Below are positions 1 to 64,000 of a stretch of 64,000 bases of DNA, piece by piece (position 1 is the stretch's first letter; each line of letters begins with the position of its first letter). Location of the stretch: contig LGRX02035411.1 in assembly GCA_001247695.2 (NCBI GenBank), forward strand, positions 1 through 64,000, given 5' to 3'. The position numbers and the translations under genes are program-made. This DNA is from Cymbomonas tetramitiformis. Lineage: Eukaryota; Chlorophyta; Pyramimonadophyceae; Pyramimonadales; Pyramimonadaceae. Below the pieces are notes generated by a model. It saw only the letters and a program-made list of their open reading frames with translations, had not been told where the DNA came from and did no database searches.

Positions 1-285
1 GGAGGGAATAAATTGCGGGCCGAAGGCCCGCGGGGAGCTGGGAAAAAGGGGGACCGGGGGAGAGGGAAAATTGCGGGCCTAAGCCTCGCGGGGAGCCGGG
101 GAAAAGGTGGAAGGGAGAGGGAAAATTGCGGGCCGAAGGCCCTTGGGGAGCTGGGATAAAGGGTGAGGGAGGGGGAAGATTCGGTGGGCCGAAGGCCCGC
201 GGGGAGCCGGGAGAAAGGGGGAAGGGAGGAAAATTGCGGGACGAAGGCCCGCGGGGAGCTGGGAAAAAGGGGGAGAGGAAAGGGA
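1..285. repeat. G-rich minisatellite at window edge
   Basis: About five units of roughly 50-60 bp, each holding a near-palindrome close to GGGCCGAAGGCCCGCGGGG followed by a purine-rich stretch (GAGCTGGGAAAAAGGGGGA). Units begin near 17, 73, 127, 186 and 236. The array runs off the left edge, so its full length is unknown. No mirrored copy of this array is visible on the right side of the inverted structure that follows. Confidence 0.75.
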
Positions 286-504
286 TTTAAAAAAAATATA
301 TATATATAAGGTTGTATGTATATATATAATCGTGAAAAGAAGAACTGTTGAAGCTCCGGAGAAGCCGCTTCGAAGTTGAGAGTGCCTGTTCACTGCGGCG
401 CTAGAAAAAGTGTGGTAAAAGCGCAAAGATTTAAAGTCAAAAGAAACAAGCAAACATGCCTCCAAAAAACTGCGCTGAAAAAGGTAGAAAAGAGACAAGG
501 TTAG
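286..504. repeat. Outer arm segment, inverted copy at 10257-10510
   Basis: Contains a TA-rich stretch (about 296-330) and then a segment (about 325-395) that reads, in reverse complement, almost the same as 10257-10325. Both contain an AAGCGGCTTCT block followed by TTCTTCT and CACGATTATA. This is one of several modules present in mirrored order on both sides of the transposase-bearing core. Confidence 0.6.
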
Positions 505-945
505 AAAAGAGTTCATCGATGAACGCTTTTTAAAAAACACTGCTAAAGAAACAAGTGTTTTGACCGGTTTAAAGAAAAGTGTTCATCGATGAACGCTTTC
601 TTTATTTTGTTGCTGAAGCTTGAGTTTTTTAAACTGTTTTTAAGAAAGCGTCCATCGATGAGCGCTTTTCTTAGTTTTCCTTGTATTTTTCTTAAAACTT
701 TGCGCTTTGGAGTTGCAAAAGCTGCGATATTTCTGTGTGATTCAGCTTTTTTCTCAGGAAAAAAAATAGGGAAAGCAAGGAAAGCGTTCATCGATGGACG
801 CTTTTCTTAAAAACAGTTTAAAATACTCAAGTTTCAGTAATAAAATAAAGAAAGAGTTCATCGATGAACGCTTTTCTTTAAACCGGTAAAAAAACCTGTT
901 TCTTTAGCAGTGTTTTTTTAAAAGCGTTCATCGATGAACGCTTTT
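505..945. repeat. Cluster of AAAGCGTTCATCGATGAACGCTTT-type palindromes
   Basis: Six palindromes with core TCATCGATGA, either exact (513, 583, 858, 928) or with one change (652, 788). Each has near-perfect flanks AAAGCG and CGCTTT, so every copy could form a hairpin in single-stranded DNA or RNA. The copies are separated by A/T-rich spacers that themselves appear in direct and inverted orientation. The open reading frames here are incidental, because the palindromes read as coding on both strands. Confidence 0.85.
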
Positions 946-959
946 TAAAAACTCATCTC

Positions 960-1250
960 TTTTTACATCTGTTCAGGACAGTTCTTGAAGAAGTGTCCTA
1001 AGGAAATCTGCAAGAGGTTTAAAAGGTTAAAGATCTCAGTGTTAAATATGTTTAAGAATGTCTTTGCGCAAGCATCCACTCAATTGCTTAAGCAAACTAT
1101 ACAACACCGCATTTGAAGTCAAAAAGAGCTTTACAATTATCTTTGCGCAAGCTTCTAAATCTGCTTAGTGAAGATGTTTGAGAATGTCTTTACGCAAAGA
1201 TCTTTGCTTTAAAGATCTTTGCGCAAGCTTGGATCCACTTACTTTCATTT
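960..1250. repeat. AAGATCTTTGCGCAAG repeat module, left arm
   Basis: Multiple short units with AAAGATCTTTG palindromes and TTGCGCAAGCTT steps. The same vocabulary fills 9335-10245 on the other side of the core, where the array is about three times longer. No coding signal is seen. Confidence 0.75.
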
Positions 1251-1257
1251 CATTCTA

Positions 1258-2165
1258 CACATTTGGGGAGTTTGGGAGTTTTGGGAGTTGGGGAGTTTTA
1301 CAATGGGAGGCCCTGAAAAAATTGAAAATTTGACCGAATCTAGGGTTTAAGATTTTCCCGAGTGGAATGTAATTTTATTTAATTTTCCGGTTGTTTTAGG
1401 GTTTAAGAAATATTCCTGATTTTCACTAAAAAAATCATCTTTTTCAGCCTGAATTAAGGAAGGTTTATGGGGTTTTTGTGTTAAGAAAACATAAATTTTC
1501 AATTGAAGTTCTACAATATTTTACGCATTTTTAAGCTTCAAATTTTTTTCGAAACTCGGTAGCAAAATGATACTTTATACGTCTGATTTTTATGAAATAT
1601 GTTTTTGGGGGTTCATCGATGAACCCCTTTTTTTTTCTAGTTTTATATGAATTTCAGGCCTTTTTGGGTTTTGGGGAGTTTTACAAGGGGAGGCCCTGAA
1701 AAAATTGAAAATTTGACCGAATCTAGGGTTTAAGATTTTCCCGAGTTGAATGTAATTTTATTTAATTTCCCGGTTGTTTTAGGGTTTAAGAAATATTCCT
1801 GATTTTCACTAAAAAAAACATCTTTTTCAGCCTGAATTAAGGAAGGTTTATGGGGGTTTTTGTGTTAAGAAAACATAAATTTTTAATTGAACTTGTACAA
1901 TATTTCACGCATTTTTAAGCTAATTTATTTTTTTGAAAATCGGTAGCAAAATGATACTTTTTACGTCTGCTTTCATGAAATATTTTTTGGGGGGTTCATC
2001 GATGAACCAATATATATTTTTTTTAGTTTTCTATGATTTTCAGGCCTTTTGGGGGTTTTTTTTAAATTTGAAAATTTTGGAAAAAACCCAGATTTCTTCT
2101 ACACTTTCAGGAATATCTTTGGTTGGCTTTGTTCCTATTTTATGGGGGTTGCCCCGTTTCCCCCC
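1258..2165. repeat. Two tandem ~450-bp units, left arm
   Basis: Two direct copies (about 1258-1680 and 1675-2165). Each runs from GGGGAGTTTTACAA and GGAGGCCCTGAAAA, through CTAGGGTTTAAG and a GGTTCATCGATGAACC palindrome (cores at 1613 and 1996), to AGGCCTTTTTGGG. The same unit occurs in reverse orientation at 8392-9335 and 10515-11340. Isolated TTTAGGG-like words in it are not a telomere array. Confidence 0.85.
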
Positions 2166-2173
2166 CTTATTTC

Positions 2174-2290
2174 AGGCATAAAACAGCCGACAACCGCTAG
2201 GTCACCAACTCCAGTTACGACGCGCGCCCGGACTTCTCTTAAATACCGAAGAACACGGACAGAAAAAATTAAACACGCAAACACTTAAAC
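2174..2290. repeat. Core inverted repeat, left end
   Basis: Begins AGGCATAAAACA and matches the reverse complement of 8270-8391 over about 115 bp with scattered differences. Shared blocks include CAACCGCTAG, GGCGCGCGCC-like and GGACTTCTCTTAAATA. It forms the inner end of the arms and lies just upstream of the small ORF at 2319. This may be the terminal inverted repeat of the element proper, with the satellites as older flanking material, or simply the innermost part of a much longer inverted repeat. Confidence 0.75.
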
Positions 2291-2318
2291 ACGTACTTTG
2301 TGGCAATTACGCTAAGAA

Positions 2319-2747
2319 ATGTCCGAAGAACAGCCAGCGGTAGTTGAGGTGTACCCAGAGATGATTAATGTGCTTTGGATGCGTGCGCGTTTACAAGCGG
2401 AAGCGGACTATGTTGAGTTTTACAGCACGAGAATACAGTTTAACACCTGGAACTGGTTACAAGTGTGGCCGCTGTACATCCACGGCCGCACAACAACCGA
2501 AAGAATAGGTGTGAGGCACTTGGTTTACTGGTACGAGATCGGCTGGCACTACGACGAATATCCACCAGGGCAGTGGCAACCGTGGTATAACACCCGCGGC
2601 TACGGCATTCTTACGTACGAAGCCTTAACCGAGCTGAGCAGTGACTTGCTGCGGGATGATGACGGAAGGTGTCCGTTTTGTTTTCGCAGCTTTAGAATAT
2701 GCAGCTTAGCTAGAAGGTTTTATTTGGACGCTTGTACTATTCACTAG
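2319..2747 (+). CDS. Small unknown protein encoded in the left arm (142 aa)
   Basis: Uninterrupted reading frame of 142 codons beginning MSEEQPAVVEVYPE. It is rich in Trp and Tyr (for example WNWLQVWPLY, HLVYWYEIGWHYDEYPPGQW) and ends with a possible zinc-binding CPFC plus further Cys. No family recognised. It starts 145 bp inside the inverted repeat; the ORF in the right arm (8238) starts 153 bp inside its repeat and points the opposite way. The two proteins share a weak pattern around HLV[FY]..., G..Y/P and a later Trp. I therefore suspect two diverged copies of one arm-borne gene, possibly an accessory protein of the transposon. Function unknown. Confidence 0.55.
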   Translation: MSEEQPAVVEVYPEMINVLWMRARLQAEADYVEFYSTRIQFNTWNWLQVWPLYIHGRTTTERIGVRHLVYWYEIGWHYDEYPPGQWQPWYNTRGYGILTYEALTELSSDLLRDDDGRCPFCFRSFRICSLARRFYLDACTIH

Positions 2748-2767
2748 ATTAGAACGCTTGTTCACGT

Positions 2768-3025
2768 AAAATATAAAGCTTCAAATCAATATTTAAAGCA
2801 AAGTTACCGGCGCGCATGTTTTGCCTCCAGAGTTTAACACGACTTCACCCTTTCTTGTGCCCTTCGCCCCATCGCCTACTCGTCTTCGTGCATTGACCAA
2901 CTACGTTCTCCATTGGTTTTTCACGTGCTTTCGCGGACCACTACTAACCACAAGTCCCGGTGGCCGGCCCCCCAGTTCGGTTCAAAACATACTTCTCGCC
3001 AAGATCCCTAACTAACTTTCACATT
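2768..3025. repeat. Inner inverted repeat, left copy (~255 bp)
   Basis: Nearly identical to the reverse complement of 7185-7445, with only a few substitutions and a small indel. Shared blocks include CTTCAAATCAATATT, TTTTGCCTCCAGAGTTTAAC, GGTGGCCGGCCCCCCAGTT and CCCTAACTAACTTTCA. Together with its partner it brackets the transposase gene exactly. The high similarity contrasts with the more diverged outer arms. Confidence 0.9.
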
Positions 3026-3145
3026 ATCCCTGGACACTCAGTCGCATATTTCCCAACGTGTGGTACCTGTGGAAAAACAATTACGTTAGTCCAAAGCCCA
3101 ACAAACCGTGCCAATGCAAACAACAATGTCGCTTTCGTACCTGAG

Positions 3146-6100
3146 TTACTGCTCTTGAAAGGTCAAGGCCCCAGCTCCAAGCCGTTGTTCCCTAGTTAGT
3201 GACAACCCATGTGCCACAACCAGGTCCGTAGGTGAAGGCGGTACATCAAAGTAGTTGGGCAATACCGTAGCGCAACACTGGTGGAGAAGACAGAATTGAA
3301 ACTTGTGCTTTACCCACTGACCATTCACCTTGCGCCGACCCATGACCACCACCCTTGGGCCATCCTTTGAAAGGATGGGCTGGGATTGCTTGTGGGTCTT
3401 CGCCGTCACGCAACCCTTGCGGGACTCGGAGGCCGCGCAACTTGCTTTCCTACCGGTACCGGGCACCACCATCCATTGCCCGTAGACCAGTTCCTCACTC
3501 CCGACACGATCGCCGGTGGTGAGGCGGGATCCCAGCGCCGTTAAGATGTCGTCGATCTCCTCCGTGGTAAACCCCGATTGCACGTAAAATGCATGTCCAG
3601 GTTTGAACCCCGCGCGGAATAGGAGGGTGGACAGGCACACGCAAAGCTTCACCGAAGTCGACCTTCCCACGTGAGTCATCGTTTGGCGCCATGAGTAGCA
3701 TGAGCAGCTGATGCGTTGTTGCGCCGCCCGGGCCAGATGACCAAATATCACCCGCGAGAGTTCACCTCGACCAGAGGACAAGGTGTAACTGCGGTCCAGG
3801 AAGCCGTCGTGTCTTCCACGTGCAGTTAAACGGACGGTCGGTTGGCCAACCTGTATCACTTTCAAGCGCTTGTCAGGCTGCAAGAACATGCGAGCCAACA
3901 TTTGCGCGTGGCCTTTCGTGGTGCTTGTCTGGTACCGCACCTCGTCCAAAGACCCGACGGACACGCGGCGAGTGTCCACGTAGCGATGTTCGGAATGAAA
4001 GTGCACCGCGGTCTCCAAATATTGCACCACGAGAGCCTCGTCCACCTCTTGGGAAGACTGTCAAACATAACGGGCGGCCGGGTCCTCGGTGTTTGGGTCG
4101 AACTGCCATTGGAACTCCAAAGGGTTCTCGAGGCATGCCCGCACCAACTTGATGGCCGGAGTCGGCGTTCCAGGCTCGTCGATCGTCACCCTAGTCTTAG
4201 TCCTCTTCCCCATCGATCGGACTTGGTTTGGTCGGTGACTGCGTGTCTCCGTCGTCACTGGACCAGGAGTGACATATATTTCACGCACCTCCTCAAGGAC
4301 GTCGTACGCGGTGTGGCGTGCGCGTTGCATGGCGGTGTACACCCTTCGCCGCTCATCGTACAAGGTGTTCGTGCGGGAGTCCCGCTGGCTGTGGCCACCT
4401 TCTCCTACGTGCTCCAACCAGGCGGATTGGGTGATGTACGTCACGTTCTCCAGGTGCAAGAACTCGGAGGCCGGCAGATTCACGCCGATCAGTTTGCCGT
4501 CCTTGGAGAAGAGTTGCTCCGCCGGGTTAGCCCCTTTGCTTTGTGTGAAAAGCTGCAGGGTGCGTTCGCCTTCACCTTCGTAAAATAAAACGAGCGAAGA
4601 CAAAGAGGATTGCACGCTCTTGCTCTCTTGCTCCATGATGAAGTCGAAGAGGCGCGCACGTGCGTCCATCACACGTCTGGGGGCTTGTGCTTCGTACCAC
4701 CGTGTGAACAGTGTCCGGAACTGGGTCTCCTCGAAACTCTTGTCCAAACACCGAGCGTGTATCCCCATGTTCGCAACGAGGTGCAAGTCACAGCCTTTCT
4801 CCAACGAGTTGCCCGCCTCGTCCCGCGTCATGTACTTCTTTCGGTCCTCCATGCGCATGAACTTGTTGTAGTTCAAGCGGATGCCGATCCAGCCTCCGCC
4901 ACCCGCGTCACGGACGAAACCGACGGGACGAAAGCAGATCTCACCTTTTGGGTTGGTCTTTACCCAAACCTCCTTGTCTCGATATTTCGCGAAGTCGGCG
5001 TCCTCCATGGCCACCGTCCGGCAAGCGTAGTCGATGCCTTGCCACATCTTCTCCTCATCCACACCGCGTTCACCCGCCGGCAGCACGAAGGTTGCTAGTT
5101 TTATCAACCCAATTCCGGGCACGACCGTTGCAACCTTCTCGACAACGCGACCGTTAATGCAGCTGTGGCCACCATCAGAACATGCGTAGCAACCGATGAA
5201 CGGAGGCTTACCGAGAATGCGGTCCATCAACAGCATGATCTTCGCGGGGGACCACGGCAAGTCCAGGCAGGGGGCACATGAACCAGTTCAGAGGGGCGGT
5301 GTCGAAAAGAAGAGTACGGTATCCCTTTGAGTCCAGGATCCGTTTCATTTCCTTGACCTCGTCATCAGCAGCACGCTCGGGGGCACGTTGAGTCGCACGG
5401 TGTTCTTTCATCACGTCGCGGACGGCGCGAGCGTCTTGCATTTCGCGGGCTACCTAAAATGGAACCATGCATTAAGAATAACATGTCCCCGACGTATAAC
5501 GGAAAGGTAACACAAAAATAGGGCGATACCTTGTACACGTCGATGGGAGAGCCGTCCGGAGAGGAAAGCATCTTCTCGAAGGCAACCGTTGTGGCGGAGT
5601 TCTTCAGCTTCTCGGAAGTGAAGCGACCACCGAAAACGGGAAGGGCTTCTTTGATGGCGTCTTGGGTTTCTTTGGAAACAACGGCCTTCCCCTTTTTATC
5701 CATGGGTTGGCAGGCATGGGTGCCTTCGTGTTTAAAGAGCAGTAGGTGGCCTTCGGCTGCGGGAAGGTCGATGCGGACCAAAGTAGCCCGGGCACCACAG
5801 GTAATAACTTCCATGGGTTCTTGACACTTTTTGCATGGAGGGCCTTCAATCTGAAAGAAGAAAAGAAAAGCGTAAGGTCCTACTGGAAAAGTGGGGAAAG
5901 GGTACGGGAAAACCTTGGGATTAAAATACCTCAACGCCGAGGAAAGCAGAAGCGGAGCGTTTGCCACGTTGTTGAGAACTTCTCTGAACGAACTCTTTGT
6001 CATGGGTTTTAAAGAAAGAGCACTCCGTATTCCTGCAAAGTTTTTCTCCAAGGCAGTTTTGAAGTCGAACCTGAGAGTTGCAGTCCTTGACAGCATCTTG

Positions 6101-6763
6101 TCGGGTTACCTCCGCCCAAGTTGTGGCGCAGGCGTGGGACCAAGAACGGTTCGTGACATGGAAGTCAAGTTTGTTCAGCGGTAGACCGCCCTTCCCGGTT
6201 GGTTTAGGAAGAGGTGAGGACATGTGGTGACCAAAAGTGACATTGCCATCGACGTCGAAGGGGACCTTGTTCACACGTTTGCAATCTGCGGGCCACTTAA
6301 AAGAAGAGGCGTGACTGGAAGTCGAGTCGGACTTGGAAAGGTTTGTCGATGCGACGGACTCCGTGGGCTTGGGCTTCGTGTTTGGTGAGAACCGGGGAGT
6401 CTTGCACTCGCCGGTGTAAACAATGTCTTCTTCATCGTCGCTGTCATCGCTTTCGCTGTCGCTTACCAAGATTGGCATGTTGTCGTCGGTAGGAGTACCG
6501 TACACATTGTGCAAGAAGCCCGAGTGAACGGGAAACAGGTCCAAAGAGCAAGCAACGGAGTCATCGTACTCGGAGGTGACGGAAAGATCTTCTTTCTTGT
6601 CAAGACTAAAAACATTGCAAAGTGTGTCGCTAGTCACAAAAGGGTCTCCAAGATGCCAAACAATGGGAATTTCACGAACGACATCCCCGGTTTCAAGGCA
6701 GCGAAAAGTAACAAATTGAGTGGACATTGCATTAGCCCTAGGAAGTCGGTAAAATAAATGCAC
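3146..6763 (-). pseudogene. MULE-type DDE transposase with WRKY-GCM1-like zinc finger; one frameshift, one stop
   Basis: Reads leftward. Exon 1 (about 6727, MSTQFVTFRC, to 5930) ends with a Cys/His cluster (CLGEKLCRNTEC...H). A GT-AG intron of 79 bp leads to exon 2 (5850-5530), with CKKC, a Cys, then HEGTHAC. This is the layout of WRKY-GCM1-type fingers found in Mutator-like transposases. A second intron (5529-5454) leads to exon 3. The transposase core contains DEAG followed by CDLHLVANM, matching the MULE D..G and C-x-H signature, and near the C-terminus a SWIM-like CSC...CVC. Two defects are seen: a one-base frameshift near 5260 and an in-frame TGA at 4061-4063, with the same frame open on both sides. 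Otherwise intact at roughly 1,000 residues. Likely recently active or mobilised in trans. A related but truncated copy lies at 27990-29390. Confidence 0.75.
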
Positions 6764-7184
6764 TCCCGAAGAGAAAGTGTCGAGGGGAGGCCTTAAAAAA
6801 CTCTAGTCGCCAAAATAAAAGGCGACGCCGAAATAAAATCGAGTCGAGGCGACGGCTGGGAAATTTTCGAGTCGAGTCGAGAACGACACCGACCAAACGA
6901 GTCTAGCTGTTTCGGAAAGAGAGGCGAAGGAAAAAATCGAGTCGAGTGTCGAGTCGAGGCGAAACCTTCAAAATATTCGACTCGAGGAACCACTGGGATT
7001 GGAGCGCTTCGCATGGGACGCGCCTTCATCGGCGTGGAGAGGAAGCGTGCAAACTTCATGAGCGCGGTGCACTATTTATCTCACGCGGTGTTCTGCTGCG
7101 CGAAGCGCCATGTGGGGTCTCTTGGATTGAGTGAGCCGTACCAGAAGATGAAAGTGACAAACGTGAAGTAGAACATCGAAAGTT
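6764..7184. other. Transposase 5' region with GAGTCGA repeats
   Basis: This is the stretch upstream of the minus-strand transposase and so is the expected promoter/5' UTR. It holds a degenerate array of GAGTCGA and TCGAGTCGAG words at about 6838-6985. I see no convincing TATA box or separate gene. The repeats could be transposase-binding sites, but that is a guess. Confidence 0.5.
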
Positions 7185-7445
7185 AGTGAAAGTTAGTTAG
7201 GGATCTTGGCGGGGAAAGAAGTATGTTTTGAACCTAACTGGGGGGCCGGCCACCCGGACTTGTGGTTAGTAGTGGTCCGCGAAAGCACGTGAAAAACCAA
7301 TGGAGAACGTAGTTGGTCAATGCACGAAGACGAGTAGGCGATGGGGCGAAGGGCACTAGAAAAGGTGAAGTCGTGTTAAACTCTGGAGGCAAAACTTGCG
7401 CGCCGGTAACTTTGTTTTGAATATTGATTTGAAGTTGTATATTTC
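7185..7445. repeat. Inner inverted repeat, right copy (~260 bp)
   Basis: Reverse-complement partner of 2768-3025, beginning GTGAAAGTTAGTTAGGG. Relative to the left copy it has a few-base insertion near GGCGGGGAAAGAAG. Beyond it, 7446-7779 is A/T-rich non-coding spacer with no left-arm counterpart of equal length; I see nothing recognisable in that spacer. Confidence 0.9.
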
Positions 7446-7779
7446 ATGTGATGTTAAGAGCGAAAAGTTTATTTATAAACGATGACGGAAATATTTCCTT
7501 TAGCACATTTAGGGTGTAAGTTGAATCAGCGTGTTATAAAGGTTTGTTTAATGGATGACGGCAAGCTTCGAGATTTGCACACACGGAATAAACACTTACA
7601 CACTTTTCTACGGCAAGAAAATAAGCACATAAAATATACCAGTCCACAATGACGACAACTTTTAATATACGAAAGACTAGTGGCTGAATGTAAAGTTTAT
7701 CTACAAACCACACACGGCTTACATTTTATACAAACAAATTCTTTAAATATTTCCAGTCTAAACAAGCTATAATGTTCGC

Positions 7780-8238
7780 CTACGTCTCACATCGGCATGA
7801 GGTGCAAAGTTGCTCGAAATGTTCAGAGTTTCTGAACGGCCTAGAACAGTTACACCTCGGCTGATCCCAGCGGCGGGGACAAACGAGCATGATGAAAAGC
7901 GTCCAATGACAGCCCGGAGTCCCGCCAGGAAGGTCTGCTGGGACAATCATGGTCCGCGGCGTAGTCCACTCGTTACCAGCACGGTCGGGGTAGTCTCCTT
8001 CGCGCGCCATCAGTTCAAAAACTAAATGCGACCGGGTGCGACGGACGAAGCGCCAACTGGCGAACCCGGCGTCTCTTCTTCCACGTTCCTGGTTGCGCAC
8101 GTTGTAATGAGTGGAAAGGCGCCACTGCTCAAGTCGACAGTCATTGCAGCGCAAGTGTTGAATGTGGTGGGTTGCAATCATCTCACGGTCATGAGGTCCG
8201 GCAAGAAAGTAGTCAACAAACTTGTAAACGGAAGGCAT
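7780..8238 (-). CDS. Small unknown protein encoded in the right arm (152 aa)
   Basis: Uninterrupted frame of 152 codons beginning MPSVYKFVDYF. It contains CNDC early and a Cys-rich tail (CNCSR...CTSCRC) that could bind zinc, plus a central HLVFELMAREGDYP segment. No family recognised. Its start codon lies in nearly the same position relative to the inverted repeat as the left-arm ORF (2319), and both face the transposase. It may be a diverged homologue of that protein, or an accessory DNA-binding protein of the element. The pairing rests mainly on position; sequence similarity is weak. Confidence 0.55.
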   Translation of the reverse strand: MPSVYKFVDYFLAGPHDREMIATHHIQHLRCNDCRLEQWRLSTHYNVRNQERGRRDAGFASWRFVRRTRSHLVFELMAREGDYPDRAGNEWTTPRTMIVPADLPGGTPGCHWTLFIMLVCPRRWDQPRCNCSRPFRNSEHFEQLCTSCRCET

Positions 8239-8269
8239 GTTGTCGTGAGACTTTTAATTGTGCGGTGTA

Positions 8270-8391
8270 GGTTTTTAAGGGTTTGCGCGTTTAATGTTTT
8301 TAGTCCGCGTTTGTGCTTTATTTAAGAGAAGTCCTGGCGCGCGCCGTAAACTCGAGTTCGTGAGCTAGCGGTTGTAGGTTGTTTTATGCCT
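8270..8391. repeat. Core inverted repeat, right end
   Basis: Reverse complement of 2174-2290, ending TGTTTTATGCCT at 8391. Immediately outside it on both sides begin the ~450-bp satellite units, in mirrored orientation. Confidence 0.75.
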
Positions 8392-9335
8392 GGAAGAAGA
8401 TAAAAAAAAACGGGGCAAACACAAAAAAAAATAGGGACGAAGTGAACAAAAAATATTCCTGAAATTGCAAAGAAATCGGGGTTTTTTGAAGAAATTTCAA
8501 AAATTTTAGAAAACCCCCAAAAAGGGCATATAAAACTAGAAAAAATAAAAGGGGTTCATCGATGAACCCCCATAAACATATTTCATAAAAATCAGACGTA
8601 TAAAGTGTGATTTTGCTACCGAGTTTCGAAAAAAAAATTGAAGCTTGAGAATGCGTGAAATATTGTACAAGTTCAATGGAAATTTTATGTTTTCTTAACA
8701 CAAAAAACCCCATAAACCTTCCTTAATTCAGGCTGACAAAGATGATTTTTTTAGTTAAAATCAGGAATATTTCTTAAACCCTAAAACAACCGGAAAATGA
8801 AATAAAATTACATTCATCTCGGGAAAATGTTAAACCCTAGATTCGGTCAAATTTTCGATTTTTTCAGGGCCTCCCCTTGTAAAACTCCCCAACACCCAAA
8901 AAGGCCTGAAATTCATATAAAACTAGAAAAAATAAAAGGGGTTCATCGATGAACCCCCAAAAACATTTTTCATAAAAATCAGACGTAAAAAGTTTCATTT
9001 TGCTACCGAGTTTCGAAAAAAATTTGAAGCTTAAAAATGCGTGAAATATTATACAAGTTCAATGGAAAATTTATGTTTTCTTAACACAAAAAACCCCATA
9101 AACCTTCCTTAATTCAGGCTGAAAAAGATGATTTTTTTTCGTGAAAATTAGGAATATTTCTTAAACCCTAAAACAACCGGAAATTTAAATAAAATTACAT
9201 TCCACTCGGGAAAATCTTAAACCCTAGATTCGGTCAAATTTTCGATTTTTTTAGGGCCTCCCATTGTAAAACTCCCCAACTCCCGAAACTCCCAAACTCC
9301 CCAATTGCGTTTGGTGCTTTCATTTGCTTTTAAAG
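8392..9335. repeat. Two ~450-bp units, right arm, inverted relative to left
   Basis: Same unit as 1258-2165 but reversed, with palindrome cores TCATCGATGA at 8556 and 8943. Each unit ends in a GGGCCTCCC...GTAAAACTCCCCAA block. The mirrored orientation on both sides of the transposase core is what suggests the units belong to the element's arms rather than to a pre-existing tandem array. Confidence 0.85.
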
Positions 9336-10245
9336 TATTGAACTTTGCGACACCGCAAAGTCTAAAGAAACTCTTCACAGACACCTTTGCGCAAGCTTTT
9401 AAATATTCTGCTTGCTAAAGATGTTTGAGAAAGTCTTTGCGCAAAGATCTTTGCTTCAAAGATCTTTTCGCAAGCTTCCACCAACTCTCAATTGCCTAAG
9501 CAAACTTTGCGACAAAGTCTAATGAGCTTTAATACCAACATCTTTCCACAAGCTTTTAGTTCTGCTTGTTAAATATGTTTAAGAATGTCTTTGCGCAAGT
9601 TGCGTCCACCAACTCTCAATTGCTTAAGCAAACTATACGACACCGCAAAGTCAAAAAGAGCTTTACCTTTAATAATATCTTTGCGCAAGCTTTTAAATCT
9701 GCTTGGTGAAGATGTTTGAGAATGTCTTTACGCAAAGATCTTTGCTTTAAAGATCTTTGCGCTTCAAGCATCCACCAACTCTTATTTGCTTTTAAAGTAT
9801 TGAACTTTGCGACACCGCAAAGTCTAAAGAGCTTTACAGTTATCTTTGCGCAAGCTTTTAAATATTCTGCTTGCTAAAGATGTTTGAGAAAGTCTTTGCG
9901 CAAAGATCTTTGCTTCAAAGATCTTTCCGCAAACATGAACCACCAACTCTGGATTGCTTAAGCAAACTTTGCGACACCGCAAAGTCTAAAGAGCGTTACA
10001 AACCTCTTTGCGCAAGCTTTAAAATCTGCTTGTTAAAGATGTTTGAAAAGTCTTTGATCTTTGCTTCAAAGATCTTTGCTTCAAAGATCTTTGCTTCAAA
10101 GATCTTTGCTTCAAAGATCTAAGTTGCTTCAAAGATCTTTGCTTCAAAAATCTTTGCAACTCGCAATTGCATTTAAAGCAAACTCTGCGAAACCTTAACA
10201 AAGAGCTTTGAGAGGATCTTTGAAGCGCTTCCCGAAGCTTCTAAG
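9336..10245. repeat. AAGATCTTTGCGCAAG repeat module, right arm (expanded)
   Basis: A ~900-bp array built from AAAGATCTTTGC palindromes, GACACCGCAAAGTC and GCGCAAGCTT blocks, with a higher-order period of about 200 bp and a run of five or more short units at about 10050-10150 (GCTTCAAAGATCTTT). Mirror of 960-1250. Non-coding. Confidence 0.8.
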
Positions 10246-10256
10246 TCTGCTAAGTC

Positions 10257-10510
10257 CGCACTCTCACCTTCAAAGCGGCTTCTTAAGAGGTTCAGCTTTT
10301 CTTCTTCTCACGATTATATTCAAAATAAAAAATTCACAATTGCATATCCCCCCCTCCCCCCGAATTTTGCATTATCGCCTTCAAAGCGGTTTCTTAAGAG
10401 CTTCAACTTTTCTTCTTCTCACGATTATATTCAAAATTAAAAAAATCACAGTTGAATTTAATTTTGCACTCTCGCCTTCAAAGCCGCTTCTTAAAAAATT
10501 AAGGTTTTTT
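10257..10510. repeat. Outer arm segment, right
   Basis: Two or three direct copies of a unit holding CCTTCAAAGCGGCTTCTTAAG and TTCTTCTCACGATTATATTC; the first is the inverted partner of about 325-395. Non-coding. Confidence 0.6.
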
Positions 10511-10514
10511 TAAC

Positions 10515-11340
10515 CAAAATTCCGAAAATTTTCGAAACTCCCAAAAGGCATGAAATTCATAAAAAAAACATAAAAAAATCGTTGGGGTTCATGGATGAAC
10601 CCCAAAAAATACATTTCATGAAATCAGGCGTAAAAGGTATCATTTTGCCATCGATTCTCGGAAATCTTTTTGAAGCTCAAATATGCGGCAAATATTGTAC
10701 AAGTTTAATTTAAAATTTATGTTTTCCTAGTACAAAAATCCCCAAAAATCTTCCTTAATTCAGGCTGAAAAAGATGATTTTTTTAGTGAAAATCAGGAAT
10801 ATTTCTTAAACCCTAAAACAACCGGAAAATTAAATAAAATTACATTGAACTCGGGAAAATCTTAAACCCTAGATTCGGTCAAATTTTCATTTTTTTCAGG
10901 GCCTCCCCTTGTAAAACTCCCCAACTCCCAAAAAGGCCTGAAATTCATATAAAACTAGAAAAAAATAAAAGGGGTTCATCGATGAACCCCCAAAAACATA
11001 TTTCATAAAAATCAGACGTAAAAAGTATCATTTTGCTACCGAGTTTCGAAAAAAAAATTGAAGCTTAAAAATGCATGAAATATTGTACAAGTTCAATTGA
11101 AAATTTATGTTTTCTTAACACAAAAAACCCCATAAACCTTCCTTAATTCAGGCTGAAAAAGATGATTTTTTTTAGTGAAAATCAGGAATATTTCTTAAAC
11201 CCTAAAACAACCGGAAAATTAAATAAAATTACATTCAACTCGGGAAAATCTTAAACCCTAGATTCGGTCAAATTTTCAATTTTTTCAGGGCCTCCCATTG
11301 TAAAACTCCCCAACTCCCAAAACTCCCAAACTCCCCAATT
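10515..11340. repeat. Two further ~450-bp units, right arm
   Basis: Same orientation as 8392-9335, with a palindrome core at 10976 and a one-base variant at 10589 (TCATGGATGA). The block ends in CAACTCCCAAAACTCCC and then GCGTTTGGTG, directly against the TAATG array. The equivalent pair on the left would lie beyond the window edge. Confidence 0.8.
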
Positions 11341-11349
11341 GCGTTTGGT

Positions 11350-11747
11350 GAATGTAATGTAATGTAATGTAATGTAATGTAATGTAATGTAATGTAATGT
11401 AATGTAATGTAATGTAATGCAATGCAATGCAATGTAATGTAATGTAATGTAATGTAATGTAATGTAATGTAATGTAATGTAATGTAATGTAATGTAATGT
11501 AATGTAATGTAATGTAATGTAATGTAATGTAATGTAATGTAATGTAATGTAATGTAATGTAATGTAATGTAATGTAATGTAATGCAATGCAATGCAATGT
11601 AATGTAATGTAATGTAATGTAATGTAATGTAATGTAATGTAATGTAATGTAATGTAATGTAATGTAATGTAATGTAATGTAATGTAATGTAATGTAATGT
11701 AATGTAATGTAATGTAATGTAATGTAATGTAATGTAATGTAATGTAA
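11350..11747. repeat. (TAATG)n pentanucleotide satellite
   Basis: About 80 uninterrupted copies of a 5-bp unit, with two short islands of TGCAA variants near 11420 and 11585. A 5-bp unit gives open frames in every phase, so the reading frames of repeated ITLHY-type residues here are not genes. It marks the right border of the inverted-repeat structure. Confidence 0.97.
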
Positions 11748-13195
11748 TAAATTGATAATCAACCATGCGCCGGAGTAATGTAATGTACATGTAATTACAA
11801 TTATATAATGTACGTGTAGAACTAATATAATGTACATGAACATGTAATTCCGACAGGTTCGAAAACATAAGGAGCAGAGGTTTCATCTCGCGTATTGATA
11901 TACAGTATGGAGTTTATACAGTAACACTCTAGCAATGACGTTTCGTCGCGTAAAATATTGATATATATATATATATATATGTGTGTGTGAAAAATATAGT
12001 CAAGATGTATATATACTATAGTTATTATACTATAACTTGATAATATGTGAAACTCTTGAATCATGGTGAATATGTTTCTTGAATCATGGTGAAGATGAGA
12101 ACATATCGCACATTATATTAGAAGAGAGAGAGAGAGAGAGAGAGCGCCGCTGAGATCGCTGTTTTTGCTACATGGAATCTGTCATCGACTAACGCTGGGA
12201 TTCTGTGGATCACAGTAGAGCGTGCAGCATGTGTCACCTAGGAATAGCATGGTCCTAATTCGCCCGGAGCCCTTGGAGAATGTGTGCCTGGGGCACTACG
12301 ACAGATGCTCGGAAATATGTTTTTGATTGAACGTGCAAAGGTACACAATTCGGATTTTATAATATACTGGATCAGGGCCAGATTGAGGTACAAACGATAA
12401 TTCGGTTCCGAGTTCTGAAGGCTAAACACTTCTCAAGTGCTCCACTTATTCACTCGTCACTCAGGTTGCAGGGTCAACCACTCGACAGCCGATGTCACAC
12501 TTCGGCTCAACGTTCAATTCTCGATCCGATCTCATTTCTAATTCCGATTCGTCATTCTCGATTCAGATGTTATGCCGACAGACTGACACGATGACTGCCC
12601 CACAGTACTGTCATACTACTGTACTGTCATACTGTCATACTGTCATGTCATACTGTCATACTGTCATAGCCCCGACATCTGATATTCGATTTCATTGTCT
12701 TTTCAACCCCGATGCGAATCTGACCATTCTTCGAGGGTCTGACTGAGTGCCACGATGACACCCCCCACAGTACTGTCATACTACTATAGTGTCATAGTCA
12801 TACTGTCATAGTGTCATACTGTCATACCCCGGACATCTGGTATTCATTCTCATCGTGATTTCAAGCCCAATTTCACTGTCATCGTGCCAATCCCAGATTA
12901 CCCCCGATGACATACATACGGACGCATAGGCATATCGGCTCACGCTGTGCCTCCGGGCACAGAATGCTTTCTTATCGACTCACTCCATTCCCCATAGTGT
13001 GTTGCCTGCTGATGGCCATGCGTAATATCATGCCCTATTTGAAACGCACATCATCTCGCCATGAAAAGCTGTATATACATCTGGAAACGACTCGAAAGCC
13101 TGTTGTTTTCAACCAATTTGTTTATCGATTCATTTTGGTTGAGTTTTTCGTTTGTATGTATAGTATATGCTCTTTATTTTGCGTATATCGAGCAA
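11748..13195. other. Intergenic, microsatellite-rich
   Basis: No gene seen. Contains further TAATGTA-type decay of the adjacent satellite, a (TA)n run near 11962-11980, a (GA)n run near 12124-12144, and two clusters of CTGTCATA-type repeats near 12600-12670 and 12770-12830. The stretch just upstream of 13196 is the likely 5' region of the next gene. Confidence 0.6.
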
Positions 13196-15328
13196 ATGAA
13201 GCGTGCAACTTCGAAATCAGTTCCCGCTCGCTTCCAACCCGCCAAGGTTGCGAATAAACATGCATCCACCAGTTGCAAGGCCAACGGCATCCCTGCCGAG
13301 GTGCTATATAACAAGACTACCAAACAAGTTGTGTATATGGAAATCAATGCTCCGATGGTCGATATGCTATGCATTTTGTTGCGATTGCCGATGTGCGATG
13401 TTTTAAAGCTGATAAAAGATGAAGAAGGGGTGATGACGCCATTCACGACACTGCATGATACGATTACGGACCTGGACAAAAACTACTTTGTTGGCAACAC
13501 ATCAATGCAGCTTACTAGCAACGAGACACAATTGTTGCCCATGCTGACAAACGCGGGAGGTGAGAATGCATCATGCTACATTTGTCATTCGTCTAACGCA
13601 AACCCGATAATCGCGCTTTTGCATATTTGTAAAAACACTGCCGGCCCGAACGACGGATCTCGCGACCAAATGGGAAAATTCTGCATCATCATGTTTTGCA
13701 TATCCCGGGTGCAGTATCCAATTTGTTCTATATGAATCATTCTGGTGCGCACGAACGTGTATTCTTGGACAAAAACGTTTCACACGTCCCCAACATGGCC
13801 AGGCCAGCGGCGGGTATCCCGAAGTTCAGTTAAACGAGTACAGAGAGTAGCTGAATCGGAACGGCGTCGTCTATCACCAAAAGACGTGTTGCCATGCAAG
13901 CTACATCGCATCGTATGGCATATATACGCAACTCTGACCAGCAAACCGATATCGCGACCAATTGAATTCACACTTTCACACGAACGCACATCGACGTGCC
14001 TCCTTTTCCTCGACATCGATGGCATGAGGCGTCAAACCGACATCGATTATCTGCATGCGATTGACATGAATATTCAGAGCGCACAACCGTACATGATCAT
14101 CGCACACGTGCACACGTGCACACGGGCACACGGCACGCACACACAACGACATCCGTGAAATACCATCTGGAGTCATCCGTGCATACGGCGAACTCGGGAG
14201 CATGATCATATTCAAATTTGAAAACAATGATACCATGCTGCAACGATAACTATACGCCTGCCACGCACATGCATGATTCATTCTTATTGAGGAGGACATG
14301 GAGCCACTATAATCATGCAATATGATATGGTATGGTATAGTATTCTAATATGATATGATCTAATATGCGATATGGTATGGATTATACTATACTATTTAAT
14401 GATCATAGTATTCTAGTATAATATAGTACAGTGCAGTATAGTATATACTCGTATACTGGGTTGCTGCAATCTGGCGTGGGATCATCGCGCTGCACTCACT
14501 GCGTGCTGCTATGCGCACATACAGCCTTTCCGGTAGCCAGTCGATACATATATTTCAAAGGTACTCAGCATCTGAATGCATTCGAATATGTGAGGTGTTA
14601 TAAATATGGCAATATCATATCACTCTAAAAACACCATCACGTCACATACAAATGTATTGGCATGACACCGTATTATAAATATCGCAACGCAATGCTGAAT
14701 GCATGAAACGACGTGTACATCATTGCAGACAATGCCGCTGGCGCTGGCGCTGGAAAATCTTCATGGGGTCATGGCAATAAGCATGGAAAGCATGTTCTTT
14801 TACAATGCTGTGGATGCAGAAGCCACAGACTCTGTGCCCATCCTGATGTAATCGAACCACGTCCACCACACGGAGGTTATGAATGTCAAACCTGCTTTAC
14901 AAATCGAACTCAATCTACAGCGACTCGTCTAAAGGACACGGGGAAGTTCATATTGACGAACGAGCTTGAAGTGCTACCCAGCTCAACAATTACGTCTATT
15001 GACATTTTGAATCGCTATGACATGCTGAATATAAATGTTCTCGGAGGTTTTGCTGTTGTGGTTACCAAGGGAATGGTGCGTAACTATAATGATGTTGTGG
15101 TATTAGTGTAATCCGCTTCATATCATGCGTGTTGTGATCTGCTGTGATTGAGTGTGATAACTTTGGTTTGGAGGTATAAGTTGTAAGCATCTCTACTAAT
15201 GCGTATATACCATCATGCAAGGTCACATTTATGATTTATGCATACATATCGTAAACTAAGATGCTTTTCAGGCTTTGTTGGAAGATGGCACTGTTCGTGT
15301 TGGCATGTCAAAATGTCGCCATTGGTGA
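13196..15328 (+). CDS. DUF674-like gene, at least three exons
   Basis: Exon 1 (13196-13559) starts MKRATSKSVPARF and carries EVLYNKTTKQVVYMEIN, MLCILLRLP and FTTLHDTITDLDKNYF. This is the order seen in the plant DUF674 family: a basic strand, a VDFL.SLLTLP-type helix, then a LY.SV.NLD-type segment. Exon 2 (14729-15075) has CCGC...C...YECQTC and then ILTNELEVLPSSTITSIDI, resembling the second DUF674 motif (L.V.P.STI.SI.LL). Exon 3 (15272-15328) gives a short tail ending at TGA. Introns are GT-AG, and the phases fit (1, then 0). About 255 residues, short for the family, so 3' exons may be missed. Function of the family is unknown. The family match is by eye. Confidence 0.55.
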
Positions 15329-17104
15329 TTGTGCCACGGCATGGTGTCACTGTTCATTAGTTTATCTCAGGCGGCAAGTTGCTGCTCTGGGCATTGATCA
15401 ATTATTCATCAATGACATGATATATGTCACATAGTAGAACATGAATGCACGTACCGCACAGCATGATGCCTATGCCTCGCTTCACACATGCAAATGCAGT
15501 TTTGTCTTGTTGCAAAATATTTATAACTCCCATACCAAAACGTTGCATGAATTACGCATAGCCCGCTACACCCTACACGACACACCCCTGGACGCTCAAC
15601 GAAGCTTATGGAGTCGGTTATAATGGGTGTTGGTAAAACCGGGTAAATCACTGTTAGCATATTTCATGGCAATACCGAATGAAGTGTTACCGCCTGCAAG
15701 TGGCAAGCCTGGAACTTTCTCAATCATCTGAAACAGAATTGGGTTCTGAAAGTCTCTATGAGCTACAAATCGATCATCAAGTGTGATCACATTTTGCAAA
15801 TGCCCCACCAATTGGGTATACTTGCGCATGATGTCAGAAAGTACAGAGAGACTGCTGTACATAATACTAATGGGTATCTAAAATCTAATGCATCCGTTGA
15901 ACCTAAAGGGCAACTATCTAGAGGACGTCGGTGGCAGACATGACGCGTGTTGCATTGGGTGGAGTGTCATCCCATCACTCAATGGGTGACGGTACCGTGT
16001 GGGAGGTTTGAGTCGATGACTGGGTATGGTGAAATGAACTGAAGCGTCCAGAGCACAAAATATGCAAGCGTCGTCAACTTCAATAATTTCAGAGACAGGT
16101 CGATGGTGAAGCGCGTTGTGCTTCTAGGATCAATGAGGTGTTGCTCTGTATACGACAGATGGACTTTTGTGACGTTTTCACTTGTTGATGGTTTTCATTT
16201 TCTGTTTTATGTCCGCATCACCGCTGGTGAGTCTGTGCTTGGATCCCTAGATGCGATGACTGGTATCGAAAGTGAGGAGCTGCAGTGAGGTGACGAAGTT
16301 ATCGGAGTCAGAGAAATTGAAGTAGGTATGCTGGATCAGTCTCTGGAGATTTACGGGGTTTCGTCTGATATCACTGCGGAGCTGGCAGTGATTGAGGACG
16401 ATACCTTGGGAATTGTGTCAGAACTGATTGAGGAATGGGCTGACAACGGTGAGTACATGAGCCGGCAGGCACATAGAGTGCAATCACAGCTAGTTTTTTT
16501 GCGATCGGCGCCATATAGTGTGTGATGTATGATGTAGCACATAAAACCTTTTACTACGAAGAAGCATGAATGATGCGAGCTAGGCACGCGCAAAATATCC
16601 GTTCTCTTCGATGCATGAGTGATGAAATTCTCAAACATCGTAGCTTGGTCTTACTGCCATCACAATCGATCAGAGATTGACACGGCACGTCACAACACAA
16701 GCGCCAATACAGTGTTCACTGTGAAGCGCTGTCCTGCAACAATTGAGCCCAAGCCCGTTTGACTTTGCTGCATGTCTTCGAGCTTCCACGGTACAGGGAT
16801 GAAACAGTACTGCCCCCAAGTGGCATGCTACTGCCATGCTTGTGCAGTATGTACACGGTACCGCACGTCGGTGTTATGGAGCTACAACCCAAATTGCTGG
16901 GCAACAGGCTGGCTCAGCACTGTGCTCAGCAGTCCCACAGGGGAGCCGGGCTGGGAATTCGATATGCATGATTACGATCCTCCACCAACAGGAGCACATC
17001 CACGCCCACGTCATGCAACTATTGTATGGGCTACATGATTGTATCCACATACCTAGATGGTCAATTTGTATAGCGATCCTAACCGTCTGCTTAATGATGC
17101 AACC
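15329..17104. other. Mostly intergenic; one possible exon at 16290-16450
   Basis: A stretch at about 16290-16450 (+) encodes an acidic segment (DEVIGVREIEVGMLDQSLEI...TAELAVIEDDTLGI) preceded by an AG and followed by a GTGAGT donor. It could be an exon of the upstream gene or a separate gene. Another open stretch at 16103-16288 may be related. I cannot assign either. The rest shows no recognisable content. Confidence 0.3.
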
Positions 17105-17504
17105 TGTTCCAGTGTGCATTTTAGTCGTATTCTTTGTTATTTTTTTGAGGATCGACCAGTATGATCTATTATTTCGTATACGATTATCCCAATGATAAAG
17201 AGTAACCTAGTGTTAGAGTTCTACAATTCAAGAAGGAAGAAACAGTAGCAAAGTCCCCTTTTTAACTCCAAACTCGATTCACAATATTTTTCCCCAATCA
17301 TCCGACAATCATCACAGAATTGTCAATCGATCGTATCCCCATAACTGTCGATGTCATCAATGTCACACGACCCATCATGTCATCGTCATTATATCATAGC
17401 AAGCGATTTCCTTTTATCGTGTCATCGTGTCATTCTGCCATCGTACGGTCATTATTTAAGCGTCATAATTCCCACGATCAACGGCCGTCGTGCCCCCTGG
17501 CACA
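17105..17504 (-). repeat. 3' LTR of the Ty3 element
   Basis: On the minus strand it starts TGTGCCAGGGGG and ends CACTGGAACA, the usual TG...CA ends. It matches 25333-25729 at most positions. It is rich in TGTCAT/ATGACA words and includes a possible TATA-like TTATTTAAG segment near 17452. Confidence 0.92.
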
Positions 17505-17518
17505 ACTCTCCCCCCCTT
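17505..17518 (-). promoter_or_regulatory. Polypurine tract
   Basis: Minus-strand TAAGGGGGGAGAGT directly abuts the 3' LTR, the expected primer site for plus-strand DNA synthesis. The second methyltransferase-bearing element has the same GGGGGGAGAGT tract at 33983-33994, again directly before TGT. Confidence 0.85.
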
Positions 17519-17558
17519 AGATATAACCATCTCCTGATGCAATTATCTATCTAAGGTG

Positions 17559-19082
17559 TCATAACCAGTCCTTGTGTGGGTTCTCTGGTTCCCGCCAGTT
17601 CTTGGGTTCTCTGTGCCCACCAGTTCTCGGGTTTGCTGGTTCCCATCTGCTGTACATCGTCATGAGCACGCCGGTTGTGGTAGGGAACCCGAGGTCCCGG
17701 CTCAAGGATGCTAACCCAAGGGAACCGCTTACCAGGGTGCAGAAGTTAATGCGGCTCGGTGTCAAATTCAAATGCTGAAACAGATGTCGAAGTAGTGAAG
17801 CAGGGATAGGATACACTGCGTGTGAGCGGCCTGCCCCTGTCTGTTGAGGATGTGGCCCCAGCTGTGCAGTATCTGGATGCGTTCCCGACGCCCATCGGTA
17901 CTCACAGGGTGTGTCCACCGTGCATCTGCGCAAGGGATGAGGTGGCGGCGAATTGGTCCAAATACATGTGGGCTTCATATACCGTTCTCCATACATGCAG
18001 TAGGTGCAAACAAGGGGGTGTGGGAGATCTCTCACCACCGGTCGTAGTCGTAGTGCATTGGGGAACCGTCCCAATGGGTTCTCCAAAAACCAATGTGTCG
18101 GTTTAAGATACTCGATTACCTTGAGGGTTCGCTCCACACAGGCGTCGGCTGAGAGGAGATCAGGAGGCCCACCTGTAGTACGGGCTTGACTATACTGCGT
18201 ACATGGGGGGCTAGCCCATATGACATCAAAATATCCCGGGGCGTAGATCCTGGGGTCCCACTGCTCTATGCTGGACACATGGTTGGGTTGACAAATCTTG
18301 TCGGAGTCCAGCGTCACCACGGAAGAGGACGGGAAACATCTTGCAAACCCACGTTCAACGGATCCAGTCCCGCAGAATAGCACCAGAATACGAGGTCTAG
18401 GCGTCGAAGTCCTTGCGCGCACGATCGGGAGACATGTTAACGGTGATTCTGGACCCATAGCATGACGTGGATCCACGGATTCTGACGTAGGTCCATGAAG
18501 GTCCATGGGTCCCGACGTAGGTCCATGAGGGTCCACGGATCTTGACGTAGGTCCATGAAGGTCCATGGGTCCCGACGTAGGTCCATGTGGGTCCATGGAT
18601 CCTGACGTAGGTCCATGGCTGGGTCCTGAGGGTCCTGCCATGTCCATAGCATGCAGACAAGTGATGAGTGAGCGTTCGCCATCCGAAGTTCTCCACTGCT
18701 CCCATGGGAGAGAGAAATCATCATTCTCCCCCAGCTCAAGTAGGTCAGCTTCGTCACAGGAATGGGCTAGCAAATGATTGAAGGCTATACCCAGACGTTG
18801 AGATCTGGTACTACGCTGCTCTCTCCTTCGCGAAGCTTCCTCACGTACTCGTGCCTCCGTCTCTAACCGAGCATCTTCAAATTCCCTTAACTGCTCAAGA
18901 GGTCCGCCTCGTTCTAGTTTCTCCCGAGTACGCCACTGGTTGTGGGCCTTGGAGTACCCGGTCCAGCGCACCTTCCACTCCTCAACCTCCTTTCCCCGCA
19001 CCACCTTCACTCTGCGAGCTAGGATGCGATCAACATGCGCCTCTCGTTGACCATCCACCACCACTGGCGCGGGAACCGCCAC
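17559..19082 (-). CDS. Chromodomain plus C5 cytosine-DNA-methyltransferase-like domain (Pol C-terminus)
   Basis: Open for 507 codons in the frame following integrase. Residues about 14-70 form a chromodomain (HVDRILARR...EEWKVRWTGY...NQWRTREKL). Residues 156-205 are five 10-residue HGPTS repeats. From about 231 there is a SAM-dependent methyltransferase: motif I FCGTGSVERGF, acidic D at about 259, motif IV WASPPCTQYS with catalytic-type Cys 294, motif VI FLENP (ENP instead of the usual ENV), and a C-terminal HAVYPIP helix like motif X. A clear target-recognition domain is not seen, and the domain is short (about 200 aa). C5-methyltransferase capture by retrotransposons has been published for charophytes and dinoflagellates. 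All key residues are intact although the rest of this Pol is decayed. Confidence 0.8.
   Translation of the reverse strand: MAVPAPVVVDGQREAHVDRILARRVKVVRGKEVEEWKVRWTGYSKAHNQWRTREKLERGGPLEQLREFEDARLETEARVREEASRRREQRSTRSQRLGIAFNHLLAHSCDEADLLELGENDDFSLPWEQWRTSDGERSLITCLHAMDMAGPSGPSHGPTSGSMDPHGPTSGPMDLHGPTSRSVDPHGPTSGPMDLHGPTSESVDPRHAMGPESPLTCLPIVRARTSTPRPRILVLFCGTGSVERGFARCFPSSSVVTLDSDKICQPNHVSSIEQWDPRIYAPGYFDVIWASPPCTQYSQARTTGGPPDLLSADACVERTLKVIEYLKPTHWFLENPLGRFPNALRLRPVVRDLPHPLVCTYCMYGERYMKPTCIWTNSPPPHPLRRCTVDTPCEYRWASGTHPDTAQLGPHPQQTGAGRSHAVYPIPASLLRHLFQHLNLTPSRINFCTLVSGSLGLASLSRDLGFPTTTGVLMTMYSRWEPANPRTGGHREPKNWREPENPHKDWL
18463..18615. repeat. GTAGGTCCATG tandem repeat inside the coding linker
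   Basis: Five 30-bp units, alternating in a 60-bp pattern, encode the HGPTS decapeptides between chromodomain and methyltransferase. The same GACGTAGGTCCATG word recurs in two other parts of this element (about 22917-22985 and 24733-24785). It is absent from the second methyltransferase element at 32432. Confidence 0.9.
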
Positions 19083-19089
19083 TCAGTCT

Positions 19090-20400
19090 CGAGCTGCAAA
19101 TGTGCCACGGCCATCCACGTAGGGCTTTAGACGGTGTTGTCTGTTGTGCAAACACATCGTGAATCCGCCAATGTGGGGGGAGCTTCAGACGGTAAGTGAC
19201 TGGAGCGCCACGGTCCGCCACCGGAAGCACTGCGTGTCTGTCACTGAAGAACCGTTCCACAATCGGTAGTGGACCATGCCAGCGTTTGGTGAGCTTGCGG
19301 CACATTTTGCGATCCATCACCTTTTCTGTGAGGTGTTTTGCCTCGACCCACACCAGGGCTTCCACCGCGTACTCTCGCTGCGAGTGGCGTTGGTCAAACT
19401 GTTCCCGTTGACGTTGCTGCGCCAACTCTAGTCTGTGCCTTGCGTCCCGTAGCTGCGACGAAAACTTCGCAGCGAACTCGTGAGCTGTCCCCACTCCCCC
19501 TTTTCGTTGCCCGGCATCAGTCTGAGCGGCCTCCAAGAAGAGATCTAGCTGTGACAATGGTGACACCCCATACCCGAGTTCGAAGGGAGTAAAACCTGTC
19601 GACTCACTGCGGGAGTCATTGATGGCGAACTCGACGTTGGTGCAGTACAGGTCCCAATCCTCCTCATTAGCGTCCACAAAAGAGCGCAGCATGTCCTCAA
19701 CAACCCGGTTGGTGGCTTCAGCTTGACCATCTGAACGAGGATTGTAGGGGGTGGTACGAGCAACGTTAACCCCCATCAAGCGCATAAGCTCCTGCCAGAA
19801 TGCGTTGTTGAAACGGGGATCTCGATCCGAGATGATCTTCATCGGTGCACCATGCAACCTCCACACGGTATCGAAGTACTGTAGATCCTGGCAACCGTTT
19901 GGGCCAAGCTGTCCCCGAAGTTCATGGGAACCACGTGTACCATCTTTGACAACTTGCAGGTGAACGCCACGAAGGCGTCATTCCCCCTCGAAGTAAGGGG
20001 CAGTCCAGTGACAAAGTCAACCCCAACGTCCTGCCAAAGCCGAACCGGTATGGGGTGTGGATTGAGCTGCCCATCCGGGAACCCTGCCCTCGGCCTAACT
20101 GCTTGGCATGTCGGACATGACGCGACCCACGCCTCCACATGCTCTGTAGCACCTTTCCACCAAAACCGGCGTAGCACTCACTCTAGAGTCTTGTCCCGTC
20201 CTGTGTGACCGGCGACCACCGAGTCATGTACGTGCTTGAAAACCACCTCTCTCAGTGGGGAATCCTCCCCCAACACCAACTGGTACCGGCCGGCCGCCGT
20301 TCTCCACAGCACATTCCCAACAATGCGAAAATCTGGAGTGCACTGATGAGGTGCCGTCTGCACTCGGTGATAAAGGTCTCGAAGAGGTCCCTCACGTTGA
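19090..20400 (-). pseudogene. Ty3-type integrase, broken by stops and frameshifts
   Basis: The N-terminal zinc finger is present: HVHDSVVAGH near 20215, then CPTC near 20110. The catalytic core follows with VDFVTGLP (first Asp, about 20025), SDRDPRF (second Asp, about 19820) and GQAEATNR (Glu, about 19715). The C-terminal region has WHGPLPIVERF and YRLKLPPHW before the chromodomain. The frame changes near 20177 (a stop), near 19860 and near 19130, so this copy cannot make a continuous polyprotein without recoding. The D,D,E residues themselves are retained. Confidence 0.85.
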
Positions 20401-20529
20401 TACTCATGTCGTAGGGCTCGGAGGAACTTAGAGTCCGATGGGGCGGAGGGAGCATCCCTGACCTGCGACGCAAAACCACTGCGCACCAAAGGCGCCGGGG
20501 TACGAGGGTGTCTAACGCGAGACGGCTGC

Positions 20530-22695
20530 GGACGTGACGGGGGAGCATATACTATCAAAACTGGCCATAGCAAATCGTGCAGCTTCCCATCCGGGCTCTC
20601 GAAAAGCTGGTTGGGGACTCCTTGAGCATCGTGAGTCGGGATCACCTCCTCGATGCGCATACCCGCGAGACGTAGTATTCGACGCCACTGAGGGAGGCGA
20701 GACTGAAGGTCAGGCAGAATGAAGTTGGCGGAAGTGTTTTCCGGGTCTTGGCGCCATTCCTCAACGTACTTGCGCAGAACTGCCTCGATAGTCAGGTGAT
20801 TGCTGGAGTAGGGGGGGTTGCACCAAACGTGTAGACCACGCCATTGCGCGTTCAATGGCTACTGCCCAGCGATCCTTGTGACAGGACTGGAATCGCGTCC
20901 GGTCCTGTCACAAGGACCGACTTTTCGGGAATTTTTTAAGCCGTCCTCTTGGCGTTCCGAGTGCACCCCACCCGGAATGTTAGTTTCCAATGGACCTATA
21001 CTATGTGCCTTCACGCGCTATTGACAATATATCGTCATGAAATGAGTATATCCAATGCATTTGAATCATGTACCCGATCATTTTTCACTTGCAACTTTCG
21101 GAGGACGTTAAAAAACACACCATGCCTTAAATACTTTTTATCCAATTAAATTCTAGGTCTCACAAGCCCGCCAACCTTCCAAGATATATCCTAACATCAT
21201 ATCCAATCATACGCAAAAGATTATGCACGTTCTCAGTGTTTATTGGGTCGTATATCCACTCTCATATATTGAGTGCTTGTATATCCACGCGTATATCCAC
21301 TCTTTTATGCAGCAAAAACTTTCTTGAAGGCTTGACGAATTTTGTCGAATAGCATCTGCATTATTTACGTATGGCTGCTAGCACATTGTAGTGTTCATAT
21401 ATACATATCAATTGATTTTTTGAGCTATCAACATCACCATAACTGGCAGTATTGTGCATTGCATGTACTCTAAAAATTATGGGTTGACAGTTTTTTTAGG
21501 TCCTAATATGCATATGATCCGAAAATCCGTGAGTGCATGCTATTGCGAGCCATGATGTCTATTACCCAGAGTTGGCTCCAGCCAACTTAATTCGGCTTTA
21601 AGTTGTGGCTACACCCAACTTAACTTTTGGTGGGATCATTGAGAGTTGTGGTTACCGGATTCTAGATTTTATTAGCTCAAAATGACGGGAACGACGTCCT
21701 CTTTTACACACGCATCTACACGATTGAGCGAATCCAATTTATCCGTGAGCAATTTGGAAGAATGTGTGAGGGGGTAGAGAATTTAGTGGGAAAATCCGAG
21801 GGATTTTGATTTTCGTTCTACCTATGCTACTTCAACCGGGATTTTGAGGGTCAAGATGACCTCGGATGAAACTTTTGACGAGACACTACGGAAAGAGCAA
21901 CTCAGAAACTTGACGACATGGGTCTCCGAATTTTCAAAGGACCTTCGAGGAAGACACCATGGGTTATAACCCTTAAGTTATGTGCACCCAACTTAAGATA
22001 TTTCAATAGAAATCGTGCTTCTTCAACCGAGTTTTTAAGGGCCAAGATGACCTCGGATCGGATTTTTGACAAGACACGGCAGAAAGAGCAGCTCGAGAAC
22101 TTGCCAACATAGGTCTCCGAATTTTCATATGACCTTCGAGGAAGCCCCCATGGGCTCTCAACCTTAGGTTATGTGCAGCTAACTTAACGCCGGGTAATAG
22201 ACAATGACTGCGGAAGTATCATGGCGATTTATGAGGTGGTACATATTAGAGGGCACTATTGGGTCATAAACATGATATGTTTAATTGCTAGATGCATTTG
22301 GAGGCCATCTAGTAGGTGTACGCGGCTTCGGGCACTCCGGTCCTTGTGAAAGGACCGGCATTTTTATTTAATTTTCGTCGGTACTACCCCCGCGTTTCAT
22401 TCCTCTCAAGCACATGCCCATATCGAGTATAGCACCCAAAAGAGGTTCGTAATAAATTCTTGAACACCCAAATATGATGTCAAAACACTCAAATATCAAC
22501 TATATCGAAAAAACGCGGCAGATAGCCCCAAATCACTTCGGTCCTTGTGACAGGACCGTGATTTTGGGCAGTAGCCATCAAGCAGTCACACCAGTATCGA
22601 TCCACCTGCCTATTCTTGCCGGCAAGGTCACAGCAAGCATCTACATCGAACCGACCGAACCTGGTCTGAATTTCTTCAAAGACCTCTCTGCGCAC
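20530..22695 (-). pseudogene. Dam-like adenine-methyltransferase domain, split by an insertion
   Basis: The N-terminal part (22695-22582) has FEEIQTRFGRFDVDACCD, and the C-terminal part (20855-20530) has VWCNPPYSS and LHDLLWPVLIVYAPP. This order (F..FG.FD.DA..., then W.G..V.CNPPY, then a hydrophobic strand region) resembles phage-type N6-adenine methyltransferases and the Dam-like domain carried by DIRS retroelements. NPPY is the amino-methyltransferase catalytic motif. It lies between RNase H and integrase. The insertion at 20856-22577 interrupts it; removing the insert and one 4-bp duplication leaves both halves in one frame, so the domain was open when the insertion happened. The family match is by eye and activity is unproven. 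Confidence 0.6.
20856..22577. mobile_element. 1,722-bp non-autonomous TIR DNA transposon inserted in the Ty3 Pol gene
   Basis: Perfect 13-bp terminal inverted repeats TGGCTACTGCCCA (20856-20868) and TGGGCAGTAGCCA (22565-22577) are flanked by TCAA on both sides (20852-20855 and 22578-22581), a 4-bp target duplication. Just inside each end is a copy of the near-palindrome GGTCCTGTCACAAGGACC, with extra copies at 20875 and 22339. Inside are two copies of a ~100-bp unit with GGTCTCCGAATTTTCA and GACCTTCGAGGAAG (about 21929 and 22112). No transposase is encoded. TCAA is unlike the TTAA of typical piggyBac elements; superfamily not assigned. Confidence 0.9.
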
Positions 22696-23500
22696 CCGCC
22701 AGTTCTGTCGGTCTGCCGGTTCGAAGCGTACTTGTCGGTGGCGCCCCGTGTTTGCATTGGCGCCCCCCCTCCAGTGACATGTCGCGCGACATCTGCACCA
22801 GGGGACTCCACGCCTTTCAACAAAGAATCGCCTTCAGGTGCACGATGAGTAGGGTCAACTGTGGCAGCACGTTGTTTTGAGTCTGCGCCAGGAGATTCAA
22901 GGAGCTTCAGGAGACCTGATGTAGGTCCATGGATCCTGGCGTAGGTCCATGGCGTAGGTCCATGGGTCCCGACGTAGGTCCATGCGAAGGTCATGCAGGT
23001 CCAAGGGTCTCGTAAGTCCCGGTTTTACTATGGGTGCGGTGAGCAATGTTAGTATCCAAGCCAAGGGGGTCAGGCTCCCGATCTCCCCCGCTGCCTCCAT
23101 AGCTGTCTCCGCGTCCACCAAAACATCCACCGCAGCGAGCCAAGAAGAATCCATCATCGAGATCCATTTCGGTGGTGAGGAAGGTGGGGCGTCCTCGAAG
23201 AGATCCCCTGCATCCAAGACTGATAGGGGGTCTTTGTTGGGGAGATCGGACTCCTCATCCAACACCCCTGCCTCCTGCAAGCCCTTGCGAGGGTCCTCGT
23301 CGACGAAGTCAGGTCTTCGGGACAGTGCGTCGGGGACCAACAGAAGGGCACCCTTCACGTACTCCATTCGGGGCACACCCACCTCTACTAGGTCTAGGAC
23401 TCTAGGTACCACCGTGCTTGCCGTCGACTGAGCTCCCTGCCCGGCTCCATTAGCCATTCTAAGGGGCGGTGATCGCCTTGCAGTTTGAAGTCGGTGAAGA
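22582..23500 (-). pseudogene. RNase H end and disordered Pol linker
   Basis: Minus-strand reading shows ALSRRPDF near 23325, the usual end of a Ty3 RNase H/connection. It is followed by an acidic, Pro/Ser-rich linker, and then by further GTAGGTCCATG repeats (about 22917-22985). A GACATGTCGCGCGACATCTGC-like block at about 22777 is repeated at about 23987, at the site where gag/RT sequence is missing. Confidence 0.6.
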
Positions 23501-24011
23501 CGAGGTAATGTCGCCAGGTGACGGTCGTTCAGTGGTGCAATGCACACAACTCTCTCTCACCCGTGTGGTAATTCTGTTCGGCGGCTGAGAATTGCCTGCT
23601 TTCATAGGCTATGACCCGCAGACCTTCGCCGCAATCCTGTATTAATACTCCCCCAAGGGCGATGCCGCTTGCGTCTGTGTGAACCAGAAACGGTGCCGAT
23701 CCATCCGCTGCCGCCTTCATGTTGGGCAAGGCGAGCACCGGGGCCGAGATGAGTGCCGACTTTAACTCTTCGAAAGCCCACTGCTGTTTGGCTCCCCAGC
23801 GCCAAGGCACATCTGTCTTGGTGAGGTATGTGAGGGGCTGCGCGATCTCCGAGAAGCAATGGATGAAACGGCGGTAGTACCCAGCTAGGCCGAGGAACTG
23901 TCTCAACAGACGTGATCTCCCCCCCTGGAACCGCTTCAACCGGATCGGTGGGAGCGGTTCCTGCTGGCTCTGCGCGCTCCCCTCTAGTGACATGTCGCGC
24001 GACATCTGCAC
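23350..24011 (-). pseudogene. RT thumb and RNase H remnant
   Basis: LLRQFLGLAGYYRRFIHCFS is the conserved start of the Ty3 RT thumb/connection. It is followed by AFEELKSALISAPVLALPN, FLVHTDASGIALGGVL (first RNase H Asp) and YESRQFSAAEQNYHTGEREL (RNase H Glu region). A frameshift near 23530 then continues into WRHYLVFTDF-like sequence. The YxDD-containing palm of RT is absent upstream, consistent with an internal deletion. Confidence 0.9.
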
Positions 24012-24026
24012 GGGGAAGCTCCACGG

Positions 24027-24545
24027 TCACGCAAACCGATGTATTCGCCGGTGCCACACCCGCCGAGACAGGTACCACCCATGATGAAGTACAAGCGGCC
24101 GAGATACTGGGGTCCATTCCCTGTCCCTCATGAGGATGAGCAACTGGATACACCGCCTGAGCTGCTCTCTGTGCTGGAAATACTCAACGGCCACAGGGTT
24201 CTGGGCAACCATGGCGCTCTGTGGGTACGCGTGTTGTGGGTGAGAACCCGCCATCTGAAGAGGTGTCATGCCGTAGGGTGTGGGGTAGCCTCCTCTGTAA
24301 GCTCCCCAAGTCCACCGGGGATCCACATAGCCCTGAAGGGGGTGCCCGAGGGGGGTAGCAGGGGTGAACGAAGGCAGCTGATCCAGCATCCAGGGGGGGC
24401 AGATGCAAATGGGGGTACCGCCATGTGCTGCAGCGGAAGTGAAGAGGCCACAAAGGGCACTGCCGTGGTGCCGGGGTATGCCGAAAGTGGGGTTGACCCG
24501 AATGGAATGGGGTTCGGAGTCGCGAACGGGTGGAAAGTGGAGGTC
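24027..24545 (-). pseudogene. gag N-terminal remnant
   Basis: Pro/Gly/Tyr-rich reading frames (for example GAYRGGYPTPYGMTPLQMAG) end in a more structured LRRCIQLLILMRDREW helix just before the deletion point. Position after the 5' leader and low-complexity composition suggest gag. No capsid or CCHC knuckle remains. 24546-25318 is leader sequence with another GTAGGTCCATG cluster at 24733-24785. Confidence 0.45.
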
Positions 24546-25318
24546 TGAGGGGGTAAATGAGGACTATCTTACAGACAGCTCCCAGGGTGACGGCGGCGCG
24601 GTGGAATATGCGGGAGTGACAGGGGCAGAATCTGAGGAAGTTGGGAAAAGTTGAGGGTAATTCATACTTGTAAGCGCCTGGAAGTACTTGGACACATTGA
24701 GGTGGAACCGTAGATATAGGGTTTAGGGTTCAATCGTAGGTCCATGACGTAGGTCCATGGGTCCATGATGTAGGTCCATGGGTCCAGAAGAAGATCCTAA
24801 AACCAATCTGGCCCAAAAACTCAATAAAAGTGTTCTTATGTTAAAAGGTCTTGTTTTTATCACTTTTTTAAAAAAATCTGCAAGGGCTCCGCGGCACCAG
24901 AAAAGTCAACTGATATGGTCAAAGGAGCTATTCTGAGCTGCCATACTTAAGCCAGATAGAGCATCGTACTAACCAATCATCTTCCAATCCTGACCGTAAA
25001 AAGTGAGCCAAAACGTCCGGAAACTCTGCAAAGAAATTACTTTTGTGAAAATAAAGATGTAGGAACGTTTCCAAACTGAAGAAGTTTTACATCATTAACA
25101 TCATCTTGAGCATCCTAAGATCTGGGCTTCTGCACATACTTAAGGAAGGTGAAAAAGACGATTTTCCGAACTTTCCTCTGTCAAAAATAAAGTTTGCTTG
25201 GCTTTTTAAACAAATAAACGAACATAAGAGACGTATTTTGATAGCCGAAAAATGTTTTATGTCCACCTACAGGTCCCCGGAGGTTGTGTTAGCTAGCCAG
25301 CTGAAGAGTGGTAGCTGA

Positions 25319-25330
25319 GGTTTGATACCA
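25319..25330 (-). promoter_or_regulatory. Primer-binding site
   Basis: Two bases inside the 5' LTR the minus strand reads TGGTATCAAACC. The first eight bases complement the 3' end of initiator tRNA-Met (…TGATACCA), the commonest plant LTR primer. This is the 3'-end priming mode, unlike the non-autonomous elements at 42129 and 50163. Confidence 0.75.
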
Positions 25331-25332
25331 AA

Positions 25333-25729
25333 TGTTCCAGTGTGCATTTTAGTATTCTTTGTTATTTTTTTGAGGATCAACCAATATGATCTATTATTTC
25401 GTATACGATTATCCCAATGATACAGAGTAACCTAGTGTTAGAGTTCTACAATTCAAGAAGGAAGAAACAGTAGCAAAGTCCCCTTTTTAACTCCAAACTC
25501 GATTCACAATATTTTCCCCCAATCACCCGACAATCATCACAGAATTGTCAATCGATCGTATCCCCATAACTGTCGATGCCATCAATATCACACGGCCCAT
25601 TATGTCATCGTCATTATGTCATAGCAAGCGATTTCCTTTTATCGTGTCATCGTGTCATTCTGTCATCGTACAGTCATTATTTAAGCGTCATAATTCCCAC
25701 GATCAACAGCCGTCGTGCCCCCTGGCACA
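25333..25729 (-). repeat. 5' LTR of the Ty3 element
   Basis: Partner of 17105-17504 with a few substitutions and short indels, so insertion is not very recent. TG...CA ends as in the 3' copy. Confidence 0.92.
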
Positions 25730-26901
25730 CACCCTGCCATGTACAAACTTTGATCACAGAAACTTGTGGTCCAAGCATGATGGCATGATGGCAAACCAAT
25801 CGTTTCAATAAGCTATTATCGAATAGATAGCATATGCACTAAGAAGTGACGTCATAAAAATATGGTTTGTTGGTTGTATATTTATTCACACTGGCACACA
25901 GCTCCAATATATCTTAGCCTATTGTTGTATTCACTTGTTTTCTTGCCCCCCTCGTTCATCTTATTGTGTGGAGTGCATTATGTTTTAATATGCAGATGGT
26001 CAAAATGATAGCGGCAGCTTTGAATGGAAGTAAAAGCATATTGGATGATATGTTCACGGACACGGTCACATCAAGCAGCAAATAGGGCTGTGCAATAATG
26101 CATGGATGCTCGAACTGCCCCCTGACCGTTTGACGCATTTATGTGTGTGATTATAGTAGTTGCACACTCTAGTTATTGCCGGCACCTTGATAATGCAAAA
26201 ATACAGGGCTGTATCATGGTAGCCCGAGTCACGCTTTCATGCCTCGACCATGGAGCTTCATGCGGAATTGTACGATATTTCTGCTATGAATTCCTTCTTC
26301 CTGCTTGATGTTGAAGCGATGCACATATATCGCATGCATGTAGCTCATCAACAATAATGCCTTTCTTGCTATGATACAAAGTAGAGTATACTCTAAGATG
26401 ATTGAGTTGTGAGATCTAACAGTGACAAATAACACGTAGATACTTCGGATTATAACTCTTGTACAATTTTGGTTAGCATGATAATGCTAGAATAATTACC
26501 GTGCATTCGTTTATGCTTTTTGTGCTAGGAGGCAAGCACAAGAGCAAGAAAAACGGCTAAGTACAAAAAGCAACTACAACTATAAAAGTACTCAGTACGG
26601 AGTACAGTAGGACCGATCAGAATGATGTTGATGTGAGGCGCCTAGCCTGTTGTACGGAGTACTCAGTACAGTTGAGTTATGGAAAGAGTTCATGAATGTA
26701 TAAGAACTCTAAGTGTAATCTGTTTCGGAGATGAGAACAGAACTGAATAAATTGTAACATAAAAAGTACGAAACCGTAACTGCTGTATATTTGTATTGAA
26801 AGCATACATTGAAAGCATACTTGAAGTGAATATAGCGAAAATGTATTCCGGATAGTGGACCGCCGTAGTATCGAAAACATACCTCGTGCGGTCGTTTAAC
26901 A
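25730..26901. other. Intergenic, no gene seen
   Basis: A/T-rich sequence between the retrotransposon and the next repeat. It has short TACGGAGTACTCAGTAC-type repeats near 26590-26670. I see nothing I can name. Confidence 0.5.
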
Positions 26902-26941
26902 ATAAAAGAGCCTTCCCCATGCCCCCCTGGGGAAGATGCAT
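26902..26941. repeat. 40-bp direct repeat with hairpin, copy 1
   Basis: Identical to 27950-27989. Contains CTTCCCC...GGGGAAG, able to form a 7-bp stem around a C-rich loop. The two copies bracket about 1 kb (26942-27949), and the second copy sits exactly at the point where the second MULE copy loses homology. Confidence 0.85.
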
Positions 26942-27240
26942 GCACCACAAATGACGCGCCTTGGCGGCTCTATACCGCACATATCGGGGTGGGATAAGGT
27001 AGTGTGGTTCTGAAGACATATCGAGGGCTTCATGGCTGAGCGGATCGGAGAGATGGCGCGATTCAACAGCCTGTACCAAGTCGAGACCAGCACACACGTC
27101 GTGCAGCTCGGCGAGCATCTCCACCAAGTCGAATGGGGGGTGTCAAGTGTCGGGCGGTTGGTGAGGGGCAGTGAGAGCGGTCAGGCCCTCAGAGGCGGCC
27201 ATGATAATAACGCCCACATGCCTTCTGGCTGATTTTGGAA
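26942..27240 (-). other. Possible coding fragment, unrecognised
   Basis: Minus-strand frame with MLAELHDVCAGLDLVQAVES and LIPPRYVRYRAAKARHL reads like protein (balanced composition, no repeats). It is closed upstream by a stop near 27140 and ends at the 40-bp repeat. It could be an exon or a captured fragment. The remainder to 27949 shows nothing recognisable. Confidence 0.25.
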
Positions 27241-27949
27241 ATTCAAGTCGATTCGTGCTCTTGAACACCGTCACCTGTTCATAAAGCATTTGGGAAAGCT
27301 GGGGCACACGTCCGACTCGATTCTGACCGAATTGCCCAAGTTATTCGGGCAGACGTATCGTTATCTTGAGCGAGATTTGAAGTTTCGATTTAGGGGGCGG
27401 GGTGGACTTGGCGGGATCGTATATGATAGTGCTAAAAGGCGGGGGTTTGTTTGGAGGTCAGATGTCGAGGTGCCTAGGCTTCAGGAGGGGTAGGAAGTGA
27501 GGGGGCAGGCAGGCAGGCAGCGAAAATCCAGCGAAAAAATATGCGGTAAGTTTCCTTGATGTAGGGTTTGGCGGCATTGCGTGAACGCCTTACTTACTCG
27601 GAATGACATTTGGGGATATGATATCTAGAGGTAATTTTGTGCGGGGAACACGTTTCTGAGGTCAGATTGGTGATTTGACAAAGTGGGATGGTCGATTTTC
27701 GCCGAGCGCCCCTGCGGGGCGTAGACAAGGGATAGCGCTCAGTACGGTAGGATATGCCTCTCCAGGGGGGGCTTGCCGCCCGCTGCGAATCCGGATAGAT
27801 CACTGATTCAGATTGGCGATACGACATCTTCATCGTGTTCGCCGTCAAAAGTCGTTCTAGTGACATGTCCCTTACCCCATTTGCCTCGGAGAGCTTCCAT
27901 TGATAACGAGTCCCACAAGACAGACTTAGGGTTATAACTCGGAGTATCG

Positions 27950-27989
27950 ATAAAAGAGCCTTCCCCATGCCCCCCTGGGGAAGATGCAT
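27950..27989. repeat. 40-bp direct repeat with hairpin, copy 2
   Basis: Second identical copy of the 26902-26941 repeat, at the broken end of the MULE gene. Confidence 0.85.
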
Positions 27990-29390
27990 TATCTCGACAT
28001 CGGGGTCCTTTGAGGAGACATACGTCGAGCTCTTGCTTCCTCGAATAACGTACTCCAAAGCCCGAACATCTTGCACTGCCTCTGACACGTTTAGTACGTC
28101 TTGTAGGGTGGTTGACTCGTGTCCACTCAGCAGTTTGTTCATCACATTGGCGGTTGCAGCCATCTTCAGGTTTTCCAATCGAGCTGCGCCCATCTCGGGG
28201 ATTGCCTTCAAGACTGCCTCAGTTTCGGTTTCCCCAAGGTCTGCTGGCTTGGTTTTTTTGACAAGGTTTGTGCAAGAGTGTTTCCCGATGTGTTTAAACA
28301 TCAACAAATAGCCTGATCCGGGCTTAAGTTCACCACGGTAAAGCGTGGCGGTAGCGGCACAAGGTTCCATGGAAGTAGTTTGTTTGCACTTTGGACATGT
28401 CGGTGCCACTTGTACTTGTTTCCCGACTTGCGCCACCTATTGAATTAAAATCTATATTTATTCAATGAAAATGTTTTGCAAGGAAGTAAAAATTTTCGTC
28501 ATCGATGCCAAAACAGTCAAAACATTATAAAGCAGTTACTCTCAAAAAATAAACTTGCGAAAGAACTGCCATCGATGACGATATTTGAAAGTACTATAAT
28601 TATATAAAGTACAAAAACAGTTTCATAACTTTTCAATGAAGTTTTTGCCATGTATTTGAAGGAACGGACAAGTCTTATTCTTGCATACTGCCTCTCCAAG
28701 GCATTTCACACTTCGAATGTTGACCTTGGCACCCAACTGCTTCCAGTTATCAGTTATTGCCTTGTCGGTCGAGTTATTCGCATGTGACCAAGTGCGCGGT
28801 GTTTGAAAGAACGGCAGTTTAGTCAAAGAAAAGCCACGTCTGCCCTTGGATGGCGGTTGTTTGACGTGGGAACCGAAGGTAGTGTTCCCGTCGACGTTAG
28901 GAGGCACTTGGATGGTGAAGATTGTATCTTTAGGGAACGCGTTTGCAAACTCAAAGTCCTGCTTTGACAAATTCGCAACAGGAGTATCAAGCTCTGGTTC
29001 AAAGGTATCTGCAGGTTCCGAGTCGCATAAGTTGTCAAAAGTGGAAGCAGCTTCGCCAGTGATCTCAGGTTCGTCCTCAGACCTTGAAGCCGCGGAGGTT
29101 GCGGGAGGAGTTTTCGGTGAAGCATCTTCGGGCTCGTCTTCGGTATCAATCAAACAACCTATAACTAAGTAGCCCCATTCCGGGTCCACGCGGTACACCT
29201 CCTTGTCACAGACATATTTCATACTAGCCAGTTTTGCAACAGCCAATCCATCGTCGGGGTTAAGTCCGAAGGCGTCATAAATGTCCGTGTGCAAAACTTG
29301 GCATCGCTTCCCACGTACACGCCATGGAATAGGCCGACAAAGAAGAACACCCTGAGGGGTTTCGAAGAAGAAGTCTACAAAGTTGCCCAT
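27990..29390 (-). pseudogene. Second MULE transposase copy, N-terminal part only
   Basis: Exon 1 (29390 to about 28633) begins MGNFVDFFFETPQGVLL and ends with CLGEAVCKNKTCPFLQIHGK, matching the zinc-finger half of the 5930-6763 exon. Exon 2 (28435-27990) starts after an AG and carries CPKC, a Cys, then HIGKHSC, the second half of the WRKY-GCM1-like finger, plus the helical region after it. Shared features with the first copy include VDGN(T/V)TFG, LPF/LDF and SWSHA. Where the first copy has a second intron, this one reads straight through. The catalytic DDE part is gone: homology stops at the 40-bp repeat. It is clearly divergent from the first copy, so a different subfamily. Confidence 0.75.
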
Positions 29391-31146
29391 TGTGCAAATG
29401 GAATACAGTAGTTCAAATAGCTGTAATATTTCACACGCACTCGAATGTCATCGATGACGAAAAAGTTAACATGTAAAGATTCAGTCAGAGCTGAGAGAGA
29501 GGGAGGCGGCGTAGTGTCATCGATGACATGTTATCGACAAAACAATAATTTGTAAAGTATTTACCTGATATCAAGCTAATTAAATTGTCATCTCGAAGTT
29601 GCAACCTTGTTGGAGTTCTATATTTATTTGTTAAGGAGTGTGCAGTTCGAAAAATAAGTTGTTGTTAAGTAGTCCGCGCCAGAAAGTTGAAAATTAAAAT
29701 GGCCAATATAATATTATTATATATGAAATTAATATTTGTTTATTCAGCAACTGATAATAAACCGGGGACGAAGGTTTGTCAAAAAGACTACACCCCCCCC
29801 CCCCAACTCCCTTCCCACCCTACCCCCTAAAAAAAAACGCGCGACTGGAAGTCACGAGTGGTTGACGAATTTAGACAATAAGAAGCGGAAACGGAATATT
29901 ATTATTTTGGAATAGAAAAGTGACCTTCCTAGAATAGAAAATAAACAATTTAATTAATTAATGCAGCCTGAAAATTTTATACCGTCCCTCGAAAAATTAT
30001 TATAACAATGATGCCAAAGGGATATATGTATATCGGGAAATATTGGGGTTTTTAAATTTTCGAAATTTTCGTTTTTTTATTCGTCCACGAAAAAGACGAT
30101 ATGTGGCAGTTCAATTTCATAGTTAAAATTTTTATGCAAATTTCTTGAAGCGGTGAACAAATTCCTAGATATAACATTTTTAAAAATTCATTTCAGCGAC
30201 AGCGACAGACGAACGAAGTCCGCTCGTGTCACGCCAGCGCCTGTCCGTTTTTGCAATTCCTGTCGCTTTTTGCAGTTCTTAACAGTGACAACAAGGGGAA
30301 CAACGCCGTTTGTCAGTTATTAAGTATGGAAATGCAAGTTATCGCGCTTGCCCGCCCCAACTTTGTTGCGCTACTGCAGGCACACCCCCTTGTGATTTTA
30401 ATCACATAACATGAAGCACAATTTTTTCCAACGTTCGTAACCAACATACATGTATTCACAAGACGAATACCTTTTATTTGAGCTCTTGAACGACCCCATC
30501 CGCAACCGCATCGCTTCGTTTGCAGTCGCGACTGCGAGCTAAGTTGATGCGGTTTAAGATGGGGTCGACCCCACATGGGATGAAAAGCTTGGCAGTCGAG
30601 GGGTTTTTGTGCATTTCAGCGCACGAAACTTGGCACTGATATTATTGATAGTAATATCAGTTGACCCTCTTAAGCGCAAGCACATTCGTTAAGTGTACGC
30701 AAAACGAGCGCATCTTAGCATTGATACAGGAAGCACAACATGTGGAGCACTACTGGCTAGACGTGCGTTTTTTGGCATGGAGAGCCAACAAGAGACCTTT
30801 TGTCAGGCGATGACAATGATATCTCATAATCTGGCGTGTATGACAATCTGAGACTTAGGCGCTTGAGGGATAAGTGTTAGACTCGTCCTGTCATTTGTTC
30901 AGTTAGGTGAAGAGAAAATTGTACTTTCACAAATAAATAGAAGGGAATCTGAAGTTTATTTTTTTAGGTATGTGCTGTCATCGATGACGGGGAAAGTAAC
31001 TTCGGCGAAAATTGTTTTTTCACAAATAAATAGAAATGAATCTGAAGTTTAACTTTTTAGGTATTTGCTGTCATCGATGACGGGGGAAGTAATCTAGGAT
31101 GCCTTGTTATCCCTATAACAAAAACGGTTGCACTGCCATCGATGAC
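28499..31146. repeat. GTCATCGATGAC palindromes around the second MULE
   Basis: Exact TCATCGATGA at 29448, 29517, 30978 and 31071, and one-base variants at 28499, 28570 and 31136, the last three (30978, 31071, 31136) sitting in ~90-bp tandem units followed by CGGGG. This is the same 10-mer core found in the arms of the first MULE. Between them, 29530-30970 is non-coding A/T-rich sequence with a C11-12 homopolymer near 29796. Confidence 0.8.
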
Positions 31147-31194
31147 GGGGGAGGTCCCTGTTATATAATCACTAGGAAGTGGAGAGTTGCGCGT

Positions 31195-31640
31195 TGTTTT
31201 TCAGATCGGCTGAAAATGAGCGAGTGGAAAGAACTAATTCTCAGCCCATGACCACCACCAAGACCTAAGGTGTGTGCGCTAGCTTTCCTAGGTTGGTACA
31301 TAAGAATTTGCGCCTTTGTGTTATGTGCTTGCTTTACTACTAAGCGTGGGTTTCTTTGTTGCGCTTTATTTTTCAGATCGGTTGAAAAGGAGCGAGTAGA
31401 GAAAGCAAATTTTCAGCCCATGACCAACGCCAAGACTTAAGGTAAAGCTATACCCTTTCTAAGTTAGAACCTAAGTTGTTGTGCTTTTGTGTGAAGTTTC
31501 TGACTTGACTAAGTGTTGGTTTATTGTTCCACTTGCTTTTTCAGATCGAATGAGAATGGGCGAGTGGAAAATCTCGGAAGGTTTTACTCCAAGACCAACG
31601 CCGAGATTTCTCGCTTGTTGCACGTTGTTTTAAAGAGATT
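31195..31640. repeat. Three ~170-bp tandem units
   Basis: Each starts with a TTTTTCAGATCGG palindrome-like block (about 31196, 31370, 31540) followed by GCGAGTGGAAA, CCCATGACCA and CCAAGAC(C/T)TAAGG. Non-coding. They lie next to the palindrome cluster of the second MULE, so may be part of its arm. Confidence 0.75.
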
Positions 31641-31929
31641 AGGTTGATTCCCTAGAGGCAATTTTCGGACTAGGGCCTTGTTTTGAGCGAATTAGGCTAC
31701 GAATGGGGCAGCCCTACTTACGATTGGATTGTAATGTGGATAGTAAAACTATTAACGTTTCTAGACTTGTCAAAGTGCATTCAACCACGCATATGCTTTG
31801 TTGTGCATCACACTTGTTTATCACACTTGTTGTGCATCACACTCACCAATCACAATGTATCTCGCACCTCACAATGCATATGCCTTCGCATCAAGCTTCC
31901 CCCGATATGAATACTCGCAACGTTCGCGT

Positions 31930-32415
31930 TTGACTGCTTGTGTAGTTATGACATAGTTAGTATGCGTTTAGTATGCGTCCTAACACACTAAAGCTATGCT
32001 AAAACCAACGTTAGTATGCCTTTATTATGTCCCCGATAGCATGTCGTTAGGACGCCTCTAGGGTGTCGGTGTTAGTATGTCCTAACGTCGTCCTATGAGC
32101 ATCATAATGGCATCCTAACGCCTGTTAATATGCATATGTTAGTATGTCCTAACGTCGTCCTATGAACATCATAACGGCATCCTAAAACCAGTTAAGATGC
32201 ATGTGTTAGGGGTGTCCTAATGGCATCATATGCACGTACTAACGGGTCGTTAAGACGTATGGCGTTAGTATGCCGTTAGCATCTAGTCTCACGTAGTAGG
32301 TACCATAACGGTATCCTAAACACATACTAACGGCATACTAACTTGCCTACATATACTGCTGTTAGTATGCCGTTAGGTTACCGTTAGTACACATACTGTT
32401 ACAGTTTCCTAGGAC
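31930..32415. repeat. Degenerate GTTAGTATGCC / CCTAACG repeat
   Basis: Short words GTTAGTATG, CCTAACG, GGCATCCTAAC and their reverse complements repeat imperfectly for nearly 500 bp, including a ~60-bp duplicated block near 32070 and 32145. It ends directly at the truncated start of the second Ty3 element. Confidence 0.75.
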
Positions 32416-32431
32416 CGTAGGGAGCGTACAG

Positions 32432-33700
32432 GTTAGAGCTGCCCGTGCATTGGAAGGTGCACGACGTGTTCACAGCGGATCGGCTCACCCCAGTTCAGTC
32501 GGGAGCTAAGCACTTCGTGAGCAGGCAAGAGGAAATGGCACCGCCACCGGTCTTGGCAGAGGGTCATAGGGAGCGTGAGGTGGAACGCATCATCAGCACC
32601 CGCTTCAGGAAGCTAGGTGGGAAGGCTGGCGGGACAGTGCAGGAGTGGCTAACTAAATGGAAAGGGCTGCCGCATAGTCACAGCCAGTGGCGAACCAGAG
32701 AGGACTTGGAAGGGCGAGGGGGCAGGCTGGAACCACTGCGAGTCTTCGAAGGTGAGGAGGAAAGGTTGAAGAAGGCTCCAGAGAAAAGGCGAAGGGAGAC
32801 TCACAAGGGTCAGGAGGAGCAGAGGGCACAGTTGATGGCAATGGGACCTCCAACCCCGACAGTCCACAGCAGTAGCCAGAGCCGAGCTTACCAGCCTCAC
32901 CTCTCGAGAGTGCAGCACCCAGTTAGAATTTTGGTGCTGTTCTGCGGTACCGGCTCAGTGGAGCAGCAGTTCCAACGTCAGTTCAGGGACTGCGAGGTAG
33001 TAACAGTGGACATCCTGCCAAAGTGGCAAGCCACGTGCACGGAGGACATCCTTCACCGGAACTACAAGCTCTACCCACGACATCATTTCGACGTCATCTG
33101 GGCCAGCCCCCCCTGCAAGGAGTACAGCAAGGCGAAGACACTGGGGGCTCCAGATCTGAAGCTGGCGGACAGGCGCGTGCGGCGTACCAGGGAGATCATC
33201 GAGTTCTACGACCCTGCGTATTTCTTCATAGAAAACCCCGCTGGCGACGCGCTGCGAGGGTTGCACACGCGCGCCGTAATGAAAGGTCTGCCAGAGCCGC
33301 TGTTGACCACCTATTGTAAGTATGGCACACCGTACATGAAGCCAACTCACATATATATGGACCAATGCAGCGCCTTCGGTACCCTTGTTGCTGTGCACCC
33401 ACACGACTCCCTGCCCTGCGCGAGCGATGCTAGGGAGGCACGAGAACACTGCCCAGGGGGGCATCTCCTCGGCCAACACCCGCGGTATGGGTTCAGCTCA
33501 GGCGGTATATGCGATACCTCGTGCGTTGCTGCACCACCTGTTTTGCGAGCTGAAGCTGAACGAGCGCATGAAGGAGGAGAGCGCGCTCGCGGTAATGAAC
33601 CTCATATCGACGCTGACAGCGAGGACTGACACGTTCGAGTTTCAAGATACCGGGGCTGGTCAGCCACGGGGCGCAATGGCCGCGGAAGACCCGTGATCTG
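32432..33700 (+). pseudogene. Second Ty3 Pol 3' end: chromodomain plus C5-methyltransferase-like domain
   Basis: Starts inside the integrase C-terminus (LELPVHWKVHDVFTADRL), so it is 5'-truncated. A chromodomain follows (EVERIISTRFR...EWLTKWKGLP...SQWRTREDL). The methyltransferase has motif I FCGTGSVEQQF, VVTVDI, WASPPCKEYS (Cys at residue 224 of the frame from 32445) and FIENP. A frameshift near 33480 separates the last helix (QAVYAIPRALLHHLF), which matches HAVYPIP in the first copy. The HGPTS repeat linker of the first copy is absent, and the two proteins differ at many positions outside the motifs. So two distinct lineages of methyltransferase-bearing Ty3 elements are present, both with conserved catalytic residues. 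Confidence 0.8.
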
Positions 33701-33769
33701 GGGAAGTGCCGGGGTTGCCAAACCTGATGAGCGTTGGCAGCGTGAGACGGTGAGGCGCCTTCGGTGAAC

Positions 33770-33895
33770 CCGGATTGCGGAAGGGGACCCAGACCCAAGG
33801 ACTGGGGGGCACGGACCCAAGAACTACCGTAGAGGGGGACCCGGACCCGAGGACTGGGGGGCACGGACCCAAGAACCGAGGGCTTAGCAGCCCGA
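33770..33895. repeat. GGACCC repeats downstream of the methyltransferase
   Basis: Two to three ~58-bp units built on GGGGGACCCGGACCC and GGCACGGACCCAAGAAC. The first Ty3 element also has short CCAAGAACTGG-type repeats right after its methyltransferase, so a repetitive Pol tail is a shared trait. Confidence 0.7.
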
Positions 33896-33982
33896 TCTTG
33901 TCACAAAGTGCATGCTAACCCCCCTGACTATGTACATAAGGGCACGCAGGACAGCCTAGCGAGGACGTAGGCGCGCCAAAAA

Positions 33983-34171
33983 GGGGGGGAGAGTTGTACT
34001 AGGGTGTATCGCGAGTCAGACGAGAGACAGACGTGTCAGAATGACGAGTGACAGCACCGATGACAGTCACCAGTATGACCGAGAGGTATGACGAGGGTGA
34101 CTGACAGCATGTGACTTTTGAACATCTGCAACCACAGCAGATCAGGTTGAGAGAATTGGTGGGAAACCATT
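33983..34171 (+). mobile_element. Polypurine tract and 3' LTR portion of the second Ty3 element
   Basis: GGGGGGAGAGT (to 33994) is followed at once by TGTACTAGGGTG, the probable LTR start. The next 177 bp recur in inverted orientation at 34577-34753. The end of the LTR is not determinable from one copy. Confidence 0.65.
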
Positions 34172-34576
34172 GGGTGATTATCGGATGACTTTGGGTAATG
34201 TCGGATATTTCGGATATTTCGGTTAACACTTTACTGTTTGAGGTTACAAGACACCAGAGGTTGGTGCCAATGTGTAACTAATTCAAAAACTGACATGAGA
34301 GCTTGTTCAGCTCTTTAAGTAGTAACATGTCGACTCGAATTCCCTCAGATCTCTCCGAATTCGACAGTCACAGTGCTCAGTCACTTCATGTTCACCTATC
34401 CGATGACCTGTCTTGTCATTTAGCCCTTGGGCTGCAGCTGCCAGTCATACAATGATCTCTGCTCCGATTTGCTGAATAATCATAGATCTGATGATGTGGC
34501 AAGAACTGAGGCTCTCCTGGTTTCCCTCCAGTTCTGTTTGGCTGTTTGAATATAAAATGGTTCCCCCCATTTCTGG

Positions 34577-34753
34577 AATGGTTTCCCACCAATTCTCTCA
34601 ACCTGATCTGCTGTGGTTGCAGCTGTTCAAAAGTCACATGCTGTCAGTCACCCTCGCCATACCCCTGGGTCATACTGGTGACTGTCATCGGTGCTGTCAC
34701 TCGTCATTCTGACACGTCTGTCTCTCGTCTGACTCGCGATACACCCTACTACA
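34577..34753 (-). repeat. Inverted copy of the second element's LTR
   Basis: Near-identical reverse complement of 33995-34171. The two 177-bp segments face each other across about 400 bp. The simplest reading is another, oppositely oriented LTR fragment; an RNA across both would form a long stem. Confidence 0.85.
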
Positions 34754-34759
34754 GTTATA

Positions 34760-35775
34760 TTTACGGATTCCAATCAGATTTCGTCGAGCGAGGAGGCTAG
34801 CGAATAATTTTCTGACGCCGGCTACTATTAGGTGCTTTAATAAAGGAACCGACATGCGGTACGTTCTCCACCACTTGCTGTCGCTATGCGAGTCGAGGAT
34901 TTTGATGGTTTATATCGACAAGTATTATCCAGAGGCAGAAAGCGTACTCAGTTCACACACGAGCTCTGTCTTGCTAAACCGACAGGCAATCTTACCTTTG
35001 CACATTTCTTTAACGTACCGACAGGCGAGATCAGTTTCGATACCTGCCACTAGCTGGCAGAGTCGCTTTATTATAGACCTCTGCAAGTGATATTCGATAA
35101 CCAACTAGCATTGCATGCTAATTATGTGGTCGAAAATAGAAAGTTCATTCTTGCGATTTTTACTTTCAGACATCCACCTAGTGCATAGATTACTTTAGCT
35201 GTTTACCAATTCACCTTTATCGATATCAAGCAACGGTTTTCGTCAGCTTATTCTTTCACGACTCCAACATACATATCTGCTTCCATTGTGAGCGGTTCAT
35301 CGAAAACTGAGTAGTTCACGAGGAACTTGTCTTTGTCATGTGTTGATTTGTGCCACGATTGGCGTAGGCATCAAAATATCCAGCTGTCACGAAATCTGTA
35401 TATAACACTGCCATATTCGTTGTGCAGAAGTGTGACGTCAAATCGGTGAAAGGGCAATTTTGTTTTATTGGCATAACTCGCCGCTCACAAATGCAGGGAT
35501 GCAATCAATCCATGTATAAATCCTTCGATGGCACTTTGCGCTGCTGCAGCTCATGGGAGGGATGGAGCCGAAGACCAAAACTTGCCAGCAAACCCTGTGC
35601 AAAACACCAAGTAGAATTAATCGCTCATGCCAGAACAGCGAGCCACATTTTCCGAGAGGACCAAGAGCCTCACCAAAGATCACGCAAGGGCCGCAGACTG
35701 CCACAGCATGTAGGATCACCTCGCACCGCGACGACACCACAAGGCGCGGAGCATCGCATGCGGTTGGAAGAATAC
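34760..35775. other. Intergenic; 3' flank of LCMT1
   Basis: No gene seen on either strand. The last, short LCMT1 exon and its polyadenylation site should lie here or in the adjoining bases, but I could not fix them. Confidence 0.4.
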
Positions 35776-38700
35776 CTGCGGGTCGTTCACTCCGTACGCG
35801 ATGCAATAGTGAGCCTGTGGGTACAAGCCGTTGAGGTGCCACCTCAGCCGAACACCCACCACTTCGTTGCTGTGGTGTAGATGCGCCTAGGCACACCCAG
35901 ATGAAGTCGAATGCTGCTAGTTGAGTGCTGAATCGACTCATGTTTCATAGCTCTGCTGATGCAGCCCCTCAAGCGCATACGTTACCCCTAAGGTGCTTCG
36001 CATGAAGTTCGAGGGTCACCACAGCGCGACACTCTGCAGGCGCGCACCATTATCAAGTTCCATTCCTCAAACTCATCGAACAGCTCCAGTCGGCTAATCC
36101 TGCCATGGTTCCACCCCATCAAATCGGTGGAATGAGTCAGCGTCAGAGTGGGGAGCCCTCTGCGGCCCTCTCGCAGTCCCATGCGCACCCGTCCTTGTGC
36201 GAGTAGCATGGTCAGGCGTGGATGCGTACGCAGAGTGAGCAGTTGCCCGAGCCTCGAATTTCTCACGTCTGCTTCGTTCCGTCTGCCGGGCTCTGGGCGC
36301 GTGTGAGGTCTTGCAGGGCGATCGCGCAGCTGTGGCACCGGAAAATCTCCGCACCATACACGCGGCACACGCGGCATGGGGCGCGGCCATGGCCCCCGTG
36401 GCGCTGATGACCAAGGATCCGGGCAGAGTGGCAGCTCCACTCGCATCAAAGTCTACGTGCTGCCAAGAGGCAGGGAGGTCTTTTGAGTAGCCCCCACACC
36501 TGCGCACATCGACTGGATCGAGGCAATTTTCATAGATGGTACGCATATCGCACCCTTCACTCCGCTGCAAGTCAACGCACTTTGCACCCCTTCAGTCCAC
36601 TGCATCGCGCATGTCTCTCCTGGTGGGCGAGAAACGCGGGTGTGATCATCGAGGCACGTGAGGCATGTGACAGCCGTCCACAGGCATGCACCTGTTGAGG
36701 CCGGCACTACGCATTCTACAAATTTGGAGAGGCTGGGAGGTTTCAAAACAGCCACTACAAATTCTCGGGTCGCGTTGATGTAGGGACGCCCCTGTTCTAA
36801 TCACCAAAAGATATTTTCCTAGATTTTGGCTACAGCCACTCTCTAAAAGCCTCGATGTAGAGACCACACTAGAGGTCACAGGCGCGTTGATGCATCACAC
36901 CATGGAAAGACCCGTGAAGAGTTTTGCCTTTCCTTTAAAGCCTAGAACTTTCCGCAACGACGCCGTGCACTTAATTCCGTTGAACAGTTGTGATCACAAA
37001 ATTGCTAATGTCCACAAATTTAACCAGCACGCAAGCGGGAGGCACCGGGAGGCACCGGGAGGCACTGGAGGCACTGGGAGGTACTGGAGGCACCGGGAGG
37101 CACTGGGGGGCACTGGGGGAAATAGAGAGTGCACCAGCTTGGACCCCTAAACACATGCGCCCGGGCTCTGCAACTCTCTCTCTTCACCCACTGCAAACAG
37201 GCCAAATGCGCGCACAGGACCACCGACCCCAGCTCGGGGGAAATAGCCATTGATGATTCCAACCTTGAAAGGTGCATCATTGGTTCATTTCTTCGGAGTG
37301 CTTGCCCTTGCAAACTGTGGTGATACCATGAACTAGATATAATATTAAGAATCCATTCCACACATAAAATAAAATAGTCATGGACGGCTACGTTTCTTCA
37401 AGGCAATGAGCGAACTCACTGTTCGAAGTTTCTAACTTGCGAATTGCAATCATGCCAGCCAAGGATAACAGAACAACATGGACCGTAAAACCCTACAACC
37501 TTAAACTGAGGACCGTCTTATCACAATTGTACTCATTTCAGGGTATTTTCTTTCTTTCCACCTTCGCCCTTCGTAGGGCACTATGCTTCCAGGAAATCAT
37601 CGCGTTCTCAAAAAGTCTCAAACAAGGAAAGCTCTCAAACTCCCACCCTCTCTCCAAATACGTTCTTTGAGCACTGCGCGCTTAGGAACCAAACATAGCG
37701 CTGACGATAGACGGATGAGCATGTTCATATAAGGTCCAAAAGTCCCTTCGCACTTCCAGAAGCAATCGCTGACAGAGGAGAGTGACAAAAAGAGGAGATC
37801 CAAGAAATCGGAAGATACCTAGATGGGGGGAAGGGAAGACGCAAGACGTGAGACAGCTGGCACTGCCTTCAGAGCACGGAGAAATGGCTCACCTTCCATC
37901 CCGCAGATGTGAGCCGGCTGCGCTGCGCCTCCAGGTCGGGCGTGCCGGCCAAACCCAGCAATGGGCAGCCCCGCATCTGAGCCCCCCCTCCCAGGACGCA
38001 TCAACACCCGAGGCCCGAGAACTGCAGAAGGGAGATGGGATCTGAAGCATGCAGGTACCAAGTCGCGTCACGGAGGCGCATCCACGCCCGCGCGGCAACC
38101 CGGCGCGGAGGCGCGCCTGTACAGAGCGCAGCTCGCATGGCGCAGGAGCGGTCCGATTGAGCAGAGCCTTTCAGCACCGTCGGATAAGCAGCGAAGGAAT
38201 CTTCGGCAGAGCTAAAAGGGCGCGCCTGATGCATGTGGGATGGCGATCCCCCACGTCAGTTTGTGACGCGCGGACGCGGCGCAGGAATGCGCGCCGAGCC
38301 CCGGCTTGCAGGCGCACGCACAACCATGAGCGGGTCGAAGACGAGCGGAGCAGGTGGCAATAGGCGTGTGAGCAAACCTCCAAATTGATGATCATCTGCT
38401 CTCCAAATGCATCGTGGGCATTGATCTGTTTGGCGATCACCCATCCTCGATCTTGGATCAGAGCTGCGAGGTGGGCTTGCTTGGTTTTACCTCCCCATAC
38501 CGGCCCCGCAATAGAGCCAGGGTGGGTGACGGGAGACAGCACAACCAACACGCGCATTCCTCCCTTGAAGCGCGGCCGCCAACTGTGCTCGGCCTCGGCC
38601 AAACGAGTCGGGCTCACTGAGAGTCCGTGAGAGTCCAAATTCCGCCCTCTTACATGAAGGAACGCACCAGCCAAAGCAGAGAGTGGAAGCACACATGGCG

Positions 38701-41450
38701 GCTGGCACCCTCGGGACACAAGAGGCCAAGGAGTCACCATCTCATAAATGACGATGGCTGCCTGAGAGAACTCCTTGGCTGCCCACTGAAGGAGGGCCTG
38801 GCTTCCATCTGAAGGCAGATATACCAGCACACACTCTGCCAGCACCAATGTCGGCAGACTGCGCACCCGTGCCCGAGCTTCACCCAGTCAGTGCGCAAAA
38901 TCCACGGTGAGACGCGGATGATCTGCCATCAGCCTCCTAAAACAGTTCCCCTCAGGCGCGCTGGGCCTGTCGCAGACGAAGCCGCGGTGCCCAGCTGGCG
39001 GCCATAAGTCATCTGAGAGGCACCCGTGTGGCGACGTAGCGAGTCAGGTGCCCCAGGCGTGCAAGGAAATATGATAGGTTGTGAAGAGAGCTGAGACAAG
39101 AAGCCCTAGACAAGGAGGTATGCGGCAGCGTGAAGAGGGCAGAGAAAAGAAACCCTAGGCAAGTAGTTATGTTACAGTGTGATGAGGGCAGTGAGAAGAA
39201 ACCCTAGGCAAGGAGGTATGTAGCCTTGTGAAGAGGGCAAGGAGTTGTGTATGTAGCAGTGTGAAGAGGGACGAAACCCCAGATAAGGAATCATATAGCA
39301 GTCTTCTGAGAGCAGAGAGAAGAAACCGTAGACGAGTGCCCATAACATACCAGGAGACAGGCAACATCGTACGGGGATTGGGGGGGGAACCCCGTTGACA
39401 TATGCTCTAAACATACGATGCAATCGTGAGTGTCTAGAGGGCGGATGCAGACGGGACTCCAAGAGTGGGTTTGCCACAAACTGAAACTTAGTGTGGCCGG
39501 GGCTCCCTGGCAAGCATCGCCGTCGTGTGCAGCGTGGTGCGTGCGTAAGGTGAGCAACGTCAGGTTGGAGGTCCAGCTTCGGGTGCACACCTCGGATCGT
39601 AGTTAGCACGTGACAAGGCCTTTATGCAGGCGTCCAAGTCCCTGAGATCCGCCGCCACCAGACTATATCCTCCTTCCTCGCCGCCCCCGTGGAATTCTCC
39701 ATCTTGCACTGAGAGCAATCGCCGGCACTCACCCCCCTCGTCAGCTGAGGATGCAGAGGCCCCCGAGACATGACCTCGCCGCCTAATGCACCACAAAGAT
39801 CTTCCGAAAAGAGCAGGTCATGTCCGATCGCTGGGGGGAGCACCGCTGATTGCAGCGTGAGGCACCGACCGTAGCACCAGGCAAGTAGCGAAATGCATGG
39901 CGATCGTCGCCAAGCTGCTCCGGTAGCTGACGCTGAATGGAGAGAGCACCCGAGGCGCACCGGGAGGGAACTTGACGAGCTGGCGCAAAACCTCCTCGTT
40001 AGCGATTACGTCCGCCTTCTTCGCTACAACCTGGCACAGCGAATTACAGGGTCGCTCGAAGCTGACGTGGAAGGTCGCGCTGGCCTCAGGCAGTCACACC
40101 TTCCTTCCATGACGCTCTCCTCGTACAGGCGGACTACATCGTCTCCGCGCTTGAGCAGAAATGCTTTGATCTTAAAACTAGAAGGCAGCGAGGCAACAAG
40201 TAGAGAGGGAGACGTGCGGTTACGTGAAGAGTAAAGCCTAAGGGTTTCCGCAAGGCAAGCCGCCTGCCAAGAGGGAAACTTAGGTGGTTTCCGCAAGGCA
40301 AGCCGCCTGCCAAGAGGGAAACTTAGGTGGTTTCCGCAAGGCAAGCCGCCTGCCAAGAGGGAAACTTAGGTGGTTTCCGCAAGGCAAGCAGCCTGCCAAG
40401 AGGGAAACTTAGGTGGTTTCCGCAAGGCAAGCCGTTCGCTAGGAGGGAAGCACTAAGTTTTCCATAAGGCCAGCCGCCTGCCAGTAAGAGACACAAGTTG
40501 ATGTTTACGCTCTGCCATGCTTTTCGGGTCACCTCCGGAAAGTCGACCTCGATGTACCGCTTGGGTTCGCACTGCCTCGCCTGTCCGGAGCCAGCAGCCT
40601 CAAAGTTAACTGAATAATAATGCTGCGCGCGGCCGTCTCACTCGCCCGTCATTATCGCCTTTCTGAGGTGTTCATCGCAAGGAAGGCACCCAAAGTAAAG
40701 AACACACTAGCACATAGAACACAGGTTCTTTTCGCTGTGCATAGCACCGAGCGTATCTCATTCAGACGCTGGGATGCGCGTCTCACAGGATAGGCTATCA
40801 GTCTCAAATTATCGGGATTTTACTTTGAGCTGGAAAAACCCGGTGTCGAATCCGCAACCAAGAGAGATTATTTGTTTTTCTGGGTTGCTTCCAGTCTCGT
40901 CAGTGGTGTCGAGGAACTGTTGGACTAGCGTCCGGAAGGCAGATACGCGAGCATAGTATCCTGATACTCCCCCAAGCAAAACCCTGACGAGCTCTCAGGC
41001 ACCGTTCAGTGTGCTGCCTCCTCCAGCTTGTGCTAAAAACGGGATGCCCGCGTGCTGCTCTGACGCGTGAGGAGTAGCGCCAAAGCGTCAGGTGCTGAGC
41101 GTGCCTGGCTCGATTCTGCTGCTCCATACTTTTGCTGAGCACTTCAAGAAACAAGATGAATTTAAATCACGTTCAAAGTCGCAGCGAGTGTCCGAGAAGA
41201 GTACAACACTTTCCGACAGAACAATCTACTGCCTACCACGATTTATGATGGGCGCTCGCTTTGATGCGCGTCGAACGAAGTATTTCAAGAAGTCGTCTTC
41301 GAAATATCCAAGCTGCACGCAGGATCTGCACATTGCCTAGTTAAAACGTGACGTTTCGTACAAACACACACAGGTGACGAAACTGAAGACTTACAATTTG
41401 CTAACAGTTGCATCATCGTTAGTGCCGCGCACAGCACGGTCACACGTTTT
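35776..41450 (-). CDS. LCMT1: Leucine carboxyl methyltransferase 1 (PP2A methyltransferase), 12 exons found
   Basis: This enzyme methylates the C-terminal leucine of the PP2A catalytic subunit using SAM. Exons from 5' to 3': 41395-41450, 41237-41325, 40824-40960, 40533-40571, 39961-40030, 39591-39708, 38738-38858, 38378-38425, 37893-37976, 36500-36564, 36048-36099, 35776-35814. All have GT-AG borders, and every phase matches, giving 306 residues (family about 330). Hallmarks in order: GTNDDATVSKLSCV, PIINRGYYARV, SLGCGFDT (SAM-binding motif I), YIEVDFPE, LVAADLRDL, PTLVLAECVLVYL, DAFGEQMIINL, RGCPLLGL, FDEFEEWNLI, HYCIAYGVND. The ATG exon and the last few residues were not located. No frameshift or stop is seen, so this is a working host gene. 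Introns carry minisatellites. Confidence 0.93.
37030..37125. repeat. GGAGGCACCGGGAGGCACTGG minisatellite in LCMT1 intron
   Basis: About eight 11-13-bp units in the intron between exons 36500-36564 and 37893-37976. Strongly strand-asymmetric (G-rich on plus). Confidence 0.85.
39060..39330. repeat. GTGAAGAGGGCAGAGA minisatellite in LCMT1 intron
   Basis: Units of about 55-60 bp with AGAAACCCTAGGCAAG, GGTATG and GTGAAGAGGG, in the intron between 38738-38858 and 39591-39708. Confidence 0.8.
40244..40495. repeat. 43-bp tandem repeat in LCMT1 intron
   Basis: Five near-identical 43-bp units (starts at 40244, 40287, 40330, 40373, 40416), the last degenerating. Each has TTTCCGCAAGGCAAGCCG and GAGGGAAACTTAG. 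Lies between exons 39961-40030 and 40533-40571. Confidence 0.95.
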
Positions 41451-42382
41451 CTGCGATGAGAGGGAAAGTGAATGCGCCATTCAAAAAAGTCAGCATATGA
41501 CGCATGAGCGGTCACAAGTAAAGTATGCCAAAGGCTGCATCCAAATGTAGCTCAGTTCAAAAGCTAAGTAATGCGCTTTCCTTATTTTCTTGATGCTTTT
41601 CGCCAGCGCAGGAGGACCGCCTTCGCCTGCCTGCAAGTATCTAGTATGGCCGTCCGCACTCCAAAAAAATGTTTTCAAAAAAATCCGAAAAAATCTGGAA
41701 CTTTTCTTTTAAAATATAGAAAGAATCGTGTCACCAGATTTTTTGGGGGGATTTTTCCCGACACTCGAAATGGGTTTTTAAAAAAAATACCGCAAATTCT
41801 GCTTAGATTACAGGCGGTAATATATCTATAAGTCGGAATAAACCCTGAGTTGAGGGTTTCGGAATCAGAACGATAAAGTGTGTTGACATACAGTAATACC
41901 TCACCTTTAAGGAAACGCTAGGTTAACTCCTATGTTGTAATGGCATTTTAGGGGTTTTATTATAGGGTTTGGTTATCGCATCGCCTTGTACGCATTATTT
42001 CGAATCACATTGAGCCATTCAGATATGTTTTGAACAACATTCGTGCCGACATTTTCCGGTATCAAACATATCTCTACGACCTCTGTAGCTCAAAATATTA
42101 TCCAAATAATACAGAATTTAGGGTTTTGTCATGGGGAGACAGACTTTCGCCCCCCCATAAAATGGGAGTGACTGTCTCTTCCTGTTTCACCCCTCGCCGT
42201 GTAGTGTCACTTGCATCTTGCCAGCCGTCAGTTCCGTCCGATAATAAAACACCTAAGTTATTTTATTATCTCATCTTAGACTGTGATATGTTGAGTGGCC
42301 TCTGCCTCCCACTCGTTGTTTCTTGCCGGGTTGGCCTATATATATCCACCCTTTGTGTATATGTATTTCGGCCTTCCCGTCA

Positions 42383-42392
42383 GGTTATGGGC
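42383..42392 (+). promoter_or_regulatory. Candidate half-tRNA primer-binding site
   Basis: GGTTATGGGC directly after the 5' LTR is complementary to GCCCATAACC, the anticodon loop and adjoining stem of initiator tRNA-Met. Copia-type elements are known to prime from a cleaved 5' half of this tRNA. The gag-only element at 50163 has GGTTATGG at the same place. Confidence 0.6.
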
Positions 42393-42926
42393 TTGACCAC
42401 TTGGTAGTGGTCGCTCATCATTCTCGCCTTCTCTGATCCCGCGACCAACTTGCTTGCGGTACGCAACGTCGCCCCCCGCGTCGTTGATCTTCATTTGAGC
42501 ACCCTTGTCCTCTACACCTCCATCTTGACCTCGGTGCCTCATCGACACCGAGAATTTCGTCGAGCACCCTGTCCTCGACCCAACATCTACGCGAGCACCT
42601 TTGTCCTCGACGATTTTACTTTGCGCTCTGGCCAGCAGCACCTCAACTGCAGCAAAATTGGCTTATCACACGACGTTTTTGACGTCACCACCTTTTTTCC
42701 CGCGAAAATCTACCCCGAATTGACCTCTCCATCGCTGGATTCGGTTGATTTTTCAAAAAGTTATCTCTCCACTTGGGAACCCTATCTGTTGGCTGGTCCG
42801 CAGAGTTCTGCAGCCTGCTGTCGGCCATGTTTGTTGAGCTCCAACGTGCTCGCATGGCCGCTGTTCGGGATGCCCTTGCGTCCCTTCGAGCGCATCGGCA
42901 GCTTTTTACCGCGGACTATGGTCTGG

Positions 42927-42959
42927 TGGTGTCTGGTGGTGCTTATGCACCAGACACCA
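42927..42959 (+). other. Perfect 12-bp hairpin in LTR element copy 1
   Basis: TGGTGTCTGGTG (42927-42938), a 9-nt loop, then CACCAGACACCA (42948-42959). The same stem, with a different 9-nt loop, is at 54305-54337 in the related element. Confidence 0.9.
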
Positions 42960-44295
42960 AAGTCGAGTCCATCAAACGCATCGTCGACATGAGCTTTGAC
43001 CACTACGAGCTCACCCCACAGCATCCTCCACTCTCCCCTCCACCCTGCGTGCCCCTTGGCCACTGCCTGGTGGTGTTTGGTGGTGTTGCAGCCCTCATCC
43101 CACCGCTTTTCCTCTCTGCTTTCGCGCTTGTGTGCGGCGGAGTGGAGGCACATCTCATCTTCCACCTTCGCCTCTCTCAGAGTGCCCGCGTCACCGCACG
43201 CGCTCTGGTGGTGCCGCCCGCCCACCCTCGCCCCGCACCGCATGGGCGTCGGTTGACCGCATCCTGGCGGCGCTCGACTTCATCCACCATCGAGAGCTAC
43301 GCCGCCATCCACCCTCGACCGTTGGAGCCTAGGATTGCCGGCTGGCCTGCGGGAGTAGCTTATCCCCGCAGCACATGCATGGGCGTAAGCCCCTAGAGCA
43401 CGCATCTAGAGACCAACGCAGGCGAAGCCACACTAGTTGGGTTGAAAAAGACCCCTTTGGGTCTCACAAGATGTATGTTTCCTTAGGGTTTCGCCTTTGT
43501 GCTTGCCGTAGGATGTTAGGCCTGGCCTGGCAAGTTGGCATCGTGGCACCTCACACCTTCAGGGTGAGGTGGTGTCATGGGGAGACAGACTTTCGCCCCC
43601 CCCATAAAATGGGAGTGACTGTCTCTTCCTGTTTCACCCCTCGCCGTGTAGTGTCACTTGCATCTTGCCTGCCGTCAGTTCCGTCCGATAATAAAACACC
43701 TAAGTTATTTTATTATCTCATCTTAGACTGTGATATGCGGAGTGGCCTCTGCCTCCCACTCGTTGTTTCTTGCCGGGTTGGCCTATATATATCCACCCTT
43801 TGTGTATATGTATTTCGGCCTTCCCGTCATTTTGAACCGATATGGCACACCGCGTCCAAGGCATAATATGTTGTGCAAGGGTCTGCAAACATGTTGCAAG
43901 CTTGAAAATATGTGCAGGGTGTATTGTTATCACAATGCATTGCCATCGTTATGCTGGAAACGCCGAACATTACTCCCATCTTGCCAATTTGGCTACCATG
44001 TATTTTGCACGCGTTTCAGTGAAATTTTAGGGTTCCAGGCGCATACCAACCTGTTTCCCTACGGCATTGTTCTGTTCACCCCAGAATACAAGCATATATT
44101 AAGAGGTTGTACTAAGAGCACAACTAATAAGTTGTGCACCGTTCTACTACTATTAATTTTCATCATCTGCGATAGAGCCATCATCTGTCCCACACTCCTG
44201 CAACATGCACAGGATACATCGTATTCAACGAGACGAGACGAGACGAGACGAGACGATACGAGACGAGAAGACAATACACAGTAGCTTCACACCTC

Positions 44296-46645
44296 TTATC
44301 GCCGTCGTGCGTTCGTTGCCTTCCCACGTTTGGCATATGTGCTCCTCATGCCACCACGCATATGCTTCTGGAAGCAGTCACTAAGACAGACATGCACATA
44401 GCATGTTTGGCAATACGTTCTGCAACTGGTTTCTGTCACACACCCTGCAACCTTACAAGAGCTCCGGGTAGGAACGGCGTCACCAGCCACGTCTTCTGCG
44501 TAACGTGCCCACACTGGTTTGCACACTTTCGTCCCGTCAAATGAATGACCAAAGCGCGCTCGGTTGCGACCTGCGCCCTCATCCAACTCGTCCGCACGTT
44601 CCAAAAAATATTCTGGCAGCTCCAAAGAAGAGTCAAGCAAGGGGCGGTCGCCCCCGTGGAACTCTCGATAATACAAGTGGGCTGTAGTAACGGCTTCGCG
44701 AAATAAACCTTTGTAGTGTACCATCCAAGGACGGTAGGTGGTCAGCTCATTCTCGATATGCTGCAGCTACTGGTCAAAGACATCTGTGCCAGTCTTCAAA
44801 ACGTCATAGTCCTGCATATATCGATACAACACAAGTCCGCTCAGTACTTATGAGCTGCGCCTATGAACTATTGCAACAAGAAAACCACGCGAAGGACACA
44901 CACCTTTTTTAGTGCAGGTCTGAAAATATCGATGTATTCCTTCCTCGTTTTATCCCAACGCGCCACTGTGTCACCATTCTCAGGGGTTGGTGATGCATGA
45001 TAGTTGCTAATAAAGTAAACAAGTTTATTATCTTGATACCCTGTCAAAAGCAACTCGACGTCACCCACTTTCGTAGTGGCACTAGCAAAAGAACCCCGTG
45101 CATCGTCGACAGTGATCGCTGGGACCCACTTCGCCTTGCTGGTACCAGTTGGGGGGAGCTTCGTCCGCCCATCACATCTGTTGAGCTGCGTGGTTCCAAG
45201 AAAGTTGAGCCCCTTCTCCTTGCACCACACAGCAAGTTGGTCACTACTATATGCGTTATCAGTGCCCAGGTTGTGCCCAAGAAACAAGCCGTTCGCCATA
45301 GGCAAACCGTTGGTCACAAGGCGCTGACAAATATCAAACATCTTCCCCTTGTCGCTTTTCGCCACCATGTTTTCTTTGGAACGATGCATTTCGAACCAAA
45401 GAGGGATACCGGTGCTCGCTTCGTTCAGGGCGTACTGCTTGTTGTGACGCTGTTTGGGCTTGTCCTTATTGTAACACTTGGCAGCACCTTCACTATCCTT
45501 CCCTTCCATTTTCTCACCGCAGCTCTCATCGATCGTCACATCCTGCTTAGGGCGATAGCAAGCAACCAAGTTAGCGTTGAAAGCAGTCGTGCACAACTCG
45601 CGGCTTGTATAAGTTGTCGTAGTTTGGGCTGTCCTCGCCAGTCGGGAGCTTTTTCTTCTCCGCGTTATTGCTGTTATCCGCTGCATGAAAATACCTCCAA
45701 AACTGTTGAAGCTTACCAGAACTAATCACGTTCGCGATCTGAGGAATCCTGAGGAACTTTCCCCTCAAGCCAGCAGTGGACCAAGGTTGGTAGCCACCCG
45801 TCGTTCGAATTGCAGAATGCAATATTTTCAGTGCGTGCGCGCGCAGCATAGTCGACAGAGAGGGGGACTCGTATGCCCTATGCTTCCCCGCATCCTTGAA
45901 GCGCTTGTGGGCTTGAACAGTGGGTGTGACCTCCCCAGCCTGTTTCTGGGTGGCATAGAGCTCCGACTGCTCTAGGAGGAAGTCCCAGAGAGAACGCCAT
46001 CTCTGACTCGTCGCTCCGCGAGTCTCACGTTGGGGATACGTGCCGGGCTTTGAGAGCCACCACAATTCCTCAAAGAAATATGAAACACCCGCATCTGCGG
46101 GAGGCTCCTTCACAAAACCAGAAGTTGCGGTAAAGGAGATGGGGTTGGACTCTTTGGTCTTGCGCGTGTCCCAAACCGGTTTAGTAACGGCGGTTTCAGG
46201 AACACGCTGTCTTGGAACGTTCGCGCTTGCAGCGGGGCGGGAGCCTGAGGGACCAGCTCCCTGCGGTACACTTTCACGCACAGATGCCTCAGAAGCCAGC
46301 TCGAGTACCCGGCTCCTCAAAAGGCGTGTTGTCTGACGATGGGTCTTCCACTTCCTCACTCGCTGAGGCAGAGTTGTCGACGTCGCTCAACTCGTAGGCC
46401 CACGAGTTATCCTTCACTTCTGCAGTCGAACATATCCACTTTTTAATGCTTGTCTCAGGCAAATTGTATTCAGTCCCATCGGTGTACCGCACAACCCAAT
46501 GTCCCGGCTTGTGAGAAGATCTCTTCTTCACGACTCCGCGAAAGAACTTTCCCGGCTCTTCTTGAACGTCAAAGAAGGACAAGGGCGCCTTGAGTACCTT
46601 GCCAACAAGGTTCTCAGCAGATCTTACAGCCCGTTTCAAGGACAT
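44296..46645 (-). pseudogene. piggyBac-type transposase with Tudor-like N-terminus, decayed
   Basis: N-terminal part (46645-46320): FFRGVVKKRS...WVVRYTDGTEYNLPETSI, a Tudor/Agenet-like fold. A frameshift near 46320 and another near 45590 precede the catalytic core: QDVTIDES (first Asp), GTDNAYSSDQL (second Asp) and FLGTTQLNRC. A GT-AG intron (44903-44812) leads to GTDVFDQ (third Asp), followed at once by an in-frame TAG (44767-44769). The rest is open and includes LTTYRPWMVHYKGLF and a C-terminal Cys/His-rich domain (CKVAGC...CRTYCQTC...C...CF), as in piggyBac transposases. I could not find matching terminal repeats or flanking TTAA pairs. Inactive in cis. Confidence 0.85.
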
Positions 46646-46880
46646 CGTGCAAATCTACACGAGATGAATCCAATTTACATCATGCAGTTAGGGTACGGCC
46701 GACAGAGACCTAAGGAAGACTAACTCTGAGTGAGGCTCGGGGTGGTAAAATAGCCCCGTTCTATAATTATAATTATAAAATAGTGCCCGGCATGCCCCGC
46801 ACGCTCAAGGATGGGTGTTGGGGCATGTGTCTGTCGCGTGGCGGGAACTTTAACCGCCGGGAAGGGGGTGAACTGATCGA

Positions 46881-48383
46881 TTACGTCCGGGGGGGAGTAA
46901 ATCGATCGATTAAAATGTCGTTTCCGCGTGAGATTCTAGTATAGGAGTTAATATAAGCTTTGTTTGGGCTGTTTCCAGCTTTGGCTGCCCAATCCGTGAG
47001 GGTGTCATAGAAGGTGATTTGTTCATCTTGAAGAGTAGCATTGTTCATGTAACCACTGGCTACGTAGAGCTCAAATCCTTTCTTACCCACAAATTTTATC
47101 ATTACGGCTCTCTTTGCGGTACCATCAGTTCTCGTGACAGATGGAGCCAGAGGCAGGGTTTTCGGGTTCCACAGAATCATTGATCTGATCGAGGCATTTT
47201 CATCAACAAATGACGTGCGAAACTGAATGCCTTTTTGGGTTAACCCCTTAGTTGCGGTTGGAATTTTTTGCAAAAATATGTGGTTTGGGGACAATTCAAA
47301 GTATTGCGTGATCATGGCCGCATGCACGCATGCGACATCATGTATGTTATAGAAGACCATCAAATAAGCCACAACGAATCATGGTATAGCTATATCTATC
47401 GTATATCTCGAGATATATGGATTATCCAACCAAAATTTTGAGTATTTTGAGCATAGAAATTACGCATGCGTCTTGTGTACGATGCGTGACTGCAGTCTTA
47501 TTGACTTGTATCATGGTAAAATATCGCGGAAATTAACATGTTAGACTATCCCTAATCCATAGTACGCATTGATACCGCCCAATGTGCCAAAAAATACCAA
47601 AAATTGCCCCAAAAAACACCGAAAAAACACTTGGATTCAAATGTTTTCCTCACTTAAGAAATGTTTTCCATACTTAAGCTAAAACTCAGGTGATTTTGCT
47701 CATAAAATGAGACTATGTGGTGATATAATACCCCATGTTGCATGTGAGACTGGCGTTGGGATCCATTTCTATCGTATATTTCCACATGGCCACGTATATG
47801 CTTACCAATACGGGATGTTTATGGCTTGGTTAGCTACTTTTCAAAGCCAAATTTAAGCGCAAAATGACACAAATAGACAAATTTGGGTTTGGAAATACTA
47901 ACACGTGAGAGATATATCGCACTAGTATCTGTGCTATACTATTGGTTAACCTGTAGCCATATATCATGAGTGCACGCACAAACCTTACAATATTCGATGC
48001 GCCAACCGCACATATGCAGTTTCATGGTAAGCCACGCTCTCATTTTCGAGGCCTTGTTGAGAATTCTCAACGTGTCGCAGCTAAGGGGTTATGAGTGTTT
48101 TAACTAATGCTAATTTTTCACTGTTTATTTTTGTTTCTGAAACACATACAATGTCCGCTCTGCCATCTATCATTAGATTACAAATCGTTTCAAGTTTTAT
48201 GAGACTGCATTTTACTTCCTGTGCGTGTCTTAAACCCCTGAGGTTCATTCCCATTATCTTGATGTTATTTGATAATTGGGCTTGCTGCAGGCTTTCTAGT
48301 CTCCCTATTTCAGTTTGTTGCAATTTCCCTCTGTTGTTTCTGACTTGATGTAAGCATCTCCCCATTTTGTCATATTCATTCAC
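46881..48383 (-). pseudogene. LINE-type apurinic endonuclease domain, split
   Basis: 48383-48081 has IKIMGMNLRGLRHAQEV and DGRADIVCVSETKINSEKL, the opening of an exonuclease-endonuclease-phosphatase domain (the ETK Glu is the metal ligand). After about 0.8 kb of unrelated sequence it resumes at about 47290-46960 with SIRSMILWNP...KRAVMIKFV...FELYVASGYMNN. Reverse transcriptase sequence, expected next, is absent: homology stops near 46955, just before the piggyBac region. So an internal insertion and a 3' truncation or replacement are both present. Confidence 0.65.
47290..48080. other. Unassigned insertion inside the endonuclease domain
   Basis: Non-coding A/T-rich DNA that separates two parts of one domain. 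I did not find convincing terminal repeats or target duplication, so its type is unknown. Confidence 0.5.
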
Positions 48384-50138
48384 AAAGTCGAAGGTGGTGT
48401 TGACACATTTGGTTTTGTAAACCTTCCTCTTGTGTTTGCGGGAAGATTTTTCTCATTTGCCCATATTGAGGGTTTTTATCAGCACATTTGATGTTTGGGT
48501 CGCTGATCTGTCCAATGGGGGTCCTTAACGCTGAGGCTTTTCGGGGCCGCTTGTCTTGTATACCATTGGTTCTGTCGGCAACCGTCAGCAGATGCCTAAG
48601 CTCGTCTCTGACCAAAGAGATAGCAAAATCATTCTCCCGTTTTGTAGTTCTACAGGTGTTCTCATTTTTCAGAAGCATTTTAATGTTGAGTTTGTTCAAA
48701 TCATGTAACAGATCTCTGGCACATTGGTCTGTGGAGTGATACCTCCAAGTACGAATAATGTTTGTTGCTTTTTGTGCTATGATGAAATTCAAGATTCCCG
48801 AGTTATTTGGGTGTTTACCAAAGCTTAAGTTAATGAAACATTGTTTTATCTCATTGTCAAGTGTGAGGGGATGCTTGTTTCCCAAAATTTTGCTTGAATG
48901 CCATTAGCACAGTATATGATAGTCTTTTGAGGAACAAGGTGAAGAAAGACATACCAGATCCCATCGACGTTTGATATATAGGTAGTGTTTGTGTGATCTG
49001 ATTGTCTGGGTGTGCAATGATAAGAACCATGAGTTTTCTTGATATTAGTGCTGACTTCCTCCAAGTTTGTTAGTAGTGGCCAGTTCAGTCCGAAGTGAGC
49101 GACAATGTTGTTCATATGATGAAGGGTGAGTGCCCCTTTTCGGGTGATTCTTCCAGGTTGGGAGGAAGGGTTATTTTGGGGGGGTTCCACTATCACCAAT
49201 TCCTCAGGGCAACGAGGTGCCGCATTGTATCCTACATTCAAATCAGCAATGATGATTGGTTTGACTTCCGCCCGCATTTCAAGGCGATATTGTTTAATTT
49301 CACTAAGCATGATGTCATGTCCTGTGGGTCCTTTTCTGAGATCTCTGTCTAAGTATTCTTCGAAGGGGAGGGCTTGCGCCTCTCTGTTCCATTGAGCCCA
49401 TCTGAACGTTGTTGTTGCAACCCATACCCCGCAGTTGTAACTATCAGTTTGGAATGTTTCCTTAAAGGTGCGGATGGTAGAGACGTTTCCTTTGAGGGAC
49501 ATTCTTAGGTCTTCCAACCAAACCCTAAGTGGCGAGATAATGGAGTTGATTACCGGCTTTTCAGCCTTTTCGCCAAAGGGGTCATAAACATAAGCAAGGA
49601 TGTCATTTTCTCCTGAAATTTTGATCATCAAGAGTCTCCGGCGGATTGAAGCACAAATCCCAATCTGAGCGTGTTGGTGCTTTTTGAGTTTACTGGTAAC
49701 AATGCCGGTGAAATTATCCTCCTTAATGTTAAGTTTATGAATAAGGTGCTTTAGTTCAATCAAGGCGATGGTGCTAGGGTCACGTGTAGTCATGGCCTCA
49801 CCTACTTGGGTCATGTTGAGCCAGCCTTTGTCAGAAAAAAGGCCTTCTGCGAGGGAAACATTTTTAATAACCTCATTGGTGTAGTCTCCAGCGCCACCTC
49901 TGATCGGCACAATCTTTGATTTTTTGCCTTTCTTCTTGGACTTGGTTCTATGAGGTGATCTCTTATACAAGTATTTTCTTGACAACCACCTATAGAATCG
50001 CTTCCGCCTCAGGGTAAAGTAATGACCGTTTGCTCGTTTCTTGTGGGCCCAGCGGTACGTGGTTCTCGGGCCAGGGGCAAATTTATGATAAATTCTCCAA
50101 ATTTGTATGGTGAGGAAAGCCATCATATGAAAGGTCAT
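48376..50138 (-). pseudogene. LINE ORF with Ulp1-like cysteine protease region
   Basis: 50138-48846 encodes a basic N-terminus (rich in Arg/Lys, for example RSPHRTKSKKKGKKSK). It is followed by a segment with LAYVYDPFGEKAEKP and ETFQTDSYNCGVWVATTTF, matching the Asp and the Gln/Cys end (QTD..NCGV.V) of Ulp1-type (C48) proteases. The usual His before a Trp is not evident. A frame change near 48870 leads to 48885-48376, a basic helical region that runs into the endonuclease domain. A Ulp1-like protease together with an AP endonuclease is known from Dualen-type LINEs of green algae; this is an analogy, since the RT is not available to classify it. Confidence 0.55.
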
Positions 50139-50162
50139 AACCCAAGTGCCTAGGTTGTTTTG

Positions 50163-53100
50163 TGCTGGACTTCGGGTTTAGGCTTAGTTATTATGGGCTC
50201 TGACTAGCCCTAGCCTGACCCTGCATCCTTATCGTGTCCGTGACATCCTAGCACTGTATTGTACAGTAGTACAGTCTTATTTCACTGTCCGGGTATCCGA
50301 GAGCATAAAGCCTCGGCCGGACACTAGTTATCTGATTATCTGTTTGATCTTTAGCCTGCTTAGCCGGACAGTAGTATCTGTCTTTCTCGCAGGTTATGGC
50401 CCGCACCGGCTTTCCGGTGGTTCAGATGGCACACCGCCTTGCTGTTGCCATGTTCGGCTAAGTAGGACGTAGGAGGGGCTGAGCGCCCACTTGGACGGTG
50501 GTGTAAGCATTCTGAGTATGGACTTGTAGCCTGGCGGTGAAGGCGGCACGTATTGTGCTCGCCTTCGCTGCGAAGGAGATCAGTAGTCGCTGGCAAATTT
50601 TATTGCAGTAGTATCGTCGCCTGGGAGTTAATTTTGTATCGTGCGCCACTGGCCCTGGCGAGGTCGCTCCACACGTTACTTGAATTTTGGCCGCTCTCAA
50701 TTTTTCGCTCACGACCTGCTATTTTGTCATCTCTTCATCTGCTGAGACTTCTGCAGGGTACCTGGCCGCTCCGGGAACATTATACCGCCACCCTGACTAG
50801 CTCGGTCCTTTCGCTGTCTTTTAATCATGGTTGCCACTACAGCGAATAGAATGACGCGGTCTCGCGTCCATAGGCTAGAGACTATTTTCGATGATGTGGG
50901 TGCGCAGCACTCTGCCACTCCACAAACGCCGCTGCTCCCAGCTCCAACCACCGCAACTGCAAGAGAGATTTTGGACAAATGTCAGCAACTTGCTCGAGAC
51001 AATTTTGACAGGAAGGTTGCGAAGGTGGTTGCTGCCAAAATTCTCGGAGACAAATCGGAACGCTTCGCTGGAACGGAGACAGACGCAGTTGACGTTTTTT
51101 CGCAGCTCATGCATGAGTTGCGCACGCAATTTCTGCTCCAGTCACAAGCATTTGCTCCCCTCTTTGACCTGGCTAACATGGCTGTTGAGGCTAGGCATGA
51201 GGCGAATGAGCTGCTGCTCTCGGCTTTGACTTTTCTGGCTCGGCCTGGCTCGCCTGCTCGTGATTGGCTTGAGGCCTCTGGGTCTGACGTTCCTGGAGAT
51301 GGCAAGCGTGCTGCCCTAGAGGTGGTACGCATGCTCCAGGAACGCTCAGAGCCCTTTGACTCTTTTGAATCGCTGCTGGCGGTTCGCATCCCCAGCAGCG
51401 GGGATCCTGACCGTGGAATCTGTGAGTTCAATGGCCTGTTGCGGGACGTTCAGCGTTCCCACAACTTGCCCGAGGACGCGGTGAAGCGGCTCTGTATCGT
51501 GACTTGGCTAATTCTCTGGCTCGGGCTGACCAGCGGCAGGGAGTGTCTCTTCTGACTATCCAGGCTCGTGTGCGGGAGCAGTTCCGCCACGGCCTGAAAG
51601 TCTCTGACACCCCTGTTTCTGCTCTGTCATTCGGCGATGGCGCGTCTGACCTGGCTGCGGCGTTGTCCAGCCTGCAGAAGCAGCTGGAGCGCATGCAGCA
51701 GGACATTCGTGACCTGAAGCGGCAGAAGCGGGAAGGGTCACCGCCTACGGGCAAACACCTTCCCCGCTCTGCTGCTAAGCATCATCGTGCTGGTGTTAAA
51801 CCACTTGGCACCGCTCCTCCTGTCTCATTTGACAAGAAGAGCGGTGCCTTCGTGCCTCACTGCAGAAATGCAGAGTGTGCACAGAGTGGTTTGAAGCACT
51901 GGCATGCTGAATGCCCCAACGGCGGTCCTCAGTCTGCCCACTATTGCGGTGCAGTTGAGGACTATGAGTCTGACTGTCTGGCTGTTCGTTTCCAGCGGTT
52001 CTATGACGCTGGGGACGAACATGCCTTTGAGTCGCTCTGCACTATGGAGGGCCGTCCAGAGGTGTGTGAGCTGTCCGCACATTCATTTGTGACAGCTGAG
52101 CCCACCTCTCTGCGGCACTTTCAGGATGCGGCGGCTTCCGCCACCGTGCCTGACGATGACGGCATGGCTCAGTTTGGTCTGGCCACGTTCCACTCGGGTG
52201 CTCGGGACTCGATGCCGCCACCGCCTGCGGTTCGGCATCCCTCTGCACTCGTGGCTGGTGGTGTGCCTGCGGCTCATGACCCGCCGGTGGTTATCCCTGA
52301 CCCTCTTGGCTTGCCTGACTCTGTCCCGTCGCTCCAGCTTGGCATCTCCGACTCTGCACCGGCTCCGATGTTTGCTGGCATGAGGATTGAGGCTTCTGAC
52401 ATTGGCTCTGAAGTCTCTGACGATGACCACGGCTCTCACACTGGCTCTGACGGCGGGCAGCAATTGACTTTTGGCTCCTTCGGCATTCTTGAGCGTGGCT
52501 CTGACTCTGACCTTCCTGACGGGGGAGCATCGCCAGTGGCCAGCCTGACTCCAGTGTGCCGTCCGCGGACTCCGCCGAGCTTTCTCCGATGTGCATTTAT
52601 GACATCTTTGCTGTGCTGCTCCTTAATGGCCAGCGCTACGGCGTCACTGGTTACCGTGGGCGGTGGTGACAGGGGCCTGGTTGAGCCCGGAGCCACCGTC
52701 CGTCGGTCTGCTGGAGATCTCTTTGCTTCGGTTCCGCCGCTTGGTTCTCTGGACATCCGTGATTGGCCGCCAGATGATGGGTTTCTTATGTCTTCTTCTT
52801 CAATGCTCAAGTCAAACCGCCGTGGGGTTCTACTTATTTTTGTTCTTCGGTGGTTTTGGAATCTTTGCGATCTTCTGTTACTTTGCTTTCTGCTACGGAT
52901 CCACCTTGCCCGCTTGGGTCTGGTGGTGCTCAATTTGTACCGAGCAGCTTACAATTCACTTCGGGATTCTTCTGTGCTTATATCCCGACCGCTGAACTCA
53001 GCCCTGCTGACCAGCCTCAAGGTGGCTGAGTTTCCTATCAATTATCCTGGCAGCTTGATTAGCTTTAGCCCAGTAGTGGGATGACCGGGTCAAGACCCCG

Positions 53101-53451
53101 GCACCCAGCTAGCAGTGATCGGTTTCCACCGAAGTGGGTGTTTGTTTATTATTTCGTGGCTGTTTTATCCTGTACCTGCTTTGCTAGGCAGTCACACCCA
53201 CGGGTGGTGTGCTGGACTTCGGGTTTAGGCTTAGTTATTATGGGCTCTGACTAGCCCTAGCCTGACCCTGCATCCTTATCGTGTCCGTGACATCCTAGCA
53301 CTGTACTGTACAGTAGTACAGTACAGTAGTACAGTCTTATTTCACTGTCCGGGTATCCGAGAGCATAAAGCCTCGGCCGGACACTAGTTATCTGATTATC
53401 TGTTTGATCTTTAGCCTGCTTAGCCGGACAGTAGTATCTGTCTTTCTCACA
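50163..53451 (+). mobile_element. gag-only LTR retrotransposon (3.3 kb)
   Basis: LTRs 50163-50391 and 53210-53451 (the second has an extra GTACAGTA duplication) start TGCTGGACTTCGGG and end CTC(G/A)CA. TTTTG flanks both sides (50158-50162, 53452-53456). GGTTATGGCCC follows the 5' LTR. The interior holds one gag-like reading region and no protease, RT or integrase, so it must depend on another element. The left junction lies directly beyond the LINE fragment. Confidence 0.92.
50827..53084 (+). CDS. Gag-like protein of the 50163 element, one frameshift
   Basis: Starts MVATTANRMTRSRVHRLE. An alpha-helical region (to about 51480) resembles a capsid. The frame then shifts near 51480 into LANSLARADQRQG, with a coiled-coil segment (LAAALSSLQKQLERMQQDI). 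A zinc-knuckle-like CRNAEC...KHWHAEC follows near 51865, then a long acidic Ser/Asp/Pro-rich tail with many SDSD-type runs and a hydrophobic end. The shift may be a mutation or a programmed +1 event; the frame is open for hundreds of codons on each side. No enzymatic domain is recognised. Confidence 0.6.
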
Positions 53452-54304
53452 TTTTGTTGCATATAGCAGGTGCAACAATGAGCCATGTCATCATGACTTG
53501 AAAGAATGTTTAAAGCAACGCCTCTTGATTTGGGGTCTATGGGAAGATTGATGTGAAAGCTGATAATATAGTAATATATAAGCTTGCACTGTAAAATGTC
53601 AAGGCAGTGAGGCAGGGTTTCTCGGTTCGGCTAAGTCAGATTAAACTGGGAGATACACGGTTTTAAGCTGGCGGACGGACCGTGACACACGAGCGGAGAA
53701 AACAGCAGGCGCTGCAAGTGACATCCGAGCAGGCGAGGGGTGACACAGGGCACCACAGACCTCCCCCCGTATGGGGGGTGAAAGTCAGTGTTCCCATGAC
53801 ACCACCTCACCCCGAAGGTGGGAGGTGCACTGCAGGGCCAGCCGGTACTCCCGGGCAGGCGGCTAGTAGAAATGTAATGTTCTCTAGTTACATGCTAAAT
53901 CGTGATGCGCCAATTGAGGGTCTCAATCCAGGGTTTGGGCAGGTTCCAGGCGGTGGCGGCGTCATTCCCAATGGTGAAAGGTGTCGAGCGCCAAGTAATC
54001 AACGTTCAACCAATGCCTGTGCGATGCCAAAGCCAAAAACGGCCGGGCACCACCAGAGCAAGTGTGCCGTTGAGGAGGGGGTGAGGAGGACGAAGGCGAA
54101 AAATGCGGTGAAGGGATGTGGTTGAGCGCATGGGAAAAGGCTCGAAAGGGACGATGGTGAAGGGTGAAGTGTGCGTGACAACAGCACCAAACACCACCAG
54201 ATGGCGACCAGGGAGCGCATAAGGTGAAGGTGAGGGAAGCGGAGGGATGAGGTCGAAAGAGTCAAAGCACTCGTTGTCGATGGTGAACGCGATGGACTCG
54301 AGCT

Positions 54305-54337
54305 TGGTGTCTGGTGCGCAAACACCACCAGACACCA
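54305..54337 (-). other. Perfect 12-bp hairpin in LTR element copy 2
   Basis: TGGTGTCTGGTG (54305-54316) pairs with CACCAGACACCA (54326-54337) across a 9-nt loop; same stem as 42927-42959. Confidence 0.9.
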
Positions 54338-54861
54338 CCACACCATAGCCAATGGTAGAATGTCGCCGATGTACTCGAAAGGAGTGCAACGCTGAACGAA
54401 CAGCGGCCATACGCGCACGCTGAGGCCCAGTGGACATGGTCGCTGACCACTGACTGCTGACTGCAAAATCTGCGAACCCAAAATTAGGGTTCCCAAGCGA
54501 AAAGCGAACTTCTCGCAAAATCAAGCAAATCAAACGATGAAAGGGTCAAATCGGGGTAGATTCTCGCGGGGAAAACGTCGGTGAAGTCAAAAACGTCGTG
54601 CGGTAAACTTTTTTCCCGCCAGGAGCGGTGCTGCTGGCCAGATAGTCGAGAGCGCGTTTGGGTTCTTGGTGTCAACGTAACTTTCCGTAAAATTAACTAA
54701 ATCGAGCGATGTAAAAGTGAAATTGGGGTCAAATGTCACGAGGAAACCGCCGGTGAGGTCAAAATAGTCGTGCGGTAAACTATTTCTCCGGCAGTAGAGG
54801 TGCTGCTTTCCAGAGGTTGAAGATCACAAAGGAATTGTCGGTTCTAGTTGAATGGTAACGC

Positions 54862-55030
54862 ACAAAAAAGTGCGCTGTAGTGTCGGTACTAAGGTAAATG
54901 TCGGTACTAAAAAATGTCGGTACTAGGGTGACCTATGCGAAGGCAAGGAGGTCGAATGTCGGGTTGAAGTGTCGGTACTAGGTTGAAGTGTCGGTACTAA
55001 TAGAAATGTCGGTACTAATTTGAAGTGTCG
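54862..55030. repeat. TGTCGGTACTA repeat in leader of copy 2
   Basis: Seven or so copies of GTGTCGGTACTA / ATGTCGGTACTA with variable spacing. They lie between the 5' LTR and the shared reading frame. No counterpart in copy 1. Confidence 0.8.
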
Positions 55031-55356
55031 GATAGAATCGCAGGGCGCGAAGCGGACGGAACACAAGAAAAACACCTCTGAACGTAGGTGGGTCCAGACC
55101 TGATGTGAAAGCTGATAATATAGTAATATATAAGCTTGCACTGTAAAATGTAAAGGCAGTGAGGCAGGGTTTCTCGGTTCGGCTAAGTCAGATTAAACTG
55201 GGAGATACACGGTTTTAAGCTGGCGGACGGACCGTGACACACGAGCGGAGAAAACAGCAGGCACTGCAAGTGACATCCGAGCAGGCGAGGGGTGACACAG
55301 GGCACCACAGACCTCCCCCCTTATGGGGGGTGAAAGTCAGTGTTCCCATGAAAGAT

Positions 55357-56494
55357 TAGCCAATGACAACCAATAATTAAGCTTAACAGGATGTCTGCCT
55401 TTTTTACAGCTAAAAGGGTTGGTGGCAATTAAACAAGGCATGTTAGTTGTGTTGCTTTGTGATGTGGTTGGTGCCCTTGCACTTTCGGAGAGCTCGTTGT
55501 GCGAAATGCATTTTAGGGTAAAGCAGAGCAATTTTGTTCGGCATTTGGGATTTTTTATCAAATATGCAAGGGGAGAATGCTCCAATTGCCTTATGGCTCA
55601 TATAAATAGCATATTGACCATGAAGGTAAAGAAAGGCATCTGACACAGTGCAGTGTCCAATGTCCAGCAAAGGGGTCAGGCTAGGCTCTAACAATGTTGT
55701 CATAATGTCCCGCATCCGTAGGGTGGGACTGGATCTCAGCATCTGCAGCAGGATCAGGATGATCGCGGGCAGCAGAGACCGCGGCCATGTACACATCCTC
55801 GTCCCAGGCAGATGGGATCTCTCTCGCATAAGCCCCCACGTGATCAGCTAGGGGTGCTCCCTGCTCTCTGCCCGGTGGGAGTGGGGCCTCACACTCTCCA
55901 CCAGATCCCATGCCGTCCTCCGTCTGCCCAGTCTCGAATAACCTCGCCCCCGATGTCTCACCGGCGCCCCCCTGGTCCTCTAGTAAGCTGTATCGATCGA
56001 GGTCTGGTGGCTGCCGGGGGAGGAGTGGTGCCCGCCATCAACTCCGCACGCTGTCTGGTCCTAGCCCCACCTGCTGTCAGCGGGATCCTCGTCCACCCCT
56101 GATCATCAGGCACCTGATGGTGGGTCTGTTGTCCCACGTGGAGAGCATGCCTGCCCATGCTGGTGGGATCTGGGTGCGAGTGTCTCTGTCCTGAGTTGTG
56201 TGGCTGCAACGCCGACTGCGTGCCGTCGTCCGCGGGCCCACCTGTGCTCCGGCCTGTGCTCGGGAAAGGTAGTGAGGGGTGTCTGCCCTCCGCTGTGGGG
56301 CCAGCACGCCATGTAACGACCATATCGCAAAAATGAGACACGCGGGCGCAAATGAGAAAAAAATGAGAAAGCATTAAATTGTCTGCCAAATTGGTTTTTG
56401 GGGTTCTGAATGACAAATACGAGGGTTAATTTGAATAGTCCTTGAAGGAATTTCGAAAAATCTGGTTTTCGACTCTTCAAAGTAGCCACGCGAG
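55357..56494. other. Region with unassigned coding remnants
   Basis: Minus-strand frames at 55911-55681 (EGCDxxL-poor, reading DHVGAYAREIPSAWDEDVYM) and 56416-55958 look protein-like but are short and offset from each other. They could be downstream exons of the transposase at 56495 or another decayed element. I cannot name them. Confidence 0.25.
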
Positions 56495-58443
56495 TCATCT
56501 ACCTGGAACTGGAATTGCCTCGATCCGCTCGTAGTGTCCAGGAAACTTATGAAATTGAACGTAATGGGCGACTCGTACCGGTTCACGGCTAGCCAAGCCC
56601 ATTGACGGATGTGGGCAAATATATTTCATGCTGAAAGGCGGCAAGTAGTGTGCCAGAGCATCGGTATCGGTGGGAACATTACACCCCACCCCTGGCACGT
56701 CATCCATCGGCCACAGAGTGTACACCTGAATTAGCGTCTGGGAAGCGAGGTACTTGACTGGGTCAATCAGTCTATTCCCATTAAACATACAACGTCTAAA
56801 CATACCAACACGTTCTGAAACCGTGGACTTTTCTTGAGTTGTCAAGTCAACATGAAGAAACTTGAAAAAATTGAAGACCACTCCTTCCAACAGTTTATGG
56901 TACGACGGAATCAAAACACTATGCACGATGTCAAAAGATGGTAACTCGGTGAGGCGAGAAATCTGGTGAACAGGAGAGTGACGAGTTCCAACAATATGTG
57001 GCAACATATGTCTAGTGTATCGTGTGCCTCCAGAAGCAAACCACAATACGTTATTGCCATGTAACAAGTATTGGGGAGATGTCTCGAAGTAGCCAAGAAA
57101 ACGCACCGCGCCTTTGTACGATATACCTTGAAAATTGCAACGGTCACAACCTCCTAGGCAAGCCATGGGCCCAACCCAGCTTTCAACTTTTGCACCAGCT
57201 GGAGTGTCTGCAGAACAAGCAACCAAGTAGGGGATGTGCTTAAACTGACGCGAGTAATAATCGGTAATGAGAAAACCTTCCGCTAGAGACTTGAAATCAT
57301 CGACAATAATCCTATCTAAATACACTTGAAAAGAATGACCGTCAGGTCCTCTTGCAGTTGAAGGCTCGTCAGGGAGACATTTGAAAAATCGGGACTTCCC
57401 TCGGAGGGCACAACGAACATTCCAAGAGCGTAAGAAAATTAATCCAAGGCTGTAAGTCTTCCATGCGAATGGTTGAACCCAGTCAACACCGATTTCGTAA
57501 ACGCCATTGTCAGGATCGAATATGCTCTCACCTCGTTGGGTTGAGGCAAAATCGCGTAGGTGCGTGGCACCCCAAGCATCGTATTCTTTTTCAGGCCGGT
57601 CATGTGTCTTGTAAATTGAGCGCACGAAGATGGGGTCCAAAAACAACTGTTTCACACAAGTTTCAACGCCAAAATATATCCAATCAGAATGACCAGGAAG
57701 AGAAGGTACTAAATATTTACCAAGATCACCCACTCGCAGAATTTCCTTACAAGCATACACTGAACTAGGATAGGAATGTCGGTCGCGGAAAACGTGATCA
57801 AATATGTTGCAAGTTCCTTTCAGGAAAGTGTCTAGCGCAGCTCGTGGAGCATGGCTCCAAGTTTCAAAACTCATCACTCGACCGGCCTCAAAGCCACAAG
57901 ACCACGGGCTATCGGGAAACAACGGTAAAAACTGGCGCTGATCCCACGTAGGGAGTGGAAACTCCAAAGACTTTGTTGGTGCCAAAGGAAAGGTCAACCA
58001 GTCAGGATGAGAAGCCTCCTCACTCCCATCCAATAAAGCCATACGCTGCATGATAGTTGAAAATACGCGGTTTTCATCTTCGAGTACACGTGTGGTGGAG
58101 GAGGCACTGTTACCGGCAGGATCTCCTCCAAGGTCACTAGGTCAGCGTCAACTTCGATGTCCATGAAAGAAGTCACGGGAGGGGGGGGGTGACGCGCGGA
58201 GCAGCGGCATTGTCCATGGCAGAAAAGTACCTCCCCATACCACGCATAGCACTGCTTCCTACACATAGCTGCAGGAGGAGGAACATACGGCTGCTCATGC
58301 TTTTCAATTTTGTCACAGAGGACTGCTGGCTTAGCTGGGAGTTGGAGTTCGTCGGGTGTGCAGCCGCAATTCAAGTTTGAAAGATAGATGGGCATCGCTC
58401 CCGGGCCGAGGCCGTTGACGCTTTGACTTCGACTACACGTCAA
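56495..58443 (-). pseudogene. CACTA/tnp2-type transposase
   Basis: Main frame 58051-56495 (518 aa). It includes GVYEIGVDWVQPFAWKTYSLG, LIFLRSWNVRCALRGK, FLITDYYSRQFKHIPYLVACSADTPAGAKVE-type sequence (D.PA..K) and LGGCDRCNFQG. This is the succession seen in Transposase_21/tnp2 proteins of CACTA and Plavaka elements: an Asp after a Gly, the D.PA..K step, then a C..C knuckle. An upstream frame (58443-58080) with GCTPDEL, CRKQCYAWYGEVLFCHGQC joins by a one-base shift near 58080; the downstream frame is open back through DENRVFSTI. Either a mutation or an unrecognised intron explains the shift. Terminal CACTA repeats were not found. Confidence 0.75.
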
Positions 58444-59007
58444 AGGCGAAATTATTTAACACAATTGATTAATCGCCGGAGCCTGCGACTACAAGTAGGG
58501 AGCTATCATATCGGACGCACTAGACACCATTCGGGTACGAACGAATGTGTTTCGCGCGTTGGATCATCGTGCCTAAATACATGTGACGTGACTAAATAAT
58601 TTCGCCTTTGACTTGTATTCAGCAGAGTGCTGCAACGAATTCAATTGGCATTTCGCGGCGAAATTGACCCAAATTCATCGCAGATTACATCCAGATCGAC
58701 ATACAACACACGGTCACACTCTCACACATCGCATCGTCGCATTCATGATCATCGCAGATCTGAGATTACACACAGTTGACCCTTTACAGCCAACAATTCT
58801 TCTTTGACTCAACGGATATCACACCATTACTGTAACGTTCTCTATTATCGCACGTCAACCCACCAGTTGACGGATACATACAACTGTTGAATTTTCAAAG
58901 ATACCCCCTTTCACCCAACCTCTGCAGAACACAATATCACGCACGTAGATTTTCCAGCCGCCTATTTTCTGACCTGTAAATTTTCCCCTAGAGTTTTCGC
59001 GCCTATT
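58444..59007. other. Divergent intergenic region
   Basis: Separates the minus-strand transposase from plus-strand ORFs, so probably holds both promoters. No repeats or TATA box that I would defend. Confidence 0.4.
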
Positions 59008-59376
59008 TTGTCAAGAGCGGGAGAAGTCCACCCCTTCGCCATGTATTTATTCCGCGGTGCGTCACTCTTGGCACAAAACACTTGCAATCCGCCCTTCCCA
59101 AACATGTCTATAATGAAAGTGGATATTCTCGATGCCACTCTTTCGTCTCACACCACCAGAGACTTTTTGTTGTCTTCGGTTTCTGAGTTACCACTCGACT
59201 CTGCTGCGAACATGGTGGACGATATTTTGCAACGAGCTTTTGGAAGAGATATCTTCGATCGCTTGTCGACTTCCCCCTTGAACACTGACGTCCTTTTCAC
59301 GAAGTATAGTGTTAGGGATGCTGTAGATGGTGGAACTATAACTATGTGGTTGCACCCACGTGCTCAACATAATTAG
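59008..59376 (+). CDS. Unknown 122-aa ORF upstream of the five-exon gene
   Basis: Frame from MSRAGEVHPFAMYLFRG to MWLHPRAQHN, with DILDATLSSHTTRDFLLSS and SAANMVDDILQRAFGRDIF, reads as a plausible helical protein. It may be an independent small gene, an upstream exon, or a uORF of the gene at 59678. Not recognised. Confidence 0.35.
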   Translation: MSRAGEVHPFAMYLFRGASLLAQNTCNPPFPNMSIMKVDILDATLSSHTTRDFLLSSVSELPLDSAANMVDDILQRAFGRDIFDRLSTSPLNTDVLFTKYSVRDAVDGGTITMWLHPRAQHN

Positions 59377-59677
59377 ATATCGATCGCGCTCGTCGGAGAG
59401 GACATCGCTTTGCACCTCGCCCTGGGATAGTTCGTCGAGTTGTGGGAGTAAAGAGACCCAATGAGGAGCCCTTCACCATAGCCCACGGAATCGTGAAATT
59501 CGTGCATGCGCGAAGTCACGCATGCGTATTGACACCACACGATCAATTGTTCCTGTTTCTGATCCTCGTTTGAGCCCAAGAAGTCAAGGGCTTGTGGTTG
59601 GAGCGGTTGATTTGTGTCTTGCTCAGCCTTCCTTGCGAACCTTGTCAAGGGCGAGGATCTACACAAGGATTTCGAAC

Positions 59678-61600
59678 ATGTCCACCCAGCGCAGGAGGTA
59701 CCTCGTCGACTTACAGAAGAAAGGAAAGGTACCTATCTTTCCGATTTGTGTGCTTGTTGTGTCTTCGAATGTTGCTTCCAACTTTCTGGTGTACTTTGTT
59801 ATTTTTCACCTCACTGCTTACTTGTGGCTTAATTGCTTACTGTTGTACACAGGAGGTTCCGGAAATTTTGCCATACACTGGACTCTTGCCAACGGTTGAC
59901 AATGCTTGTTGCATCGTGGACCTTAGTGAACTGGCCGCTGCTAGTGAGCCTGCAGACACTCATGCAAGTGATGACAACCTTGAGCAGAGTGCGGTGGGTT
60001 CCCTTTCTTTAATTTCTGTGTCATCTTTTTCATTTGGTACCTTTTTTATTTGTGAGATTCACTTGAGTTTTATTTGTGTTTTCCAATGCACGTTATTATT
60101 TTTGTTTGTCTTACTTGTATTGTATTTCCTATATTCACAAGTTGTGGTGGAACTAGTCATAACTTATGTTACCCTTATAGCAGGATGAACTCCGATTTGC
60201 CACCGAGGTTACAGTAGGAGAACATGGGAGCGCTATGGCGAGAGCGGTAGGGTTTCCTTTCTGAACGATGTGTTGGCTTTGTTTCTTGTTGTCCCTTTCT
60301 ATGTATGAGAAACACTTTCGGTTTATATGAGTTGAATATCCCTTTACAATTGTATCACTTTGGTTTGTAGTAGTAACACATATCTTGACTACACAGACAT
60401 GTTGAACTAAGCATAGGTTATGTTTTGCTTGCAGCAAAATCGACGTAGCCGTAGGTCGGGGGTGGCGTCCGATGCCACCACCGTTCCAGTTGCTCCCTCC
60501 GTGAGAAATCGGAACGCAGCACCGGCTCCACTATCTGCACCGTTGGCACAATTTGAAGAACAACGGCAGGCGAACATCGATCGCAACAACCGTTTCTTAG
60601 AGGAGCGTATGGCGGCCTTTAGGCAGGCTTGCGAGACCCCCTCTCGAGAGGAGCCTGAGGTGCACCATGAGCTAGAGCCTGAGGTGCACCATGAGCTAGA
60701 GCCTGAGGTGCACCGTGAGCAGGAGCTTGAGGTGCACCGTGAGCGGGAGCCTGAGCTCGATCGTGAGCGGGAGCCTGAGCTCGATCGTGAGCGGGAGCCT
60801 GAGGTGCACCGTGAGCGGGAGCCTGAGCTCGATCGTGAGCAGCTCGAGTTGGTGCACGCGTTTGCCAATCCCGCTAGGAACGCGACACAACAGCCGGTGT
60901 CCATCCCGGAACCTACTGTCGTGGCTCAGAATGCCGCGATGGTGCAACCAACACCGGCTGCGGCAGCGTTGGGGACAAGTGTAAGCACTTGTTCCCATAC
61001 TTGCCCCTCTTTTGTAGATGTGTGTTATCTTGCTTGTACTATCTTGTGGTGAAACTATGTTTGCTTGTGTGTTAATCTTTCGGTTGTGTTGTGCAGCTCG
61101 CCACTATACTTCAGACTTTCCGTCGTCTGTCCAACGGCAAGCCTGTGCAAGGCTTGTCGAAGCTAAAGAAGCTTATGGTGACCTTCGATTTTCATTCGTA
61201 TGGGCAACTGCTTGTCATTGGTGACTTCGTGCCGGGTAAGGAGTTGAGAATTGTGATCGGCCAAACCATTCTAGAGATGAACCCGACCGACGAAGGTGAA
61301 GAGGGTCGCTGGCGGATGGCATTGGCCGCTGCGCATGAGGAGGAGGTGGTGAATGCTAACGGGGGGCGAGAGCGGACGGGAAAGTACGAGTTTGTGTTGG
61401 ATTCCCATCCCACGCACCACGATCAGGGCCATGCTATCATTGGCAGTGAGCAGTTATCAGGTTTGGACGTGTGTACCGTGCCAACCTTGAAAATGACAGA
61501 GCAGTGGCAGCTTGTGAACAATTTGGGAGCCCTTGTCCCTGAAGGGGAGGGATTGCGCACGGATATTCACCCTAGTGTTCCTTTGCCTTCTGACTCTTAG
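59678..61600 (+). CDS. Five-exon gene of unknown function (435 aa) with octapeptide repeats
   Basis: Exons 59678-59728, 59853-59993, 60181-60246, 60435-60980 and 61097-61600. All four introns are GT-AG and phase 0, and each exon is an exact multiple of three. The protein starts MSTQRRRYLVDLQKKGK. It has an acidic second exon, a basic QNRRSRRSG start to exon 4, then eight copies of an 8-residue EPE(V/L)(H/D)REx repeat (60652-60855). A folded C-terminal domain carries LQTFRRLSNGKPVQGLSKLK and VTFDFHSYGQLLVIGDFVPG. No family recognised. It lies head-to-head with the CACTA-type transposase and before a repeat array of the kind found near CACTA termini. It may therefore be the second (TnpA-like) protein of that element, or a bystander host gene. 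Confidence 0.7.
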
Positions 61601-61759
61601 AATCTTGCTTAGTTATTCTCACTTGGTCATCTTAGAGAATGGAACGTGAGTTCGGAGCCTAAGTGTAACGGAAACTCTTTTTTAACATGCAAGTGTGCAA
61701 CGGTATATTTGTAATATGTGAATTGTTATTTGAGTAATCTTGCTTTTGACATAGTGTTC

Positions 61760-62495
61760 ACTCCGGAATATTTCTCATCTCCGGAATATTTCACCTCTCC
61801 ACTATCACATTCGCGTGACGCGTGACGCCGGAATATTTCTCATCTCCGCAATATTTCTCATCTCACATTGTTCGACGCGTGACGCCGGAATATTTCTCAT
61901 CTCCTATCACATTCGTGACCTTGACTCTGGAATATTTCTCATCTCCGGAATATTTCGATGTCCACCTAGCACATTCGTGACAACGTGACGCCGGAATATT
62001 TCTCATCTCCACGTATTTCACCTCACACTATCACATTCGCGTGACGTGTGACATGGGAATGGCCCCTACTCATCCTCCGCAATAGTCAATCTCCACTAGC
62101 ACATTCGCGTGACGGCGTGACGCCAGAATATTTCTGTCTCCCGGAATATTTCACCTCTCCACTAGCACAATCGTGACGCGTGACGCCGGATCGAATATTT
62201 CCTCATCTCGGAATATTTCCTCCCTATCACATTCGTGACGCCCGGCTCCGGAATATTTCTGTTTTTTCAGTGTTTCCTCTCCTGCTTATTCAGCGTGACA
62301 GCGTGACATAAGAATATTTCTCATCTCGGAATATTTCTCCATGTCCACTAGCACATTCGCGTGACGCGTGACGCCGGAATATTTCTCATGTCCACTAGCA
62401 CATTCGCGTGACGCGTGACGCCGGAATATTTCTCATCTCCGCATTATTTCACCTCTCCACTAGCACATTCGCGTGACTCCGGAATATTTCTCATC
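61760..62495. repeat. CCGGAATATTTC / CACTAGCACATTCGCGTGACG repeat array
   Basis: Ten or so imperfect units of about 60-75 bp alternate CCGGAATATTTCTCATCTCC with CTCCACTAGCACATTCGCG and a GTGACGCGTGACGCC block. Irregular spacing and strong conservation of the short words resemble subterminal transposase-binding repeats of CACTA elements. No copy is found on the far side of the transposase. Confidence 0.85.
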
Positions 62496-62497
62496 TG

Positions 62498-62730
62498 TCA
62501 CCAAAAAACTTTACTCAGCTTCGCTTCCACTTTTGTTGTAGTCCGTGAAAACAGTAGAAAGATATTGGGCTATAAGCTCGCAAGTGGCCCACAAGTGGGC
62601 AATTTCCTTGGAGGACTCTTTCTTAGTCATTATGAACAAATGCTTGAGAGAGTGCTTGTACAAATGAATGTGGTGTAACCGCAATCCAAAGGCCGGGCTC
62701 CGCACTAAAGGCCGGAGCCCGGCCGCCCAC
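62498..62730. repeat. ~235-bp repeat ending in a GC hairpin, copy 1
   Basis: From GTCACCAAA through GGCTATAAGCTCGCAAGTGG to CCGGCCGCCCAC. Near its end GGCCGGGCTCCG (62691-62702) pairs perfectly with CGGAGCCCGGCC (62713-62724). Copy 2 is at 63060-63311. Confidence 0.9.
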
Positions 62731-63059
62731 GGGGGGGCTGGGTCGGGTGTCTTTCAATTAAATTTACTTCTAGGGAGTTCCAAGCCTTTAGAGGGCTTGC
62801 TAGAATGAACGTGCTAGGCCGCATGTGGCGGTTATTGCGACTTCAGCTGTGCAGAATTGAGTCCGTGCCACTTCTGTAATCTGTCGGCCAGTGTCACTCT
62901 ACAATTGAATGGTGTGTAAGCCGTCAGATCAATCTGTGGCTTTTTGTAAATAACTCTGTATGTTTCCGTGTCGACTTTTCTTGGCTCGTCACTCTGTGTC
63001 CTCGTACACTGTCGGTAAAAATTTTCGGGAATTTTTTCTACTGAAATTAACTTTTCTCT

Positions 63060-63311
63060 GTCACCAAACAACTGTAAACTGCTTAACACTTTACTCCGGC
63101 TTCGCTTCCACTTTTGTTGCAGTCCGTGAAAACAGTAGAAAGATATTGGGCTATAAGCTCGCAAGTGGCCCACAAGTGGGCAGCTTCCTTGGAGGACTCT
63201 TTCTTACTCATTATGAACAAATGCTTGAGAGAGTGCTTGTACAAATGAATGTGGTGTAACCGCAATCCAAAGGCCGGGCTCCGCACTAAAGGCCGGAGCC
63301 CGGCCGCCCAC
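63060..63311. repeat. ~250-bp repeat ending in a GC hairpin, copy 2
   Basis: Direct repeat of copy 1 with a 20-bp insertion near the start. Hairpin stems 63272-63283 and 63294-63305. Sequences diverge abruptly after GCCCAC in both copies, so this is probably the 3' end of a mobile element. The 329 bp between copies shows a partial further relationship only (GTGTCGACTTTTCT-like text). Confidence 0.9.
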
Positions 63312-63354
63312 CATATACTCCATTTACGTACTGCAGTAGAGCAAGTGGTGCGGC

Positions 63355-64000
63355 TTAACCGATACATCTCCAATCATGCAAAATCACTGTTGTCTGCTCA
63401 GGCAACGTGGCCACAACTCCGTCGGCTCTCTTAGTCATTATTGGCTTGATCCTAACCGCTGACAAACCATTGTAACCAGCTCGAGTCAAAAACGGCTTAG
63501 CAATCTGCATAATTCTCCGCGTCTCCAACCAACTGCCATACAGCACGACAACGAAAGTGATGTCTGCTCTTGCCGTAGGACACGGCCGATAACCAGGAAG
63601 GGCACTCCGAGCAGTCACCCGTAAGCAAGCACCTGCAATCAATTCCAATGATCCCCTGTCATCCCAGGCGCCAACCGGCCCAGCTGTGACAAAATGTGTA
63701 GGATAGTAGCACGGTGTGTAGTAAAGTACAGGTCCATCGCGACCTTAGGTGTATACCCGCCACCTATATCGGAGATAACCCGGTGGCCCCAACCATGTGT
63801 CCATAGCCATTGACCCAATGACTTACGGGCACTACCACTGCCATAACGGCGCACATCAATAGCATCTGGGAAGGCCCTCGCATAAGCCTTCTTGAAGGCC
63901 CCGTGCCCCCGATAGGGCCCAGTGTACCAGCCACTGATCCCCTTGGGAGCAACAAACAATAGAGCACCAGTGTCAACAGGCTCCGCCAGAAGATACTCTT
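63355..64000 (-). pseudogene. Possible tyrosine-recombinase C-terminal fragment
   Basis: The frame entering from the right edge (64000 to 63639) has DTGALLFVAPKGISGWYTGP, AFKKAYARAFPDA, then RRYGSGSARKSLGQWLW, VISDIGGG and AMDLYFTTHRATIL. The order R.Y.SGS.RK.L, a short helix, a DlGGW-like turn and a Tyr followed by T.R resembles the R-H-R-Y catalytic end of tyrosine recombinases of Crypton/DIRS elements. A second frame (63648-63355) overlaps it by 10 bp and may be a frameshifted continuation. Truncated by the window, so uncertain. Confidence 0.4.

Follow-up and report, generated by a model that had tools for sequence, protein, structure and literature searches.

Retrotransposons carrying a Dam-like methyltransferase and retrotransposons carrying a C5 methyltransferase have so far been known separately. 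KnitGypsy-Dnmt3 of Klebsormidium nitens contains a C5 methyltransferase in Pol, with a Ka/Ks below 0.2 (de Mendoza et al., 2018; PMC5890265), and C5 methyltransferases are also carried by SymbioDIRS-Dnmt3 and SymbioLINE-Dnmts, many-copy retrotransposons of Symbiodinium (PMC5890265). Dam-like domains are named for DIRS retrotransposons (PMC5890265; PMC6338049), and a Chlamyvir-related pol, i.e., that of a chromovirus, has been reported in Cymbomonas (PMC10675990). What sets the locus described here apart is the presence of both domains in one Ty3 family. The window (the whole stretch of DNA analysed, 64,000 nucleotides from Cymbomonas tetramitiformis, contig LGRX02035411.1) harbors on its minus strand, at 17105-25729, a decayed Ty3 (chromodomain) LTR element. 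A first-pass annotation had noticed, within one LTR pair, an NPPY-type segment that separates RNase H from integrase as well as a PC/ENP-type methyltransferase after the chromodomain, and had proposed a single Ty3 element with Dam-like and C5 domains. It had further suggested that the two domains might put two kinds of mark on the element's DNA, or that one of them persists as a DNA-binding relic. Profile matches, the LTR pair and relatives in the same genome bear out the anatomy that it described. It knew of no dual-methyltransferase Ty3 element, and the literature searched likewise held no description of Dam and C5 in one element.

The element in the window

The element has the anatomy of a Ty3 (Metaviridae) LTR retrotransposon, with an LTR pair with TG..CA ends, a primer binding site, a polypurine tract and a target duplication that matches at four of five positions (5-bp flanks CAACC/CACCC, one mismatch; Table 1). 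The two LTRs diverge by a K2P distance of 0.034 (12 transitions, 1 transversion). Two intact copies likewise have TTTGGTATCA after their 5' LTR, and we take TGGTATCA to be a primer binding site of the initiator-tRNA type. The chromodomain lies at the C-terminus of the integrase in both the window copy and the intact frames, as expected of the chromovirus clade of Ty3; the family shares with chromoviruses a pol that includes a chromodomain, along with the rest of the chromovirus plan. The span originally assigned to the element, 17559..22695, lies inside it, omits both LTRs and includes an insert of 1724 bp that had gone unnoticed.

Table 1. Features of the decayed element and of a second element fragment in the window
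Feature	Position	Strand	Evidence or remark
5' LTR	25333..25729	-	384/400 identical to 3' LTR
Primer binding site TTTGGTATCAAACC	25319..25332	-	directly inside 5' LTR
RT end (by eye) and RNase H	23532..24011	-	Pfam RT_RNaseH_2 1.2e-23, RT_RNaseH 1.7e-15
C-terminal RNase H and linker	22900..23547	-	tblastn match in 18/20 relatives, 40-65% identity
Dam-like N-terminal half (FDVDACCD motif)	22579..22716, start approximate	-	phrog_111 62-99, 9.4e-5
Insert splitting Dam domain, 1724 bp	20855..22578	.	perfect 14-nt terminal inverted repeats
Dam-like C-terminal half (VWCNPPYS motif)	20535..20854, end approximate	-	phrog_111 109-141, 2.7e-4
Integrase H2C2 zinc-binding region and core start	19842..20261	-	Integrase_H2C2 1e-4 and 9.4e-9 (two pieces)
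Integrase core and SH3	19141..19866	-	SH3_Tf2-1 2.6e-7; frame unlike preceding integrase piece
Chromodomain	18873..19037	-	Pfam Chromo 3.1e-7
30-bp tandem repeat, between chromodomain and C5	18467..18635	-	repeat in window sequence
C5 cytosine methyltransferase (FCGTGS, WASPPC, LENP, YMKPTCIWTN)	17763..18392	-	phrog_757 DNA methyltransferase 4.9e-16
Polypurine tract AAGGGGGGGAGAG	17505..17518	-	adjoins 3' LTR
3' LTR	17105..17504	-	partner of 25333..25729 LTR
3' fragment of second, diverged element: integrase end, chromodomain, C5	32421..33629	+	Chromo 2.3e-8, DNA_methylase 2.6e-5

Decay of this copy is evident at several places. Pfam did not detect the protease or most of the RT in it, a stop at 20178-20180 interrupts the reading frame of the integrase, and the Dam-like domain is divided by the 1724-bp insert, at whose empty site the Dam frame continues in frame. 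This insert is absent from all 20 relatives that were fetched, in which the Dam halves abut, and neither the core of the 30-bp repeat, GTAGGTCCATG, nor the repeated filler motif of the window copy was found in these relatives (L091-L110). For the piece containing the integrase core and SH3, 19 of 20 relatives gave a match, with identities of 79-87%. The segment comprising the C-terminal part of RNase H and the linker is without a Pfam match, and its match in one relative (L105) is on the other strand. The second element of the window has a C5 domain that is 48.6% identical to the first over 148 amino acids and scores 24.2 bits against PF00145, above the cut-off of 22.

Dual-methyltransferase copies in the genome

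Relatives were searched for in the 851.7-Mb genome to which the window belongs. The 20 that were fetched were picked for nearness or for a long frame, and a further sample of 14 Dam loci was taken in list order. Both Dam halves occur together in every fetched relative (one of which is cut at a contig end); a C5 domain follows in the same domain order in 19 of them and sits at the expected place in 13 of the 14 additional loci. C5 is thus found downstream of Dam in 32 of the 34 Dam loci examined overall, which speaks against the concern, raised in the first-pass annotation, that complete members of the family might lack the Dam-like domain. The 20 fetched relatives exclude chance as the source of the anatomy of the window copy. 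The 1.7-kb foreign insert and the repeated filler sequences of this copy could also suggest nesting, i.e., that Dam and C5 derive from different elements inserted into each other. This explanation, to which we assign next to no probability, is refuted by the 14 of 20 fetched relatives in which both domains are complete within one continuous open frame; moreover, nine copies of a large subfamily have a common 3' end beyond which their sequences diverge, and two copies are confirmed between matching LTRs.

On three of these single-frame copies, Pfam returns the order PR-RT-RH-Dam-H2C2-rve-SH3-Chromo, and in each of them H2C2 scores above and rve below the respective cut-off. DNA_methylase (PF00145) is listed in two, at 20.9 and 20.0 bits and therefore below its cut-off of 22, and is not listed in the third. 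In intact copies the polypurine tract and 3' LTR were identified, as were the primer binding site and a portion of the 5' LTR; two of these copies are recent, since portions of their LTRs are identical over 210 and 239 bp. Frames of at least 2000 amino acids contain 59 of the 150 scored Dam matches. The Ty3 chromodomain family to which the decayed window element belongs is large and has been active recently.

The C5 and Dam-like domains

The C5 domain, a short one, is located after the chromodomain, at the C-terminus of Pol. Besides its phrog_757 match, which agrees with the initial reading of this segment, the window C5 scores 17.7 bits (E = 0.0026) against PF00145, below the cut-off. Among the fetched relatives PPC is present in 19/19 and ENP in 18/19 C5 regions; four of the 19 contain an internal stop or break and a fifth (L099) has ETP instead of ENP, while a frameshift occurs in two of the 13 C5 regions of the second sample. 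In an AlphaFold2 model, confident only in residues ~10-160, the domain has a C5 methyltransferase fold: Foldseek gave 275 matches at E <= 0.001, and the 50 that were listed are all DNMT, DIM2, M.HhaI or M.HaeIII entries, with TM-scores to the best matches of 0.3-0.45 (by query length). DNMT3 heads this list, and the DNMT1 and M.HhaI folds also match. A PDB sequence search with the window C5 gave no match, and one with a C5 alignment profile gave three weak matches to prokaryotic C5 enzymes and no DNMT3 chain at E <= 0.01. A Dnmt3-type C5, as in Klebsormidium, is thus unsupported by sequence, though DNMT3 structures lead the fold list. In a tree that joins 6 retrotransposon C5 rows with 33 from phages, the retrotransposon rows form one clade (100/99; bootstrap not settled); the tree, which contains no Dnmt3 sequence, is midpoint-rooted and without an outgroup, and the direction and number of C5 transfers are therefore unreadable from it.

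The Dam-like N6-adenine methyltransferase domain sits between RNase H and integrase. Its two halves in the window independently match consecutive stretches of one profile, phrog_111, and are 50-77% (N half, in 22492-22833) and 68-75% (whole C-half piece, 20181-20855) identical to relatives. The three intact copies score 31.2, 42.6 and 46.8 bits (E = 2.1e-7 to 3.5e-12) against PF05869 (Dam), above the curated cut-off of 28.1 and in keeping with the assignment first proposed; the window C half alone reaches 15.5 bits, below this cut-off. Alignment of the retrotransposon Dam with phage Dam by hhalign gives an E of 3.2e-20. In a tblastn search of phages with the window halves, the C half had three matches at E 0.5 and the N half none, a scan of viral contigs with the window C half confirmed nothing, and a PDB sequence search with Dam returned nothing meaningful. 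The other caveat of the first-pass annotation, that the NPPY segment might not fold as a methyltransferase, is addressed indirectly, by the profile matches and by a folded phage relative. The best matches of this relative are weak, none of them at E <= 0.001, but belong to class I methyltransferases, among them M.TaqI, METTL16 and KsgA.

Both Dam and C5 are under purifying selection. Finite dN/dS values are 0.023-0.127 for Dam (7/15 pairs) and 0.036-0.252 for C5 (13/36 pairs), as compared with 0.012-0.110 for RNase H (3/10 pairs) and 0.016-0.046 for integrase (8/21 pairs), the rest of the pairs being saturated in each case. It could be argued that C5 alone is active and that Dam, devoid of catalysis, is retained as a DNA- or SAM-binding module with a structural role in the polyprotein, given that the retrotransposon Dam lacks the G-R..F motif, which does not vary among 14 phage relatives, and that the Pfam match of the intact copies ends near profile position 80 of 169. 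We regard this as the less likely reading; against it, WCNPPY is retained in 19/19 complete Dam domains, the dN/dS of Dam is low, and two phage matches (L211 and L137) extend to query residues 154 and 158 of 159.

Proposed role and comparison with known systems

The account we favor as probable is that a Ty3 chromodomain family captured two phage-like methyltransferases in Pol, Dam and C5, which would methylate the element's own DNA for its protection or tolerance. It builds on the observed anatomy, the co-linearity of the domains in one open frame, the conservation of their motifs, purifying selection and the existence of recent copies. We infer that both domains would act on DNA of the element itself. 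This is surer for C5 than for Dam, whose activity is less certain because of the absent G-R..F motif. Fused to integrase and chromodomain, C5 could accompany the integration complex and label the newly inserted copy, or its insertion site, as silent-looking chromatin, and Dam, fused to RNase H or freed by the protease, could mark double-stranded cDNA right after reverse transcription. The likely benefit would be that the host's defences spare new copies or that the host tolerates them, not a change in host genes. More tentatively, and somewhat short of likely, the two domains may form a two-mark epigenetic system of phage type that places two marks on the element's DNA at separate stages of the life cycle, 6mA by Dam on the cDNA and 5mC by C5, together with integrase-chromodomain, where the element inserts, and that helped it to reach hundreds, perhaps thousands of copies in a single eukaryotic genome. 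Morozov et al. (PMC6338049) have proposed an anti-parasite role for the accessory domains that retrotransposons carry, and both domains of the present family match phage methyltransferases (in a comparison set made up of phage proteins), as would suit enzymes directed against viruses or rival elements in the host cell and not against the element's own DNA. Such a role appears improbable here, as both domains are fused within Pol and C5 lies beside integrase and chromodomain, which suggests as target the cDNA of the element or the site where it inserts. At fourfold sites of six family copies there are 65 transitions and 7 transversions, commonest at CG, as expected if the copies undergo cytosine methylation by whichever enzyme; host methylation or reverse-transcriptase error would produce the same bias.

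Intact, recent copies with both domains make it directly testable why mobile elements acquire DNA methyltransferases. Long-read sequencing of native DNA can detect both marks in young and old copies of one element, and Dam and C5 can be inactivated one at a time.

Like KnitGypsy-Dnmt3 (PMC5890265), the Cymbomonas family is a Gypsy/Ty3 LTR element whose Pol includes a C5 methyltransferase, and in both cases this domain is under purifying selection. However, the C5 of the former is a Dnmt3 and that of Cymbomonas matches short phage C5 enzymes by sequence, and Dam, present in the Cymbomonas family, is not mentioned for the Klebsormidium element in the available portion of PMC5890265. The Symbiodinium elements belong to other retrotransposon classes and have, as described in that portion, one methyltransferase each, versus two here. 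With DIRS the family has in common a Dam-like N6-adenine methyltransferase domain inside a retrotransposon polyprotein. DIRS use a tyrosine recombinase (PMC5890265), whereas the Cymbomonas family has an integrase that comprises H2C2, core and SH3, and Pfam lists no tyrosine recombinase in the three intact frames, which sets them apart from DIRS; nor is a C5 paired with Dam in DIRS in the available portions of PMC5890265 and PMC6338049, while the Cymbomonas family has both. For the Cymbomonas pol reported previously, the main text of PMC10675990, which contains no words beginning with 'methyl', describes no methyltransferase domain, as opposed to two in the present family. In sequence and motifs, the Dam-like domain agrees with the phage N6-adenine methyltransferase family PF05869/phrog_111, and the C5 domain with the phage C5 family phrog_757. 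If the favored account is true, this would be a case of phage-like methyltransferases functioning within a eukaryotic retrotransposon. The phage relatives inspected are free-standing proteins without a Pol fusion, whereas the domains of the element are fused in Pol.

Association of the two methyltransferase domains

The first-pass annotation had proposed that a Dam-like N6-adenine methyltransferase domain (Dam) and a C5 cytosine methyltransferase domain (C5) reside in one Ty3 element, a proposal borne out by relatives of the window element in the same genome (851,713,466 bases in 25,745 contigs searched). Among 20 fetched relatives (L091–L110), a non-random sample because they were selected for nearness or for a long frame, Dam is present in all 20 and C5 in 19, and in 14 of them (L092, L095–L097, L099, L100, L102–L104 and L106–L110) both domains are complete within a single frame. 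C5 also occurs in 13 of 14 further Dam loci sampled in list order. The loci missing C5 are L098, in which integrase and chromodomain are absent as well, and L116.

Using the C half of Dam as query, 150 matches were scored, none with an internal stop, and the open frame reaches at least 2000 aa in 59 of them and at least 2500 aa in 25; with C5 as query 136 matches were scored, most of which show a stop near the query end, at the point where the frame of the relatives itself terminates, and a few of which show more stops. These matches come from 7314 and 8185 first-look candidates, respectively, which are not copy numbers. C5 is interrupted by a stop or break in four of the 19 fetched relatives (L093, L094, L101 and L105). 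Two further sampled copies, L118 and L120, have in common a frameshift at PPC, the catalytic motif, reflecting either mutation or sequencing error.

Nine copies of a large subfamily are 95.8–99.6% identical across the Dam–C5 region. L104 and eight other copies of this subfamily have a common 3' end, extending to the same point, at which L099, from another subfamily, is unmatched (L101 and L105 lay outside the comparison). For two copies, the fetched ends of the 5' LTR, 210 and 239 bp long, show no difference from the 3' LTR. The LTRs of these copies enclose a long frame, taken as gag from its position alone and seen in parts, and the Pol frame; arithmetic on coordinates puts the total at about 13.8 kb.

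Structure and decay of the window copy

The window copy is decayed, as seen from a stop in its integrase, a change of frame, an insert in Dam and filler repeats. Its LTRs (K2P 0.034) end in TG..CA and are flanked by CAACC/CACCC. Between them follow, 5' to 3', a PBS starting TTTGGTATCA, a region where neither gag nor protease nor most of RT could be detected, the end of RT (recognised by eye) with RNase H, the Dam N half, the insert, the Dam C half, the broken integrase, the chromodomain, C5 and a polypurine tract. Without the insert, which has perfect 14-nt inverted ends and is probably a non-autonomous DNA transposon, the Dam frame runs straight into VWCNPP. Inside the insert lie GGTCCTGTCACAAGGACC-type palindromes and a 172-bp repeat at 191-bp spacing. 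The short filler GACATGTCGCGCGAC marks both disturbed points of the window Pol sequence and was not found in the 20 fetched relatives. One stretch of a CGTAGGTCCATG minisatellite lies in frame between chromodomain and C5. The window also holds a second, diverged chromodomain–C5 3' fragment, and the pairing of these domains is therefore probably older than the window element's own subfamily.

Features of the window element and of the second fragment
Feature	Position	Strand	Remark
LTR element	17105-25729	minus
LTR pair	17105-17504 (400 bp) and 25333-25729 (397 bp)	minus	384/400 aligned positions identical
Frame change	near 19850
Integrase stop	20178-20180
Insert	20855-22578		1724 bp; separates Dam halves
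Filler	22776-22790; 23989-24003
Minisatellite	18467-18635; 22919-23002; 24713-24782
Second 3' fragment	32421-33629	plus	C5 48.6% identical; frame change near 33360

Phage-like character of Dam and C5

The N and C halves of the window Dam independently match consecutive parts of the phage protein profile phrog_111, and the halves adjoin in the fetched relatives, except in L101, whose N half is out of frame and truncated where the contig stops. All five scanned copies match phrog_111 (best 2.8e-17), and three relatives exceed the Pfam Dam cut-off of 28.1 bits, at 31.2, 42.6 and 46.8 bits. When the L099 Dam served as tblastn query, 779 phage records out of 50,697 matched at E <= 0.1; among the ten listed the best E is 6e-7 and nine carry a methyltransferase annotation. 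An IMG/VR scan gave 120 relatives among 569 pattern matches, and the Dam profile matches that of 14 IMG/VR relatives with E 3.2e-20. WCNPPY is present in 19 of 19 complete Dam domains of the fetched relatives. The motif G-R..F, invariant in the 14 phage relatives, is absent from the retrotransposon Dam, which counts against full activity.

For the window C5, the Pfam match is weak and that to phrog_757 reaches 4.9e-16; with an E threshold of 0.01, tblastn matched 40 phage records out of 50,697 (best 9e-16), and IMG/VR yielded at least 479 relatives among the 600 pattern matches listed. The first two C5 relatives, L001 and L002, are free-standing proteins of about 220–250 aa. An alignment of 35 C5 sequences conserves the motif I G, WASP.C (PPC or PDC), ENP and KPT; in the fetched relatives PPC is found in 19 of 19 C5 regions and ENP in 18 (ETP in L099). 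Confidence in the AlphaFold2 model extends to about residue 160, and each of the 50 listed PDB matches is a C5 methyltransferase entry. 'Phage-like' here denotes matches within phage collections and is no claim to closest kinship overall, the search having covered phage rather than bacterial or eukaryotic proteins.

Constraint, mutation pattern and possible roles

Most pairs are saturated at synonymous sites, and dN/dS values printed as 0.000 are undefined; the finite values, several of them rough (dS > 1.5), are 0.023–0.127 for Dam (7 of 15 pairs), 0.036–0.252 for C5 (13 of 36), 0.016–0.046 for integrase (8 of 21) and 0.012–0.110 for RNase H (3 of 10). At fourfold sites six copies show 65 transitions versus 7 transversions, the share of variable sites being about 28% in CG, 23% in CHG and 16% in CHH, a pattern that, seen in element copies only, fits methylated cytosines in several contexts, whichever enzyme methylates them. 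The window LTRs differ by 12 transitions and 1 transversion, an excess that suggests cytosine deamination in this genome.

Because C5 sits behind integrase and chromodomain within one polyprotein, it would probably be carried by the integration complex to the site of insertion, and Dam, given its place after RNase H, could act on freshly made double-stranded cDNA. In the parts available of the open-access literature, including PMC5890265, PMC6338049, PMC12344493 and PMC10675990 (subscription papers and Repbase being outside its scope), no description of Dam-like and C5 domains in one element was found. For the green alga Cymbomonas tetramitiformis, whose assembly is given as 914.3 Mb in 35,945 scaffolds, PMC10675990 reports a Chlamyvir-related chromodomain Ty3 element.
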